Positions 1 through 64,000 of a stretch of 64,000 nt of DNA are shown here, one piece after another. Source of the stretch: Acidimicrobiaceae bacterium (GTDB lineage: Bacteria > Actinomycetota > Acidimicrobiia > Acidimicrobiales > RAAP-2). Both the position numbers and the translations under genes were made by a program. The stretch spans positions 1-64,000 of the forward strand of contig PLHF01000089.1 of the NCBI GenBank assembly GCA_003138855.1, in the 5' to 3' direction. A model generated the notes under the pieces. The model did not search any database and was not told the DNA's origin. It worked only from the letters and a program-made list of their open reading frames with translations. How positions within the stretch are numbered: position 1 is the stretch's first letter; each line of letters opens with the position of its first letter.

Positions 1-362
1 ACGACCGCAAGTGCTGACGAACTAGGGCCAAAAGGCACATCTTCGGCGGGGCCGAGCCAGAGCCGGGGCGTGCAGGAAAAGGCTCCCTCGGGCGGCTCGG
101 ACCACATGCCGTTGCCATCGTGGCGGCAGGGGAGGACGCTGACGGTGGCAGCGAAGACATGTCGCTTCCGGCGAGTGATCTCTGCGCCCGACAGATCGAC
201 GGTGGACCGCGGTATTCGCCATGGCTACAGGGACCGGCCTTTTGGTGGCGACCATGTCGGTGCATCCCAGACCCGGCGAGGGGCGAGCGGTTGACGCGAT
301 GACCACCGCACGGACGGCTTGCCCACGGCGTTCGCGAAGAAGGAAACGCAAGCGGGAAAGGT

Positions 363-1038
363 GTGACCAAGAAGTCAACCGAACCAGCAGGCAACGCCGA
401 ATCCGCGGGTTCCAACCACAGGATCGTGGTCGGGGTGGATGGCTCGGAGATCGCGATGAGAGCCTTGGATTGGGCGGCAGCCGAGCCCGACCGCGCCGGC
501 GCGGTTCTGGAAATCCACACCGCCTACGAACTCGGCTACGAATTCATCACCCATGACGAGGTTCTAACGAGCATGGGGCGACGCGTCGAGGAGGCTGTGT
601 CACGCGTGGCCGAGTTGGCACCTCGGGTGACGACGACGAGAGGGATGCACGAAGAGTCACCGGAAGAGGTGCTCATCGAGGCCAGCGACGGGGCAGACCT
701 ACTCGTCGTAGGCTCGAGGGGCCTTGGCGGCTTCAAGGGACTGTTGCTCGGCTCCGTAAGCCAGAAGTGTTGCCTGCGCGCGCTGTCCGCTGGTCATCAT
801 CCCAGAGGCGCCCAATCCGTCAGGACGCGCGGCAACGAGGACGGTTACGGTTCCCCGTTCACCTCCGAGGTGCCGGTCCGTGTGGTTCATCCCGCCCGAT
901 CACGGCGATCCACCCATTCAGAGCCGGCGAAGCTGCTTGCCCGGCTGCCCCTGGTTGCCGGGAGTCCACAGGCGCGCCGCCCGGCGGGTCCCAACCCCGG
1001 GGGGTGTCACACCCCCGGCCGATGATGACCGGGAGTAG
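363..1038 (+). pseudogene. Universal stress protein (UspA family), apparent +1 frameshift near 769-771
   Basis: N-terminal frame (363..) reads RIVVGVDGSEIAMRALDWAA...ADLLVVGSRGLGGFKGLLLGSVSQKC; the expected continuation ACARCPLVIIPEAP is in frame 1 after skipping one t (tgt|t|gcctgcgcgcgctgtccgctggtcatcatc), stop at 1036-1038. Confidence 0.8.
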
Positions 1039-1076
1039 GGATCCACTCCGGAACACCGAACCCAGGAGGCCATGCC

Positions 1077-1394
1077 ATGCCGTTCAACCCCGTGCCGACC
1101 GACACCGTCCTGGGAGGCCCTGCGCCGACCAGTGCTTCGCCATCACGGGTTCCCGTCCCGACGCCCGTCGGTCGACCTTGTCGGCCTGCAGCGTCCCAGC
1201 AGGCGTTCACCATCGACTGCGCCGACTGCCGGCACCGGCAGACCTCGGTCTGTGACGACTGCGTGGTCTCCTTCATCGTCGGGCGTGCACCCGATGATGC
1301 CATCGTCATCGACGCCGACGAGGCCCGCGCCGTCCGCCTGCTCGAACTGGCCGGACTGGTCCCGGGCAGCCGGCATGCACGGAAGGTGGGCTGA
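1077..1394 (+). CDS. Small conserved hypothetical protein with CxxC pairs (CADCRHRQTSVCDDC)
   Basis: Intact ORF between usp and queG; ATG preceded by aggaggcc; Cys-pair motif. Confidence 0.55.
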   Translation: MPFNPVPTDTVLGGPAPTSASPSRVPVPTPVGRPCRPAASQQAFTIDCADCRHRQTSVCDDCVVSFIVGRAPDDAIVIDADEARAVRLLELAGLVPGSRHARKVG

Positions 1395-1459
1395 CCCCAG
1401 AGTCGGACGGCGTCTGCAGCCGTCCGGAGCGGCATCGTGTCCGGACAGCCCGCTGCGCC

Positions 1460-2599
1460 GTGCAACCATGGGGCGTGCCCCGCTCTGCCGTTTCACCCAC
1501 GCACCCCCCGGCGTCGGCGGATGCAACAGCGGCCCTGTGCCGCGAGCTGGTGCGGCTCGGCCTGGGTGGGGGCCTTTCGGCGGTGGGCATCGCCACGGCT
1601 GAACCCTTCGAGGACACCCGGGCCGACATCGTCGAGCGGAAGCGGCACGGGCTCCACGGGGGCATGCAGTTCACCTACCGGAACCCTGACCGGTCGACGG
1701 ACCCGCGACGGATCCTCCCGGGCGCCCGGTCCCTGGTGGTAGGTGCCTGGAGCTACCGGGAGGGGGACCCGGGCGACGGAGAGGCCCCTCCTTGCTCCCG
1801 GCCCGCAGGTCGGGTCGCCCGCTATGCGCGCCGCGACCACTACGCATCGCTGCGGGAGGCACTGGGCCCGGTCGCCGATCACCTGAAAGGGCGAGGGTGG
1901 CGTGCAACGGTCGTCTGCGACGACAACGCCCTGGTGGACCGGGCGGCGGCCCATCGTGCCGGCCTCGGGTGGTTCGGGAAGAACTCCCTCGTGCTGCTGC
2001 CCGGCCTCGGCTCGTGGTTCGTACTGGGGACCGTGGTCACCGACGCCCCGTTGAAGGGTGATCCGCCCCCGGTGCCCGCGCCCCACGGCGAGGGGTGCGG
2101 GAGTTGCTCGCACTGCATGCAGGCGTGCCCCACGGGTGCCCTGGTGGCGCCCGGCGTGCTCGATGCCCGCCGCTGTCTGGCCTGGCTCCTCCAGGCGCCA
2201 GGTTCGTTCCCCGAGGAGCACCGGGAGGCACTGGGCGACCGCATCTACGGATGCGACGAGTGCCAAACAGCCTGCCCTGTCAACCGGCTCGTCGACCGCA
2301 GAGACCCACCCCACGCGCCGCCGCCCGGCAGCGAGCCGGCTGTCGACCTGCTCGGCCTGCTCCGGGCCTCGGACGAGGCGCTGCTGGCCGCCCACGGCCG
2401 GTGGTACGTCCCCGAACGCGATCCGCGCTACCTGCGGAGGAATGCGCTCGTCGCCCTGGGGAACGTCGGCGACGGCAGGGACCCGGAGACCGAACAGGTG
2501 CTCCGACACTGGCTGGGCGCGGACGATCCCCTGATCGTCGAGCACGCCCGCTGGGCGGCCCGGCAGTTGGGTCGCGGGGACCTGGTGGTGCCGTCGTGA
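1460..2599 (+). CDS. queG: Epoxyqueuosine reductase
   Basis: Two ferredoxin-type clusters CGSCSHCMQACP and CDECQTACP, GWFGKNSLVL motif; length about 380 aa. Confidence 0.9.
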   Translation: MQPWGVPRSAVSPTHPPASADATAALCRELVRLGLGGGLSAVGIATAEPFEDTRADIVERKRHGLHGGMQFTYRNPDRSTDPRRILPGARSLVVGAWSYREGDPGDGEAPPCSRPAGRVARYARRDHYASLREALGPVADHLKGRGWRATVVCDDNALVDRAAAHRAGLGWFGKNSLVLLPGLGSWFVLGTVVTDAPLKGDPPPVPAPHGEGCGSCSHCMQACPTGALVAPGVLDARRCLAWLLQAPGSFPEEHREALGDRIYGCDECQTACPVNRLVDRRDPPHAPPPGSEPAVDLLGLLRASDEALLAAHGRWYVPERDPRYLRRNALVALGNVGDGRDPETEQVLRHWLGADDPLIVEHARWAARQLGRGDLVVPS

Positions 2600-3738
2600 C
2601 CCATCTGTTGGTGACCAACGACTTCCCACCCAAGGTGGGGGGCATCCAGGCCTATCTCTGGGAGCTGTGGCGGAGGATCGACCCGGAGACCTTCGTGGTG
2701 TTGACCGCGAATTCCCACCCCGATGCCGCGGCCTTCGACCGGGAGCAGGCGGCACGGGGCATCAGGATCGAGCGGGTGCCCGGCCGGATCCTGGTCCCGA
2801 CCCCGCAGCTCGCGCAGCGCATCCGCGAGACGGCCCGGCGGGTCGGCGCCGGCCTGGTGGTCGTCGACCCGGCCTTTCCGCTCGGGGTGGTCGGCCCCCA
2901 CCTGGGCCTCCCCTATGCCGTCCTGCTCCACGGGGCGGAGGTGGCCTTCCCCGGGCGGCTGCCGGCCAGTCGCGGGCTGCTCGCCCACGTGCTGCGCCGC
3001 AGCTCCCTTGTGGTCTCGGCCGGTGGCTACCCGGCAGCCGAGGCGGCCCGGGCCCTCCGCGGACGGGGCATGCCGCCCGTGGTGGAGATCCCCCCCGGTG
3101 TCGACCTCGACCGGTTCCGGCCGCTCTCGCCTTCGGAGCGCAGCGAGGCCCGTCGCGACCTGGGGCTACCGATCGACGGCCCACTGGTGGTCAGCGTCAG
3201 CCGGCTGGTGCCGCGCAAGGGGATGGACGTCCTGGTGGACGCTGCCGTCCTGCTGCGGGCAGACCTGCCCGATCTGACCGTGGCCATCGCCGGCCGGGGC
3301 CGCGACTCGGACCGGCTGGCCGGGCGGATCGCCGAGCACGGAGCACCGGTGCGTCTCCTCGGTGGCGTCGCCGATGCCGACCTCCCCCGCCTGGTGGGTG
3401 CGGCAGACGTGTTCGCCATGCTCTGCCGCAACCGGTGGCTGGGCCTCGAACAGGAGGGCTTCGGCATCGTGTTCCTCGAAGCGGCCGCGGCGGGCGTGCC
3501 CCAGGTGGCCGGGGCCTCCGGAGGTGCCGGTGAGGCCGTGGCGGACGGGGTGACGGGCCTGGTGGTGCGCCGGCCGACGGATGTGCGCTCCATCGCCGCC
3601 GCCCTGGCCCGCCTCCTCGGGGACCAGAAGCTGCGCACGCAGATGGGGGCGGCGTCCCGCCGGCGCGCCGAGGCATCCTTCGACTACGACCGACTCGCAC
3701 CTAGGCTGGCTGCGTCGCTTGCCGACGTGGGAGGCTGA
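2596..3738 (+). CDS. GT4 glycosyltransferase, PimB/PimC-like mannosyltransferase
   Basis: GTG start overlaps queG stop (GTGA); THLLVTNDFPPKVGGIQAYLWEL...SVSRLVPRKGMDVLVDA...QEGFGIVFLEAAAAGVP. Confidence 0.88.
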   Translation: MTHLLVTNDFPPKVGGIQAYLWELWRRIDPETFVVLTANSHPDAAAFDREQAARGIRIERVPGRILVPTPQLAQRIRETARRVGAGLVVVDPAFPLGVVGPHLGLPYAVLLHGAEVAFPGRLPASRGLLAHVLRRSSLVVSAGGYPAAEAARALRGRGMPPVVEIPPGVDLDRFRPLSPSERSEARRDLGLPIDGPLVVSVSRLVPRKGMDVLVDAAVLLRADLPDLTVAIAGRGRDSDRLAGRIAEHGAPVRLLGGVADADLPRLVGAADVFAMLCRNRWLGLEQEGFGIVFLEAAAAGVPQVAGASGGAGEAVADGVTGLVVRRPTDVRSIAAALARLLGDQKLRTQMGAASRRRAEASFDYDRLAPRLAASLADVGG

Positions 3739-3783
3739 GGATCTGCGAGTCCAGAGCAACCGAGTCGAGAGGGAGGGCCGATC

Positions 3784-4227
3784 GTGGCGGAACATGCCAC
3801 TGAACGAGTGGTCATATCGGCCACACCGGACCGATGCTTTGCGGTCAGCGCCGACCTCGGCGCGTACCCCCGATGGGCCGCGGACATCAAGGAGGTCATC
3901 ATCGACGCCCGCGACGAACAGGGCCGTCCCCAGCTGGTCACCTTCCGCGCCGCTGCGTTCGGCCGCAGCACCAATTACACCCTCTCCTACGACTACAGCC
4001 AGGCACCGAACGTCCTGGCCTGGGTGCTGACCGAGGGCGACATCACCTCCAAGCTGGACGGCCGCTACGTGTTCGAACCCACCGGCGACGGGTGCACCCA
4101 GGTCACCTATCACCTCGAGGTGGAGCTGAAGGTGCCGTTGCCTGGCTTCATCAAGATGCGGGCCCAGAGCCGCATCATGTCCATCGCCCTCCGCGACCTG
4201 AAGGCCCGGGTCGAGTCGACGGCGTGA
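3784..4227 (+). CDS. SRPBCC/START-like (polyketide cyclase-type) protein
   Basis: ERVVISATPDRCFAVSADLGAYPRWAADIKEV N-terminus typical of SRPBCC proteins. Confidence 0.8.
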   Translation: MAEHATERVVISATPDRCFAVSADLGAYPRWAADIKEVIIDARDEQGRPQLVTFRAAAFGRSTNYTLSYDYSQAPNVLAWVLTEGDITSKLDGRYVFEPTGDGCTQVTYHLEVELKVPLPGFIKMRAQSRIMSIALRDLKARVESTA

Positions 4228-4261
4228 CGGGGTGCGCTGCACGTCCCGTGCAGGCGCCGGC

Positions 4262-4978
4262 ATGAGGGTCGGCATCACGCTTCCCCAGTTCCGTGACGAG
4301 TCGGACACCGCCCTGGACGCGGCCCGCCGGGCGGAGGCCCTGGGCATCGACGGTGTCTTCTGCTTCGACCACCTGTGGCCGATGGGGCAGCCGGGCCGAC
4401 CGGCGCTGTCGTCGGGCCCGCTGCTCGGCGCCCTGGCCGCGTCGACCTCGACCATCTCCCTGGGGTCGCTGGTGGCCCGCATCGGCCTGGTCCCCGACGA
4501 GGTGCTGGTGGAGGTGGTCTGCAGCCTGCACGAGCTCAGCGGCGGCCGGTTCATCGCCGGTCTCGGGACCGGCGACCAGTTGAGCCGCCACGAGAACGAG
4601 GCCTACGGGCTGCCCTTCGACCCGACCGACGAACGGCGGGCGCGACTGGCTGCCGTGGCCGCGGAGGTGGTGGGTCGGGGCATCCCGGTCTGGGTCGGGG
4701 GTGGACTGCCGAAGACGGTGGAGCTGGCCCGGCACGTCGGGATGGCCGTCAACCTGTGGGAGGGTGATCCGCTCCGGGTGGCAGAACTGACCGCCGTCGG
4801 CATGGAGGTCACCTGGGGAGGGCCGGTGGGGGAGACAGTGTCGGAGGTGACGGAGCGGCTCTCCGAGGTGGCCGGTGCCGGTGCCACCTGGGCCGTTTGC
4901 GCCTGGCCCGACTCGCTCGAGGTGATCGCCGAGGTGGCCGAGGCGGTGCGGGGCACCACGGCCCAGGCCGGCAGGTGA
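4262..4978 (+). CDS. LLM-class (luciferase-like) flavin/F420-dependent oxidoreductase
   Basis: [65 protein letters not shown]. Confidence 0.85.
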
Positions 4979-5054
4979 GCCGCCGCCCCGGACCGGCGTG
5001 GTGGACGGGCCGGCCCGCGTCCCGCGTCGCCGCGGTGTGGCGGTAACCTGGTCC

Positions 5055-6257
5055 ATGGAGTTTCGCCGGATCAATGGTCTGCCGCCGTATGTGTTCGCCA
5101 CCATTAACGACCTGAAGGCGGACGCGCGTCGGCACGGCCGCGACGTCATCGACCTGGGGTTCGGCAACCCCGACCTCCCCTCTCCCGACGTGGCCGTGGA
5201 GAAGCTGGCCGAGGCCGCCCACAACCCGCGCAACCACCGGTACTCGGCCAGTCGGGGCATCCCGAAGATCCGCCAGGCCATCGCCGACCTCTACCTGCGC
5301 AACTTCGAGGTGGAGCTCGACCCGGATACCGAGGTGGTGACGACCATCGGGGCCAAGGAGGGCTTCTCCCACCTGATGTGGGTACTGGTGGGTCCGGGCG
5401 ACACGGCCCTGGTGCCCTCGCCTTCCTATCCCATCCACATCTACGCGCCGCTGTTCGCCGGCGCCGACATCCGCCATGTCCGCCTGGACGGCCCGGGCGA
5501 CGCCACCGGCTCGAGCCCGGGAGAGGCGTTCTTCGACAACCTGATGGAGGCCTGGGAGTCGGCGTGGCCCAAGCCCCGGGTGGTGGTGCTCTCGTTCCCC
5601 CACAACCCGACCACCGAGTGCGTCGACCTGGCCTGGATGACCCGGATCGTCGAGTTCGCCCGCGAACACGACATCGTGCTGGTCCACGACTTCGCCTATG
5701 CCGACATCGCATTCGATGGGTACACCCCGCCGTCGATCCTGCAGGTGCCGGGGGCCAAGGACGTGGCCGTCGAGCTGTACACCATGACCAAGTCCTTCTC
5801 GATGGCCGGGTGGCGGATGGGCTTCCTGCTCGGCAATGCTGCCATCGTGCAGGCCCTCACCAAGCTGAAGAGCTACCTGGACTACGGAACGTTCCAGCCC
5901 ATCCAGATCGCGGCCATCGTGGCGATGAACGAGGCACCCGGCTACCCCAAGCTCATCAACGAGACGTACCAGGCCCGCCGGGATGCCCTGTGCGACGGCC
6001 TGAACCGCATCGGCTGGGAGATCACCCCGCCCCGGGGGACCATGTTCGCCTGGGCCCCCATTCCCGAGCCCTACCAGGAGATGGGATCGCTCGAGTTCGC
6101 CAAGTTCCTGGTGAGGGAGGCCGACGTGGCCACCTCCCCCGGGGTGGGCTTCGGCCCGGGCGGTGACGGACATGTGCGCTTCGCCCTCATCGAGAACGAA
6201 CAGCGCATCGCCCAGGGCGTGCGCAGCCTGCGCAGGGTGTTGACCCGCCTCCGGTAG
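5055..6257 (+). CDS. PLP-dependent class I/II aminotransferase (AlaC/DapL-like)
   Basis: [19 protein letters not shown]...[11 protein letters not shown]...[20 protein letters not shown] (PLP-lysine region). Confidence 0.9.
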
Positions 6258-6275
6258 GGGCGCTCACCCGCCTCG

Positions 6276-6297
6276 AGGAGGAGGAGGAGGAGGAGGC
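6276..6297. repeat. (GAG)n trinucleotide repeat between convergent genes
   Basis: gaggaggaggaggaggaggagg read directly. Confidence 0.95.
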
Positions 6298-6319
6298 CTT
6301 CTGTCGGTGAGGCCGGAGG

Positions 6320-6937
6320 TCACGCGATCCTCCTGGTCAGCGCCGAGGCCCCGGTGGCCACGTATCCTTGGCGGCAGAAGGCGATGGCGGCTTCGGCAAC
6401 CCGGTCGGCGTCCTCGCCCTGCTCGAGGACCAGCACCCGTGCCAGGTGGGAGGTGACCCCGAGGATGGCCATGGTCAGCACCACCGGATCCTCGCCCCGG
6501 AGCAGCCCGGCGGTGATCCCGGCGCTCACGTGGGGCAGTGCGTCGGCCACCGTCTGGTCGTCGCCCTGGCGCATGATCGGGGCGAAGCGCTCCTCCGTCC
6601 GGGCGAACTCCATCAGGACGAACAGGTGCCGATTGTCGCTCAGCCACCGCAGCGAGGCCCTGATCCCCTGCTCGATGCGCCGGCCGGGGTCGTGCTCTCC
6701 TGCGATGGCCTCCCGCTGGGCCTGGCGCATGGAGCGCAGCCCGTCGGCGAGGATCTCGGTCAGCAGCCCGTCCTTGGAATCGAAGTACCAGTAGAAGACC
6801 CCTTTGCCCACGCCGAGGCCGTCCACGATGCTGGTCACCGAGGTGGTGTGGTAGCCCTCGGCGGCAAAGGTGCGGGAGGCCAGATCCATCAGCGCGCTCC
6901 GCCGTTGGGCACCCTTGGGCGTGAGCCGACGATCCAT
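6320..6937 (-). CDS. TetR/AcrR-family regulator
   Basis: MDRRLTPKGAQRRSALMDLASRTFAAEGYHTTSVTSIVDGLGVGKGVFYWYFDSKDGLLTEIL HTH. Confidence 0.88.
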   Translation of the reverse strand: MDRRLTPKGAQRRSALMDLASRTFAAEGYHTTSVTSIVDGLGVGKGVFYWYFDSKDGLLTEILADGLRSMRQAQREAIAGEHDPGRRIEQGIRASLRWLSDNRHLFVLMEFARTEERFAPIMRQGDDQTVADALPHVSAGITAGLLRGEDPVVLTMAILGVTSHLARVLVLEQGEDADRVAEAAIAFCRQGYVATGASALTRRIA

Positions 6938-7019
6938 GGTTCTCCAGACGCTAGGGGTGGGGCCGGGCATGGTCAACCATCGGCACGTCGGCGGCCGACG
7001 GGCAGCGGCGCGCCCGACC

Positions 7020-7844
7020 TCAGCGGGGCGCCTCGACCACCTCGGCCGCGTCGAACGACGCCCGCATCCGGGCCGACGACGAGAAGAGGGCCCGCTTGGG
7101 AAGCCCGAGCGAGCGCAGTTCGTCGGCCATGGGGTGGTCGCCGAGGACGAGGGTGGCCCCTCCGAACCGCCCGGTGGCTCCCTCGGACGACGTCGTCCAG
7201 GTGGTGCGCCGGAGGATCCGGTCTCCGAAGGAGTAGCTCGGGGGCGCCTGGGCGGGCAGGGCCAGGCGCCCGCCTCCGGCGATGGTGAGCGACAGGACGT
7301 GAACCCCGGCGTCGACCAGGCGGACCGTGGTGCCGGTGCCGGGCCGGTTGTCGCCGGGCGCGGCCTCGTCGATGTCGATCTCCGTGACCCATTTGGGGAA
7401 GCCCCAGATGTCGCGCCCCGCCACGCAGGTGAACTCCTGGTCCACCGGGAGCCGGTGGATGTAGGCGCCGATGGCGCCAGTGGCGAACTCCTTGGCGCGC
7501 CGGCCGGCGCTGGGCCGGGGAGGAGCGTCATGGAGGCGGACCACGAAGCTGACCGCTACCTCGTGGTACGGGTCGAGGTCGGTGTCGTCGTACCGGCAGA
7601 CGGCCAACGCCACCAGCGCCCTGCCCGGGACGGGCCCGGTCACCTCGAGGCCGGTGGGGGAGACCAGGCGCTGGGCGGCGGCCCTAGGCACCAGGTACTG
7701 CACACCCCACTGGCGGGCCTTGCGCACCTCGACGGGGAGGCCCACCGTTCGCCCGAGCACGGTCCACGAGCGGGGGTCCGGGGCGTCATCTGCGGCCGGT
7801 GGTCGGGAGGACCGATCGATGGCCGCGGGGGCTCTGGGGGACAT
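7020..7844 (-). CDS. Acetoacetate decarboxylase-like family protein
   Basis: RDIWGFPKWVTEIDIDE and overall ADC-like fold pattern. Confidence 0.7.
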   Translation of the reverse strand: MSPRAPAAIDRSSRPPAADDAPDPRSWTVLGRTVGLPVEVRKARQWGVQYLVPRAAAQRLVSPTGLEVTGPVPGRALVALAVCRYDDTDLDPYHEVAVSFVVRLHDAPPRPSAGRRAKEFATGAIGAYIHRLPVDQEFTCVAGRDIWGFPKWVTEIDIDEAAPGDNRPGTGTTVRLVDAGVHVLSLTIAGGGRLALPAQAPPSYSFGDRILRRTTWTTSSEGATGRFGGATLVLGDHPMADELRSLGLPKRALFSSSARMRASFDAAEVVEAPR

Positions 7845-7883
7845 GGGAGTGCAGTACAGCACATGCGGGGATACCGTTGCCCC

Positions 7884-8648
7884 GTGGCCTACTGGATCAT
7901 GAAGGCGATCATCAGCCCGTTCCTCTACCTGCTCTGGCCGGTGAAGGTGGAGGGCCGGGAGAACGTCCCCACCCACGGGCCCGCGGTGCTGGCCGCCAAC
8001 CACCAGTCGTTCTGCGACTCCTTCTTCCTTCCTCTGATCGTGCACAGACGGGTCACCTATGTGGCCAAGGCCGAGTACTTCGACAACTGGAAGATCGCAT
8101 GGTTCTTCCGGGCCGCCGGGCAGATCCCCATGAACCGCTCCGGGGGGGACGCCTCCCAGCGTGCGTTGGACACGGCCAAGGAGGTGCTCGACTCCGGGCA
8201 GGTACTGGCCATCTACCCCGAGGGGACCCGGGCCCCCGACGAGCGCCTGCACAAGGGGAAGACCGGCGTGGCCCGCCTGGCCCTCGGCTGCGGTGTCCCG
8301 GTCATCCCGGTCGGCATCACGGGCACCCGGGCGGTGCAGCCACCGGGGAGCATGGTGATGCGGCCGTTCCGCACGGTCACCATTCGATTCGGTCCCCCGC
8401 TGGTCTACCGCCTGGACGGGACGGAGATCACGACCGGCCGGTGTGGCGAACCCGCATCGGGTGCCGGCGGCCGTCCCGACGCCGATCAGGTCGAGCTGAG
8501 GACCTTGACCGACACCTTGATGGCGGAGATCGCCCGCCTGTCGGGTCAGCAGTACGTCGACCACTACGCCAAGCGGACACACGCCGCAGCCGCCCCGACC
8601 CAGGAGGGCCCCGCCGGCGGGATACCCGCTCCCGAGACAGGCGCCTGA
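7884..8648 (+). CDS. 1-acyl-sn-glycerol-3-phosphate acyltransferase-like (PlsC) protein
   Basis: NHQSFCDSFFLP (Hx4D motif region), YPEGTRAPDERLHKGKTGVARLAL, VPVIPVGITGT. Confidence 0.9.
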   Translation: MAYWIMKAIISPFLYLLWPVKVEGRENVPTHGPAVLAANHQSFCDSFFLPLIVHRRVTYVAKAEYFDNWKIAWFFRAAGQIPMNRSGGDASQRALDTAKEVLDSGQVLAIYPEGTRAPDERLHKGKTGVARLALGCGVPVIPVGITGTRAVQPPGSMVMRPFRTVTIRFGPPLVYRLDGTEITTGRCGEPASGAGGRPDADQVELRTLTDTLMAEIARLSGQQYVDHYAKRTHAAAAPTQEGPAGGIPAPETGA

Positions 8649-8649
8649 C

Positions 8650-8669
8650 CCGGCCGGCACCGGCCGGCA
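8650..8669. repeat. 10-bp tandem duplication (ccggccggca)x2
   Basis: Direct reading after the acyltransferase stop. Confidence 0.9.
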
Positions 8670-8731
8670 CCGGTGCGGAGGTGTAACCAGGTGGAAACAT
8701 TCCGTACACAGTGCAGATCTAGCCTGGTGGC

Positions 8732-9412
8732 GTGCTCAACCTCCTGATCCGGGTGCAGCTCCCCGATCGCCCGGGCGCCCTCGGGGCGGTGGCCAGCCGC
8801 ATCGGGTCGGTGGGCGCCGATGTGGTCTCGATCGACATCCTGCAGCGGTCCGGCGGCATCGTGGTGGACGAGTTGGGCGTCGTCCTGGCCGGTGACCACC
8901 TGGTCAAGCTTCTCCGGGACGAGATCCTGGAGGTCGACGGGGTGACCGTCGAGTCGATGCGGCCGGTCGAGGGCCCGCTGCCGGACCGCTACGCCGAGCT
9001 CCTCGACGTGGCCACCGACCTCTTCAAGCACGCGCCCTCGGGCGGGCTCCTGGAACAGCTGGTGCTCCGGGTGCGCCGGAGCCTGTCCGCCACCTACGTC
9101 GCCGTGCTGCGCACGGAGGGGGCCACCGTGGTCGCCTCCGAAGGTGCACTGCCCGATCACGGGGAACTGGTGGCCCTGGCCTCCCGGGCGGCGGCCCCGG
9201 GGTCGGACCCGGCGGGTCGTGACCACCTGGCGGTTGGGACGGACGCGGATCCGGCAGCGGCGCAGGCCCCGGTGTCGGCGGCCGTGGCCATGGTCCATTC
9301 CGGCCTGGTGCTGGTGGTGGGGCGGACCGATCCGGTGTTGCGGACACGCGAGTTGCAGTGGATCTCGATCATTGCCGAGTTGGCGGACCACGGGTGGTTG
9401 GAGCCGGCCTAG
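8732..9412 (+). CDS. ACT-domain protein
   Basis: MLNLLIRVQLPDRPGALGAVASRIGSVGADVVSIDIL ACT motif. Confidence 0.75.
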   Translation: MLNLLIRVQLPDRPGALGAVASRIGSVGADVVSIDILQRSGGIVVDELGVVLAGDHLVKLLRDEILEVDGVTVESMRPVEGPLPDRYAELLDVATDLFKHAPSGGLLEQLVLRVRRSLSATYVAVLRTEGATVVASEGALPDHGELVALASRAAAPGSDPAGRDHLAVGTDADPAAAQAPVSAAVAMVHSGLVLVVGRTDPVLRTRELQWISIIAELADHGWLEPA

Positions 9413-10974
9413 CGCGGACCGGCCCAGTGCCGCGATCGGTCGACGGCGCGCAACCACGCTTCGTGGACGGCAGCGGCCTCCGGCGCCCCGACCAACGGGC
9501 CGAAGGACGTGTCCTCGCTCCACAGAGCGGCCAGCTCGTCCAACGAACCCCAGACGCCTTCGGCCAGCCCGGCCATGGTGGCCGCTCCGATGGCGGTGGT
9601 CTCCACCGATCGTGGTCGCACCACGCGAAGGCGGGCCTGGTCGGCCAGCAACTGCAGCAGGAGGTCCATCACCGAGGCCCCGCCGTCCACGCGGACCACC
9701 GACGGCGCCGTTGCCGTGCCGGCCATGGCGCCCAGCACGTCGCTGACCTGGAAGCTCATGGCCTCGACCATGGCCCGGGCCAGATGCGCCCGGCCCACGC
9801 CCCGGCTGAGCCCGATGATCGTGCCCCGTGCATCCGGGTCCCAGTAGGGGCTCCCGAGGCCGGAAAAGGCCGGCACCACCACGACGCCATCGCTGGACGC
9901 CACCGAACGGGCCAGGGGCTCCATTTCCGCCGCGTTACCGATCACGCCCAGGCCGTCGCGCAACCACTGCACGCCGGCCCCTGAGGCGAACACCGACCCT
10001 TCGAGGGCGTAGGCCACCGGGTGCCGGTCGGCGGAGGAGCCGGCGTCGGGGGCGGTGGCTTCGACGGCGTGGGCCCCGAGGTCCCAGGCCAGTGTGGTGA
10101 TCAGCCCGTCGACCGGCTCGGGGCAGGTCGTGCCCGCGTTCATGAGGACGAAGCTGCCGGTGCCGAAGGTGACCTTGGTCATCCCCCGGTCGAAACAGGC
10201 CTGGCCGAACAGGGCGGCGTGCTGGTCCCCGGCGATGCCGCTGACCGGCACACCGGAGAGTGGCGAGTCCGCACCCACGGCGGCGTCCGACACCAGACCG
10301 AAGTGGCCGCACGACGGGAGCGCCTCGGGGAGGGCGGACAAGGGGACGTCGAAGAGGTCGCAGAGCTCGGGTGACCACCGCCGCTCCACGATGTCGAACA
10401 CCATGGTGCGCGAGGCGTTGGTCACGTCGGTGGCGAAGACGCCGTGGTCGGTGCCGCCGGTGAGATTCCAGAGCACCCACGAGTCCACGGTGGCCAACGC
10501 CAGGTCGGGGGGGTTCGGGATCTCGCCCTCGTGGAGCAGCCAACGCATCTTGGTGGCAGAGAAGTAGGGGTCGAGGACCAGGCCGGTCCGCTCCCTGACC
10601 AGGGGGAGACGACCGGCGTTCTCCAGTGCCCGGCACGCGGGGGCGGTGCGCCGGTCCTGCCAGACGATGGCGCCATGCAGGGGGATCCCGGTGTGCCGGT
10701 CCCAGGCCACCACCGTCTCCCGCTGATTGGTGATGCCGATGGCCAGGGCCGCCCGGTGGTGGTCGCCGAGGCGGCCGGCCACCTCGGCCAGCGTGGACCG
10801 CACCAGGCCCCAGATCTCGGCGGCGTCGTGTTCGACCCAGCCGGGCCGGGGGTAGTGCTGGGTCAGCTCGCGGTAGGCGATGTCGACCACCTGGGCCCGC
10901 TCGTCGACGACCAGGGTCCGCACGCCGGTGGTCCCGGCGTCGATGGCGATGGTCACTGGGGAGAGGGAGGCCAC
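9409..10974 (-). CDS. glpK: Glycerol kinase (FGGY family)
   Basis: VTIAIDAGTTGVRTLVVD; ITNQRETVVAWDRHTGIPLHGAIVWQDRRT; FSATKMRWLL; VRVDGGASVMDLLLQLLADQ. GTG start at 10974 chosen by homology. Confidence 0.92.
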   Translation of the reverse strand: MASLSPVTIAIDAGTTGVRTLVVDERAQVVDIAYRELTQHYPRPGWVEHDAAEIWGLVRSTLAEVAGRLGDHHRAALAIGITNQRETVVAWDRHTGIPLHGAIVWQDRRTAPACRALENAGRLPLVRERTGLVLDPYFSATKMRWLLHEGEIPNPPDLALATVDSWVLWNLTGGTDHGVFATDVTNASRTMVFDIVERRWSPELCDLFDVPLSALPEALPSCGHFGLVSDAAVGADSPLSGVPVSGIAGDQHAALFGQACFDRGMTKVTFGTGSFVLMNAGTTCPEPVDGLITTLAWDLGAHAVEATAPDAGSSADRHPVAYALEGSVFASGAGVQWLRDGLGVIGNAAEMEPLARSVASSDGVVVVPAFSGLGSPYWDPDARGTIIGLSRGVGRAHLARAMVEAMSFQVSDVLGAMAGTATAPSVVRVDGGASVMDLLLQLLADQARLRVVRPRSVETTAIGAATMAGLAEGVWGSLDELAALWSEDTSFGPLVGAPEAAAVHEAWLRAVDRSRHWAGPR

Positions 10975-11192
10975 AGGGGGACTGTAGTGACGCTCGAGGA
11001 TGGGGGACGGGTCGTGCCCCTCAACGGCATCGGGGCCCGGCACCGGTGTGGGACGGCCGAAAAGCGCGCTTGCGGAGAGCAATCATTTGCAATTCTTCGC
11101 GAACGCCTCTCGAACAGGGGTTTCGGCCTAGGCTGATCGCGCGATTCCTCGAACAATTGGTTGACAGGGATGTAACTACGCTGCTGTAATAG

Positions 11193-11240
11193 ACCCACTA
11201 TCTCGTACCTCGGGGGAGGATGAACCACAACATATTGTGT
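11193..11240 (+). promoter_or_regulatory. Candidate tandem NrdR boxes upstream of nrdJ
   Basis: ccacaacatattgtgt (11225-11240) matches acaCwAtATaTwGtgt at 14/16; a weaker box acccactatctcgtac (11193-11208) lies exactly 32 bp upstream. Confidence 0.6.
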
Positions 11241-11566
11241 TTGTCTCGTAGTTCCGCCGTTTTCCGGTGCTAGGTTCGAGGGTCGACCACCGGGGCCGGC
11301 ATCGGACGGCCATCTCGGGCGGTCGGGGTCGCGAGGAGCGGTCCACCGGGCCGGCATCGGCCCGAGGTGCACCGGAGAGCACGGCGGAGATCCACGACAG
11401 ACGACAGGCCTGACGACAGAAACTGACCGCGGACATGGCGGGGAGAGGTGGTGCCCACGACACCGGGTGCGGCTTCCCTCGGCCAGGTGGTCACCCACCC
11501 CTGGGCGTCACCAGCAGTTCCCAACCGCACCACCGACAAGACAGCAGACAGAAAGAGGTTCACCAC

Positions 11567-14476
<2,910 letters not shown>

Positions 14477-14557
14477 TTTCGAGTTGCTCCGAGATTTCAG
14501 CGGGAGTGAAGCACTGATTTCATCCGGCGACAAGCAGTTCCAGTGGCCAGAAGTGGA

Positions 14558-14587
14558 GCGACGGGAGGCCAGATGGCCTCCCGTCGC
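14558..14587 (+). terminator. Perfect 13-bp stem hairpin downstream of nrdJ
   Basis: GCGACGGGAGGCC-AGAT-GGCCTCCCGTCGC; no long T tract, common in high-GC genomes. Confidence 0.7.
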
Positions 14588-14758
14588 TGTTCTGGCGCAT
14601 CGCCGATGAAGTGATCGGCTGTCGCATTGTTCCTGCTGTGCTTCGACCGTTGCTTGTCTTGAGCACCTGGACATGTGATGCCAGATCCACCGACGGAGCT
14701 CGGCGGAGAAGAACCCACCGGTGGTGCCGTCAAGGGAGCAGCGCCCGAACTCCGCCCA

Positions 14759-14781
14759 GATCGGGGGTAGTGCCCCCGATC
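14759..14781. other. Perfect 9-bp inverted repeat upstream of doxX-like gene
   Basis: GATCGGGGG-TAGTG-CCCCCGATC. Confidence 0.7.
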
Positions 14782-14850
14782 ACGAGTAGCTCTAGTACGA
14801 TCGCAGACGCTCGTGCAGCATCCATCGGAGCCATCTCAAAGGAGAGTCCC

Positions 14851-15384
14851 ATGTCCAAGTCGAACGCGGACAGTTCGGGACCGGATGTGGCGGCTCTGAT
14901 CCTTCGGCTGACCATCGGCCCGATGATGATCATGCACGGGATGAACAAGGTGCGAGGCCCAGGTGGCCTGGACGGGACCACCAAGTACTTCGAATCGTTG
15001 GGCCTGGAGCCAGCGGGCGTTCATGCACGAGTGGCCGCAGCCACGGAGATCGGTACCGGCACCCTGCTCGCACTCGGAGCCATGACGCCGTTGGCTTCCG
15101 CCGGAGTCATCGGGGTGATGACCGCCGCCGCAGCTACAGACCATAAGGGCAAAGGCTTCTTCATCTTCAAGGGTGGATGGGAATACGTCGGAGTGGTCGG
15201 TGCCGCTGCCGCCGCGATCTCCGCCCTTGGGCCCGGGCGATTCTCTGTCGATGGCGCTCGGGGAGAGAAGAGGGGCGGACTACTGTCGGCCCTGTTCTCC
15301 TCGGCACTGGGGATCGGGGCCGCAGTCGGCATGCTGAAGACCAGCCGCCGCAAGGACGGCTCCACGCAGACACCCGGGGAATGA
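14851..15384 (+). CDS. DoxX-family membrane protein
   Basis: ALILRLTIGPMMIMHGMNKVRGPGGL...; ggagag SD. Confidence 0.8.
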   Translation: MSKSNADSSGPDVAALILRLTIGPMMIMHGMNKVRGPGGLDGTTKYFESLGLEPAGVHARVAAATEIGTGTLLALGAMTPLASAGVIGVMTAAAATDHKGKGFFIFKGGWEYVGVVGAAAAAISALGPGRFSVDGARGEKRGGLLSALFSSALGIGAAVGMLKTSRRKDGSTQTPGE

Positions 15385-15484
15385 TCTCGGATCTTCTGCG
15401 CGAGTCGGTGCGGTCCTCGGCTCACATGCGCGACCTCCAGTAGCCAAAGCGCCACTTCGACCGATCCTTCGCCTCTCGCTTCCT

Positions 15485-15667
15485 GTGCAGACTTGGATGC
15501 CAACTGCCGGGAGAGCCCTCAGGTTCGGCCTAGCTCGTGACGCGGGAGTGGAGATCGCCTGCGACCTCATCGAGGAGATCCGCGGATCGGGCGCCTTCGA
15601 CGGTGTCCATCTGATCTCGGTCGCACGCTACCGAGAGATTGCTGCACGGTTGGAGCGCTTGCGGTAG
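15485..15667 (+). pseudogene. C-terminal remnant resembling a methylenetetrahydrofolate reductase-family protein
   Basis: RDAGVEIACDLIEEIRGSGAFDGVHLISVARYREIAARLERLR resembles the last strand/helix of MetF-like TIM barrels; no upstream catalytic domain. Confidence 0.45.
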
Positions 15668-15685
15668 GCGGTGCACTGAGCCGTC

Positions 15686-16322
15686 CTAGGGATCAGTCGG
15701 AGCGGATCGGACGGCTCTTCTGGAAGTGTGATCCGCGGCTGCATGATCTCCGGGGCCGTTTCGGGAACGTAGCCTCTCGATTACCGCTTTGCTGTGGTCA
15801 CGGTCGACGTTCCCGCCGTATTTGAACTTCGCCCGCACTACGTCCATCGAGATGGTGATGGCCCGGATCGCCCGGAGCCTGGTCGGGTGAGCCAGCTCGG
15901 GATCGGCAATGGGAACGTCGGGCTGAAGAGCGGCGAGCTGTGTCCGCAGCAAAGTGGCGACAGCGCTCGGCGCGGTTTCCACCGTCGCCACTCCCTCGAT
16001 CTGAACTGCTGCGTAGTAGGTGGTCGGTATGCCGAGCGCTGGATCCTCGTCGGCGGTTGCCTTCCATGCAGATGGAATGTACGCCCAGTCTCCAGCGACG
16101 CTCGGCACGACTCGGGGCTGCTCGGCGAGGGCATCGAAGACGGGGGTTTGGCCCAGCCAGATGGAGCAGTACCCGGTCGCCGTCGAGAACAAACTGCGTT
16201 GGCACCACCACCGGCACAGCCCGGCCGACGCCTGCGGCGATCAACTGGCCGAACGCGTGGCTCTCGACGAGCGGTCGCCACTCTTCTTCGCCGATGCTGC
16301 CATCGACCGAGGGGATGTACAT
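15686..16322 (-). pseudogene. PaiB-type FMN-binding protein split by a frameshift in a C5/G5 run
   Basis: MYIPSVDGSIGEEEWRPLVESHAFGQLIA...LLHLAGPNP in one frame; VFDALAEQPRVVPSVAGDWAYIPSAWK...IPTTYYAAVQIEG...AKFKYGGNVDRDHSKAVIERL in another; junction at ggggg 16142-16146. Confidence 0.75.
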
Positions 16323-16425
16323 GAGGCTCGTGCAACTCCAAGCTGAGCGTCAAGAGGCCGAATCCCAAGGGTAGTTGACCAGGCCCGTCGGCGTTTCGAC
16401 CCCGGGGACGATCGGGCGGTAGCGG

Positions 16426-17979
16426 TCACTCGAAGACCAGGCACCGGTCGTCGAGGTCGGCGCTGGGGAACAGGTCCTTCTCGGTCCAGTAGTCCTGGCT
16501 GTGCTGCCACTCGGGCTTGTCCCCGCGTCTGGGGAGCAGGTGCATCGAGCGCATGAGGTAGCCGGGATTGAAGTTCTCCGGGTCGATCCACGGCAGGATG
16601 GGCATGTCGGCGTCCTCGTCCCGAAGGGCCGGGGTGACCCGGGTGACGCCCAGCTCGTCCATGTGGTGCAGCAGACGGCACACGAAGTCGCAGACCAGGT
16701 CGGCCCGCAGGGTCCAGCTGGCCCGGAAGTAGCCGAAGACCCACGCCAGGTTCGGCACCCCGGTGAACATCATGCCCCGGTAGGTGACGGTGTCGGAGAA
16801 GACCAGCGGTCGGCCGTCGATGGTGAAGTCGATGTCGCCGAGCACGCTGAGGTTGAAGCCGGTCGCGGTGATGACGATGTCGGCCGTCAGTTCCTCGCCC
16901 GACTTCAGCAGGATGCCGTGCTCGGTGAACGTCTCGATCTCGTCGGTGACCATCGAGGCCTTGCCCGAGCTGATCCCGGCGAACAGGTCGCCGTCGGGGA
17001 CGTAGGCGATCCGCTGACGCCACGGCCGGTAGCGGGGGGTGAAGTGGGTCTCGACGTCGTAGCCCTCGGGAAGGAGGGCCCGCACCCCGTTGATGAGCTC
17101 CTCCTTCACGAGCTCGGGCTCGTCGAAGGACAGCTGCGCCACGACCTTCTGGTCGTTGAGGTTCTTGCGGCGGACGATCTCGTGGATCCACTCCTCGGGG
17201 ATCTCCAGCTCGCGCAGCATGTCGGCCACCTCGTTGACGTTGGCACCCGACCAGAAGTACGTCGGCGACCGCTGCACCACCGTGACGTGGCCGCACCGGC
17301 CCGCGATGGCCGGCACCAGCGTCGCCGCCGTGGCGCCCGAACCGATGACGATGACGGTCTTACCGGCGTAGTCGAGATCGTCCGGCCAGGTCTGGGGGTG
17401 CACGATGTGTCCCGTGAAGCGGTCCATCCCCTGCCAACCCGGGGTGTACCCCTCCGAGTGCCGGTAGTAGCCCTGGCACATCCAAAGGAAGCCGGCGGTG
17501 AAGCGCAGCTCCTCGCCGGTGCCGGTGTGGGTGGCCTCGATGGTCCACAGGTCGTCGTCGCTCGACCACGAGGCCGTAGAGATGCGGTGGTCGTAGCGGA
17601 TGTGTCCGACGAGGTCGTTCTCGTCGATGACCTCGCCCATGTACCGGAGGATCTCGTTCGCGCTGGCGATGGGCGCCCCCGTCCACGGCTTGAACCCGTA
17701 CCCGAAGGTGTACAGGTCGCTGTCGGAGCGGATGCCCGGGTACCGGTGCATGAGCCAGGTGCCACCGAAGCTTTCGAGACCTTCGAGCACCACGAAGCTA
17801 CGCGCTGGGCACTGGTGTTTGAGGTGGTATGCCGCGTCGACTCCGGAGATGCCGGCGCCCACGACGAGTACGTCGAAGTGCTCCGCGGGTGTCGGCGCAG
17901 TTGCAGCGGGCTCCTCGGTCCGGCTCAAGTGGCCGATCTCCTTTGGTGCGCCAACCTGAGAGATGCTGGTTGGATCCAC
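16426..17979 (-). CDS. FAD-dependent (Baeyer-Villiger-type) monooxygenase
   Basis: DVLVVGAGISGVDAAYHL, ESFGGTWLMHRYPGIRSDSDLYTFGY, GKTVIVIGSGATAATLVPAIA. Confidence 0.9.
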   Translation of the reverse strand: MDPTSISQVGAPKEIGHLSRTEEPAATAPTPAEHFDVLVVGAGISGVDAAYHLKHQCPARSFVVLEGLESFGGTWLMHRYPGIRSDSDLYTFGYGFKPWTGAPIASANEILRYMGEVIDENDLVGHIRYDHRISTASWSSDDDLWTIEATHTGTGEELRFTAGFLWMCQGYYRHSEGYTPGWQGMDRFTGHIVHPQTWPDDLDYAGKTVIVIGSGATAATLVPAIAGRCGHVTVVQRSPTYFWSGANVNEVADMLRELEIPEEWIHEIVRRKNLNDQKVVAQLSFDEPELVKEELINGVRALLPEGYDVETHFTPRYRPWRQRIAYVPDGDLFAGISSGKASMVTDEIETFTEHGILLKSGEELTADIVITATGFNLSVLGDIDFTIDGRPLVFSDTVTYRGMMFTGVPNLAWVFGYFRASWTLRADLVCDFVCRLLHHMDELGVTRVTPALRDEDADMPILPWIDPENFNPGYLMRSMHLLPRRGDKPEWQHSQDYWTEKDLFPSADLDDRCLVFE

Positions 17980-18139
17980 GCCGGAGAGTAGCGCGCACGA
18001 CTGCCGTACCCGGCGAGGTCACGGTCGGTGGTTCCGCACCTGCTCCCCAGCCAGGTCTCGAGGGAGGGGGCGGGCCAGGGGCGGCACCACGCTCGATACT
18101 GTCTATTGGGAAACCGCGAGCAATGTCAGAAGGAGTCAG

Positions 18140-18982
18140 ATGAAGTTGGCGAACCTGAATGGCCGGGGCACGGTGGTGACCGAGTCGGGCGGCGTGGACC
18201 TGGCGGTGGCGTCCGACGGGCGCATCGGGCCGGATGTCCAGCCCCTCTACGACGACTGGGGGGCGGTGCGCGCCTTCGCCGCGGGGTTGGCCGGTGCGAC
18301 GGCCACGCCGTTCGACGAGATGCAGCTGGCCTCGCCGGTACCGTCCCCGCGCCAGGTCTTCGCCATCGGCCTCAACTACGCGTCCCACGCCCAGGAGACC
18401 GGCGCCGAGGCACCCTCGGTGCCGGCAACGTTCACCAAGTTCCCGTCCAGCCTGGCCGGCCCCTTCGATCCGGTGGAGCTCTCCGGCGCCACGGTGGACT
18501 GGGAGGTCGAACTGGTCGCCGTGATCGGGGTCAGGGCCGATCGGGTGACCGAGGACGATGCCTGGACCCATGTGGCAGGACTGACCGTCGGCCAGGACAT
18601 CTCCGATCGCACCCTGCAATTCGCAGCGGCGGGTCAGTTCTCGCTCGGCAAGTCGCACCGCGGTTACGGACCGATGGGGCCTTGGCTGGTGACCCCCGAC
18701 GAGTTCGCCGACCCTGACGACCTCGGACTCGGCTGCTCGATCAACGGCGAGGTGGTGCAGGACGGGCGCACGAGCGATCTCATCTTCTCGGTCCCGCGGT
18801 TGATCGCCGAGCTCTCCGCGGTGCTGCCGCTGCTCCCCGGCGACGTCATCTTCACCGGGACGCCGGCCGGCGTCGGCATCGCCCGCCAACCGTCGCGTTT
18901 CCTCGCCGCCGGCGACGTCCTCGAGAGCTGGATCGAGGGGATCGGGACCATCCGGAACCACATGGTCGCCCGAGGCGGCTGA
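18140..18982 (+). CDS. Fumarylacetoacetate hydrolase-family protein
   Basis: FAIGLNYASHAQETG..., VDWEVELVAVIG, FTGTPAGVGIARQP; SD aggag. Confidence 0.9.
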   Translation: MKLANLNGRGTVVTESGGVDLAVASDGRIGPDVQPLYDDWGAVRAFAAGLAGATATPFDEMQLASPVPSPRQVFAIGLNYASHAQETGAEAPSVPATFTKFPSSLAGPFDPVELSGATVDWEVELVAVIGVRADRVTEDDAWTHVAGLTVGQDISDRTLQFAAAGQFSLGKSHRGYGPMGPWLVTPDEFADPDDLGLGCSINGEVVQDGRTSDLIFSVPRLIAELSAVLPLLPGDVIFTGTPAGVGIARQPSRFLAAGDVLESWIEGIGTIRNHMVARGG

Positions 18983-19161
18983 CCGGGTGCGCAACCGTGG
19001 GATCGTACTCCCGACGGCACGGCGCCACTTCCAGGTCGAGGTGAACGACCGTGACGATGTCGGTTGGGTGTTCGACCGGGCCAGGGCCACCGGTCTGAGC
19101 GCGGCGCATGACGTTGGTGCTCCCTCCGAACGGCCCGCTGCGATCCCCGCCCTGGCTGCGC

Positions 19162-19854
19162 CTAGAGGTCGGCGATCCCCTTGCCGATCAGGACCACGCC
19201 GAAGATCAGGAACAGCACGGCCAGTACGACCCCGTTGTTGCGGCCGAGCCAGGATCTCCACCCGTCGAGGACCTCTTGGGCCTTGTCCCTCATGGCGAGC
19301 GTCACCACCAGCGGGGCGGCGACCCCCAGGATGGCCACGACGGCGTACACGGCGACGGCACCGATCTGCTGTCCCGTGGAGAGGCCGGCCGAGGCGATCG
19401 AGAGCGCCGCCGCCAGGCCTACGACCACGTTCTTCGGATTCAGTGCGCCGATGGCCACGCCGACGGCGAGGGACTTCCCCGGAGCGAAGGCGGCGATGCC
19501 GTCCATCCACTTGGGCATCGCCGCGTCCTCGCCGGGCTTCGGCCGATCACGGAACCGACGCCTCGCAGCCATCAGTAGGAACGCGCCCAGCACCAGCCTG
19601 AGGATCGAGGCTCCCCTGGACGGTCCCGAACCAGGCGACAGGTCGACCGTTCCGGCAATGGCGACGAGTAGCCCCAGCAGGCCGGCGACCCCTATCGTGA
19701 ACCCGATGAGGTAGCTGGCCGCGTTGGTCACCGGCTTCTTGGTGAACAACAGCAGGATTTCTGCGATGATCGGCACCGGCGAGATCGTGACTGCGATGGC
19801 GAGGGGGAGCAGGTCCCCGATCACAGCTCTCAACGACGTCTCCTCCTCGATCAT
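19162..19854 (-). CDS. GAP/Sap (peptidoglycolipid-addressing) family membrane protein
   Basis: LLPLAIAVTISPVPIIAEILLLFTKKPVTNAASYLIGFTIGV; LNPKNVVVGLAAAL. Confidence 0.8.
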   Translation of the reverse strand: MIEEETSLRAVIGDLLPLAIAVTISPVPIIAEILLLFTKKPVTNAASYLIGFTIGVAGLLGLLVAIAGTVDLSPGSGPSRGASILRLVLGAFLLMAARRRFRDRPKPGEDAAMPKWMDGIAAFAPGKSLAVGVAIGALNPKNVVVGLAAALSIASAGLSTGQQIGAVAVYAVVAILGVAAPLVVTLAMRDKAQEVLDGWRSWLGRNNGVVLAVLFLIFGVVLIGKGIADL

Positions 19855-20120
19855 GTCCGGATCGGGCGGACTGTGCAGCCGACTGCCGAACGGGCATCGA
19901 GGATGGGCCCGGACCGCCACCTGCTCGTCACCGTACCGGAGTCAGGGAGCGCCGGACGAAGCTTCCCGTCCCGGTGCAGGTGGAGTTCCCGGTCCGCAGG
20001 GCCAGCACCCCCTCCTCGCCAAGAGGTGCTGACCCTGCGCACCGCCGGGCCGGCGCACCGGTGTGTAGCTGGGGACCGTTTCGCATCCGCCCGAGAGCTC
20101 CCGATTGTCCCGACCCCGGT

Positions 20121-20627
20121 TCAGTCAGGCCTGGCTGCCACTCCCTCGGCCTCCCCGTCGAGGACCTCGGGTTGGACGTCGATCCGCTTGGCGAGATGCC
20201 GGAATGCACGGAGCCCCGCATTCCCCAGGGCATGCTCGAGGAAGGACTCGCTGACGATCAGCAGGGCCGCCTGGCCGTTGTCGATCAGCTCGCGGAACTC
20301 GTTGACGTCCGAACGCGGCCTGGCAGGCTCCAGACGCACGGTCACGCCGACGCTGCTGTCCCCGATCTCCGAGCGGACGGAGGTCGGAGGGAAGATCAGG
20401 TTGATGACGACACCTATGGCGATGCCGGGCCGGTCCCCTCGCTGCGTGATCGTTTCGTCCATCTTCATATGGAAATGGCCATCCTCGCCCCGGGTGATCA
20501 CTGCCGCCGAGTACGTCACGCAGGCCCCGGCGACCTGGAGGCCCCTGATCACACCGAAGTCATCACGAGCGGCCTGTTCGCTGTAGTAGGTACCGACGTA
20601 CACAAGCAGACCGCCGCCGCCGACCAT
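20121..20627 (-). CDS. DUF1269-like hypothetical protein
   Basis: VTYSAAVITRGEDGHFHMKMDETITQRG...DVNEFRELIDNGQAALLIVSESF. Confidence 0.65.
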   Translation of the reverse strand: MVGGGGLLVYVGTYYSEQAARDDFGVIRGLQVAGACVTYSAAVITRGEDGHFHMKMDETITQRGDRPGIAIGVVINLIFPPTSVRSEIGDSSVGVTVRLEPARPRSDVNEFRELIDNGQAALLIVSESFLEHALGNAGLRAFRHLAKRIDVQPEVLDGEAEGVAARPD

Positions 20628-20704
20628 CGTGTTACCCTCCGATTCGGTGCGCGAAGTGCTCACCACCCGCCACCGCTACCACTATTCACAGTCCGTGGCC
20701 GCAC

Positions 20705-20729
20705 GGATACACCCGAATCGGGTGTATCC
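20705..20729. promoter_or_regulatory. Perfect 25-bp palindrome in a divergent promoter region
   Basis: GGATACACCCGA-A-TCGGGTGTATCC between the DUF1269-like and LuxR-family genes. Confidence 0.85.
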
Positions 20730-20775
20730 CACCCCAGGTTTGCCCTCCGGAGAACAGCGAGACGAGACTTGCCCG

Positions 20776-23406
20776 GTGAGCGCAGGCAGAACGAGGCCGA
20801 AGCGCCTCGCAACCGAACGTCTCCCGGAGCGTGGCCTTCTCTTCGGGCTGCCGATCGTCACCTCGAAGCTGGTGGCGCCCCCGCTCCCGATCGGCTTCAC
20901 TCCGCGCCCACGTGTCGCCGGCGCCCTCGCGGGCGCAGCCGGCACCATCTGTGTGGTACTGGCACCCGCCGGCTATGGCAAGACGACCGCCACGGTGGAG
21001 GAAGTGGCCGGCGAGGGGGCGGAGAACGTCGCCTGGTTGTCGATCGACGCCTACGACTCGACCGAGCTCAGCTTCTGGGCGCACCTCGCCGCCTCGATCG
21101 ACATGGTGCGCCCCGGGGTCCTTCGGGCCATGGTCGATGCGAACGAGCAGAGCCCCGTTCTCGGAGGGGGCCGGTTGGCGGCATCTCTGCTCGCCGCACT
21201 CGACGGCGACGAGGGACTGGTCGTCGTCCTGGACGATCTCCATCATCTGAGGAGCCGCGCACTGTGGGAGCAGCTCGGGTTCTTCCTCGAGCGCCTGCCT
21301 CCGGGTATTCGGGTCATCGCCACGACCCGAACGGTGACCCCTCTCCCCGTCGAACGCTGGCGGAGCCAGGGCCGGGCCACCGTCGTGGACGAGCAGATCC
21401 TCCGGTTCGACGCCGTCGAGGCCGCCGGCCTCATCGCCGGCGTCAGCGATCGAGACGTGTCGTCGGGCGAAGTGGCCGAGCTGGTGGCCCGCAGCGAGGG
21501 CTGGGCTGTCGGCCTCGTCTTCGAAGCCCTCGCCGGGCACGCACCGGCCGCGAACGGTGCGGTCCGGTCGGTGGAGAGTCCGAAGCCGCCGCGGACCGTC
21601 ATCAACTACCTGGCCACCGAGGTACTCGACACCCTCGGGGCCGACGACCGCGGGTTTCTGCTGTCGATCTCGGTTCTCGACGAGTTCGACAACGAACTGT
21701 GCCGACGGGTCACCGGCGAGGGTGACGCCGGGTTGCGGTTGCGCTCCCTCCGGGTCGCCAACCTGTTCCTCGTCCCGGTCGATGAAGCTGCCGGACGATT
21801 CCGTTTCCATCACCTGTTCCGCGAGCTCCTGCTCGAAGTGCTCGACCACCGCGATCCCGGTCGGCGGATCGAGCTCCATCGGCGCGCGGCCGAGGCTGCG
21901 GGCGCCGCCGGTGCCGTGCCCGTGCAGATCCACCACCTGCTCGAAGCCGGCGAGGTCGTCGCCGCATTCGATCTCATGGTCCGCCACGCCCTCCGGGTCG
22001 GCAGCCTGGCCACCGCTCGCGAGCTCATTGCCAGCTTCCCTGACGGCTTCGTGCTCGAGGACCCCCGCCGCATGCTCGACTACGTGCTCGTCCAGAGCCT
22101 GGCCGGCGACTGGGAGATGGCCGAGCAGTGGTGTGACCGGGCCGAGTCCGCGCTCGTCGAGGACAGCGGGCCTCTCCGGGCGCGCCTCGAACTCCACCGC
22201 GCCCTGAGTTTCGTCGGTCACGGCGAGGCCCAGGCCGCACTAGACGCACTCGTATCCAGCCGCGCCGCACGGGGGGGAGACACCCGGCCCGACGCCTTGC
22301 TCGATCGCTTCTCGGCAGTGACCGCTGCCCGCGTCCACGTCCTGATCGAGCCCGATCCGCAGGCTGCCTCCTTCTGGCTGGAGGAGGCCCGGAAGCTAGG
22401 CCCCGAGGTCGTCCATGTCCGCCAGATCTCCATTCCGACCTTGACCGCCTTCCTCCGACTGTGGGCGGGGGATCTGGCCCAGGCCGAGCGGCTCGCCCGA
22501 CAGGCCCTGACCGCGGCCGACCAACTCCACATTCCTCTCGGACTTCATGCCTTCGAGGCGCTCCTGGTCCTGACCGACGTGCTCATCGAGACCGCACGGC
22601 TGGCAGAGGCAGTATCCGTTCTCGAGCATGCAGAAGAGATTGCCGGCCAGCTGGCGCCCCTGGCCGGCCAGGTCCACGTCGCGCTCCGACGCGTGGAGAT
22701 CACCGCGGCCACCGAGGGACCCGCCTCCGGTGCGGATGCGGCCGCCCGCGCACGGGCCCGGTTCAACGACCAACGCCTGGGTGCTCCTCTCCTCGATGCG
22801 CTCACGGCACGGCACGCCTACTGGCTGCTGGCCGAAGGTCGGACGATCGAAGCCTCCAAGCTCTCCGACACGCTGCCGCCGGGGCCACCCCGATCCATCC
22901 TGCGCGCACGATTGGCCGCCCTGGAGCACCAGTGGCAGGTGGCCACTTGCCACCTCGCCGATGCGGCGGAGTGGCCTGCGGCTGAGCGCATGGAGGCCGA
23001 ACTGATCCGCAGCAGTGCAGACTGCTACCGGGGAGTGTCGGAGGTCCTCGAGCGCACCGGCGGGTTCGTCTGGACCGTCGTCAAGCAGGGCCAACCTCTG
23101 CTCCTCCATCTCGAATCACTGGGGGACGAGGCCACCCCCGCAGTCACCCGTGTGCTGGAGCGCGCGGTCGAATTCAGCCCCGCCTTCCGACCTGTCCAAT
23201 TCGGCGAAGCGGACGTCCGCATCACAGAGCGCGAGCGGACCCTCCTGCAGCTGCTTCCGAGCCACCTGTCGTACGCGGAGATCGCCGCCGAGTTGTACCT
23301 CTCGGTGAACACGGTGAAGTCGAATCTCAAGACGCTCTACCGGAAGCTCGGCGTGTCGTCGCGCTCGGAGGCCGTTCGGCGGGCTCGCGCCGCCAAGCTC
23401 GGCTGA
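20776..23406 (+). CDS. Large ATP-binding LuxR/MalT-like (LAL) transcriptional regulator
   Basis: Walker A APAGYGKTT near N-terminus; C-terminal LuxR HTH ITERERTLLQLLPSHLSYAEIAAELYLSVNTVKSNLKTLYRKLGVSSR. Start uncertain (ORF open from 20629). Confidence 0.88.
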   Translation: MSAGRTRPKRLATERLPERGLLFGLPIVTSKLVAPPLPIGFTPRPRVAGALAGAAGTICVVLAPAGYGKTTATVEEVAGEGAENVAWLSIDAYDSTELSFWAHLAASIDMVRPGVLRAMVDANEQSPVLGGGRLAASLLAALDGDEGLVVVLDDLHHLRSRALWEQLGFFLERLPPGIRVIATTRTVTPLPVERWRSQGRATVVDEQILRFDAVEAAGLIAGVSDRDVSSGEVAELVARSEGWAVGLVFEALAGHAPAANGAVRSVESPKPPRTVINYLATEVLDTLGADDRGFLLSISVLDEFDNELCRRVTGEGDAGLRLRSLRVANLFLVPVDEAAGRFRFHHLFRELLLEVLDHRDPGRRIELHRRAAEAAGAAGAVPVQIHHLLEAGEVVAAFDLMVRHALRVGSLATARELIASFPDGFVLEDPRRMLDYVLVQSLAGDWEMAEQWCDRAESALVEDSGPLRARLELHRALSFVGHGEAQAALDALVSSRAARGGDTRPDALLDRFSAVTAARVHVLIEPDPQAASFWLEEARKLGPEVVHVRQISIPTLTAFLRLWAGDLAQAERLARQALTAADQLHIPLGLHAFEALLVLTDVLIETARLAEAVSVLEHAEEIAGQLAPLAGQVHVALRRVEITAATEGPASGADAAARARARFNDQRLGAPLLDALTARHAYWLLAEGRTIEASKLSDTLPPGPPRSILRARLAALEHQWQVATCHLADAAEWPAAERMEAELIRSSADCYRGVSEVLERTGGFVWTVVKQGQPLLLHLESLGDEATPAVTRVLERAVEFSPAFRPVQFGEADVRITERERTLLQLLPSHLSYAEIAAELYLSVNTVKSNLKTLYRKLGVSSRSEAVRRARAAKLG

Positions 23407-23538
23407 CGGTGCCCTCGACGACGACGGCCCCTGCCCGAGATTCCTGCGCGCCCGTGTACTGGGTATCATCCTCTCCCGGGCGGCCTCGAGCCGTTCCGGG
23501 CGGTGGCGCCCGCCAACACCATCCCGGGGGGGAATCCT

Positions 23539-25884
23539 GTGCACGGTCGTCGGTCGGTGACGCTGCTGGTCACAATGTCCGTGATGGCCGGGCTCATGGC
23601 CGGTTGCTCGGGTGCGGCCGGCTCGGGGAGCGGCCCCCAGGTGCCGGCCGCCAACGCGCGGGCGAAGTTCACCGGCCACGGATCCATCGGGCAGGCCTAT
23701 CTCCTCGGTGCGTCGCCGGGACAGGGCCTGGTGCTGGCCGACGCCGCCGGCGACCGGGCGGGTGGGGGAACGGCCGATCGTCTGGGAAGTCTCATCGTGC
23801 GCAACGTGCCCCCTGGTCCCGGGTACACCTTCCGGTCGATCGATGGCTCGCGTGTGGCGGCCACGTCGCCGTTCCGAGTGTTGTCCACCTCCGACACGCC
23901 GTCGGCCGCCTTCTACACGAGCCAGCACATGGCGGTCGGTCTCAACTACATCACCATGCGGGACGGGGTACAGCTGGCGGCCACGGTTCGGCTCCCGCCG
24001 GGCAAGACGCTGGCGGACGGCCCGTTCCCCACGGTGATCGAAGAGTCCGGCTACGCCATTGCCGCCCCCCACAGCCTCATCGACGCGGTGCTCCACCTCA
24101 ATGGGGAGTCCACCTCGGACCCGTTGGTCCCTGACTCGGCGACCGCAGTGGGGTCGCTCGTCGCCCCCCTGCTGGGCTTCGCCACGGTCAGTGTGCAGAT
24201 GCGGGGCACCGGCTGCTCGGGAGGAGCGTTCGATCTGTTCGGCCTGCCGACCACCTACGACGGTTACGACGCCGTTGAGACCGTGGCCTCTCAACCGTGG
24301 GTGGCGCACCACAAGGTCGGCATGGTCGGGATCTCCTTCTCGGGGATCTCACAGATGTTCGTGGCCGGCACCCGCCCGCCCGGGCTGGCCGCCATCGCGC
24401 CGATGAGCCTCACCGACGACCTCTACTCCACCGGGTTCCCCGGCGGCATGTTCAACAGCGGGTTCGCCGGGACGTGGATCGCCCAACGGGTCGCCGACGC
24501 CCGACCCGCTCCGCAGGGTGGCCAGCCATACGCCCGGATCCTGATCTCTCAGGGCGACCAGCGCTGCCTCGTCGACCAGGCCCTCCACCTCCAGGCCCAG
24601 AACATCGAGGCCATGCTCCAACAGGCCAGCCACCGGGTCCCGTCCCTCTACGATCAGCGGTCACCCTCGATCTGGGCCAAGCGCGTCGACGTGCCGGTGT
24701 TCCTCTCGGGTGCCTTCCAGGACGAGCAGACCGGGGGGCAGTGGCCCGCCATCGTGAGCGACCTGAGCCATGATCCCGACGTCTGGGTGACCATGGTCAA
24801 CGGCACGCACGTCGACTCACTCGGGCCCGGCACCATCTCCCGGTGGATCGAGTTCCTCGACCTGTTCGTCGCCGACCAGGTCCCCACCTCGTCGCCGGTC
24901 CTGCAGACGCTGGTCACCCAGCTCTATCGACAGCTGGCCAATGCACCAACCGGCCCGGTTGCGGCCATCCAGTTCACCGACGAGCCCAGCGTGGCCGCCG
25001 CCCGTGCTGCCTTCGAACAACAACCGCGGGTGCGGGTGCTCTTCGACAACGGAGGGGGTAGCGCCGGCCCGGGGGCGATGCAACCGGTCTGGAGCGCCGA
25101 CTTCACGTCGTGGCCGCCACCTCAGGCGAAAGCCTCGGCGTGGATGCTCGATCCCGGCGGCACGTTGCTCACGTCGCCGGCGCCGGCGACCACGGTGCTC
25201 ACGTCGCCGGTGCCGGCGACCACGGTGTCGTTCATGCCGGACCCATCCTCCCGCCCCGCCACCGACCTGCCGCAGGGGAACCCGTGGTCGGCGCTTCCGC
25301 CGTATCAGTGGGCACCGGTCACCGGTGCCGGCGGCCTGGGCTTCATCTCGCCGCCGCTGGCCCACGATGTGGTGGTGGTGGGCCCGGGCAGCCTCGACCT
25401 CTGGGTGAAGAGCTCGGCCGCGGACACCGATCTCCAGGCCACCGTGTCGGAAGTCCGGCCGGACGGCAAGGAGCTCTTCGTGCAGACGGGGGAGCTGCGG
25501 GCCAGCGACCGGGCACTGGACAACGGGTCCTCGACGGCCACCCGAGCCGTTCCCACCTACTCGGCGGCCACGGCACGGCCACTTCCCGAGGGCCACTTCA
25601 CCGAGGTGCGGATCCCCATCCTCCCGTTCGGCTACGCCTTCCGGGCCGGGTCGCGCATCCGCGTCACGGTCACCGCACCGGGAGGGGACCGGCCAACCTG
25701 GCAGTTCGTCACGTACCAGACGCACGGCACGGTCAAGGACACCATCGGGCTGGGGGGCGCCACCCGGTCGGCACTCGTCCTCTCGGTCGTGCCCGGCATC
25801 ACCCCGCCGGATCCCCAGCCGGCCTGCCCTTCACTTCGGGGGCAGCCGTGCAGGGCATACGCGGCTGCTGCCAACGGAGGCTAG
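23539..25884 (+). CDS. Secreted CocE/NonD-family hydrolase (X-Pro dipeptidyl-peptidase-like), putative lipoprotein
   Basis: Signal/lipobox GLMAGCSG; MRDGVQLAATVRLPPGK; VGMVGISFSGISQMFVAG; C-terminal jelly-roll-like domain. Confidence 0.85.
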   Translation: MHGRRSVTLLVTMSVMAGLMAGCSGAAGSGSGPQVPAANARAKFTGHGSIGQAYLLGASPGQGLVLADAAGDRAGGGTADRLGSLIVRNVPPGPGYTFRSIDGSRVAATSPFRVLSTSDTPSAAFYTSQHMAVGLNYITMRDGVQLAATVRLPPGKTLADGPFPTVIEESGYAIAAPHSLIDAVLHLNGESTSDPLVPDSATAVGSLVAPLLGFATVSVQMRGTGCSGGAFDLFGLPTTYDGYDAVETVASQPWVAHHKVGMVGISFSGISQMFVAGTRPPGLAAIAPMSLTDDLYSTGFPGGMFNSGFAGTWIAQRVADARPAPQGGQPYARILISQGDQRCLVDQALHLQAQNIEAMLQQASHRVPSLYDQRSPSIWAKRVDVPVFLSGAFQDEQTGGQWPAIVSDLSHDPDVWVTMVNGTHVDSLGPGTISRWIEFLDLFVADQVPTSSPVLQTLVTQLYRQLANAPTGPVAAIQFTDEPSVAAARAAFEQQPRVRVLFDNGGGSAGPGAMQPVWSADFTSWPPPQAKASAWMLDPGGTLLTSPAPATTVLTSPVPATTVSFMPDPSSRPATDLPQGNPWSALPPYQWAPVTGAGGLGFISPPLAHDVVVVGPGSLDLWVKSSAADTDLQATVSEVRPDGKELFVQTGELRASDRALDNGSSTATRAVPTYSAATARPLPEGHFTEVRIPILPFGYAFRAGSRIRVTVTAPGGDRPTWQFVTYQTHGTVKDTIGLGGATRSALVLSVVPGITPPDPQPACPSLRGQPCRAYAAAANGG
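25168..25227. repeat. 30-bp tandem duplication in the CocE-like hydrolase gene
   Basis: ctcacgtcgccggcgccggcgaccacggtg followed by a copy with one mismatch; encodes LTSPAPATTV/LTSPVPATTV. Confidence 0.95.
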
Positions 25885-25937
25885 CGGCACCGACCCCTGG
25901 GTCCCGAGAGGTGCGCAGAGGGACACGGCGTGATGCC

Positions 25938-27524
25938 TCAGGCAGGCGCGTGCTGGTCCTCGTTGCGGTACCGAGCGAGGAGCTCGACCTCGTGTCGGTG
26001 CGAGGGGAAAAGCGTGGAGACGACCACTGCTCCGAGGACGATCGAGACGGCACCGGCGGCGTAGGCCCAGTTGGCGCCGGAAAGGAACGACGCCCGTGCA
26101 CCGGCGACGATCTGTTTCGCGTGCTGCGGGTTGGCCTGGGCCAGCGCCGCCGCGCTCGAGTAGGAGCGCTCGAGGGTATTGGTCACTTGGGTGTCGAGAT
26201 TCGCCCCCGAGGCCGAGATCCGTGAGGCCACGGCGGTTGCGTAGCCGGCGGTCAGGATGGCGCCGAGGATCGACTGCATGATCGACCCGCCCAGGTCGCG
26301 CTGGAGGTCCGCGGTGCCCGAGGCCATGCCGGCCCGGTGCACGGGGACCGAGCCGGTGAGCGAGTGCGATGCGGGAGTGCCGGAGAGCCCGACGCCGATG
26401 CCCATCAGGATGAAGGCGAGTGCCACCGGGGCGTAGCCGGAGGTGGCCGTCCAGAGCAGCAGCATCACGAGGAAGGAGAGGAACAAGAAGGCGTAGCCGA
26501 TGAGCAGCGTCGCCCGTGAGCCCACTCTCTCGATGAGCTTGGCCGAGAGCGGGGCGGCCAGGAGCATGAACAGTGCGGCTGGGACCACGGAGGCACCGGC
26601 CCGGAGTGTGGAGTAGCCGAGCACGTTCTGGAGGAACTGCTCACCGATGAACATCGCCCCCATCAGGGTGCCGAACACGATCAGGCCGGCCACGGCCGCC
26701 ACCCAGAAGATCCGTCGGGAGGCCACCTGGAGGTCGAAGAGCGGGTCCGGTGCCCTCTTCTGGCGGAAGAAGAATGCGGCTAGCGCCACGACGGCGATGA
26801 ACGCGCCGACCAGGGCGGCCCCTGCCTCGCCTGCGCTGGGGGCGAAGTTGATGGCGAGCACCAGCGCCACCACCCCGATGATCGACAGGGCCCCGCCGAG
26901 GTGGTCGACCCTGTCGTCGGTCTCGTTGACGTGGCTCGGCACGAAGACGACGGCGAGCACAAGGGCCACCACGGCGAGCGGGGCGGTGAGCAAGAAGACC
27001 GATCCCCACCAGGCAAAGGTCAGGAGCCATCCGGCCAGAAGCGAGGCGAAGGCGATCATGGCGCCCCCGACCGCCGACCACAGGGCGATCGACCGGGTCC
27101 GGGCCGGGCCGTCCCACAACGCGGTGATCAGCGCGAGCGTCGTCGGATAAGCCATGCCGGCCGCCACTCCGCCCAGGAGTCGGGCAGCGATGAGGAAGCT
27201 GATCGACGGGGCCCATGCGGCCAGGAGCGCCGTGGGGATGGTGAACACCATGCCCAGGAGCAGCATCATCTTGCGCCCGTAGCGGTCGCCCAACGCGCCC
27301 AGGTAGAGCACGGTGCCGGCCAGGCCGAGCGAGAAGCCGACGCTCACCAGGTTGAGCTGTGTCTGCGTGGCGTGGAAGTGCTCCCCGATGCCGGGCAGGG
27401 CCACATTGGCCACCGCCAGGTTGAGGTTCGCCACCGAAGCCACCGAGATGAGCCCGACCAGTACCCACCCTTGGCGTGCTGGGGAAGACGACGCCACCCG
27501 GGTGGCGGGAGCGCTGCTGGTCAT
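25938..27524 (-). CDS. MFS (DHA2-type) drug/solute exporter
   Basis: Multi-TM; LYLGALGDRYGRKMMLLLGMVFT, ARLLGGVAAGMAYPTTLALI. Confidence 0.88.
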   Translation of the reverse strand: MTSSAPATRVASSSPARQGWVLVGLISVASVANLNLAVANVALPGIGEHFHATQTQLNLVSVGFSLGLAGTVLYLGALGDRYGRKMMLLLGMVFTIPTALLAAWAPSISFLIAARLLGGVAAGMAYPTTLALITALWDGPARTRSIALWSAVGGAMIAFASLLAGWLLTFAWWGSVFLLTAPLAVVALVLAVVFVPSHVNETDDRVDHLGGALSIIGVVALVLAINFAPSAGEAGAALVGAFIAVVALAAFFFRQKRAPDPLFDLQVASRRIFWVAAVAGLIVFGTLMGAMFIGEQFLQNVLGYSTLRAGASVVPAALFMLLAAPLSAKLIERVGSRATLLIGYAFLFLSFLVMLLLWTATSGYAPVALAFILMGIGVGLSGTPASHSLTGSVPVHRAGMASGTADLQRDLGGSIMQSILGAILTAGYATAVASRISASGANLDTQVTNTLERSYSSAAALAQANPQHAKQIVAGARASFLSGANWAYAAGAVSIVLGAVVVSTLFPSHRHEVELLARYRNEDQHAPA

Positions 27525-27655
27525 CGTGTCGTTCCCCCTGGGTGTTGTCGGGCGTCTCGACCATGCTGGCTGTTCTGTTGGGGGAATACCAGCACCCCGG
27601 CGGCGTGCCTGCTCTTTCACCAGTTCGTCAGGATCACCTGGGTATCCTCGATGGG

Positions 27656-28186
27656 ATGAGCACGTCACCCGTACGACAACAGCCACTGCAGCCGCGTCCC
27701 GCGGGGCTGTTGGACACCGGGCTCGGGTCACTCCTCGCCTGGTTCCACATCGATTTCCGTCCAAGAGGCAGGCAGCCCTCGTGGTGGCGGCTGGCCATTG
27801 CCACCATCGTCTCGATCGTCGGCTCGCTGGTGGCCGACGCCCTACTGGTGGCGATCGGCACGAAGGTCTTCCCGTCGACCAAGGGGTTCGTGCACTTCCG
27901 GTTCGGCGACTACGCCAAACTCACCATCATCGGGGTGATCATCGCCTGCGCTGCCTGGCCCGTGGTCACCCGGATCTCGTCGCGACCGCGGCGCCTGTTC
28001 TTCTGGCTGGCCATTGCGGTCACTGCCGCGCTGCTCCTGCCCGATCTCTGGATTCTTCTGCACGGGGAGCCGGCCAACGCCGTTCTGGTCCTGGTGGCCA
28101 TGCACCTGGCCATTGCCGTCGTGGCCTACAACGCCCTGGTCCGGCTGGCGCCGGCCGGAGGGGAACGGCTGCACGCACGACGCTGA
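27656..28186 (+). CDS. Hypothetical membrane protein (DUF6069-like)
   Basis: Several hydrophobic segments, DYAKLTIIGVIIACAAWPVVTRISSRPRRLFFWLA. Confidence 0.6.
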   Translation: MSTSPVRQQPLQPRPAGLLDTGLGSLLAWFHIDFRPRGRQPSWWRLAIATIVSIVGSLVADALLVAIGTKVFPSTKGFVHFRFGDYAKLTIIGVIIACAAWPVVTRISSRPRRLFFWLAIAVTAALLLPDLWILLHGEPANAVLVLVAMHLAIAVVAYNALVRLAPAGGERLHARR

Positions 28187-28364
28187 CGGTCGAAGGCCGG
28201 CCGGCAGGGGGAGCCGGCGCCGTGCGCACCGCTCGATCGGTGCGAGAATTGGGAGCCGGTCGCTCCGGCAATGATCGTGACGAATCGGCCGGTGGTGATG
28301 GAGGGGCGATTCGGCGCACCCACGGAGAGAGCCCCGATGACGCCGACGACGACCCCACAGCGCG

Positions 28365-28886
28365 ATGACTGATCCGTCGGCACCCGGTCCCGAAGCGCCC
28401 GGGCACGAGGGGGCGGTGCACTGGCTGGCCGACTACGTGTACGGGACCATCGCCACTCTGGTGGCGATCGCCGGCCTCACCTTCGAGTCCAACCCCGGAG
28501 AGCTCACCACAGCCGGGGTGGTGATCGTCGGAGCGGTGGCCATCTGGTTCGCCCATACGTTGTCCCGTCTGGTCGTCAGGCGGTCGTGGCAGCGCCTCCG
28601 GTTGACGTGGGCCGAGGTGGGTGACGAGTTGGCAGGTTCGTGGTCCATCGTGTCCGCCGCCATTCCGGCCACTCTGATCTTCATCCTGGCCGGCGCCCAC
28701 CTGTGGTCGATGCGGACAGCCTTCGCCCTGGCCGAGGGCGTGGGCGTGCTCGCCCTGGCTGCAGTGGGGATCGGGACGGTGGGGGGTGCGGACCGATCGC
28801 TGTTCCGGAGGGTGCTCTACGTCGTCGGCCTGGTGTCGGTGGGGATCATCATCGTGCTGCTCGAACTGGCGGTCCATCTGCTGTAG
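28365..28886 (+). CDS. Hypothetical multi-pass membrane protein
   Basis: Hydrophobic ORF with typical start, 173 aa. Confidence 0.6.
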   Translation: MTDPSAPGPEAPGHEGAVHWLADYVYGTIATLVAIAGLTFESNPGELTTAGVVIVGAVAIWFAHTLSRLVVRRSWQRLRLTWAEVGDELAGSWSIVSAAIPATLIFILAGAHLWSMRTAFALAEGVGVLALAAVGIGTVGGADRSLFRRVLYVVGLVSVGIIIVLLELAVHLL

Positions 28887-28954
28887 CGGTGGGGCGCCAG
28901 GCCGATAGGGTGGGCCGAGGACTGCAGCGTCCTCGGGACGGAGGGAGGCCACCG

Positions 28955-29269
28955 GTGAACGACCAGGGCGTGATCGGGGACGTGGGGCCCAATGGTGGTG
29001 AGTCATTGGCACAGGGCTTCACCGATGCGGAGCTGACCGAGCTGGCCCTGGCGGCAGACCCAGGTGCGCCCATCGACGACGACGCCGTGCCCGTTGCGGT
29101 CTACCTGGCCCAGGAACCGGGCCTCCTGCCCTCCTGGTACATGCCCTCGCCGATGACACGCCACAGCAGGGGCTGGCAGGTTCCCGTCGTCCTGGTGATC
29201 GTGGCTGCCTTCGTGATCATCGAGGCGTTCGGCCTGTGCAGCACGTTCGGCCAGCTGGTGCCGGGCTGA
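28955..29269 (+). CDS. Small hypothetical protein with one C-terminal TM segment
   Basis: gagggaggccaccgGTG start context; WQVPVVLVIVAAFVIIEAFGL. Confidence 0.55.
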   Translation: MNDQGVIGDVGPNGGESLAQGFTDAELTELALAADPGAPIDDDAVPVAVYLAQEPGLLPSWYMPSPMTRHSRGWQVPVVLVIVAAFVIIEAFGLCSTFGQLVPG

Positions 29270-29461
29270 ACTCCATCGTCGGCTGGCCGTGTCCGCCGAT
29301 TGAACACGCAAAGTGGTGGAGCAACAACGCAGGGTGCTCGACAGTTGCCTGATGCAGTTCTACCAGGCAAAATGGAAGTATCCGGAGGTGGCGACCTAAG
29401 GGCGCCGAAGATCCGGTCGGAGTAGGTGGAGGCAGACTTCCACGGAAAGAGGGGCATTGTT

Positions 29462-29782
29462 ATGTGGGCGAAGCGACTGGTGATCGGTGCTGGACTAGCG
29501 GTGGCGTCGTTCCTGATGGTCCCCGGCGTGGCCGGTGCAGCCAGCACTAGTTGTTACACCGGCTGTACCCCGCCCACGGTCGCCGCGACGTCCGTTGGAA
29601 TAAGTCCGTCGAGTGGGTTGCCGTACAGCTCGACGACGAGTGCGGCCGCCCCGACGACTCCGGAAGGCACGTCGAGCCTCCCCTTCACCGGGGCAGACGT
29701 GGAGGAGTTGGCGGTCGTGGGTGTCGCCGCCGTACTGGCCGGTGGGCTCCTGCTCCGCCGCCGCCGCCGTTCGGTCGCCTGA
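29462..29782 (+). CDS. Very short LPxTG-type cell-wall-anchored surface protein
   Basis: Signal peptide ending GVAGAA, Thr/Ser-rich stretch, LPFTG + hydrophobic helix + RRRRRS tail. Confidence 0.8.
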   Translation: MWAKRLVIGAGLAVASFLMVPGVAGAASTSCYTGCTPPTVAATSVGISPSSGLPYSSTTSAAAPTTPEGTSSLPFTGADVEELAVVGVAAVLAGGLLLRRRRRSVA

Positions 29783-29958
29783 GCAGACCTCCTCCCCAGT
29801 GGTGTTGCGCCTCACCTGATCGATGTTCCATGGGTCGAGGCATCGTTGTCGTGAAGTGCAGGCATGAGGCGCGTTGAGATGTGGCGCCGCCTCGGTCCGC
29901 TGAGCTCCTGCCCGGCAACCGCCCGGCCCGGCCCCTCCCAGGTCGAACCTCGGCGGCG

Positions 29959-30858
29959 TCAGAAGCTGGCAGGCAACAGCGGGGCCACCGCCCCGAAGAA
30001 GAAGAAGACGACGCCCAGCCAGGCGACCAGCCCGACCCCGATGACCACGGCCCGCCGTGACCGCCGCGACCGGCCGACGGCGATCCACAGCCCTGCGGTC
30101 AGCGCGACCACCACCACGCCCCAGAGGATGGCGGCCGCCCAGTTCCGGGCCGGCGTCGGTGACGAGGAGCGACGACGGGGAGGGGCGGGTACCGGTACCG
30201 CCTTGGGGTGCACCAGAATGCTGGCCACCAGCGCGGCGTGGACCACCAATCGTTGGCTGGCGCTGTAACGCGGGGTGCACGTCGTCAAGGTGAGCTGGGG
30301 GGTCGTCGTCGGGCCGACGACGACCACGTCGCTCGGGCTCACGGCCATGCTCCCGGTCACGTGGTAGAGGAAGGTTCCCTGCAGGGTGGTGACCGTGATG
30401 GAATCGCCCGGAACGAGGTCGTTGAGGTTGTAGAAGGGGTGCTGGTAGGTCGTGCGGTGCCCGGCGATGGAGGCATTCCCCGCTTCACCCGGTAGCGGTG
30501 TGCCCGGGTAGTGCCCGGGGCCGGCCTGCAGTTGGGCTTCGCCGGTGCCTTCGACCACCACCATCGACACACCGATCTTCGGGATGGTGATGACGCCCAC
30601 CGCGCTGCCGGTCGGTGGGTCGGGTGTGATGGGTGCCACCTGGGCGGCCCGGCCCGTACCGTTGCCGGTCGTGGGGGTCGTCGTGGGCAGCGCCCCCGCC
30701 TGCTGTTGGGCGGCTCGGAACTCTCCGCGCAATTGGCTCTGGGCCCGCGCCGTCTGCAGGCCGGTGCCCCACAGCAGGTAGGGGATGAACAGCAGAATCA
30801 GAACACCGGAGACCAGCACCACCCGCCCGACCGCCATTCGGATGGTCGTGAACGACAC
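29959..30858 (-). CDS. Class E-type sortase
   Basis: N-terminal TM; GNASIAGHRTTYQHPFYNLNDLVPGD (His); TLTTCTPRYSASQRLVV (Cys, Arg). Confidence 0.9.
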   Translation of the reverse strand: MSFTTIRMAVGRVVLVSGVLILLFIPYLLWGTGLQTARAQSQLRGEFRAAQQQAGALPTTTPTTGNGTGRAAQVAPITPDPPTGSAVGVITIPKIGVSMVVVEGTGEAQLQAGPGHYPGTPLPGEAGNASIAGHRTTYQHPFYNLNDLVPGDSITVTTLQGTFLYHVTGSMAVSPSDVVVVGPTTTPQLTLTTCTPRYSASQRLVVHAALVASILVHPKAVPVPAPPRRRSSSPTPARNWAAAILWGVVVVALTAGLWIAVGRSRRSRRAVVIGVGLVAWLGVVFFFFGAVAPLLPASF

Positions 30859-31035
30859 GTGGCGATGCTAGCGGTGCAGCAGCCCGGGACCCGGCCGCGG
30901 CGTGGGACTGCGCTCGGGCCCAGGCTCGGTGATGCCGTTGCCGGAGCCCGCTCCGGTACCATCGGGGGCTCGTATCCGTTGCGTCGGCGGCGCCTGCAGC
31001 GATGCAGGTCCGTTCGCCGGTGCCATGAGCATCGA

Positions 31036-32787
31036 ATGGCAGCCGTGAGCGATAGCAGGGGTCGACGGCGACGCAGATGGCTGATCGCCACCGGAGTGAT
31101 CGTCGTGGTGGCCGTCTGGGGTGGCGTGCTGGCGGCGAAGACCTTCTCGGCCTATCGCCACGACAAGCAGGGTCTCGCCGCACTCGAGCTGGTCAAGTCC
31201 GACCTCACCCCGGGCGAGTTGACGTCCTCGGGCTCGTTGCACAGGCTCGAGGTGGCCCGCGCGGAGTTCGCGGCGGCCCAGTCCGACCTCTCCTCACCGC
31301 TGTTCGCGCCGGTGACGGTGGTGCCCGTGGTCGGTCGGCAGTTCCGGTCGGTGCGGGCGCTGAGCATCGCGGCGGGCACGGTGTCAGCGGTGGGCGCGTC
31401 CTTCCTCACCGAGGTCCACGGCGTCCTCGACGAACCGCACGGTGCCGGACCCGACCGGGTGGCATCGCTCCGCCGGCTTTCGGCCCTGTCGTTTTCCGCG
31501 CAGGCCCAACTGGCCCGAATCGACACCGGCCCCTCGCAGGCGCTGGTCGGCCCCCTGGCCGCCAAGCACACCGAGTTCGTCTCCCAGCTGGACACCGCCC
31601 GTAGGCGGCTGGCCACAGCGGCCGGTGTCTCCGCCGTGACGGCGACCATCCTTCAGGGCCCCCAGACCTACCTGGTGATGGCCGCGAACAATGCGGAGAT
31701 GCGGGCCGGATCCGGTGCCTTTCTGGAGGTCGGCGTGGCCACCACCGGGGACGGGTCGGTGCACCTGGGGGACCTGGCTCCTTCGGGGGATATGACGCTC
31801 CCGGCGGGAGCGGTCACCGTAACGGGGGACCTCGAGCGCAACTGGGGCTGGCTGGAGCCGGGCGTCGACTGGCGAAATCTCGGGCTCACGCCGCAGTTCG
31901 ACGTGAACGCACCGCTGGCAGCGCGCATGTGGACCGCCTCGACCGGCCAGCAGGTCAACGGGGTACTGGCGCTCGACGTGGCGGGGGTGCAGCAACTGCT
32001 CGAGGCGACCGGTCCGGTCGAGGCCGGGGGCCAGACGGTCAGCGCGGACAACGTCGAGCGGTACCTGCTCCACGATCAGTACGCGGGCCTGACCGACAAT
32101 TCGGCGGCGGCCGGGAGGCAGGACGCTCTCGGGGCCCTGGCCAGTGCCGTCCTGCGCCAACTGCAGGGCCAGTCCGCCGACCTGCGGTCGCTCGGGAACG
32201 CCGTGGCGAGCGCCGTCGCCGGCCGTCATCTGATGCTCTGGTCGAGCAATTCGGTCGACCAGGCGGCATGGGTGGCCAGCGGCGTGAGCGGTAGCCTCAC
32301 CCCGCACTCGGTGGATGTGGCGGTGATCAACAGGGGTGGGAACAAACTGGACCAGTACCTGCCGGTGCGGGTGGCGGTCAGCACCGAGCCCGCCGGGTCC
32401 GGTACGGCGGTCACGTTGACCACCCATCTGGCCAACACCACGCCGGACGGTGAATCGCAATTCATCGCCGGTCCGTATCCCGGGGTTCCCGTCGAGTACG
32501 GCGGGTACTCGGGGTTGGTGGCGGCCAACCTGCCCGCCGGTGCCACCGACATCACCATGACCGGAGCCGGCCCGTTGAGTGCCAGGAGCGGCGAAGGCCC
32601 GACCTGGCTGGTGGCGGCCCCGATCACCATCCCCCAGGGTGCCTCGGCGACGGTGGTGGTCCGCTTCCGACTACCAGGGGCCCATGGGTCGATGACCGTG
32701 GTGCCCTCCGCCCGCATCCCTGCAGAGCAGTGGACTTTCGCGGGTGAGACCTTTGCCGACACTGCAACCAAGAACATCACCTGGTGA
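31036..32787 (+). CDS. DUF4012-domain membrane-anchored protein
   Basis: YLVMAANNAEMRAGSGAFLEVGVATTGDGSVHL; NVERYLLHDQYAG; 583 aa with an N-terminal TM helix. Confidence 0.8.
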   Translation: MAAVSDSRGRRRRRWLIATGVIVVVAVWGGVLAAKTFSAYRHDKQGLAALELVKSDLTPGELTSSGSLHRLEVARAEFAAAQSDLSSPLFAPVTVVPVVGRQFRSVRALSIAAGTVSAVGASFLTEVHGVLDEPHGAGPDRVASLRRLSALSFSAQAQLARIDTGPSQALVGPLAAKHTEFVSQLDTARRRLATAAGVSAVTATILQGPQTYLVMAANNAEMRAGSGAFLEVGVATTGDGSVHLGDLAPSGDMTLPAGAVTVTGDLERNWGWLEPGVDWRNLGLTPQFDVNAPLAARMWTASTGQQVNGVLALDVAGVQQLLEATGPVEAGGQTVSADNVERYLLHDQYAGLTDNSAAAGRQDALGALASAVLRQLQGQSADLRSLGNAVASAVAGRHLMLWSSNSVDQAAWVASGVSGSLTPHSVDVAVINRGGNKLDQYLPVRVAVSTEPAGSGTAVTLTTHLANTTPDGESQFIAGPYPGVPVEYGGYSGLVAANLPAGATDITMTGAGPLSARSGEGPTWLVAAPITIPQGASATVVVRFRLPGAHGSMTVVPSARIPAEQWTFAGETFADTATKNITW

Positions 32788-32876
32788 GCATCGGCCCGGG
32801 TGATCCGCTTTTGGACCTCCGGCCGCAGGCGGTCGGCGAGTAGTCCTCGGGTTCCGGGTACCGACCGGAGCGGCGG

Positions 32877-35800
32877 TCAGTTGATGGCGATGACCGGTTG
32901 CTTCAGATCGAGCCCGCCGGCGGAACCGTAGAAGGAGGCGTCACCGAAGGCGAAGATCCCACCGTCGGAGGCCACCAGCCAGTAGCCGTTGCCGCTGGGG
33001 GTCGTGGCCATGCTCACGATCGGCTTGTTGAGGGGCAGCCCGCCGGTCGATCCTTCGAAGTTCGCATCGCCGAAGGTGAAGATGCCGCCGTCGGAAGCGA
33101 CCAGCCAGTAGCCCCGACCATCAGGAGTGGCGGCCATGCCCACGATGGGTTTGTTGAGGTCGAGCGCACCGGTTGAGCCGTAGGAGGCGACACTCCCGTA
33201 GGTGTAGATGCTGCCGTCACTGGTGGCCAACACGTAGCCCTCGGAGTTCTGAGGCCGCTTGGGCGGGCTTCCGGTCGTGCCCGGCGGCACCGTCGTGGTC
33301 GTGCTCGGCGGCACCGTCGTGGTCGTGGTCGGCGGCACCGTGGTCGTTGTGGTCGGTGTGGTGGTCGGCGGCGATCCCGAGTCGCCCGCGGCCAGGGGCG
33401 TCAGGTCGGACCCGTTGACCTGGTCGGCCGAAGCGGACCCTCCGTAGACCTGGAGTGCGTGGATGAATGCTGTACCGACCTGGCCCGGCGTCCACCACGG
33501 TGGGATGCCCCCTCCGTAGTACCCACCGAAGTTGACTTCGGTGACGGAGATCTTGACCGCGCTGGCCACGACCGGGTCGAAGGCCAGCTGCATCTCGTGG
33601 TTCCGGTACTGGCCGCCGACGGTGGCCACGGTGGTCCATCCGACCGAGGGTTGGTCGACCGAGACGGTGTAGTCCCGCACGCTGGTGGCGGTGCTCCCCA
33701 CCGACTGGGTGTCGACGACGACCCGGTTGATGGTGGACGGGCCGGACAGGGTGACGGTCAGACTCGGGGTGGTGTCGCCAGACGCCGAGCTCCAGCCGCT
33801 TCCGGTGGTGGTCCCGGCGATGGCGCCCGAGGCGTTGCCAGAGGTGGCAGTGGCCGTGGCGTCGCGAGATAACGCCGCCAGATCACTCCCGTAGGGCTGG
33901 GTGGGGCCGACGGACAGCGCGTCGCCCACCGGGTAGGAGATGTAGGAGACCTGGTCGGAGATGGGGAGGCTGTATGCGGTGCCCGAGGTGGCCGAGGTGG
34001 TCGTGGCATTGCCATACTCGTCGGTCACCGTCACCGGGATCGAGCCGCCGCCTGGGGCGGTCAGCGTGACTGCGCCGGTCACGGACAGGCCGTCGGACCA
34101 CACGGCGGCAAGCTGGTCGGCACCTGCTCCGGCCGGGCCGAAGGTGGCCTCATAGGTCTGGGGGATCCCGGTCGAGGGCATCGCCAGATAGGGGCGCCCG
34201 TCGATCTCGGAGGAGGTGGACATGGCGGCAAGTGCCCCTGGCTTCACGTAGTCGTCGACGTTGCTGGCCTGGATCAGCGAGAACGACACCCCGTCGTTGC
34301 CCCAGTTGCCCTCGTCGTAGAAGTAGTTCCACACGGGGATGTCGAGTGCCTTCTGCCAGATCATGGCCCTGGCCACCATGTTGGCCTGGTTGAGGAAGTT
34401 GTAGTCGCCGTCGCTCCACCACCCCACTTCTGTGCACCACAGCGGCTTGCCGTCCAGCATCCCCTCCAGTTGCTGGATCTTGGGGATATTGCCGTACTCT
34501 TCGAACGATTCGTTGTTGCCGGTGTACGGGTGGATCGCGGCCACGTCGAGCCAGGAGAGGCCCCCGGCGCTGATCAGCTGCTGCCACCAGCTGACCGCCA
34601 CGTCGAGCGTCGATCCGCCGATGACCGTCGAGGTGGAGCCCGGCTCGACCGACTTCACGGCCGTATAGAAGGGCTCGAGCACCTGGGTGACGTACAGGCT
34701 GGCGTTGGACCACCCGGTGTTGTTCGACTCGTTCCACGGCTCCCACATCGTGACCGGTGCGCACGCACCGCAGCCGGCCGGTGGATGGGCGTAGTAGTCG
34801 ACGAGTGCGGCGATGTCTCCCTCCCACCAGCCCTTGCTGACCAGGGCCGACGACACAGGGTCACCGCCGCTCACCTGGACCCAGTAGGCGACGTGGTCGG
34901 CCACGGCGAGGGCCGCAGCCGTGAAGTAGTCGGTCGGGGCATTGGCGAAGGTCATGGCCGCCGGCCCGCAGGTGGCCGCCGTCGGCGCCGACGTCGAGCA
35001 GTTGGGGAGGAAGGTTGCCCAGTTGACCGACGCCCCCCGGTACCCGTCGAGACCGAGCTCGGAGTTGAGGGCTACGCCCCTGGGGTCGGACGGTCCTCCG
35101 GCGCCGATGCCGGACGGGAGGCCGGCCAGGTTCAAAGCGTCTCCGGTGGTACCCACCGTGTACGGCGTGCAGGTGGTCCCGAGCCGGGTCGGTGGCGAGG
35201 TGCTCGTGTCGAAGAGGGACGCCTGCACCTGGTAGGGACCGGGTTGTTGGTCGGTCGCCGGGATGGTCAGGGGGATGCTGGCCAGGACAGCGGCCGTGGT
35301 GGGAAGCGCGAGGGTGGTCGGTGCAGGCACCGTCTCGGAGTTCAGCGAGGAGCTGTTCTCCACCGAGTAGGACAGCTGCAGGTGGGAGGCATGCGCCGCC
35401 CACCACGGATCGAAGTTGGCGCTCACCACCGGGATGGTCCCGGGGGCGAAGTAGTTGCCCGACGCCGCCGTCGACAGGCCGGCACCCCACCCGAGGCTGT
35501 CGGTCGGCACATGGATTGCGCCGAGATAGGCCTGGAGGGTGGCGAGCGGGACGGAAGAGATGTTGTCCGCTCCGCCGTTGAAGGGCGGGCCCCCCTGGTA
35601 GTAGACGGTGGTGCCGACCAGGTAGAAGTTGCTGCCGCCGATGTTCAGGTTTCCGTCGAGTTCAGTGGTGCCCTGGAGGTAGCCCTGGGGGCTCGTGCTC
35701 TCGATGGTGTGGAGCGGGTCGGCCGTGTAGATCGTCCCATCCGGTCCCTGCACGGCCTGCGCCGGGTAGTAGAACTGGGTCCCCGACCCGGTGTGGAGGT

Positions 35801-36563
35801 TCTTCCCCTCGGTGTTGGCGGAGCCGAAGGAGGAGAGGACCGTGGAACCGGTGGGATCCAAGGTTTCCACGTGGCCGTTGCCCGTAAAGAGGAGGTTCCC
35901 GTTCGACTCCTGGGTGACGTGGTCGAAGTCGTCGACCAGCGCGTAGGAGCCGCTGACCGCTCCGGTGGACGGATTGAGCAGGGTGCTGCTCGTCGTGTTC
36001 TGGACCACGCTGACAACCAACTGGAACGCCGACCCCGAGCCCACTCCGAACAGACCGGTAGGATTGCCCGACTGGGGGTCGACCGACCAGAGCAGGGTGC
36101 CCGACGGTGAGAACTTGTCCACCAGCTTGCCGTAGTAGCTGGACAGGAAGATGTTGCCGGACGAGTCGACCACCGGCTGGGAGACCTCGTCGCCCGAGCC
36201 GAACTGCGCCGGCACGGCGAATGATCCGTTCGGGCTTCCCGAGAGGGTGTAGGTGTCGAGCATGGAGCCGGTGTAGACGTAGATCCCGCTCGATGTGACG
36301 GTGAAGTCGTAAACGCCGCCCGCCGGGGTGACGACTGTGCTGGTCGGGTTGGACGGCAGGCTTGGCGCCGGGCCGAGGGTGGTCGAGGCATCCGGAGCAT
36401 CACAGATCGGGCTGACGTCCGCGGCGGTCGGGGCGGCCACACTCCCGGCGATCTGGGGGGAAGGGGTGGTGGCCTGCGCCGTGTCGGTGAGACCCCCGGC
36501 AATCGGCACTGTGACCATCAATCCGATTGCAATGCCGATGACGACGCCTTTTCGAGGGCGCAC
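32877..36563 (-). CDS. Large secreted multidomain protein: N-terminal propeller-like region, clan GH-A-like glycosidase domain, F5/8-type C domain, Thr/Pro linker, C-terminal [12 protein letters not shown] repeats
   Basis: Signal-like [36 protein letters not shown] and [14 protein letters not shown] (putative acid/base and nucleophile); [16 protein letters not shown]; (TTTTVPP)n; three C-terminal repeats. Confidence 0.75.
33283..33354. repeat. Three 24-bp tandem repeats encoding the TTTVPP linker
   Basis: ggcggcaccgtcgtggtcgtgctc / ggcggcaccgtcgtggtcgtggtc / ggcggcaccgtggtcgttgtggtc. Confidence 0.95.
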
Positions 36564-36781
36564 CAGTTGACTGCTCCTGCCTGCCCACTCCACACCTTCC
36601 CATCGACGGACCCCGCTGCATCTTGAGACAAACGTCACTCAAAATGACCTACGTCCCATCACTTTCAGTGGTAATGGTCCGCTACGCTGGGCTGACGAGG
36701 GGTGTACCCGCCGGTGGAAGTACGATGCGCCGGGTGGCGACTTCCCCCGAGCACGTTCCTTCCCCGTCACTGCAGCGACCG

Positions 36782-37894
36782 ATGAAGGTGCTCCGGATCT
36801 CGCACAGCGGAGTGGTGACTGCGTGGCGCGAGCGTGAACGGCAGCTCCGACACCGGGGAGTCGACCTCACGCTGGTGACCGCTGCCCGTTGGGAGGAAGG
36901 CGGCTCGATGGTCGACTTCGTGGCGGCCGGTGACGAGTTCGTCCTCCCGGTGCGTACGGCGGGCCGCCATCCGAACCTGTTCCTCTACGATCCCAGGACG
37001 CTCTGGCAGATCCTGGGGTCGGCCCGGTGGGACCTGATCGACGTGCACGAGGAGCCGTTCGGGCTGGCGGTCGCCGAGGTGCTCGTGCTGCGCCGGCTTC
37101 GAGCACGCGGAGCGCCCTTCGTCGTCGCGTCGGCGCAGAACCTCGAGAAGCGCTACCCGCCCCCGTTCCGCTGGTTCGAGAGGTGGTCGCTCCGCCGTGC
37201 CGCCGGCGCCTACACCTGCAACGTCGAAGCCGGCCGGATCCTCACCAGGAAGGGGTTGCACGGAGAGCTGGTCCTGCTTCCGCTGGGCGTGGACGTCGAG
37301 CGGTTCCACCCGATCCTCCGCGCGGCGCCGTCGACGTCCCTGACCGTCGGGTTCGTCGGACGCCTGATCCGCCACAAGGGGGTCGACGTGCTGCTCGAAG
37401 CGGTGGCACTCGACGGGCGACTGCGCGCCGAGATCTACGGCGCCGGACCCGAGGCCGACGGCCTGGCGGCATTGGTCGGCCGGCTCGGGATAGAGGACCG
37501 GGTCACCTTCCACGGTCATGTGCAGGAAGGGGACATCCCCGCTATCTATCCCGGTGTCGATGTGCTCGCCGTCCCGTCGGTGCCGCTCCCGGGATGGGTC
37601 GAACAGTTCGGAAGGGTCGTGATCGAGGCACAGGCATCCGGTGTGCCCGTGGTGGCCAGTGCCAGCGGCGCCCTCCCCGACGTGGTCGGGGAGGGCGGAC
37701 TGCTGGTGCCTCCCGACGATCCGCGCGCACTGCGGGACGCGCTGGTCCGTTTCCTCGACGAACCCGGGCTGTGGGAGCGCCTCCGGGCATCGGGGCTCGC
37801 AGCCGGTCCGGGCTACTCGTGGGAGAGTGTCGCCGACACGCAGATGGGCCTCTACGAGGCCGCGACCCGGGGGTCGAACAGGGAGGACGACTGA
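36782..37894 (+). CDS. GT4 glycosyltransferase
   Basis: MKVLRISHSGVV...FVGRLIRHKGVDVLLEAVAL...GRVVIEAQASGVPVVAS. Alternative ATG at 36725. Confidence 0.85.
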   Translation: MKVLRISHSGVVTAWRERERQLRHRGVDLTLVTAARWEEGGSMVDFVAAGDEFVLPVRTAGRHPNLFLYDPRTLWQILGSARWDLIDVHEEPFGLAVAEVLVLRRLRARGAPFVVASAQNLEKRYPPPFRWFERWSLRRAAGAYTCNVEAGRILTRKGLHGELVLLPLGVDVERFHPILRAAPSTSLTVGFVGRLIRHKGVDVLLEAVALDGRLRAEIYGAGPEADGLAALVGRLGIEDRVTFHGHVQEGDIPAIYPGVDVLAVPSVPLPGWVEQFGRVVIEAQASGVPVVASASGALPDVVGEGGLLVPPDDPRALRDALVRFLDEPGLWERLRASGLAAGPGYSWESVADTQMGLYEAATRGSNREDD

Positions 37895-37982
37895 CGGGCT
37901 GCACCGGTTCGAGCCACATCGTGGGCCGCAGGGTCGGTCCGGTGCCTGGCGCCCTTGCGGCCCCACCGGCACCGGCAGGGGA

Positions 37983-39065
37983 TCACCGAGTCCGCCGCGC
38001 AGACTCGCGGATGACTTCGCGGTAGAGGAGCTCGAGCCGATCGAGGTGGTGGGGGAGGGCGAACAGCCGCCGCTGGCGGTCACGCAGGCGCCCCCCGATC
38101 CGGAGGCGGCGTGCCCTGTCCCCGGCGAGTGCCGCCAGGGCGTTCGCCGCAGCCTCGGCGTCGCCGGGATCGAAGAGTATGCCGTCTTCTCCGACCGTTT
38201 CGACGTGCGCCCCGCCGCCGGCCGCGATGACCGGCACCCCATGGGACATCGCCTCGACGACGGAGAGTCCGAATGGCTCTGCCGGAGCGGGTGCCAGCAG
38301 CATGGACGAGCCGTCGAGCAGCCGATCGGTGTCAGAGACGAGGCCGGCGAACTCGACGCTGCTGCCGACGCCGAGGTCGTGGACGAGATCGATCAGGGAG
38401 GGTCGCAGATCGCCGACACCGGCAACCACCAGCCGCCACCCCCGGGAGCCGAGACTGCTCGACGCCCAGGCCCGGATCCCGACCCCGGGGTCCTTCTCGG
38501 TGGTGAGCCGTTGGAGCATCACCACGGTGGGCGACTCGAGAGTTGCCTGTGCCTGATCGGGCACACCGTTGGGGATCAGCACGGAGGGCCCGTCGATGCC
38601 GTCGGCGACGAACTGGCTGATGGCGATGTCCCGGCAGATCGCCCGGGAGGTCATTCGGGCGAGGAGCCGGGCGGGGGAACCGGTGCCACGCCCTCCGGGG
38701 AAGTGTCGGGTCGCCACGATGGGAGCGCGCTGTAGTGGACGGGCGAGCCAGGCAGCACCTTCCGCCGCGGTCATGTGGGCATGGATGACGTCGGCCCCGC
38801 GGTGTCCCAGAAGGGCTCGGGTCACCTGGCTGATCGACGATGCCGGATGATGCAGGACCTCGTCGCACAGCTCGTGACGCATGCGTGTCGGGTCCCCACC
38901 GACGACCACGACCCGGTGACCGCGCCCGGCGAGCCCGTTGGCCGTCTCGCAGATGTAGCGCTCCACGCCGGCGAACCCGTCGCTGCGCACGGCCTGGATC
39001 ACCGAGAGGCGCGCAAGGTCCGTCGCTTCGGCCTCGGCGCCCGGCTCGTCATCGGTGGATGCCAC
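37983..39065 (-). CDS. GT4 glycosyltransferase
   Basis: DGFAGVERYICETANGLAGRGHRVVVVGG...VVMLQRLTTEKDPGVGIRAW...EPFGLSVVEAMSHGVPVIA. Confidence 0.85.
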   Translation of the reverse strand: MASTDDEPGAEAEATDLARLSVIQAVRSDGFAGVERYICETANGLAGRGHRVVVVGGDPTRMRHELCDEVLHHPASSISQVTRALLGHRGADVIHAHMTAAEGAAWLARPLQRAPIVATRHFPGGRGTGSPARLLARMTSRAICRDIAISQFVADGIDGPSVLIPNGVPDQAQATLESPTVVMLQRLTTEKDPGVGIRAWASSSLGSRGWRLVVAGVGDLRPSLIDLVHDLGVGSSVEFAGLVSDTDRLLDGSSMLLAPAPAEPFGLSVVEAMSHGVPVIAAGGGAHVETVGEDGILFDPGDAEAAANALAALAGDRARRLRIGGRLRDRQRRLFALPHHLDRLELLYREVIRESARRTR

Positions 39066-39240
39066 ACGGTTCCTCTCGGCTGGATGACGGACGGCCAGTG
39101 GCGGACACCCCCATGGGCACGCACTCCGGGCATCGGGGCATCGTGCCACAGAGCTGCGGCGGGCCTCGCCTATCATGCCCGACAGGTCGGGTGGTCCCCG
39201 ATGAGCGGAACTGCCGGCTGAAGCCACAGCGAGGAAGACC

Positions 39241-40374
39241 GTGAGTGCTCCAGAAGTGGCCGTCGTGTTTCCGCAGCTTCATCGAAGCGGTGGAATCGAA
39301 CGCGTCTGCTGGGATCTGCTCGACTACCTGGGCCCGCGGCATGAGACCGCCTTCGTGGGAACGGTGGCGCCCGAGGGGACACCACCGGGCGTGCGGCTGG
39401 TGCCCGTGCCGGGGTCTCCCGACCCTGGCGTGATGGGAATGTACGTCCGACGGGCCCGCACGCGAGCAGTCCTGGAACGGCTGGCGCCCGAGGTCGTCGT
39501 GACGATGGGATCGGTGGTGCCGCCTGGGGACGTGCTGTGGGTGCCGAGTGTCCACCGGGCGTGGCTCGAGGCGGCACGATCCGTCCCGATGGGAAGGTTC
39601 GAGCTGCCGGCCCGCTTGCGCTTCGCCATGCCGCGGCACCGCGCCTTGCTGGCCATGGAGTCGCAGTATTTTCGCCACTCGCATCCTCGGCACATTCTGT
39701 GCACGTCCCGCCGGGAGGTCGAGGACCTCCATCGCCTCTACGGGGTGGACCGCGCCCTGACCACGGTGGTCCCCAACCCCTTCGATCCGGAGCGTTTCAA
39801 TCCGGAGGGACGCAGACGCGATCGCACCGCGGCACGCCGCTCCCTCCGGATCGGGGAGGACGAGTTGGCGATCATCTTCGTGGCCAACGAACTGCATCGC
39901 AAGGGCTTCGGCCAGCTCGTGGAGGCGCTCGCTCTCACCGGCCACCGGCATCTGACGTTGCATGTGGTGGGCAAGGCGCAACTCGGTCCCTACCGAAGGT
40001 CCATACGCCACCTGGGCCTGGAGGATCGTGTGCGTTACCACGGCCCGTCCCGTGATGTCGCGTGGCAGTTCGCCGCCGCCGACCTGATGGTCCTGCCCAC
40101 CCAGTACGAGCCCTTCGGACTGGTGATCATCGAGGCTCTGGCCAGTGGCGTGCCGGTCATCACGAGCAGGGTTGCGGGGGCGTCCGAGGCGGTCCTGCCC
40201 GGTCGGACCGGGCTCATCCTGGAGGATCCCTACGATGTCGAGGAACTCGCCCGGCTCATCGACGAGGCGGCAGGCGCGGATCTGGAGACCTGGGGTCGAC
40301 GGGCGGCCTCGTCGGTGGACCGCTATCGACGGGACCGGGTGATGCAGCAGGTGGAGTCGATCGTGTTCTCCTGA
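39241..40374 (+). CDS. GT4 glycosyltransferase
   Basis: VAVVFPQLHRSGGIERVCWDLLDYL...FVANELHRKGFGQLVEAL...YEPFGLVIIEALASGVPVIT. Confidence 0.85.
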   Translation: MSAPEVAVVFPQLHRSGGIERVCWDLLDYLGPRHETAFVGTVAPEGTPPGVRLVPVPGSPDPGVMGMYVRRARTRAVLERLAPEVVVTMGSVVPPGDVLWVPSVHRAWLEAARSVPMGRFELPARLRFAMPRHRALLAMESQYFRHSHPRHILCTSRREVEDLHRLYGVDRALTTVVPNPFDPERFNPEGRRRDRTAARRSLRIGEDELAIIFVANELHRKGFGQLVEALALTGHRHLTLHVVGKAQLGPYRRSIRHLGLEDRVRYHGPSRDVAWQFAAADLMVLPTQYEPFGLVIIEALASGVPVITSRVAGASEAVLPGRTGLILEDPYDVEELARLIDEAAGADLETWGRRAASSVDRYRRDRVMQQVESIVFS

Positions 40375-40419
40375 TGCCCTTCCCGCGCCGGACGCCGTTC
40401 GGGTGGGCCGGTGAAGGGC

Positions 40420-41283
40420 TCAGGGTCGACCTGCGGCCCGGCTCCGCTCCTCTGCCCTGCAGGGTCCGACCCGGTACAGGCGGAACCGGGCGGCGGCGCG
40501 CCGGCCGCGCTCACCGGGGACGAGCAGTGCACGCAGGAGGGACCCGGCCAGGACACCCGTGCGGAAGAGCCACCAACCCGTGGTCCCGTAGTGCTTGCGC
40601 ATGTACCGTTCGAGGGACGCGTGGAAGTGGGCTTCGCGCTCGGTGGTGTCTCCGCCGGTCCCCGCTCCCACATGGGTGGCGGTCACGCTCGGGCAGAGTG
40701 CGACCCTCCACCCGAGGTCGCTGGCGCGCTTCTGCCAGTCCGTCTCCTCCGCGTAGAGGAAGAACCGTTCGTCGAACGGTCCCACCTCGTCGAGCGCCTC
40801 GGCGCGGAGCAGCAGCACCGAACCGATCAGGAAGCCGTGTCGTCGGCGCAGGCCGCCCAGCCCGACGGCCTCGATCCAGGCTCCCCACGGAGTGGGGAAC
40901 GGCCAGGCCACCCGGGCCTGGTTGCCATCCGACGGGTCGACCTGTGACGGTGCCACGGCAGCCAGATCGGGCCGGGTGTGCAGCAACGTGTGCAGCTCCG
41001 TCACACCCTCGGGAGCGATGGTGGCGTCGGGGTTCACCAACAGGACATCGGACCGGGTCTGGCCGCGCCGCCGGATACCGAGGTTGACCCCTCCGGCGAA
41101 GCCCAGGTTGCTTCTGGCATCGACGTAGGTCGCCCCGTGGCGGGCGGTGACTGCGCTCACCGCCCCCTCCGAAGAGTTGTCCACCACCGTCACGGGCAGC
41201 GCCCCGCCGAGCGCTTCCAGGCACCGGTCCAACAGATCGGACGCGCCGTAGGCCACCACCAGAACCTCGACCGCCTGGGGCAT
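40420..41283 (-). CDS. GT2-family (rhamnosyl-/galactofuranosyltransferase-like) glycosyltransferase
   Basis: VEVLVVAYGASDLLDRCLEAL..VVDNSSEG..NLGFAGGVNLGIRR..GPFDERFFLYAEETDWQKRA. Confidence 0.88.
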   Translation of the reverse strand: MPQAVEVLVVAYGASDLLDRCLEALGGALPVTVVDNSSEGAVSAVTARHGATYVDARSNLGFAGGVNLGIRRRGQTRSDVLLVNPDATIAPEGVTELHTLLHTRPDLAAVAPSQVDPSDGNQARVAWPFPTPWGAWIEAVGLGGLRRRHGFLIGSVLLLRAEALDEVGPFDERFFLYAEETDWQKRASDLGWRVALCPSVTATHVGAGTGGDTTEREAHFHASLERYMRKHYGTTGWWLFRTGVLAGSLLRALLVPGERGRRAAARFRLYRVGPCRAEERSRAAGRP

Positions 41284-41413
41284 CAGGCGACTCCGTCGAA
41301 GCTGGGCACGCGCTGCAGGTCCGGGCGCGGATGCCCTCCGAAGGCGGGGCGCACCGGCAGCACCGGTTGCGGTTCGGCAAACGGCCGACAGCGTCGACCC
41401 GCTGCCGGCGGCA

Positions 41414-42988
41414 TCATTGCTTGTAGGTGTAGGACTGGTAGGTGTCCGACGAGGACCGACGGACACGGTTGAGGGCGAGGCCCAGCACCCGACAGTTGGT
41501 CGTCTCCAGCCGATGGATCGTCCGCTCCAGATCACCGCGATCGGTACGCCCCTCGGAGGCGACCACGATGGCTCCCGAGGCTATGTTCCCGAGGATGGCG
41601 GTGTCGGGCACGGCGAGCACGGGGGGAGTGTCGAACAGCACGACATCGGCCAACAGGGGGAGCTGGTCGATGACCGGCTTCATCCCGGGGCTCCCCAACA
41701 GCTCGCTGGGACTGTCGAGGGTGCTCCCGGCCGGCAGCAGCTGGAGTCCCCAGATCCCCGTCTCGACCAACAGCGAGGACACCGAGGGTTCGTCCGGGGA
41801 CGGGATGGCGTCCCGCTTGGCGCGGGAAGGTGCCGGACCTGTCCCCCCGGACGTCCGCCGGCTACCCGCCCTGGCTGCATAGCCACGCACCTCCCGGGGC
41901 GCGGTCGGTCGGGTGTCGGGCTCGGGGGCCTTCCAGGTCGCCTTGATGAGATCGGCGAGGCCCGGCAGCCCGGTGGCCTGGAGCCCGAAGATCTCCTCGA
42001 GCCTCGGCCGCCGGAAGTCCGCGGAGACGACGATGACCTTGCTGCCGCTCATCGCCCATGCCGCGGCGAGGTTGGCGGTGACGAAGGTCTTGCCGTCACC
42101 GGCCTCGGGGCTGGTGACGAGGACGAACGGACACGGGGCGTCGTCGAGGATCACCCGCACACTGGTCCGCAACTCGCGGACCGCCTCTGCCATCTGCGAC
42201 TGGGGCGCCTGCACCATGGCGATGGTGACCTTGCCGGAGCGCACGTCGGGATCCAGTGGGAGCTCGGCGAGGATGGGGGCTTCCGAGGCGTCCTCGAACT
42301 CGGAGTTCCGCCGGACCCGCGTGTCGAAGTGGTCCCGCAGCAGTGCGATCCCGATGCCGACCAACAGCCCGGCGATCAATCCGATGGCGATCAACTTTCC
42401 CTTGCTCAAACCGGTCGGTGACCCCGGGGTGTCCGCGGCCACCTGGATGGACGCATAGGGCTCACCGGCCTGCATGTTGTACTGCTCGGACTGCAGTGTG
42501 CTGTAGGTCTGGGTCAATGCTGCGATCTGGGTGGTGATCAGCGGGTTGGCGGTGGTGCCGGTGCCCTGCTGCTGTTGTAGCACGGCGATCTTGGCGGTCA
42601 GGCCGGCCAGGAGGCTGCTGATCTTGGTGATCTGTACCTGGACAAACGCCTGGATCTGATCGACGAAGGCCTGCGAGTAGGCCGTGGCCACTGCTCGGGC
42701 CTGTTCGGGGCTCGAAGCCGTGGCGGTGATGCTCAACGCCCCGCTGGTCGCGTCCACGGTGCCGGTCACCTCGGAGGCGACGCCTTCCGTATTCGGGTTG
42801 CCGAGGATCTTCGCCGCCCCGAGTTGAACCGCAGTGCTCCCCAGCTCCTGCACCGGGTCGGGCAGGGTGACGGGGGCCGACGTCTGCCCGGTCTGGCTCA
42901 CGCCGCTGATCTGGATGAGCGCAGTGGACTGGTACTTCGGGGTCTCGATCTTCGAGTAGGCGAAGGCGGCGGCACCGGCGACGACCAC
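41414..42988 (-). CDS. Wzz-domain/BY-kinase (CpsD/CapB-like) polysaccharide biosynthesis tyrosine autokinase; N-terminus probably extends to about 43048-43065
   Basis: Wzz-like N-terminal region, Walker A SPEAGDGKTFVTANLA, Walker A' VIVVSADFRRPRL, VVLFDTPPVL, Tyr-containing tail TYQSYTYKQ. Confidence 0.88.
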   Translation of the reverse strand: MVVAGAAAFAYSKIETPKYQSTALIQISGVSQTGQTSAPVTLPDPVQELGSTAVQLGAAKILGNPNTEGVASEVTGTVDATSGALSITATASSPEQARAVATAYSQAFVDQIQAFVQVQITKISSLLAGLTAKIAVLQQQQGTGTTANPLITTQIAALTQTYSTLQSEQYNMQAGEPYASIQVAADTPGSPTGLSKGKLIAIGLIAGLLVGIGIALLRDHFDTRVRRNSEFEDASEAPILAELPLDPDVRSGKVTIAMVQAPQSQMAEAVRELRTSVRVILDDAPCPFVLVTSPEAGDGKTFVTANLAAAWAMSGSKVIVVSADFRRPRLEEIFGLQATGLPGLADLIKATWKAPEPDTRPTAPREVRGYAARAGSRRTSGGTGPAPSRAKRDAIPSPDEPSVSSLLVETGIWGLQLLPAGSTLDSPSELLGSPGMKPVIDQLPLLADVVLFDTPPVLAVPDTAILGNIASGAIVVASEGRTDRGDLERTIHRLETTNCRVLGLALNRVRRSSSDTYQSYTYKQ

Positions 42989-43184
42989 ACAGACCAGGAT
43001 GGTCAGTCGTCTGCGCCAGAGCGCGGAGAGGAGTTGTTGGAACGTCAGCGGATGCTCTCTTTCATCGGTCGTGCCTCACAGCGAGGATACGACGTCGCCA
43101 ACGCACCGAGCGGCAAGGGCGTGCCCACGTGCCCTGGTGGCACCGGACCGCCGGGGGCGGAGCCGAGGGAGAGGCGGCAGGAGG

Positions 43185-44372
43185 TCATCGCTGTGCCCCG
43201 TGGAGGCGCACCTGGGCCACGACCGAGGCCATCGTCTCGGCCCGCTGACGCCACGAGGGGATCTCGGCCTCGCCGGGTGTGCCGGGGAGGCCCTCCGGCC
43301 CGGCACCCGCCAGGGCCGCCGCGGTCGCCTCGACGAAGCGGGAGCGGTCGGCGACGACGACGGGTGGGCCGAGGTGGCGGAATCCGGCCACTGGCGTGGC
43401 GACGGTGGGGCGGGCGGCAGCGAGGCACTCGTAGGCCTTGATCGGATCGAGGCTCTCGGTGAACGGGTTCACCAGGTGGGGGATGATCACCACGTCGGCA
43501 TGCTGGAGGAATCCCGGAACCCGGTCGTAGGGTTGGGAGCCCAGGAGATGGATGTTGGGGACCTGCTCCAACTGTGCGGTCACCTCGGCAGGGAGGAAGT
43601 TCGGTCCGACGAGGGCGACCTGGAGCTCGGGCCTGGCCTCCGCCAGTTCGAGGATGAGCGGTACGTCGATACGCCATTCGTGGACGGTCCCGACATACAC
43701 GGCCACCGGTGCCGGTGGGAGCGATGAGGGCCGGGGCTGGGGGGTCCGGAAGAGTTCGACGTCCACGCCGTTGGGGATCAACTCGACCTTCCGGTCCCGA
43801 CCACGTGTCCGGGCCAGGTCCGGGGAGCAGACCACCACTGCGCGGCTGTGCGTCAACAGGAGCGCCTCGTCGGTCATGAGCCGGTCCCGTTGGCGCGGTG
43901 CAAGCGGAGCGAGCAGCCAGTCGTCGGTGATGTCGTACAGGGTCGGCCATCCGGTCCGGAGGCTGAACTGTGCGTAGGAGGCGTCATTCACCCACAGCAC
44001 GGGCCGGTCGAGACCGAGCCGGGCGACCGCATGGAGGACCTGCCGGCCGAGCGATCGGTCTGCGAACGGGCCGATGAACCGGGGCAGCCACTTCCGAGGC
44101 CGGAGCACGTGGATGCGGGGATGCACCTGTTCGAGCCGCGGTCCCCGGAGTTCCTTGAGGCCTCCCCGCTTCAACTCGTGGGGGATGTCGACTGCGGGGG
44201 CGACGAAGAGCACCCGCAGGCTCGGGTCGAGGCCCACGAACTCGTCGACGAGGATGCGAATCCGCCTGCGGACGGTGCCCCAGGGCTCGAGGGAGCACAC
44301 GACCAGCGACGTGCCGGCGGACGCCGGTGCCGCCGTCATCGTGCTGCTGTCCCCTGGGCTCTGTGCTGCCAT
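43185..44372 (-). CDS. Glycosyltransferase (GT4-like)
   Basis: LYDITDDWLLAPLAPRQRDRL, VELIPNGVDVELFRTP, VAVYVGTVHEWRIDVPLILELA, FTESLDPIKAYECLAAARPTVAT. Confidence 0.82.
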   Translation of the reverse strand: MAAQSPGDSSTMTAAPASAGTSLVVCSLEPWGTVRRRIRILVDEFVGLDPSLRVLFVAPAVDIPHELKRGGLKELRGPRLEQVHPRIHVLRPRKWLPRFIGPFADRSLGRQVLHAVARLGLDRPVLWVNDASYAQFSLRTGWPTLYDITDDWLLAPLAPRQRDRLMTDEALLLTHSRAVVVCSPDLARTRGRDRKVELIPNGVDVELFRTPQPRPSSLPPAPVAVYVGTVHEWRIDVPLILELAEARPELQVALVGPNFLPAEVTAQLEQVPNIHLLGSQPYDRVPGFLQHADVVIIPHLVNPFTESLDPIKAYECLAAARPTVATPVAGFRHLGPPVVVADRSRFVEATAAALAGAGPEGLPGTPGEAEIPSWRQRAETMASVVAQVRLHGAQR

Positions 44373-44495
44373 TTCCGTTCCTCGATCCTTCGTGGGTGAT
44401 CGTCGGTCACCCGTCTGCCGCTCCGGTTCGTTCGTGAGGGCCGAGATCCTAGATACCGTCGTCACCGTACCGGCAGATCTTGAGGTCCGATCCCC

Positions 44496-46016
44496 ATGGG
44501 CGTGATTGAGCGAGAGGTGGAAGCTACGCTTCCTGGGCTGCCTACACCGACCCATCCGAGGCCCGATGAGCCAGAGCGCGACCAGAGCATGAGCGGGATT
44601 CCCACGAACGATTCCGATCGGGTCGGCGGCCGGTGGCGTGCGGCCGGGGACTGGACCCGGATCGGAGCGCACGCGGCAGGGTGGTCAGCTGTCGTGGTCG
44701 TGGCCGCCGCCGTCGGCGCCGCCGTCGTCGGGAACCTGTTTCTCGGACTGGCCCTTGCCGCCCTGGTGCTCGTGCTGGGAGTGTTCGTCGCCGATCCGGT
44801 GCTGCTGGCGGTCATCGTGCTTCCCGGCGCGCTCCTCGTGCAACGGGTCGGCGGGGCGAGCACCAACCTCAGCGTGGCCGACCTGTTGGGCTTCCTCGGT
44901 GGCCTGGTGTGCCTCTTCCTCGTCCGGTGGAGGGACGCGCCGTTCCTCCGGCAGTTCCTCATGGGCATCATCTGGTACCAAGCCGTGCTGATCCTGGTGG
45001 TGGTCGCCCATCCGTACCGGTTCAACATCGTGGAGTGGTTCCACCGCCTCTCCTATCTGGGGGCCAGCGTCCTGGTCGGCTGGGTGATCGCCACCCATGG
45101 CCGCACCCGGCAGGCCTTCCGCCTGTTCCTGTGGGGATCGGCGGTACTGGCCCTCGTGGCCATGGAGCACGCCGCCGCCCTGCACTTCCAACCGGCCCAA
45201 TGGGGCGTGTACCAGAAGAACACCATCGGCTCGATGATGTGGGTGGCCATCGTGGTCGCACAGATCAATCCCCCCTGGGGGGGCATCAGCCGGCACGAGG
45301 CTCGGATCCCGAAATACCTCTGCATCGGGGGTCTGCTCGCATCGCAATCGAGGCAGTCGGTCATCTTGCTGATCCTGGCCATCGGAGCGGCGGTCGTCCT
45401 GAATCCGGAGGTGCGCCGGCGCTCCAAGCTGATCCTGCTCGGAGCGGTCCCGTTGGTGGTCGTTCTGTACTACAGCTTCTCCCTGGCAGCGCGAAACAAT
45501 CCCCGGTTCAACACCGTGTCGATCCGGTTCGATCAGATCGGTGCGGCCATCCACGTGTGGCATCTGAGCCCGATTCTCGGGGAGGGGATGCGCTTCTACA
45601 ACCTGCCGCAGTTCGTGAGCGTCACTGCTCCGCCCAACGTGCTGGTCGACAACCTCGCCTCGACGGGAATCGTCGGTTCCATCGCATTCGTCTTCCTCGT
45701 CTTCGTCACCATGCGGACCATGTTCAGGCTTCCATCCGCATATGGCACCCTGGGTCTCGTCATCCTGATGAGCCACTACGTCGGTGGCCTGTTCGACACG
45801 TTCTGGATCGGTGCCTCGTCGATCGCGCCCTTCGTCATCGCCGGCATCTCGCTGGGCATGGCCGACCTGCACCGGGGGGAACCGCCGGTGCAGGCGGCGC
45901 CCACCGGTCGGCTCCCGGCACGGGAACAGGCCGGGCTGCGGACGCACCGGCCACCGGCCCGGTCGGCCGGATCCGGGCAGTCACCCACGGCCCGGCGAAC
46001 GCTCCCGACCCCTTGA
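44496..46016 (+). CDS. O-antigen ligase/polymerase-like membrane protein
   Basis: Multi-TM; HLSPILGEGMRFYNLP..VLVDNLASTGIVGSIAF typical of Wzy/WaaL-like proteins. Confidence 0.75.
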   Translation: MGVIEREVEATLPGLPTPTHPRPDEPERDQSMSGIPTNDSDRVGGRWRAAGDWTRIGAHAAGWSAVVVVAAAVGAAVVGNLFLGLALAALVLVLGVFVADPVLLAVIVLPGALLVQRVGGASTNLSVADLLGFLGGLVCLFLVRWRDAPFLRQFLMGIIWYQAVLILVVVAHPYRFNIVEWFHRLSYLGASVLVGWVIATHGRTRQAFRLFLWGSAVLALVAMEHAAALHFQPAQWGVYQKNTIGSMMWVAIVVAQINPPWGGISRHEARIPKYLCIGGLLASQSRQSVILLILAIGAAVVLNPEVRRRSKLILLGAVPLVVVLYYSFSLAARNNPRFNTVSIRFDQIGAAIHVWHLSPILGEGMRFYNLPQFVSVTAPPNVLVDNLASTGIVGSIAFVFLVFVTMRTMFRLPSAYGTLGLVILMSHYVGGLFDTFWIGASSIAPFVIAGISLGMADLHRGEPPVQAAPTGRLPAREQAGLRTHRPPARSAGSGQSPTARRTLPTP

Positions 46017-46023
46017 ACCCCCG

Positions 46024-47076
46024 TTGACCCGCAGCCGGCCGCGCATCGTCTACAACGCCCTCCCCCTGAGCCCTCGGGGCGGCGGCGTCAGCACCTACAT
46101 CCGCGGGCTGCTCGCCGCCATGGTGGCAACGGTGGATGCGGACCTCGTGGCCGCCGTGCACCCTGCCGGATCGGCGGAGCTGCCGGCGGGCATCCTCCCG
46201 CTCGTCAAGGGCCAGTCCCAGGGGATGAGGAGGGCACTGACCGGCGCCGTCGGGTTCGGGCCGGCCGATCTGACCCACGGCCTGGATGTCGACCTCCCGC
46301 TGCGGCGCGCCGGCCTGATGGTCTCGACGGTGCACGACATGGCGATCTTCGATGTCCCGTGGGCCTTTCCGAAACACCGGGTCCTCGGCGAGCGGGTGGT
46401 GGTGAGGAACGCGCTCCGCCGGGCCGATGCCATCATCGCCGTGTCGTCGTTCACCGCCGAGCGGGTCAGGGCCCTGGTGGGCCGTGACCCGCTCGTCATC
46501 CACCCTGCACCCGGGACGGAGATGACACCCCCCGCCGACGCCGAGATCGCCCGAGTGCGGTCCCACTACGGGCTGCCGGAACGCTTCGTCCTCCACGTCG
46601 GCAACATCGAACCGCGCAAGGACCTCGGCACGCTGGCCGAGGCCTGCCGCTCGGTGTCCATCCCCCTGGTCCTCACCGGCCACGGCCTGTGGGCCAACCG
46701 TGCCCCGGGAGGGGTGGTGGAGATCGGCCATGTTCCCCTCTCCGACCTTCCCGCACTGTACGGAGCGGCCACCCTGGTCGGTTACGCGTCACGGTACGAG
46801 GGCTTCGGACTGCCTCCGGTGGAGGCCATGGCCTGCGGGGCACCGGTGGTCACCACGGCGGTGCCCGCCGTGGTCGAGGTGGTGGGTGACGGGGCGGAGA
46901 CTTTCGCGGCCGGCGACGTCGACGGCCTGGCCCGGACGCTGCGGGAGCTGATCGGGGACGAGCAACGGCGGGCCGAGCTGGCCGCGCGGGGCAGCGAGAG
47001 GGTGAGTTCCCTCGGCTGGCAGCAGACGGCCGAGGCTACCGCGGGGGTCTATCGGTCGGTGGGCCTCGCCGTGTGA
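46024..47076 (+). CDS. GT4 glycosyltransferase
   Basis: RIVYNALPLSPRGGGVSTYIRGLL..LHVGNIEPRKDLGTL..RYEGFGLPPVEAMACGAPVVT; TTG start inferred. Confidence 0.83.
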   Translation: MTRSRPRIVYNALPLSPRGGGVSTYIRGLLAAMVATVDADLVAAVHPAGSAELPAGILPLVKGQSQGMRRALTGAVGFGPADLTHGLDVDLPLRRAGLMVSTVHDMAIFDVPWAFPKHRVLGERVVVRNALRRADAIIAVSSFTAERVRALVGRDPLVIHPAPGTEMTPPADAEIARVRSHYGLPERFVLHVGNIEPRKDLGTLAEACRSVSIPLVLTGHGLWANRAPGGVVEIGHVPLSDLPALYGAATLVGYASRYEGFGLPPVEAMACGAPVVTTAVPAVVEVVGDGAETFAAGDVDGLARTLRELIGDEQRRAELAARGSERVSSLGWQQTAEATAGVYRSVGLAV

Positions 47077-47213
47077 CCGGAACCCCGCCCGGCAGCTTCG
47101 ACGCTTTCCGGTAGGCATCGGTCGGGCCGGCAGCGTGCCGATGCCGGCCGTCACGCAGCACCCGCTGAGGTCACCGAACTTCAGTTCGAACCTCAATTCG
47201 CCGATGTGAGGCC

Positions 47214-48302
47214 ATGGAGCCTGCGCCGACGGGCAAGTCATCCGTGTCGGCTGTGGCCGAAGCCGGTAGGTCCCCGCTGCCCGTGGACGCGAAGGGGGCC
47301 GAGGGGGAGCTGGACGGCCCGGACGAAGCGGCGCCGTCGGCCTTCCTGGCCGACCTCGACGACCCGGAACTGGTGATCTCCGAGGGCTACATCGGGCCCG
47401 AGCGGCGCGCCACCGGCCTCCGGGCCCGTCTCCTCCGGGCCACCTTCGGCCAGCGCCGTTCACTCCTGCGGCTGGATCTCCTGGTGGTCGCCGCCGTGGT
47501 GCTGGTGGCGGCTGCGCTCCTGGTGGCGGGAGCGACCGGGCACAACGGAGCAGCCGCTGGCCGCAACACTGCGTTGCCGTCGGCCGCGGCCCAGCCCCGA
47601 CCGGTCGGGGCGGCGTCGTCCGCAGCCCGGGACACGCCGACGTCCACCACCCCCGTGACCACCGCACCTGCGGTGACCGATCCCCCGCCGACCACGACCG
47701 TTCCGGCACCGGCTGCGGCGACGGCACCCACCCCGGCGACGGCACCTGCCGCTGCCGCCCCCGCTGCCCCGGTTCCGACGGCTCCCCCTGCGCCTGCCGA
47801 TGCGGCGCAGACTCCGGCGGCGCAGACCCCGGCACAACTCGGGGCCGAAGCGCTGACGCTGGTCCGCTACCCCTGGCAGAGCATCCCGGGCTACTCGATC
47901 CAATTCCTCCCGATCTCCGAGGCGCCGTCCCCCAGCTTCTACGGCAACACCACCTTCACCTGGGGCCAGGCCGGCGGGGTCTCCAGGCTGTACGTGTACC
48001 CGGGAGAGACGGTCCTCCAGCTGGCCGGCATCACTGCCTTCGAGATCGGCCACGAGGTCGACGCCGCCGCGGTCGATCCCCAGGGGGGCGAAGCCCAGAT
48101 CGAGGCCATCTTGAACATCCACCCGGCCAGTTGGGCGCCCAACTGCGACTGCGCCGAGCAGGACTTCCTCTCGGGGTGGTACGCCGCCGCCTTCTCCGAC
48201 CACTGGTCGCCTGGGGTCGGGAACTGGAGCCGCATCGCGCCGGAGCCCACCGGGGCCGTACTCGCCGCCGTCGAGCCCTGGTTGAACCCGACCCTTCCCT
48301 GA
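47214..48302 (+). CDS. Membrane-anchored extracellular protein with Pro/Ala linker and degenerate zincin-like domain
   Basis: TM LLVVAAVVLVAAALLVAG; (TAP)n linker; GYSIQFLPIS...ITAFEIGHEVDAA...NCDCAEQDFLSGWYAAAFSDHW. Confidence 0.65.
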   Translation: MEPAPTGKSSVSAVAEAGRSPLPVDAKGAEGELDGPDEAAPSAFLADLDDPELVISEGYIGPERRATGLRARLLRATFGQRRSLLRLDLLVVAAVVLVAAALLVAGATGHNGAAAGRNTALPSAAAQPRPVGAASSAARDTPTSTTPVTTAPAVTDPPPTTTVPAPAAATAPTPATAPAAAAPAAPVPTAPPAPADAAQTPAAQTPAQLGAEALTLVRYPWQSIPGYSIQFLPISEAPSPSFYGNTTFTWGQAGGVSRLYVYPGETVLQLAGITAFEIGHEVDAAAVDPQGGEAQIEAILNIHPASWAPNCDCAEQDFLSGWYAAAFSDHWSPGVGNWSRIAPEPTGAVLAAVEPWLNPTLP

Positions 48303-48431
48303 TCCGACCTCCGTGTACCGCCCCTTTCTGACCCTGCCAGTGCGTTCCGGGCCACTGCCGCCGGGGCTGTTACCGTCCGTGGCGGTGACCGGTGCCACGG
48401 CGCCGTCCAACCTGCGAATGGATCACGGATC

Positions 48432-49658
48432 ATGACCCGGATTGCCCTCCTGCCCAGCTCGTACCCCCCATCCCTCGGCGGGGTGGAGGAGCTGTCCCGC
48501 CACCTCGCCTTGTCCCTCGTCGATGCCGGGGACCAGGTGGAGGTGTGGACCAGCCTGCCCGACGACGCCGCCCCGGAGACCGCCGAGATCCGGGACGGCC
48601 TGGTGGTGCGCCGCTTGCCCATGCCGCTTCCGGCCACCAACTGGCCGGCGGTCCGCCGAACCGCAATCACCGGTACCCGCACACTGCGCTCGCTGCGGAG
48701 GGCAGTGGCCGCGTTCCGTCCGGAGGTGCTGCATGTGCAGTGTTTCGGGCCCAACGGGGCCTATGCCACCGCGTTGTCCGGTTTGTCGGGACTTCCCTTG
48801 GTCATCACGCTGCAGGGTGAGACGCTCATGGACGACGCCGACATCTTCGAGACGTCCCGGGTATTGCGGTCTGCCCTCCGATTCGGCATGCGGGGCGCGT
48901 CTGTGGTCACCGCGTGCTCGACGTTCACCCTGGCCGACGCCGAGCAGCGCTTCGGGCTCGTCCCCGGGAGGGGAACCGTGATCCCTAACGGTGTCGCCCT
49001 CGACGACGAGCGAGGCCTGGGCGCGGGGACGGCGCCCGTCGGCCTGCTCGGCCGGCCGTACATCCTGGCCCTGGGCCGGGTCGTGGAGAAGAAGGGCTTC
49101 GACCTGTTGTTGGAGGCGTTCGCGGCGATGGACCCGGGCCGCCGCAGCGCGGACCTGGTCGTCGCCGGCGCCGGGCCCGCTCTGGAGTCCCTGCGTGCGT
49201 GCGCCGCCGCGTTAGGGGTCGCTGGCCAGGTGCACTTCCCGGGCCGGCTCTCCCGTGACGAGGTGACCGGGGCGATGGCGGGAGCCACGTTGTTCGTGAT
49301 GCCCAGTCGCCTCGAGCCCTTCGGGATCGTGGTGCTCGAGGCCTGGAAGGCAGGCACCGCCGTCGTGGCCACCGTGCACGGGGGTCCCCCGGAGTTCGTG
49401 CACAGTGGCCGGGACGGCGTTCTGGTCGATCCGTTCGACACCGCGGCGTTCGCGGCCGCACTGGAGCTCCTGCTCGACGATCCGGCTCGCAGGCGGGCGA
49501 TCGCCCTGGCCGGCCACCAACGGGTACGGGAGTTCGGATGGCCCACGATCGCCGAGCGGTACCGGCAGCTCTACGCCGGGGCCACCGGATCCGAAAGGGG
49601 CGGGAGCGAGCCATCAGGTGGCCTCCAACACTCTCATCAGGGCGAACCAGTCTCATGA
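48432..49658 (+). CDS. GT4 glycosyltransferase
   Basis: RIALLPSSYPPSLGGVEELSRHLALSL..LGRVVEKKGFDLLLEAF..LEPFGIVVLEAWKAGTAVVAT. Confidence 0.86.
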   Translation: MTRIALLPSSYPPSLGGVEELSRHLALSLVDAGDQVEVWTSLPDDAAPETAEIRDGLVVRRLPMPLPATNWPAVRRTAITGTRTLRSLRRAVAAFRPEVLHVQCFGPNGAYATALSGLSGLPLVITLQGETLMDDADIFETSRVLRSALRFGMRGASVVTACSTFTLADAEQRFGLVPGRGTVIPNGVALDDERGLGAGTAPVGLLGRPYILALGRVVEKKGFDLLLEAFAAMDPGRRSADLVVAGAGPALESLRACAAALGVAGQVHFPGRLSRDEVTGAMAGATLFVMPSRLEPFGIVVLEAWKAGTAVVATVHGGPPEFVHSGRDGVLVDPFDTAAFAAALELLLDDPARRRAIALAGHQRVREFGWPTIAERYRQLYAGATGSERGGSEPSGGLQHSHQGEPVS

Positions 49659-50090
49659 GTGTGCAATCGCTCGTCGTGAGCGACAGGAGGCCTTCGCAGT
49701 CCGGTGAACCCGGTGGGACGGTGCCTCCTCTCGGGGATGGGCGTCGGGCTGGGCCGCAGCCTCGAAAGGGGGATCGGGCTTCAGGCCACATTGGAACAGG
49801 TCGATGAACAGGTATGGTCCCTGTCGATCTCGACCAGAAGGTTCGCCCAGTTCATCTGTATCGACGTGCCTGGCTACCGGCCCGACGATTCATGGTTCCA
49901 CCTGGCACCGGGGGCGAACCGGTCGGTCGCCCTGCATCGGGACGGCTCGGACACGATGACCCCACGGGGACAGGTCCGGCCCCCCAAATCCGTCGCGGCG
50001 GCCCGCGGCTCGACCTGGCACCCGGGTTCCCGCCGGTCGGCACTCGCGGTTGTGCCAGGCGTTGTTGCTCGCTTACGATGGGGTGCCGCG

Positions 50091-51677
50091 GTGGACGTGG
50101 TCTCGATGGCTGAACCGTCGAGCGTGTCGGACGGACGGCGGAAAACCGGCGCAGGAAAGGGCAGGCCGGCTGGGATGGCAATTCTTGATCCAGAGATACG
50201 GCGGATCGGGCTGGAGCCGCCGGTTCGGGAGGGGCTGCGCCACGCGGACGACCTGGGTGACCACGCCATCGCCGTCGCCCGGGTCCGACGGCACGCGCTC
50301 CGCAGGTTGTTGTCGGCCGACGTGGTCGGGCTGGTGGTGGCCGCCATCGCGGGCCCGCTGCTGGTGTCCGCGGTCTCGAACAACCCGGCGAGCACGGTCA
50401 ATCACAACGGGAGGGTCTACCTCTTCGACCTGGTCGTGATCCCCCTGTTCATCGGTGCCTTCGCCCTCTACGGCCTCTATCGGGGGATCACCCGCCGGAT
50501 CTCTATGAGCGTGTTCTCCGATCTGCGGAACATCGTGCACGCGTTGATGATCAGTGGGTTCCTCTACGCCATCGTCGCCTATCTGCTCAACCGGAGCAGC
50601 AACTACATGGAAGCGCTCTCCGTGGCCAAGATCGTCGCCATGTGCGGCGTCGCCGTCGTCACCGTGCCCCTGGCCCGCGCCGTGGCCTTCGGGTTCTCGG
50701 GCCGCGGTTCGGCCGGATCGGTGCCGGTCATCGTGGTCGGCACCGGAAAGCTGGCCCAGACGGTGGCGAGCCATCTGCGCGCCCACTCGAACGTGCAGTT
50801 CGTCGGCTTCGTGGACGACAACCCGGTGGGGCAGGGCGATGTGCTCGGCGAGTTGGAGGACCTTCCCGAACTGTGCCGCCGGTACGGGGTCGCCCGGGTG
50901 GTGGTGTGCTTCTCCAGGACCCACCCCGAACGGACCACCGAGCTGCTCAAGGGCCTGGCCGGCAAGGTGGGCGTCTCCATCGTCCCGCGCTACTACGAGC
51001 TGATCACCAGCCGTTCCCGTGTCGAGGACCTGTCCGGGCTGCCCATGTTGGACATCGCCCCGGCGTCGCTCAGTTCCGGGTCACGGTTCCTCAAGCGGTC
51101 GTTCGACATCGTGGCCTCCACGTTGATCCTCATGGTCAGCGCCCCCTTCTTGGCCGTCTTCGCCGCGGTGATCAAGGTCACCAGCCCCGGCCCGGTCTTC
51201 TTCCGCCAGGTACGCACCGGGCGGAACGAGAAGCCGTTCTCCATGCTCAAGTTCCGTACCATGTCCCGCGACGCCGAGGCGCGTCGTGACGAGCTCGAGC
51301 ACCTCAACGAGGTAGAAGGGCCGCTGTTCAAGGTGATCAACGACCCGCGGGTCACCCGGTTCGGTCGGTTTCTGCGGCGGACCAGCCTCGACGAGTTCCC
51401 TCAGCTGATCAATGTGTGGAAGGGCGACATGTCACTGGTCGGCCCCCGGCCGTTCGTGGTGTCGGAGGCCATGGAGATCGAAGGCTGGGCCCGCAAGCGC
51501 TTCGAGGCCCGTCCCGGGATGACCGGGCTGTGGCAGGTGTCCGGCCGGAACGAGCTCTCCCACCTCGAGCTGTGCCGCCTCGACTATCTCTACGTCGCTT
51601 CGTGGTCGTTCTGGTGGGACATGCAGATCCTCGGGAAGACGCCGAGCACCATCTTCAAGGGCCGCGGCGCCTCCTGA
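50091..51677 (+). CDS. Polyprenyl-phosphate hexose-1-phosphate transferase (exopolysaccharide initiating sugar transferase)
   Basis: TM-rich N-terminus, Rossmann VIVVGTGKLAQTVASHL, C-terminal KRSFDIVASTLILMVSAPFLAVFAAVIKVTSPGPVFFRQVRTGRNEKPFSMLKFRTM..RRTSLDEFPQLINVWKGDMSLVGPRPF. Confidence 0.92.
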   Translation: MDVVSMAEPSSVSDGRRKTGAGKGRPAGMAILDPEIRRIGLEPPVREGLRHADDLGDHAIAVARVRRHALRRLLSADVVGLVVAAIAGPLLVSAVSNNPASTVNHNGRVYLFDLVVIPLFIGAFALYGLYRGITRRISMSVFSDLRNIVHALMISGFLYAIVAYLLNRSSNYMEALSVAKIVAMCGVAVVTVPLARAVAFGFSGRGSAGSVPVIVVGTGKLAQTVASHLRAHSNVQFVGFVDDNPVGQGDVLGELEDLPELCRRYGVARVVVCFSRTHPERTTELLKGLAGKVGVSIVPRYYELITSRSRVEDLSGLPMLDIAPASLSSGSRFLKRSFDIVASTLILMVSAPFLAVFAAVIKVTSPGPVFFRQVRTGRNEKPFSMLKFRTMSRDAEARRDELEHLNEVEGPLFKVINDPRVTRFGRFLRRTSLDEFPQLINVWKGDMSLVGPRPFVVSEAMEIEGWARKRFEARPGMTGLWQVSGRNELSHLELCRLDYLYVASWSFWWDMQILGKTPSTIFKGRGAS

Positions 51678-51722
51678 CCGATCGGGTGCCCGGTCGGGTC
51701 GGCTGCTCGAGGCGCGATGCAC

Positions 51723-52823
51723 TCAGTGCGCCCGTCGCTCCTCGTCCACTGCCACGTTGATGCGCTCGACGAACCTGGCGGTGGAGAACTGCCCGGCGTG
51801 GGCGGTCAGGGTGTCGGCCTGCCACGAGGCGGCGGCGAGCCGATCCACCGCCTCCGCGATCAGTGGCGGCTCCGGCCGGTCGAAGAACAGGCCGGTGGAT
51901 CCCTCCACGACGGTGTCCAGGAAGCCTCCCCATCGCAGTGCGGCGGTAGGCCTCCCGAATCCGGCGGCCTCGACCGGCGTCAGCCCGAAGTCCTCGTAGG
52001 AGGCGGCGACCAGCCCGATCGACGATCGGTACAGCCATCGGAGGCCGGCGTCGTCGACCCGGCCGAGCACGGTGACGTTGGCCGGGGCCGAGGCCGCGAT
52101 CTGCTGGGCGAGCGGTCCGGAGCCGACGACGACCAGGCGTTGGTCGGGGAGCCGCCGGAAGGCCTCGGTGACCGCCTCCACGTTCTTGTAAGGGAGCAGT
52201 CGCGACACGCACAGGACGAAACCCGGGGCGATACCGGCGACCGGCTCGGCGTCGCCTCCGGCAGTCACGTCGACGGGCGGGGGTACCACGTCGGCATCGA
52301 TCCCGTAGAGGTCGGCCACCCGGGCCCGCACCGCCCGGGAGTTGACCAGGTACCGGTCGGCGCTGGCCGCGGCCCTCCGGTCCCACCGGCGCAGGGGCGG
52401 GGTGAGCACCGACAGGGTGGCTGCCGCCCAGCGCGGGGAGCCCGCCAGGTAGCGGTCGGCCTGGTAAAGCCAGCGGGCCGGCGTGTGGCAGTAGACGATC
52501 TTGCGTCCGCTTGCATGGGCCCCGTGCGCCCAACCGCTCGAGGAGCAGATGACCACCTCGGCATCGACCCGGAGTCGCGAGAACGCCGGGGCGAGGAGTG
52601 GCAGGGCGAGGCGATGGTGTCTGCGGAGGATTCCGAGCCGATCGAGGGGCAGGGTGCGGATGTCGTACCGCGAGAATTCGGGAAAGGTGCCGTCCGGGTC
52701 GTAGAGGGAGGTGTGGATGGGCGCAGCGGGGAACGCCTCGGCCAGCGCCAGTACCACCCGCTCGGCCCCTCCCTGTTGGGTGAGGTAGTCGTGGACCAGT
52801 GCCAGCGAGCCTGGGGAGGTCAC
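51723..52823 (-). CDS. GT4 mannosyltransferase-like (WbaZ-like)
   Basis: ALVHDYLTQQGGAERVVLALAEAFP..CHTPARWLYQADRYL..VLCVSRLLPYKNVEAVTEAF. Confidence 0.88.
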   Translation of the reverse strand: MTSPGSLALVHDYLTQQGGAERVVLALAEAFPAAPIHTSLYDPDGTFPEFSRYDIRTLPLDRLGILRRHHRLALPLLAPAFSRLRVDAEVVICSSSGWAHGAHASGRKIVYCHTPARWLYQADRYLAGSPRWAAATLSVLTPPLRRWDRRAAASADRYLVNSRAVRARVADLYGIDADVVPPPVDVTAGGDAEPVAGIAPGFVLCVSRLLPYKNVEAVTEAFRRLPDQRLVVVGSGPLAQQIAASAPANVTVLGRVDDAGLRWLYRSSIGLVAASYEDFGLTPVEAAGFGRPTAALRWGGFLDTVVEGSTGLFFDRPEPPLIAEAVDRLAAASWQADTLTAHAGQFSTARFVERINVAVDEERRAH

Positions 52824-53212
52824 GCGAAGGCGGCGCCGACGGCGGCTGTGTCGAGCAGTGTGTCGACCGATCGGGCCTTTCCGTCGGCGAGCTGCCAGAT
52901 CTGGACTTCCTCGATGCCGACGTCACGCCCCTTCGGGCTGGTGAAGGCCACATGGGGCCAGGTGATCGGCAGATCGCCGTCAATCAGCACGGCCTTCAAG
53001 GTGAAATCGGTGAAGGTCAGCCGGGAGAGCTCGGCGAAGAAGTCCGGCGGGCTCCTCTTGCCCTGGTAGACGCAGGACCAGGGAGCGGCATCCCGATCGG
53101 CGGCATTGACCGCCCACCGCACGTCCTTGGACACCAGCCCCATGACGGCGAGGAGGTCGCCACGGCCCAATGCCGCGGTGATGGTCCTGACGATGTCGGG
53201 GTTGGACGACAA
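52820..53212 (-). CDS. SnoaL/NTF2-like small protein
   Basis: DIVRTITAALGRGDLLAVMGLVSKDVRWAVNA..; TTG start with AGGAG SD; overlaps GT stop by 4 bp. Confidence 0.7.
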   Translation of the reverse strand: MSSNPDIVRTITAALGRGDLLAVMGLVSKDVRWAVNAADRDAAPWSCVYQGKRSPPDFFAELSRLTFTDFTLKAVLIDGDLPITWPHVAFTSPKGRDVGIEEVQIWQLADGKARSVDTLLDTAAVGAAFA

Positions 53213-53352
53213 TGGATGCTCCTGTCGGTCGATCGGGTCCACGCGGCCGGGCCCTCCGAGGTAGAGGTTCCGAGCGTAGGCGCTGGTACCGGGCGGGTCG
53301 GCGACCGATCGTCCCGGGTCCCGGCCGGCTGGGTGCGCGCCGGAGGTCATCG

Positions 53353-53936
53353 GTGTCTCCGTCGGCAACGGTACACTCGCCCCTGTTCACATCCTCTTCG
53401 TATGCACCGCCAACATCTGCCGTTCCCCGATGGCAGCAGCCCTCTTCGCCGATCGGATCCCCGACCACGCCGACTCGGTGGAGGTTTCTTCGGCGGGCCT
53501 GCTCGAAGGGGGGACAGCTGTCCCCGAGGAAGTGCTCGAGGTGATGGCTCCCTACGGGATCGACCTCCGCGCGCACCGGAGCCGCCGGCTCACGCAACCC
53601 CTCCTGGAGGGAGCAGACCTGGTGCTCGGCATGAGCCGCCGGCATGTGCAGGAGGCGGTGCTCCTCGATCCGCCCAGCTGGCCGCAGGCCTTCAAGCTCA
53701 AGGAGCTGGTTCGGCGAGGAGAGGCCATCGGCCCTCGGCGACCGGACCAGGGGCTCCGCTCCTGGATCGACGATGCCCACGGTCACCGGACCCGTTCGAC
53801 GCTGGCCAACTACTCGGACACGGACGACGTGGAGGATCCCTACGGCGGGCCGATCGCCGGCTACCGCTCGGTCGCCGACGAGCTGGCGGTACTGACCCGC
53901 CAATTGGCGGGCTTCCTGTGGCCCGAGGACGGGTGA
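53353..53936 (+). CDS. Low-molecular-weight protein-tyrosine phosphatase with apparent frameshift near the N-terminus
   Basis: VHILFVCTANICRSPMAAALFADRI (CX5RS P-loop)...; GTG 53353 with ggagg SD is one frame off; one missing C in cccc (53380-53383) restores VSPSATVHSPPVHILFVCTANICRSP. Confidence 0.82.
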
Positions 53937-54021
53937 CCGCTCAGGTCCTCTGCGGCCAGGGAGTCTGTCCGCCGGCAGCCGCAGATGTGCGATTCCGGAA
54001 GGAGGGCGCGAACATGGTGAG

Positions 54022-54393
54022 GTGGGGGATGGGTGCCGGATCAAGGAGCTGCCCGATGGTGGCAAGGAGTTCGTGCTCGAAGACCGGGCGCTGTCGTTCG
54101 TCCGGATCGACGACCGGGCCACACTCGGGTTCGGCCGCACCGAGGTTGCCATCGCCGGCCCCTTCGTGCTCCGGATCGGCGGCGTCACCCACGCGCTGGA
54201 CCCTGGGCGGCGCGACACACTCGGAGCGCTGCTCACCCTGTACCCGGGGACGGTCCGGTGGTTGTGGGCGTCGCCCGACGGCCAGCTGGCCGCGGTGTTC
54301 GAGGACGGCGCGCTGGTGACCGTCGATCCCTCACCGGCGGTGACCGCATGGTCGGTGGGCAACGTGGCCAACCTGCCTGGCGCCCCGCAGTGA
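54022..54393 (+). CDS. Hypothetical protein (DUF6188-like)
   Basis: CRIKELPDGGKEFVLEDRALSFVRIDDRATLGFG; intact ORF. Confidence 0.5.
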   Translation: MGDGCRIKELPDGGKEFVLEDRALSFVRIDDRATLGFGRTEVAIAGPFVLRIGGVTHALDPGRRDTLGALLTLYPGTVRWLWASPDGQLAAVFEDGALVTVDPSPAVTAWSVGNVANLPGAPQ

Positions 54394-54411
54394 CGGCGCC
54401 GTAGGAGGCCA

Positions 54412-55341
54412 CTACGACGGGTCGGACAGGAGCTCCGGGTGACGGGCCGCCACCATCCGGCGCATGCCATCCCGCCAGCCGACCGTGGTCGTCCCGACCA
54501 ACTGGTGCATCCTGGTCAGGTCGATCTGCACGCTGTCGATCGTGTCCCGGGTGGGAGCGAACCGGGCCGGCACACCGGTCAGCTCGGAGAGGTACCCGCA
54601 CCACTCCTCGATGCTCGCTGCCTGGTCACCTCCCCAGTTCACCGTGGTGGCCGGGGTGGCGGCGGCGTCGATCAGCCCGGGGATCATGGCGATGATGTCG
54701 TCCTCGTGCAGGGGGTGGTACACGCTCGGCGCGTCGAGGTGCACGGGGATCTCGCTCCCATTGATCATCATCTCGAGATGGATGGCAGGCCACCCGCCCC
54801 GGTCGCCATAGGGGACGGACAGGCGGGCAACTGTGGTGGGGAGGTCGAAGCGCTCCGACGCCCATCGGGCGGTGCCCTCGGCGGCGATCTTGCAGATGCT
54901 GTACGTGCGGAGGAACGGCCAGACGCCGTGGTTGTCCCCGAGCTCGTCCTGTTCGGCGAACACGTGATGGCCCATGGGCTTGTACACGCCGGTGGTGGAG
55001 CAGTGCACGAACGCGGCCGCCTCCTGGTGATGCTCCATCAGCCAGGCCAGGCCGCCACCGTTGGTGCGCAGGTCGAGCTCCCAGTTGTTGGACTTGCCCA
55101 CGGCGAAGTTCAAGACATAGTCGGCCCCTGCCGGGAGGCCGGCCACGTCGCCCGCGGCCAGGTCGACCGGCACGCATCGGACCCCTGCGGCCTCAAGGCG
55201 TCGTCGAGCCGCCTGGTCCCTGAATCGGGCGGCGCCGACCACCTCGTTCTCCTTGGCCAGGGCGAGCGCCACCGGCTCACCAACCTGGCCGGTGACCCCA
55301 GTGACGACGATGGTCTTGCCCCGGAGTGGTGCAGGCGGCAT
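54412..55341 (-). CDS. NAD-dependent epimerase/dehydratase
   Basis: KTIVVTGVTGQVGEPVALALAKENEVVGAAR; YSICKIAAEGTAR in place of YxxxK region; VARLSVPYGDRGG. Confidence 0.8.
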   Translation of the reverse strand: MPPAPLRGKTIVVTGVTGQVGEPVALALAKENEVVGAARFRDQAARRRLEAAGVRCVPVDLAAGDVAGLPAGADYVLNFAVGKSNNWELDLRTNGGGLAWLMEHHQEAAAFVHCSTTGVYKPMGHHVFAEQDELGDNHGVWPFLRTYSICKIAAEGTARWASERFDLPTTVARLSVPYGDRGGWPAIHLEMMINGSEIPVHLDAPSVYHPLHEDDIIAMIPGLIDAAATPATTVNWGGDQAASIEEWCGYLSELTGVPARFAPTRDTIDSVQIDLTRMHQLVGTTTVGWRDGMRRMVAARHPELLSDPS

Positions 55342-55518
55342 GGGCGCTCCTTCGGGGCGGGGTGGTGGGCAGGTCGGTTGTGGACACCGGCGCACTTGGT
55401 GAGCCATACTGTCTTTTCCGCCAGTTTTCGTCGGTAGGCCACATTATCCCAGGTCACCGAAGTTCTGCTCTGGTGGTCTGACCAGTGACCCCAACACTAT
55501 TTAGGAAGTGACGTTCCC

Positions 55519-55749
55519 ATGAGTGCCACCTGGCGCAAGCACGCAGCCTGCCGGGGCATCGATCCAGATGTGTTCTACCCGGTCTCCGACGAGGAGGCCG
55601 GTGGGGCAAAGGCCATTTGCGATCAGTGTGCCGTGCGCGAATCGTGCCTCGAGCATGCCCTGGCCAACAGGGAGCGCGAGGGGATCTGGGGCGGTACCAC
55701 CGAACGCGAGCGTCGGCGCATCCACCGCCAGCGCCGCAAGTCGGCCTGA
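55519..55749 (+). CDS. WhiB-family Fe-S transcriptional regulator
   Basis: WRKHAACRGIDPDVFYP..AICDQCAVRESCLEHALANREREGIWGGTTERERRR. Confidence 0.93.
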   Translation: MSATWRKHAACRGIDPDVFYPVSDEEAGGAKAICDQCAVRESCLEHALANREREGIWGGTTERERRRIHRQRRKSA

Positions 55750-55801
55750 GCCTGCTGGCGGCCTCGGCTGGGCCCGCCGGCCCACCTCCGACGGCCGTCC
55801 G

Positions 55802-56398
55802 TTGACCTCGGCCGACCCGGGGTCCGGGAGTCCGGCGGTACAACCACGGGGACGAACCGATGCGGCGGTCCGGCACCTCCGGGGCGTCATCGCCGACCAT
55901 CCTGCGGCCGATGCGCGGGAACGGGTGTCGAAGGAGACCATGCTGGCCGAGTTGGACCGGCTCGGACGGCCATTCGACGAGCACGCCCAACCCACCCATG
56001 TCACCGCGTCCGCGATCGTGGTCGGCGCCCGTGGTGTGGTCCTGCATGTGCACCGGCGCCTCCATCGGTGGATGCAGCCCGGCGGCCACGTCGATCCGGG
56101 CGAAACCCCCGACGAGGCAGTCCTCCGCGAGTGCAGAGAGGAGACGGGCCTGTCGGTCGCGCATCCGGCCGGGGGCCCGCTCCTGGTGCACGTCGACGTC
56201 CACCCGTCAGCCGCCGGACACGTCCATCTCGATCTCCGGTACCTGCTGTGGGCGCCGGACGAGGATCCCGCCCCCGCTGCCGCAGAGAGCCAGGACGTGG
56301 CCTGGTTCAGCTGGGACGAAGCCATCGACCTCTCCGACGAGGCGTTGGAAGGGGCACTCCGGTCAGCCCGTAGGCTGATCGACGCCTCTCGGAGCTGA
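55802..56398 (+). CDS. NUDIX hydrolase
   Basis: Nudix box GGHVDPGETPDEAVLRECREETGL; start inferred (TTG). Confidence 0.88.
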   Translation: MTSADPGSGSPAVQPRGRTDAAVRHLRGVIADHPAADARERVSKETMLAELDRLGRPFDEHAQPTHVTASAIVVGARGVVLHVHRRLHRWMQPGGHVDPGETPDEAVLRECREETGLSVAHPAGGPLLVHVDVHPSAAGHVHLDLRYLLWAPDEDPAPAAAESQDVAWFSWDEAIDLSDEALEGALRSARRLIDASRS

Positions 56399-56428
56399 AC
56401 AGCCCGTCGAGAGCCGGAGGAGATAGCG

Positions 56429-57145
56429 ATGGCAGAGCCGTTCGACACGCTGATGCAGGTGCAGCTGCACGACACGACGCTCGATCAGCTGCGGCATCGG
56501 ATGGATGCGCTCCCCGAGCGCGCCGAGCTCCTCGAGGTGGAGCGCCGCCGCACGGCACTCACGGCGGCGACGGCCGAGGTGCGGGCCCAGGTGGACGACC
56601 TCACGGCGCGCCAACGCTCCCTGGAGGACCGGATCGCCGCTGCAGCCGCCCGCCGTCACGAGATCGAACAGAGGATGCGGTCGGCCCTGGCCTACGCCCC
56701 CCGCGACCTGGAGGCCATGGACCACGAGGTCGGCCAGCTCGCCGCCCGGCAGGCCCAGTTCGAAGAAGAGGAGATCATCCTCCTCGAGGAAGAGGAGCCC
56801 TTGGACGTGGCGCTGGCCGAACACCAGACCACCCTCGAGGGTCTGGGCGCCGAGGCCTCGCGTTTCGAGGCCGCCATCGCGGAGGTTGAGGCGGGGATCA
56901 GGGACTCGATCGCCTCCGAGGAGGCACAGCGCACCGCGTGCGCCGCCGGCCTTCCGACCGATCTGGCCGAGCGCTACGAGAGGCTGCGCTCCCACCTGGG
57001 CGGGGTTGGCGCGGCACGTCTGGTGGGCGACCACTGTGATGGCTGCCACCTCACGCTGTCCTCGGTCGAGCTCGAGCGCATCCGTCACCTGCCGCCCGAC
57101 GAGTACGCCACCTGCACCCAGTGCGACCGCATCCTGGTGCACTGA
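56429..57145 (+). CDS. Coiled-coil C4-type zinc-ribbon protein
   Basis: Long heptad-rich region; C-terminal CDGCHLTLSSVELERIRHLPPDEYATCTQCDRILVH. Confidence 0.85.
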   Translation: MAEPFDTLMQVQLHDTTLDQLRHRMDALPERAELLEVERRRTALTAATAEVRAQVDDLTARQRSLEDRIAAAAARRHEIEQRMRSALAYAPRDLEAMDHEVGQLAARQAQFEEEEIILLEEEEPLDVALAEHQTTLEGLGAEASRFEAAIAEVEAGIRDSIASEEAQRTACAAGLPTDLAERYERLRSHLGGVGAARLVGDHCDGCHLTLSSVELERIRHLPPDEYATCTQCDRILVH

Positions 57146-57172
57146 AACCGTGGGCTCCGGACCGGTCCTTCC

Positions 57173-57769
57173 ATGTTGATCCTCATCCGCCACGGCGAGT
57201 CGACCGGCAACGCGGACGGCCTGCTGCTGGGGCGTCTCGACGCGCCGCTGACCGAGCGCGGCCTGGCCCAGGCCCGGATGCTCGGCCCGTCGGTGGCCGG
57301 CGCCTCACGGGTCATCTCCAGCCCGCTGGCACGTGCCCAGGCCACCGCCGAGGCGTTGGGGACCGGACTGCCCGTCGAGATCGACGAGCGGTGGATCGAG
57401 GTCGACTACGGCGAGTTCGACGGCCGGCCGCTGGGATCGGTGCCTGCGGAGGTGTGGGCCCGGTGGAGGGAGGACCCCGACTTCCGTCCACCGGGTGGCG
57501 AGACGCTGGCCGAGGCGGGCACCCGCGTCCGGTCGGCCTGCGAGGAGCTCTTCGCCACCGAGGGGGAGGGCGCCCGCGGCCCCGGCCCGGTGGTGGTGGT
57601 GAGCCATGTGTCGCCCATCAAGGCGGCAGCCTGCTGGGCGGTCGGCCTCGGTGACGAGGGGGCATGGCGCCTCCACCTGGCCACAGCGTCGGTGACCCGG
57701 GTGATCTGGGGGATGGACGGGCCGGTGCTCAGCAGATTCAACGAGACACCGTGGTCGACCTCCGCATGA
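57173..57769 (+). CDS. Histidine phosphatase (phosphoglycerate mutase-like) family protein
   Basis: LILIRHGESTGNADGLLLGRLDAPLTERGLAQA; VVVVSHVSPIKAA. Confidence 0.9.
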   Translation: MLILIRHGESTGNADGLLLGRLDAPLTERGLAQARMLGPSVAGASRVISSPLARAQATAEALGTGLPVEIDERWIEVDYGEFDGRPLGSVPAEVWARWREDPDFRPPGGETLAEAGTRVRSACEELFATEGEGARGPGPVVVVSHVSPIKAAACWAVGLGDEGAWRLHLATASVTRVIWGMDGPVLSRFNETPWSTSA

Positions 57770-57790
57770 CGGGGCCGGGGGCGGCCCGGT

Positions 57791-58360
57791 TCAGCGCAGG
57801 AGGTGGGTGACGGCGTAGACCGTGACCCGTTCGGCGGAGGACGCCGAATGGCGGGCGTGGTGCCGGAGCGCGTGCCAGGCCTCCCACCCCGTGGTCACGT
57901 CCAGCGCCTCGAGGAGGTACGGCGCACCGCCCCCGTGTGAACGGAGCTCCGGTGCCAGGGTGACGGCCAGCTGGCGGCGGAGCAGGGACCGGTGGTCGGC
58001 CAGGAGCTCGGCAAGGCCGGGCAGCCCGTCGGTCCGGGCATAGGCGACCCGGTGGACCGGGGCGACGGCCTCGAAGAGCCGGCGCCGGTGGCGGCACGTG
58101 GCGCGGATCCGCGGCTCGACGGGGCCGTGCGGCGGGATGGCGACGATCAGGGACCGGTAACGGGAGGCGTGCAACCGGGCTGCACGCAGGAAGATCCCGT
58201 CGAGGTCCCCGAAGTGGTGGTACAGCGATCGAACCGACACACTTGCGTGCTCGGCGACCTGGTGGGCGGTGGGGTAGGCGTTTCCCGCTTCGATCAGTTC
58301 GATCATCGCCTCGATGATGACGGTGCGGGTCCGGTCGCCCCTGATCAGGCGCCGGTCCAC
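57791..58360 (-). CDS. TetR/AcrR-family regulator
   Basis: RTRTVIIEAMIELIEAGNAYPTAHQVAEHASVSVRSLYHHFGDLDGIFLRAA; upstream ORF extension would translate operator-like repeats, so GTG 58360 preferred. Confidence 0.85.
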   Translation of the reverse strand: MDRRLIRGDRTRTVIIEAMIELIEAGNAYPTAHQVAEHASVSVRSLYHHFGDLDGIFLRAARLHASRYRSLIVAIPPHGPVEPRIRATCRHRRRLFEAVAPVHRVAYARTDGLPGLAELLADHRSLLRRQLAVTLAPELRSHGGGAPYLLEALDVTTGWEAWHALRHHARHSASSAERVTVYAVTHLLR

Positions 58361-58434
58361 GTGGAGCCCCGACGTGGACGGGCCGTCGCCCGCACCCGCG
58401 CCAGGCGCGACCCCTCGTCGGGCGGTCCGTGCTC

Positions 58435-58476
58435 TGCTACCCCTCACGTAGCAATTGCTACCCCTCACATAACAAA
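58435..58476. promoter_or_regulatory. 21-bp tandem repeat with an embedded 14-bp palindrome upstream of the tetR gene
   Basis: TGCTACCCCTCACGTAGCAAT / TGCTACCCCTCACATAACAAA; junction GTAGCAATTGCTAC (58448-58461) is a perfect palindrome. Confidence 0.8.
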
Positions 58477-58559
58477 TTCTACAAGCCGGGCGGGATGTTC
58501 GGTAGGGCGCCCGCCGCCACGGCCTCGTGCCCCGGTACCGGTTCCGCCGGCCGGGACCC

Positions 58560-59492
58560 TCAGGGATCGATCACGACCTTGATGGCATCGGTGCTCCGAT
58601 CGCCGGCCACGCGGAATGCCTCGGCTGCGTCGTCGAGGGAGAAGCGGTGGGTGATGATCGTCTCGGCGAGGTCCGGCGTGGCGCCGAGCACCCGAACCGC
58701 GTCCTCGAACTCCGACATCCCGTGGTGGTGGCCGTAGGTGAACGACGGCAGCAGGGTCACCTCCTTCAGCTGGAAGCCCAGGCCCAGTGCCACCGGGTCC
58801 CAGAAGTTTCCGAGGATACTGATGGTCCCCCCGGGACGCACGAGCTCGATGGCCGTGTCCATGGACCCCTGCTTGCCCGCGGCCTCGAGGACGATGTCGT
58901 ACCCGGTTTCGATCGCCGTCCCGGCCCCGAGGCGCTCGCCGGCGTCGATGCGCCGGGGCCGGTGAGCCACGAGGTCCACGGAGGCGCCGATCGACCGGGC
59001 GGCGGCGATGGTGCAGAGCCCGATCGGGCCGGCTCCGATGACCAGCACCCGCATGCCGGACACCACGCCGGCCCGATTGATGCCGTGTAGTGCCACCGCG
59101 ATGGGCTCGACCAGGCAGGCCTGGTCGAGAGGCAGCCCGGGCGGAAGGGCCGTGGCACATCGGGGGTCCACCCAGGCCTCGTCGGCCAGGCCACCGTCGA
59201 GGCTGATCCCGTACATCGCCCCCAGCACCGACGCGCACTGCTGGTCGTCACCGGCGAGGCAGCGCTCGCACCGGCCGCAGGCCACGATGGGGAGGACCGC
59301 CACCGGGGTGCCGTCATCGAGCCGGCCGCAGAATTCGTGACCGAGGGTCACGCTCGACGGTCCGAACGACGCCAGGTGGAGGTCCGATCCACAGATACCC
59401 GAGCTGGCCACCGACACCCGGACGCCGTCGGCAGGAGTGGCCACCAGATCGACCACCCGGATGCCCTGCTCGGTGCTGCGGACGCCTCGCAT
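58560..59492 (-). CDS. Zinc-dependent MDR-family alcohol/polyol dehydrogenase
   Basis: SSGICGSDLHLASFGPSSVTLGHEFCG; CGRCERCLAGDDQQC; VLVIGAGPIGLCTIAAAR. Confidence 0.88.
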   Translation of the reverse strand: MRGVRSTEQGIRVVDLVATPADGVRVSVASSGICGSDLHLASFGPSSVTLGHEFCGRLDDGTPVAVLPIVACGRCERCLAGDDQQCASVLGAMYGISLDGGLADEAWVDPRCATALPPGLPLDQACLVEPIAVALHGINRAGVVSGMRVLVIGAGPIGLCTIAAARSIGASVDLVAHRPRRIDAGERLGAGTAIETGYDIVLEAAGKQGSMDTAIELVRPGGTISILGNFWDPVALGLGFQLKEVTLLPSFTYGHHHGMSEFEDAVRVLGATPDLAETIITHRFSLDDAAEAFRVAGDRSTDAIKVVIDP

Positions 59493-59542
59493 CCGCCCAC
59501 CCTCCCACTGCAGAGCGGCCGGTGCCGCGCCAGCCGGCCGGC

Positions 59543-61480
59543 TCAGCCCGGGAGGAGGTTCCACACGTCGACGTCGATGTCGCGCGTCGGTGGCCGCCCC
59601 ACCAGCCAGGTGAGGAACTGGAGCGCGCCATCAGGTCGGGGCTCGCTCTCGAAGGAGGCCACGAGGCTCCGGACATTCCACGACCGGAACTGGGCCAGGA
59701 GCGCGGTGCGCAGCTGGGGAGTCTCCGGCGGGGGAGTGCCCGCGTGGAGCTGGATGAGGACCGTGGCGGTCAGGGTGTCCGCCCCGTACGAGACGACCGG
59801 GGAGAACCCGATGGTATGCCCCGGGCCGTCGCGCACCAGGAAGTAGCCACCGGGGGACTTGAAGTGCATCCCGCTGACCGCCTGCCAGAGCTCGCCCTCG
59901 GGCGCAGCGGAGGACGGATAGGGGTAGAGGATCGACACGCTTCCCGCCGGTGTGGCGCCGAGCAACGGCGAGGTGAAGTACGCGGGTGTGTCCGGATCGG
60001 CGAACCCCGGCAGGGGCAGGTCCGGGGCGAGGGGGACCAGGCAGACCAGCGCGAGGGCCAGGGGGACGGCCCCGGCCAGGACGGCGGACGCACTCGGGGA
60101 GCGGCCGGCGCTTGCCGATCGGGTCGCCACCGTCGCATGCAGCCGGTCGAGGACGAGAGCCAGCAGCAGTCCGGCGAAGAGCGCCACGTACAGCGAGTAG
60201 CGGACCGGAATGGTGTTGGCTAGGAGCGGGAGCCTGGCGAACAGCCGCTCCGGGAGGGGGAGGCCCGACACGATCGCCCCGGGCGGGTGGCGGACGACCA
60301 GCCCGCCACCCAGTGAGAGCACGAACGCGGCGATCCCGCCGATGACGGCCGTCCGGGCGACGTCCGACCGGCGCCACAACACGACGGCGCCGACGGCCAG
60401 GGTGATGAGCAGCGTGATCCCCAGGTACGAACCGTTCTCCGCCGTGCTGTTGGCGAAGCCGTCGGCGATCCGGACCAGGCCGGCAGGCGCCAACCACACG
60501 AAGGCGTTCGGGACCACCGGTCCGAGGAGATCGGCCCGGTATGCCTGTGGCACCAGTTGGATGGGCCCGTTGATGTGCCCGGGCCCACGGAGGGCGGACC
60601 ACACCGGATAGGTCAGCAGGACCGCGGACACGCCGGCGGCCCAGGCAACCCCGACCAGAGCGGGGCGGAGGTGCGCGCGGACCGACCGGCGGCCCATCAC
60701 CAGTACGGCGATGATGCAGACGGCATCGACCACCAGCGTCGATGCCAGCACCTCGCTCGAGACGAAGAACTGGGCGACCACCAGCAGGCCGAGCACCACA
60801 CCCGCGGTGGGCGGAGTCCGCTGTCGACGCACCAGCACGTCATGGGTGGCGAGGAGGATCAGCGGCGGCAGCACGACGAAGGTGAGGTTGAGGTGGCCGC
60901 CGTGGCTCTGGGCGATCTGGTACGGGGAGAACCCGTAGAGCAGGCCGCACACCCACGCAGCGGGGCGCCAGGTGGTCCAGCGTCGGGCGAAGAAGTACCC
61001 GGCGGTCGCCGAACCGGCCAGCGCCGCCGTGCACCAGAAGTTGTAGGTGGCGATCGGTCCGAACAGGAGGGTCACCGGAGAGCCGACCAGCCCCAGCAGG
61101 GGAACACTTGTGTTCGTCAGCAGATTGACCCCGAACGGGTAGTTCCCGAAGATGGTGAAGAAGGGATTGTGGCCATGGGTGAGGGAGAAGGGGATCCAGC
61201 GCAGGAACCACACCGTGGCGAACTGATCGCCGCCCAACTGCATGTGCGTGGTGGGGCTCGTCGACCACGCGGACCAGTACGACGCGATGGAAAGGGCCAG
61301 GTAGGACGCCACCACCAGGCAGGCCGCCCAAGCAGAAGATCGATGTCTGCCGCCGGCGGCACTCCCGTCCGGGCGGACGGGGTCCGACCCTGGGTAGCCT
61401 GTCTTCTCGGCGCCCTTCCGAGGGCCGGTTGCGACGGCGCCGTACGCCTTTGCCTGCCGGTCCTCGTCAGCGACGGCCAT
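59543..61480 (-). CDS. Large multi-pass membrane protein, GT-C-glycosyltransferase-like
   Basis: About 12 hydrophobic segments; GGDQFATVWFLRWIPFSLTHGHNPFFT with acidic residue in first loop; YGFSPYQIAQSHGGHLNLTFV. Confidence 0.65.
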   Translation of the reverse strand: MAVADEDRQAKAYGAVATGPRKGAEKTGYPGSDPVRPDGSAAGGRHRSSAWAACLVVASYLALSIASYWSAWSTSPTTHMQLGGDQFATVWFLRWIPFSLTHGHNPFFTIFGNYPFGVNLLTNTSVPLLGLVGSPVTLLFGPIATYNFWCTAALAGSATAGYFFARRWTTWRPAAWVCGLLYGFSPYQIAQSHGGHLNLTFVVLPPLILLATHDVLVRRQRTPPTAGVVLGLLVVAQFFVSSEVLASTLVVDAVCIIAVLVMGRRSVRAHLRPALVGVAWAAGVSAVLLTYPVWSALRGPGHINGPIQLVPQAYRADLLGPVVPNAFVWLAPAGLVRIADGFANSTAENGSYLGITLLITLAVGAVVLWRRSDVARTAVIGGIAAFVLSLGGGLVVRHPPGAIVSGLPLPERLFARLPLLANTIPVRYSLYVALFAGLLLALVLDRLHATVATRSASAGRSPSASAVLAGAVPLALALVCLVPLAPDLPLPGFADPDTPAYFTSPLLGATPAGSVSILYPYPSSAAPEGELWQAVSGMHFKSPGGYFLVRDGPGHTIGFSPVVSYGADTLTATVLIQLHAGTPPPETPQLRTALLAQFRSWNVRSLVASFESEPRPDGALQFLTWLVGRPPTRDIDVDVWNLLPG

Positions 61481-61754
61481 GAGTGGGAAACGCTAGCGGA
61501 GCCGCAGCCGATGCTGCACCCACGGTCAGCTCCGCGCCATGACCGGGCCCGTACCCGGGCGATGGACGGGTTCGAAGATCCGGCGAGACCGGACTCAGGG
61601 CCCGGAACCCGCCCCGCCTCGCGCCCTTTTGGCGTACCTGACGGCCAGCTGTAGCGAGAACCCCCAACCCCTGCCGATGAGTCCAGGGCCACGCCGGGTA
61701 GACGAACCAGTCGCCACGGCGGCAGGGCGACGACCGGCCCGCAATCCCTGGGGG

Positions 61755-61782
61755 GCAACACCTGTTGAGCAACACCTGTTGT
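61755..61782. promoter_or_regulatory. 14-bp tandem repeat, each copy containing the palindrome CAACACCTGTTG, upstream of sipW-like gene
   Basis: GCAACACCTGTTGA GCAACACCTGTTGT read directly in the 61481-61826 divergent intergenic region. Confidence 0.85.
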
Positions 61783-61826
61783 CAAAATCGCTCAAGCCGA
61801 TATCTCCCGGTGCCGAAGACCCAGGT

Positions 61827-62390
61827 GTGACACATTCGGGACAGCCGCCGACCAGGCGGTCCAAACGGTCGAGGCGATCCAGCCAGGTCCTGCGTGCCTT
61901 CTGCATGGCCGGTGTCGCCGGGCTGTCCGTGGTGTGCGCCGGCCTGGCGATGGTGGTCGTGACGATGCACCTCGAGCTCAGGCCGGTACTGACCGGGAGC
62001 ATGCGTCCCACCTACGGCCCCGGAGCGCTCTTGGTGACCAGGCCGGTGCCGGTGGAGGACCTGCACAAGGGGATGATCGTCGCGTTCGTCCCCCCAGGGG
62101 AGCATGCGGACTTCGCCCACCGGATCACCTCGGTGACCGGACCCCCGTTGGCGCCGATCATCACCACCAAGGGCGATGCGAACTCCGCCCCCGATCCGTG
62201 GCACGCACAGTTGACCACGGCCACCGTGCCGGAAGTGGTGGCCACCGTGCCGTGGGTGGGCCGTCTGATGGTCGACCTCCGGGGCCAGCTCCAACTTCTC
62301 TTGATCGTTGCCGGCGGGCTGTATGCAGCCGTGGCCGGAACCCGCTGGATCCTGCGCCCGCGGCCCACCCTGCGGAGCACGAGCGCATGA
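61827..62390 (+). CDS. SipW/archaeal-type (S26B) signal peptidase I
   Basis: RPVLTGSMRPTYGPGALLVTRPVPVEDLHKGMIVAFVPPG..FAHRITSVTG..ITTKGDANSAPDPW: Ser, His and Asp motifs of S26B peptidases. Confidence 0.85.
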   Translation: MTHSGQPPTRRSKRSRRSSQVLRAFCMAGVAGLSVVCAGLAMVVVTMHLELRPVLTGSMRPTYGPGALLVTRPVPVEDLHKGMIVAFVPPGEHADFAHRITSVTGPPLAPIITTKGDANSAPDPWHAQLTTATVPEVVATVPWVGRLMVDLRGQLQLLLIVAGGLYAAVAGTRWILRPRPTLRSTSA

Positions 62391-62430
62391 TGCCTGAGAC
62401 CTGCCAACCAATACCAATCCAATAGCAATC

Positions 62431-62454
62431 CATCAATACGTATCGCCATTGATG
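62431..62454. other. Inverted repeat between sipW-like gene and first TasA-like gene
   Basis: CATCAAT-ACGTATCGCC-ATTGATG. Confidence 0.7.
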
Positions 62455-62479
62455 CGTGTACCTACCAAGGAGAAGAACC

Positions 62480-63148
62480 ATGAGTCAGCATCGCCACACC
62501 CGGATGAAGGCGGGACGACACGGGAAAGCCGTTGTCGCCGGACTCTTCGCCATGTCGGTCGGGCTTCTGACCACCGCCGGTGTCTACGCGGCCCTGTCGG
62601 GTGTTGCCACCGGGTCCGAGGCCGTTACCTCGGGGACCCTCAACTTGACCCTGAGCCCCGATGTCGGCACCAGCTTCAGCAACTTCACCGGAGTGATGGC
62701 CCCGGGCGACACCGACAACGTCTATGTGAATCTCAACAACACCGGATCCCTGGCCACCGCCGCCGGCATGACGCTGTGGGTGGCGGGAACGCCTGCCAAC
62801 GCCCTGACCAACGGAACGGCGCCGGGTGAGGGACTGTCCGTGACGGCCACCCAGTGCTCGGTGGCCTGGACGTTGGCCGGCGTGTGCGGCGGTAGCACGA
62901 CGCCGATCCTGGCCACGACGCAGATCAACTCCATGAACACCGCCGGAACTGCTGTCGGCCTGTCCAACATTCCCTCGTTGGTAGCGTCAACCGGAAAGGC
63001 GGCCCACGTACAGGTGAGCCTCGGCCTGGTTGCCACGGAGACGTCCACCAACGGTGTGGCGCCCACGCCGACCATCCAGGGCCTGTCGACCACGCTGGCC
63101 TACACCTTCACCGAGCAGCAGCGAGTCGGTACTGCAACCAACCAGTAG
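62480..63148 (+). CDS. TasA/camelysin-like, SipW-dependent-type signal peptide-containing secreted protein
   Basis: SD aaggag; AMSVGLLTTAGVYAALSGVATGSEAVTSGTLNLTLSPDVGTSFSNFTGVMAPGDTDNVYVNLNNTGSLA. Confidence 0.75.
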   Translation: MSQHRHTRMKAGRHGKAVVAGLFAMSVGLLTTAGVYAALSGVATGSEAVTSGTLNLTLSPDVGTSFSNFTGVMAPGDTDNVYVNLNNTGSLATAAGMTLWVAGTPANALTNGTAPGEGLSVTATQCSVAWTLAGVCGGSTTPILATTQINSMNTAGTAVGLSNIPSLVASTGKAAHVQVSLGLVATETSTNGVAPTPTIQGLSTTLAYTFTEQQRVGTATNQ

Positions 63149-63159
63149 TCGGTAGAGCA

Positions 63160-63705
63160 GTGAAAGTGCATCACCTACACCGCAGTGCACGCAGGGCGGC
63201 CGCAACAGCGGCCATCCTGCTGTGCGCGGTGTTCGTGGCGCCCATCCATGCCGGAGCTGCCGGCAAGGTGAGCGGTACCGTCATCGGCTCCGAATCGGTG
63301 GCCAGCGGGAAGTGGCTGGCTACGGTGAGCCCCGCGGGGATGACGTTCACGACCAGCACCGACCAGACTGCGACGGTCGCCAATACCGGAACCATCGCCC
63401 TGTCGGGGATCAGCTACAAGGTCACCGTCTCGACTCCCGCCTCGGGGTCGCCCACGTTCAAGTTGTACACGTGCACCGTGGCCTGGTCGAGCAACAAGTG
63501 CAGTGGTGGCGCCGGGACTCAGGTCGGTTCGACGTTCTCCAAGGGCCCGGCCACGACGGTGAGCTCGACCGTGGCGATCGCGGTCGGTGCCGACGAGTAC
63601 CTGCAGGTCGAGCCGACCGGGGTGACGTCTTCGGTGACGGTGACGCTGGGCACCTCGATCAATCCGGCGACGCAGCTGCGGTCGCCGATCGCCACGAATC
63701 ACTGA
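63160..63705 (+). CDS. Second TasA/camelysin-like secreted protein (paralogue of the preceding gene)
   Basis: Signal peptide ...APIHAGAA; KVSGTVIGSESVASGKWLATVSPAGMTFTTSTDQTATVANTGTIALSGISYKVTV; shares CTVAW..C..GG with the previous gene. Confidence 0.65.
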   Translation: MKVHHLHRSARRAAATAAILLCAVFVAPIHAGAAGKVSGTVIGSESVASGKWLATVSPAGMTFTTSTDQTATVANTGTIALSGISYKVTVSTPASGSPTFKLYTCTVAWSSNKCSGGAGTQVGSTFSKGPATTVSSTVAIAVGADEYLQVEPTGVTSSVTVTLGTSINPATQLRSPIATNH

Positions 63706-63868
63706 GCGGCACGCGGCACGCTCCGCCGGACCACAGCGTGTGCGTACGATGCCATTCGATGCCGGACCTGACGCGGTGCCGACGGTCGGGAAGAAGGGCG
63801 GTTCCGGCGGGGTTGGCATGGAGACCGGGGAGTGTCCTCCTCGGATCATTCCCGGAAAGGGGTCCACC

Positions 63869-64000
63869 ATGGCCACGCCGTTGACCAAACCGCTCTACAC
63901 CGCCGAGGCGACAGCCCACGGCGGCCGCGAAGGTCGGGTACGCAGTGGCGACGGGCTACTGGACCTCGACCTGAAGCCGCCGGTGGAGCTGGGCGGCCCT
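63869..64000 (+). CDS. Ohr/OsmC-family organic hydroperoxide resistance protein (partial, runs off the window)
   Basis: MATPLTKPLYTAEATAHGGREGRVRSGDGLLDLDLKPPVELGGP. Confidence 0.85.
   Translation, partial: MATPLTKPLYTAEATAHGGREGRVRSGDGLLDLDLKPPVELGGP

Follow-up and report, generated by a model that had tools for sequence, protein, structure and literature searches.

What is the function of a compact cluster that places a signal peptidase gene directly before the genes of two small secreted proteins in a soil actinobacterium of the order Acidimicrobiales, and what controls its expression? The initial annotation of this DNA proposed that the cluster encodes matrix fibres and forms a single island with exopolysaccharide (EPS) genes, which would make both polysaccharide and protein components of the matrix. 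Here, we describe an analysis of the cluster within the window, a stretch of 64,000 nt that opens a contig of 70,221 bp (positions 1-64000; the genome comprises 4.0 Mb in 155 contigs), and in related genomes. The named public ones among these are MAGs from Acidimicrobiales, and several carry the isolate label Chersky or palsa. On balance we favour, with somewhat more than even confidence, a three-gene operon for TasA-like fibres that would be governed by the WhiG-RsiG-(c-di-GMP) switch and expressed at low c-di-GMP. The computed basis of this reading comprises the families of genes 1 and 2, the paralogy of gene 3, the conservation of the operon and its promoter footprint, the presence of WhiG and RsiG, and the c-di-GMP enzymes encoded behind the same type of promoter.

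The three genes are on the forward strand, and they, the motifs quoted from them in the initial annotation and the 89-bp gap between sipW and the tasA-like gene are all present in the sequence. The sipW gene (61827..62390, GTG start) encodes an S26B signal peptidase of 187 aa; the second gene (62480..63148) encodes a TasA/camelysin-like (Peptidase_M73) secreted protein of 222 aa, here called protein 2; and gene 3 (63160..63705, GTG start) encodes a small secreted protein of 181 aa, protein 3. The GTG at 61827 is in frame and invariant in six congeners and directly follows a stop codon in one of them (G001), so that it, and not 61755 or 61782, is most likely the sipW start. The TasA-like gene starts at the ATG at 62480, with an AAGGAG ribosome-binding site at about 62468, and gene 3 begins 12 bp past its end; the 89-bp gap before the TasA-like gene could hold a separate promoter. 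Among congeners protein 2 is about 69-86% identical with a dN/dS of 0.09-0.29, protein 3 is 39-64% identical with a dN/dS of 0.34-0.64, and the dN/dS of SipW is 0.31-0.50; judged by these values, the three are real genes.

The S26B character of the signal peptidase, as originally annotated, is borne out by its catalytic residues, while its matches to curated models fall short of their cut-offs. The best curated models are the archaeal-type signal peptidase I TIGR02228 (5.7e-13; 49.0 bits, cut-off 51.85) and the Bacillus SipW equivalog NF046067 (2.7e-9; 36.9 bits, far under its cut-off of 190), and PF10502 gives 22.7 bits against a cut-off of 22.9. The solved relatives are human SEC11A and SEC11C. 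In the alignment to SEC11A (E 0.0017) the GSM, HR and KGDxN boxes coincide and the catalytic Ser, His and Asp are matched, which points to the Ser-His-Asp pattern of S26B enzymes. The same genome encodes a second S26B signal peptidase (G000:C24:1-1695, L070), preceded by a truncated secreted protein that has a TasA-like start and no Pfam match.

Protein 2 belongs, by sequence, to the TasA/camelysin family, as had been noted for the first of the two small proteins: it exceeds the gathering threshold of PF12389 (camelysin/TasA, M73; 26.0 bits over 22.5, E 9.5e-6), and a family profile built with 13 relatives reaches TasA in the PDB (5of1/8aur, about 2e-5), the archaeal AbpX at 0.02 and little else. 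This family profile was required, as the single sequence had no match in the PDB, and the TasA equivalog NF046066 gave 11.6 bits against a cut-off of 450. In the family P75-G76-D77, the PGD box, is invariant, as are G52 and V83. A low-confidence AlphaFold model of protein 2 (pLDDT 54) leads Foldseek weakly but in the direction of TasA (5of2, probability 0.97, TM-score 0.44/0.50, E 0.087), which is first in both probability and TM-score among the 50 matches listed from 350,542 chains, none of the matches to this model being under E 0.001; the model of protein 3 (pLDDT 49) gave only scattered matches to beta-proteins, and we claim no fold for it. Judged from TasA, the mature form of which starts at residue 28 according to the TasA papers, the signal peptide of protein 2 would end at GVYA|ALSG, making A38 the first mature residue. 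By its family relationships, protein 2 is a probable fibre subunit.

Protein 3 matches no family in Pfam or the curated models, M73 included, and lacks the PGD proline box. Profile comparison with protein 2 nevertheless identifies it as a diverged paralogue: the probability is 95.6% when the signal peptides are included, the mature profiles alone score 37.9 in hhalign, where 100 column shuffles reach at most 21.8, and removal of the first ~25 mature residues leaves a score of 27.2 against a shuffled maximum of 18.7. The two proteins have in common an N-terminal SE(S/A)V.SG strand, an NTG motif and a C-[ST]-VAW...C loop, and over the mature N-terminus protein 3, whose gene is in the sipW operon, resembles the donor-strand segment of protein 2. 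Read by eye, the signal peptide of protein 3 has the look of an ordinary SPase I substrate, with a typical c-region and an AGA|A end. Of the second small protein as first annotated, the relatedness to protein 2 stands as paralogy, whereas a TasA-like identity is not supported, given the missing M73 match and PGD box and the SPase I-type signal. Orthologues of gene 3 adjoin the TasA-like gene in seven congeners. According to Böhning et al. (PMC9674648), TapA has an N-terminus similar to the donor strand of TasA, and CapP of B. cereus, a polymerisation chaperone from the same kind of operon, controls polymerisation (PMC13082335); these parallels make it plausible that protein 3 is an initiator or a cap/accessory subunit.

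The adjacency of sipW and the small-protein genes is conserved in relatives. The order sipW-TasA-like-gene 3 is kept in six congeneric genomes (G000, G001, G004, G008, G011 and G013), the contig ending at or within the module in G005, G007 and G012, and the TasA-like gene of G009 (L066:12250-13408, G009:C108) matches in three frames, as though through a frameshift or decay, or else an assembly error. Across the order, a TasA-like gene is found within 1.5 kb at about 18 of 30 sipW-like loci, in many families and in either gene order. This recurrence marks the sipW-TasA partnership as widespread and, in kind, already known; a partial literature search found no paper that links TasA or SipW to Acidimicrobiales. 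At four loci from other families (L042, L043, L045 and L046) a TasA-like gene and sipW are followed by a third small secreted protein unlike that of gene 3.

The region upstream of sipW contains a conserved element resembling a WhiG/sigma-28 promoter. When six congeners are aligned without gaps, no column out of 135 is invariant except those of CTCAAG-N17-CGA-N10-GTG: 12 of the 16 columns in the motif against none of the other 119. The six CTCAAG columns are invariant by construction, as the alignment was anchored on them; the six of CGA and GTG owe nothing to the anchor. MAFFT independently put the CTCAAG columns together, and synonymous divergence among the congeners is about 0.4-0.6 per site. 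In the window the -35-like CTCAAG (61791..61796, forward strand, invariant in 6/6 congeners) is followed after 15 nt by the -10-like heptamer GCCGAAG (61812..61818, forward strand, its CGA invariant in 6/6), and the GTG of sipW lies 8 nt past this heptamer, suggesting a transcript that is probably leaderless. The corresponding heptamers of the congeners are GTCGAAA, GTCGAAG, GCCGAGA and ACCGACA; all of these sequences depart from a strict GCCGATA, so that the sipW -10 could be weak or could be read by another sigma factor. Further upstream is a box (61771..61790, forward strand) that reads TTGAGCAACA..TTGTCAA in the window and TTGCGCAA..TTGnCAA in relatives; it is similar in most of the six congeners with no column fully invariant, occurs at 1 of 43 other WhiG-type sites and is thus not general, and is a possible activator site. 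A full upstream consensus including the TTGCGCAA box was discarded, the window sequence not matching it as written.

A genus-wide regulon provides the standard against which this element can be compared. In ten congeneric genomes the flagellar/WhiG-type pattern TMAA-N16-GCCGATA has 69 occurrences and its reversed control 0; with the spacer shortened by one base the counts are 9 and 5. The base after TMAA, which the pattern leaves unconstrained, is G at 40 of the 43 sites inspected, and at 28 of the 43 T[CA]AAG has a C before it, giving the consensus CTCAAG-N15-GCCGATA. A simpler pattern, CTCAAG-N15-GYCGA, was enriched only about 2.5-fold over control, which we ascribe to CTC AAG being a common codon pair, and was replaced by the stricter one. 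At most of the 43 sites a start codon follows within about 10 nt, which suggests that WhiG-type transcripts of the genus are mostly leaderless. Among the 29 downstream genes that were scanned, 16 encode GGDEF and/or EAL domains, arranged in several different ways, and some of the 29 are mutual orthologues and hence non-independent; the unscanned sites mostly had poor downstream reading frames. A relaxed pattern applied to sipW loci across the order gave too few matches to claim such control beyond the genus.

The regulators themselves are encoded in the genome. Its WhiG scores over the cut-off of NF004935 and matches the WhiG chain of 6pfj at 3.3e-90, and inspection places whiG in the order integrase-like (xerC-like)-whiG-rpsB-tsf-pyrH-frr. 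A search by motif pattern found RsiG at G000:C102 13055-13414 on the minus strand (L213:1120-1917); it carries both copies of the twin motif E(X)3S(X)2R(X)3[QH](X)3D, EVALSYLRRLIQGRLD and EHRVSADRRALHERID, and matches AmfC/RsiG of 6pfj at 1.2e-12. To our knowledge, WhiG-RsiG is the sole sigma-anti-sigma pair gated by c-di-GMP. RsiG loaded with c-di-GMP sequesters WhiG, the twin-motif form is present in 3 of 4 Acidimicrobiales surveyed, and in Rubrobacter 5 of 12 mapped WhiG promoters precede c-di-GMP enzymes (PMC8325347).

The sipW element thus agrees with the regulon in its CTCAAG, its spacing and its distance to the start codon and is conserved in relatives, yet it has GCCGAAG in place of GCCGATA; we regard WhiG control of this promoter as likely, though unproven. 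Were CTCAAG-N15-GCCGA-N10-GTG instead the promoter of another sigma factor (of the ECF type, for example) or a repressor site, the missing TA in the -10 and the additional semi-conserved box upstream would be accounted for. We consider this possibility rather unlikely, since the spacing is exactly that specific to the genus, and the CTCAAG and start-codon distance are those of the GCCGATA sites before GGDEF/EAL genes. Still less probable, in our view, is that protein 2 serves, in the manner of camelysin, as a cell-surface protein or a protease and is no fibre subunit. The Pfam family does take its name from camelysin, a metallo-endopeptidase, but the matches of the family profile, TasA and AbpX of the archaeal bundling pili, are filament subunits, and the invariant PGD box corresponds to the proline box that sits in the protomer interface of TasA (PMC10151520).

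A further alternative, in line with the initial annotation, is an ordinary SipW-TasA biofilm-matrix module, co-selected and co-regulated with an adjacent EPS island. A polysaccharide cluster is indeed found at about 36-53 kb, with at least 8 glycosyltransferases, a Wzy_C protein (Wzy-like ligase), a Bac_transf protein (initiating sugar transferase) and a ParA/tyrosine-kinase-like gene, and G008, G011 and G012, and in part G004, have the genes in the same order as far as the alcohol dehydrogenase. From the last glycosyltransferase to sipW, however, there are about 9 kb in which most genes are unrelated to EPS: SnoaL, a low-molecular-weight phosphatase, DUF6188, an epimerase, a coiled-coil/Zn-ribbon protein, a histidine-phosphatase, a TetR protein, the alcohol dehydrogenase and a 645-aa protein without a Pfam match. 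Moreover, G001 and G013 hold the module in different surroundings without that linkage, and the sipW type of WhiG site has no second occurrence in the 64,000-nt window and none at EPS genes. On these three grounds the one-island interpretation is weak: some members of the genus do have the two loci together, a functional coupling finds no support, and we consider co-regulation with EPS genes unlikely, if a little less so than the camelysin alternative. The 645-aa protein (window 59543-61480, minus strand) is apparently a polytopic membrane protein, in whose place G004 has a GDSL-lipase gene, and at the left edge of the polysaccharide cluster a 1253-aa protein (window 32877-36638, minus strand) contains an F5/8 type C domain.

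We return to the fibre operon under WhiG-RsiG, the product of which is very probably a TasA-like fibre of the cell surface or of a biofilm. Transcription would start from the WhiG/sigma-28-type promoter CTCAAG-N15-GCCGAAG directly 5' of sipW and yield a message with a leaderless GTG. SipW (S26B, Ser-His type) would release the TasA-like protein from its signal peptide by a cut at VYA|ALSG. The freed N-terminal strand ALSGVATGSEAVTSGTLNLTL would in turn slot into the subunit that follows, as happens in TasA and the camelysins, this donor-strand insertion building a surface or matrix fibre. Protein 3 has kept a very similar N-terminal strand and lost the PGD box, which TasA has in its subunit interface, and on this ground we propose that it initiates or caps the fibre in the manner of TapA or CapP. 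RsiG is expected to hold WhiG at high c-di-GMP, so that the operon would be on when c-di-GMP is low. The more inclusive proposition, that TasA-type fibres throughout the genus are a WhiG-RsiG-(c-di-GMP) target made at low c-di-GMP and that loss of the acceptor box turned the paralogue into an SPase I-processed initiator or cap, we advance as tentative.

As in tapA-sipW-tasA of B. subtilis, an S26B signal peptidase adjoins a TasA-family protein with an SGTL...PGD...NTG core and an N-terminal strand free for donor-strand exchange; unlike in that operon, no TapA homologue was found here, the third protein is a TasA-like paralogue, and a WhiG-type promoter in an actinobacterial host replaces control by SinR. 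The B. cereus operon sipW-tasA-capP(bc1280)-calY likewise begins with sipW followed by related secreted proteins, whereas here there are two such proteins only, the accessory-like one apparently processed by SPase I. The archaeal bundling pili (AbpX) are reached by the protein 2 profile, at a weak E of 0.02 and with no close sequence relation. The twin-motif RsiG, WhiG and the promoter class before DGC/PDE genes resemble the switch of Streptomyces and Rubrobacter, but the predicted target is a SipW-TasA fibre operon and not sporulation genes or type IV pili. A partial literature search found no paper linking TasA or SipW to WhiG, and the footprint of a WhiG-type promoter on a SipW-TasA operon is likely what is new here, in place of the EPS-island inference. 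If correct, sortase-independent fibres of the donor-strand type would extend to uncultivated soil and permafrost actinobacteria, and the WhiG-RsiG pair would gain an output besides sporulation (Streptomyces) and type IV pili (Rubrobacter), the third in all. Matrix production is usually driven by high c-di-GMP, a rule that fibres made at low c-di-GMP would reverse.

Besides GGDEF/EAL genes, the WhiG-type sites (L166-L205) precede a glycosyltransferase gene and genes for secreted proteins (RCC1 repeats, peptidase A4). The sipW-TasA-paralogue module of G013 is directly followed downstream by an EAL-domain gene (L060:8593-9615), the start of which is similar to that of a G000 EAL gene bearing its own WhiG-type site.
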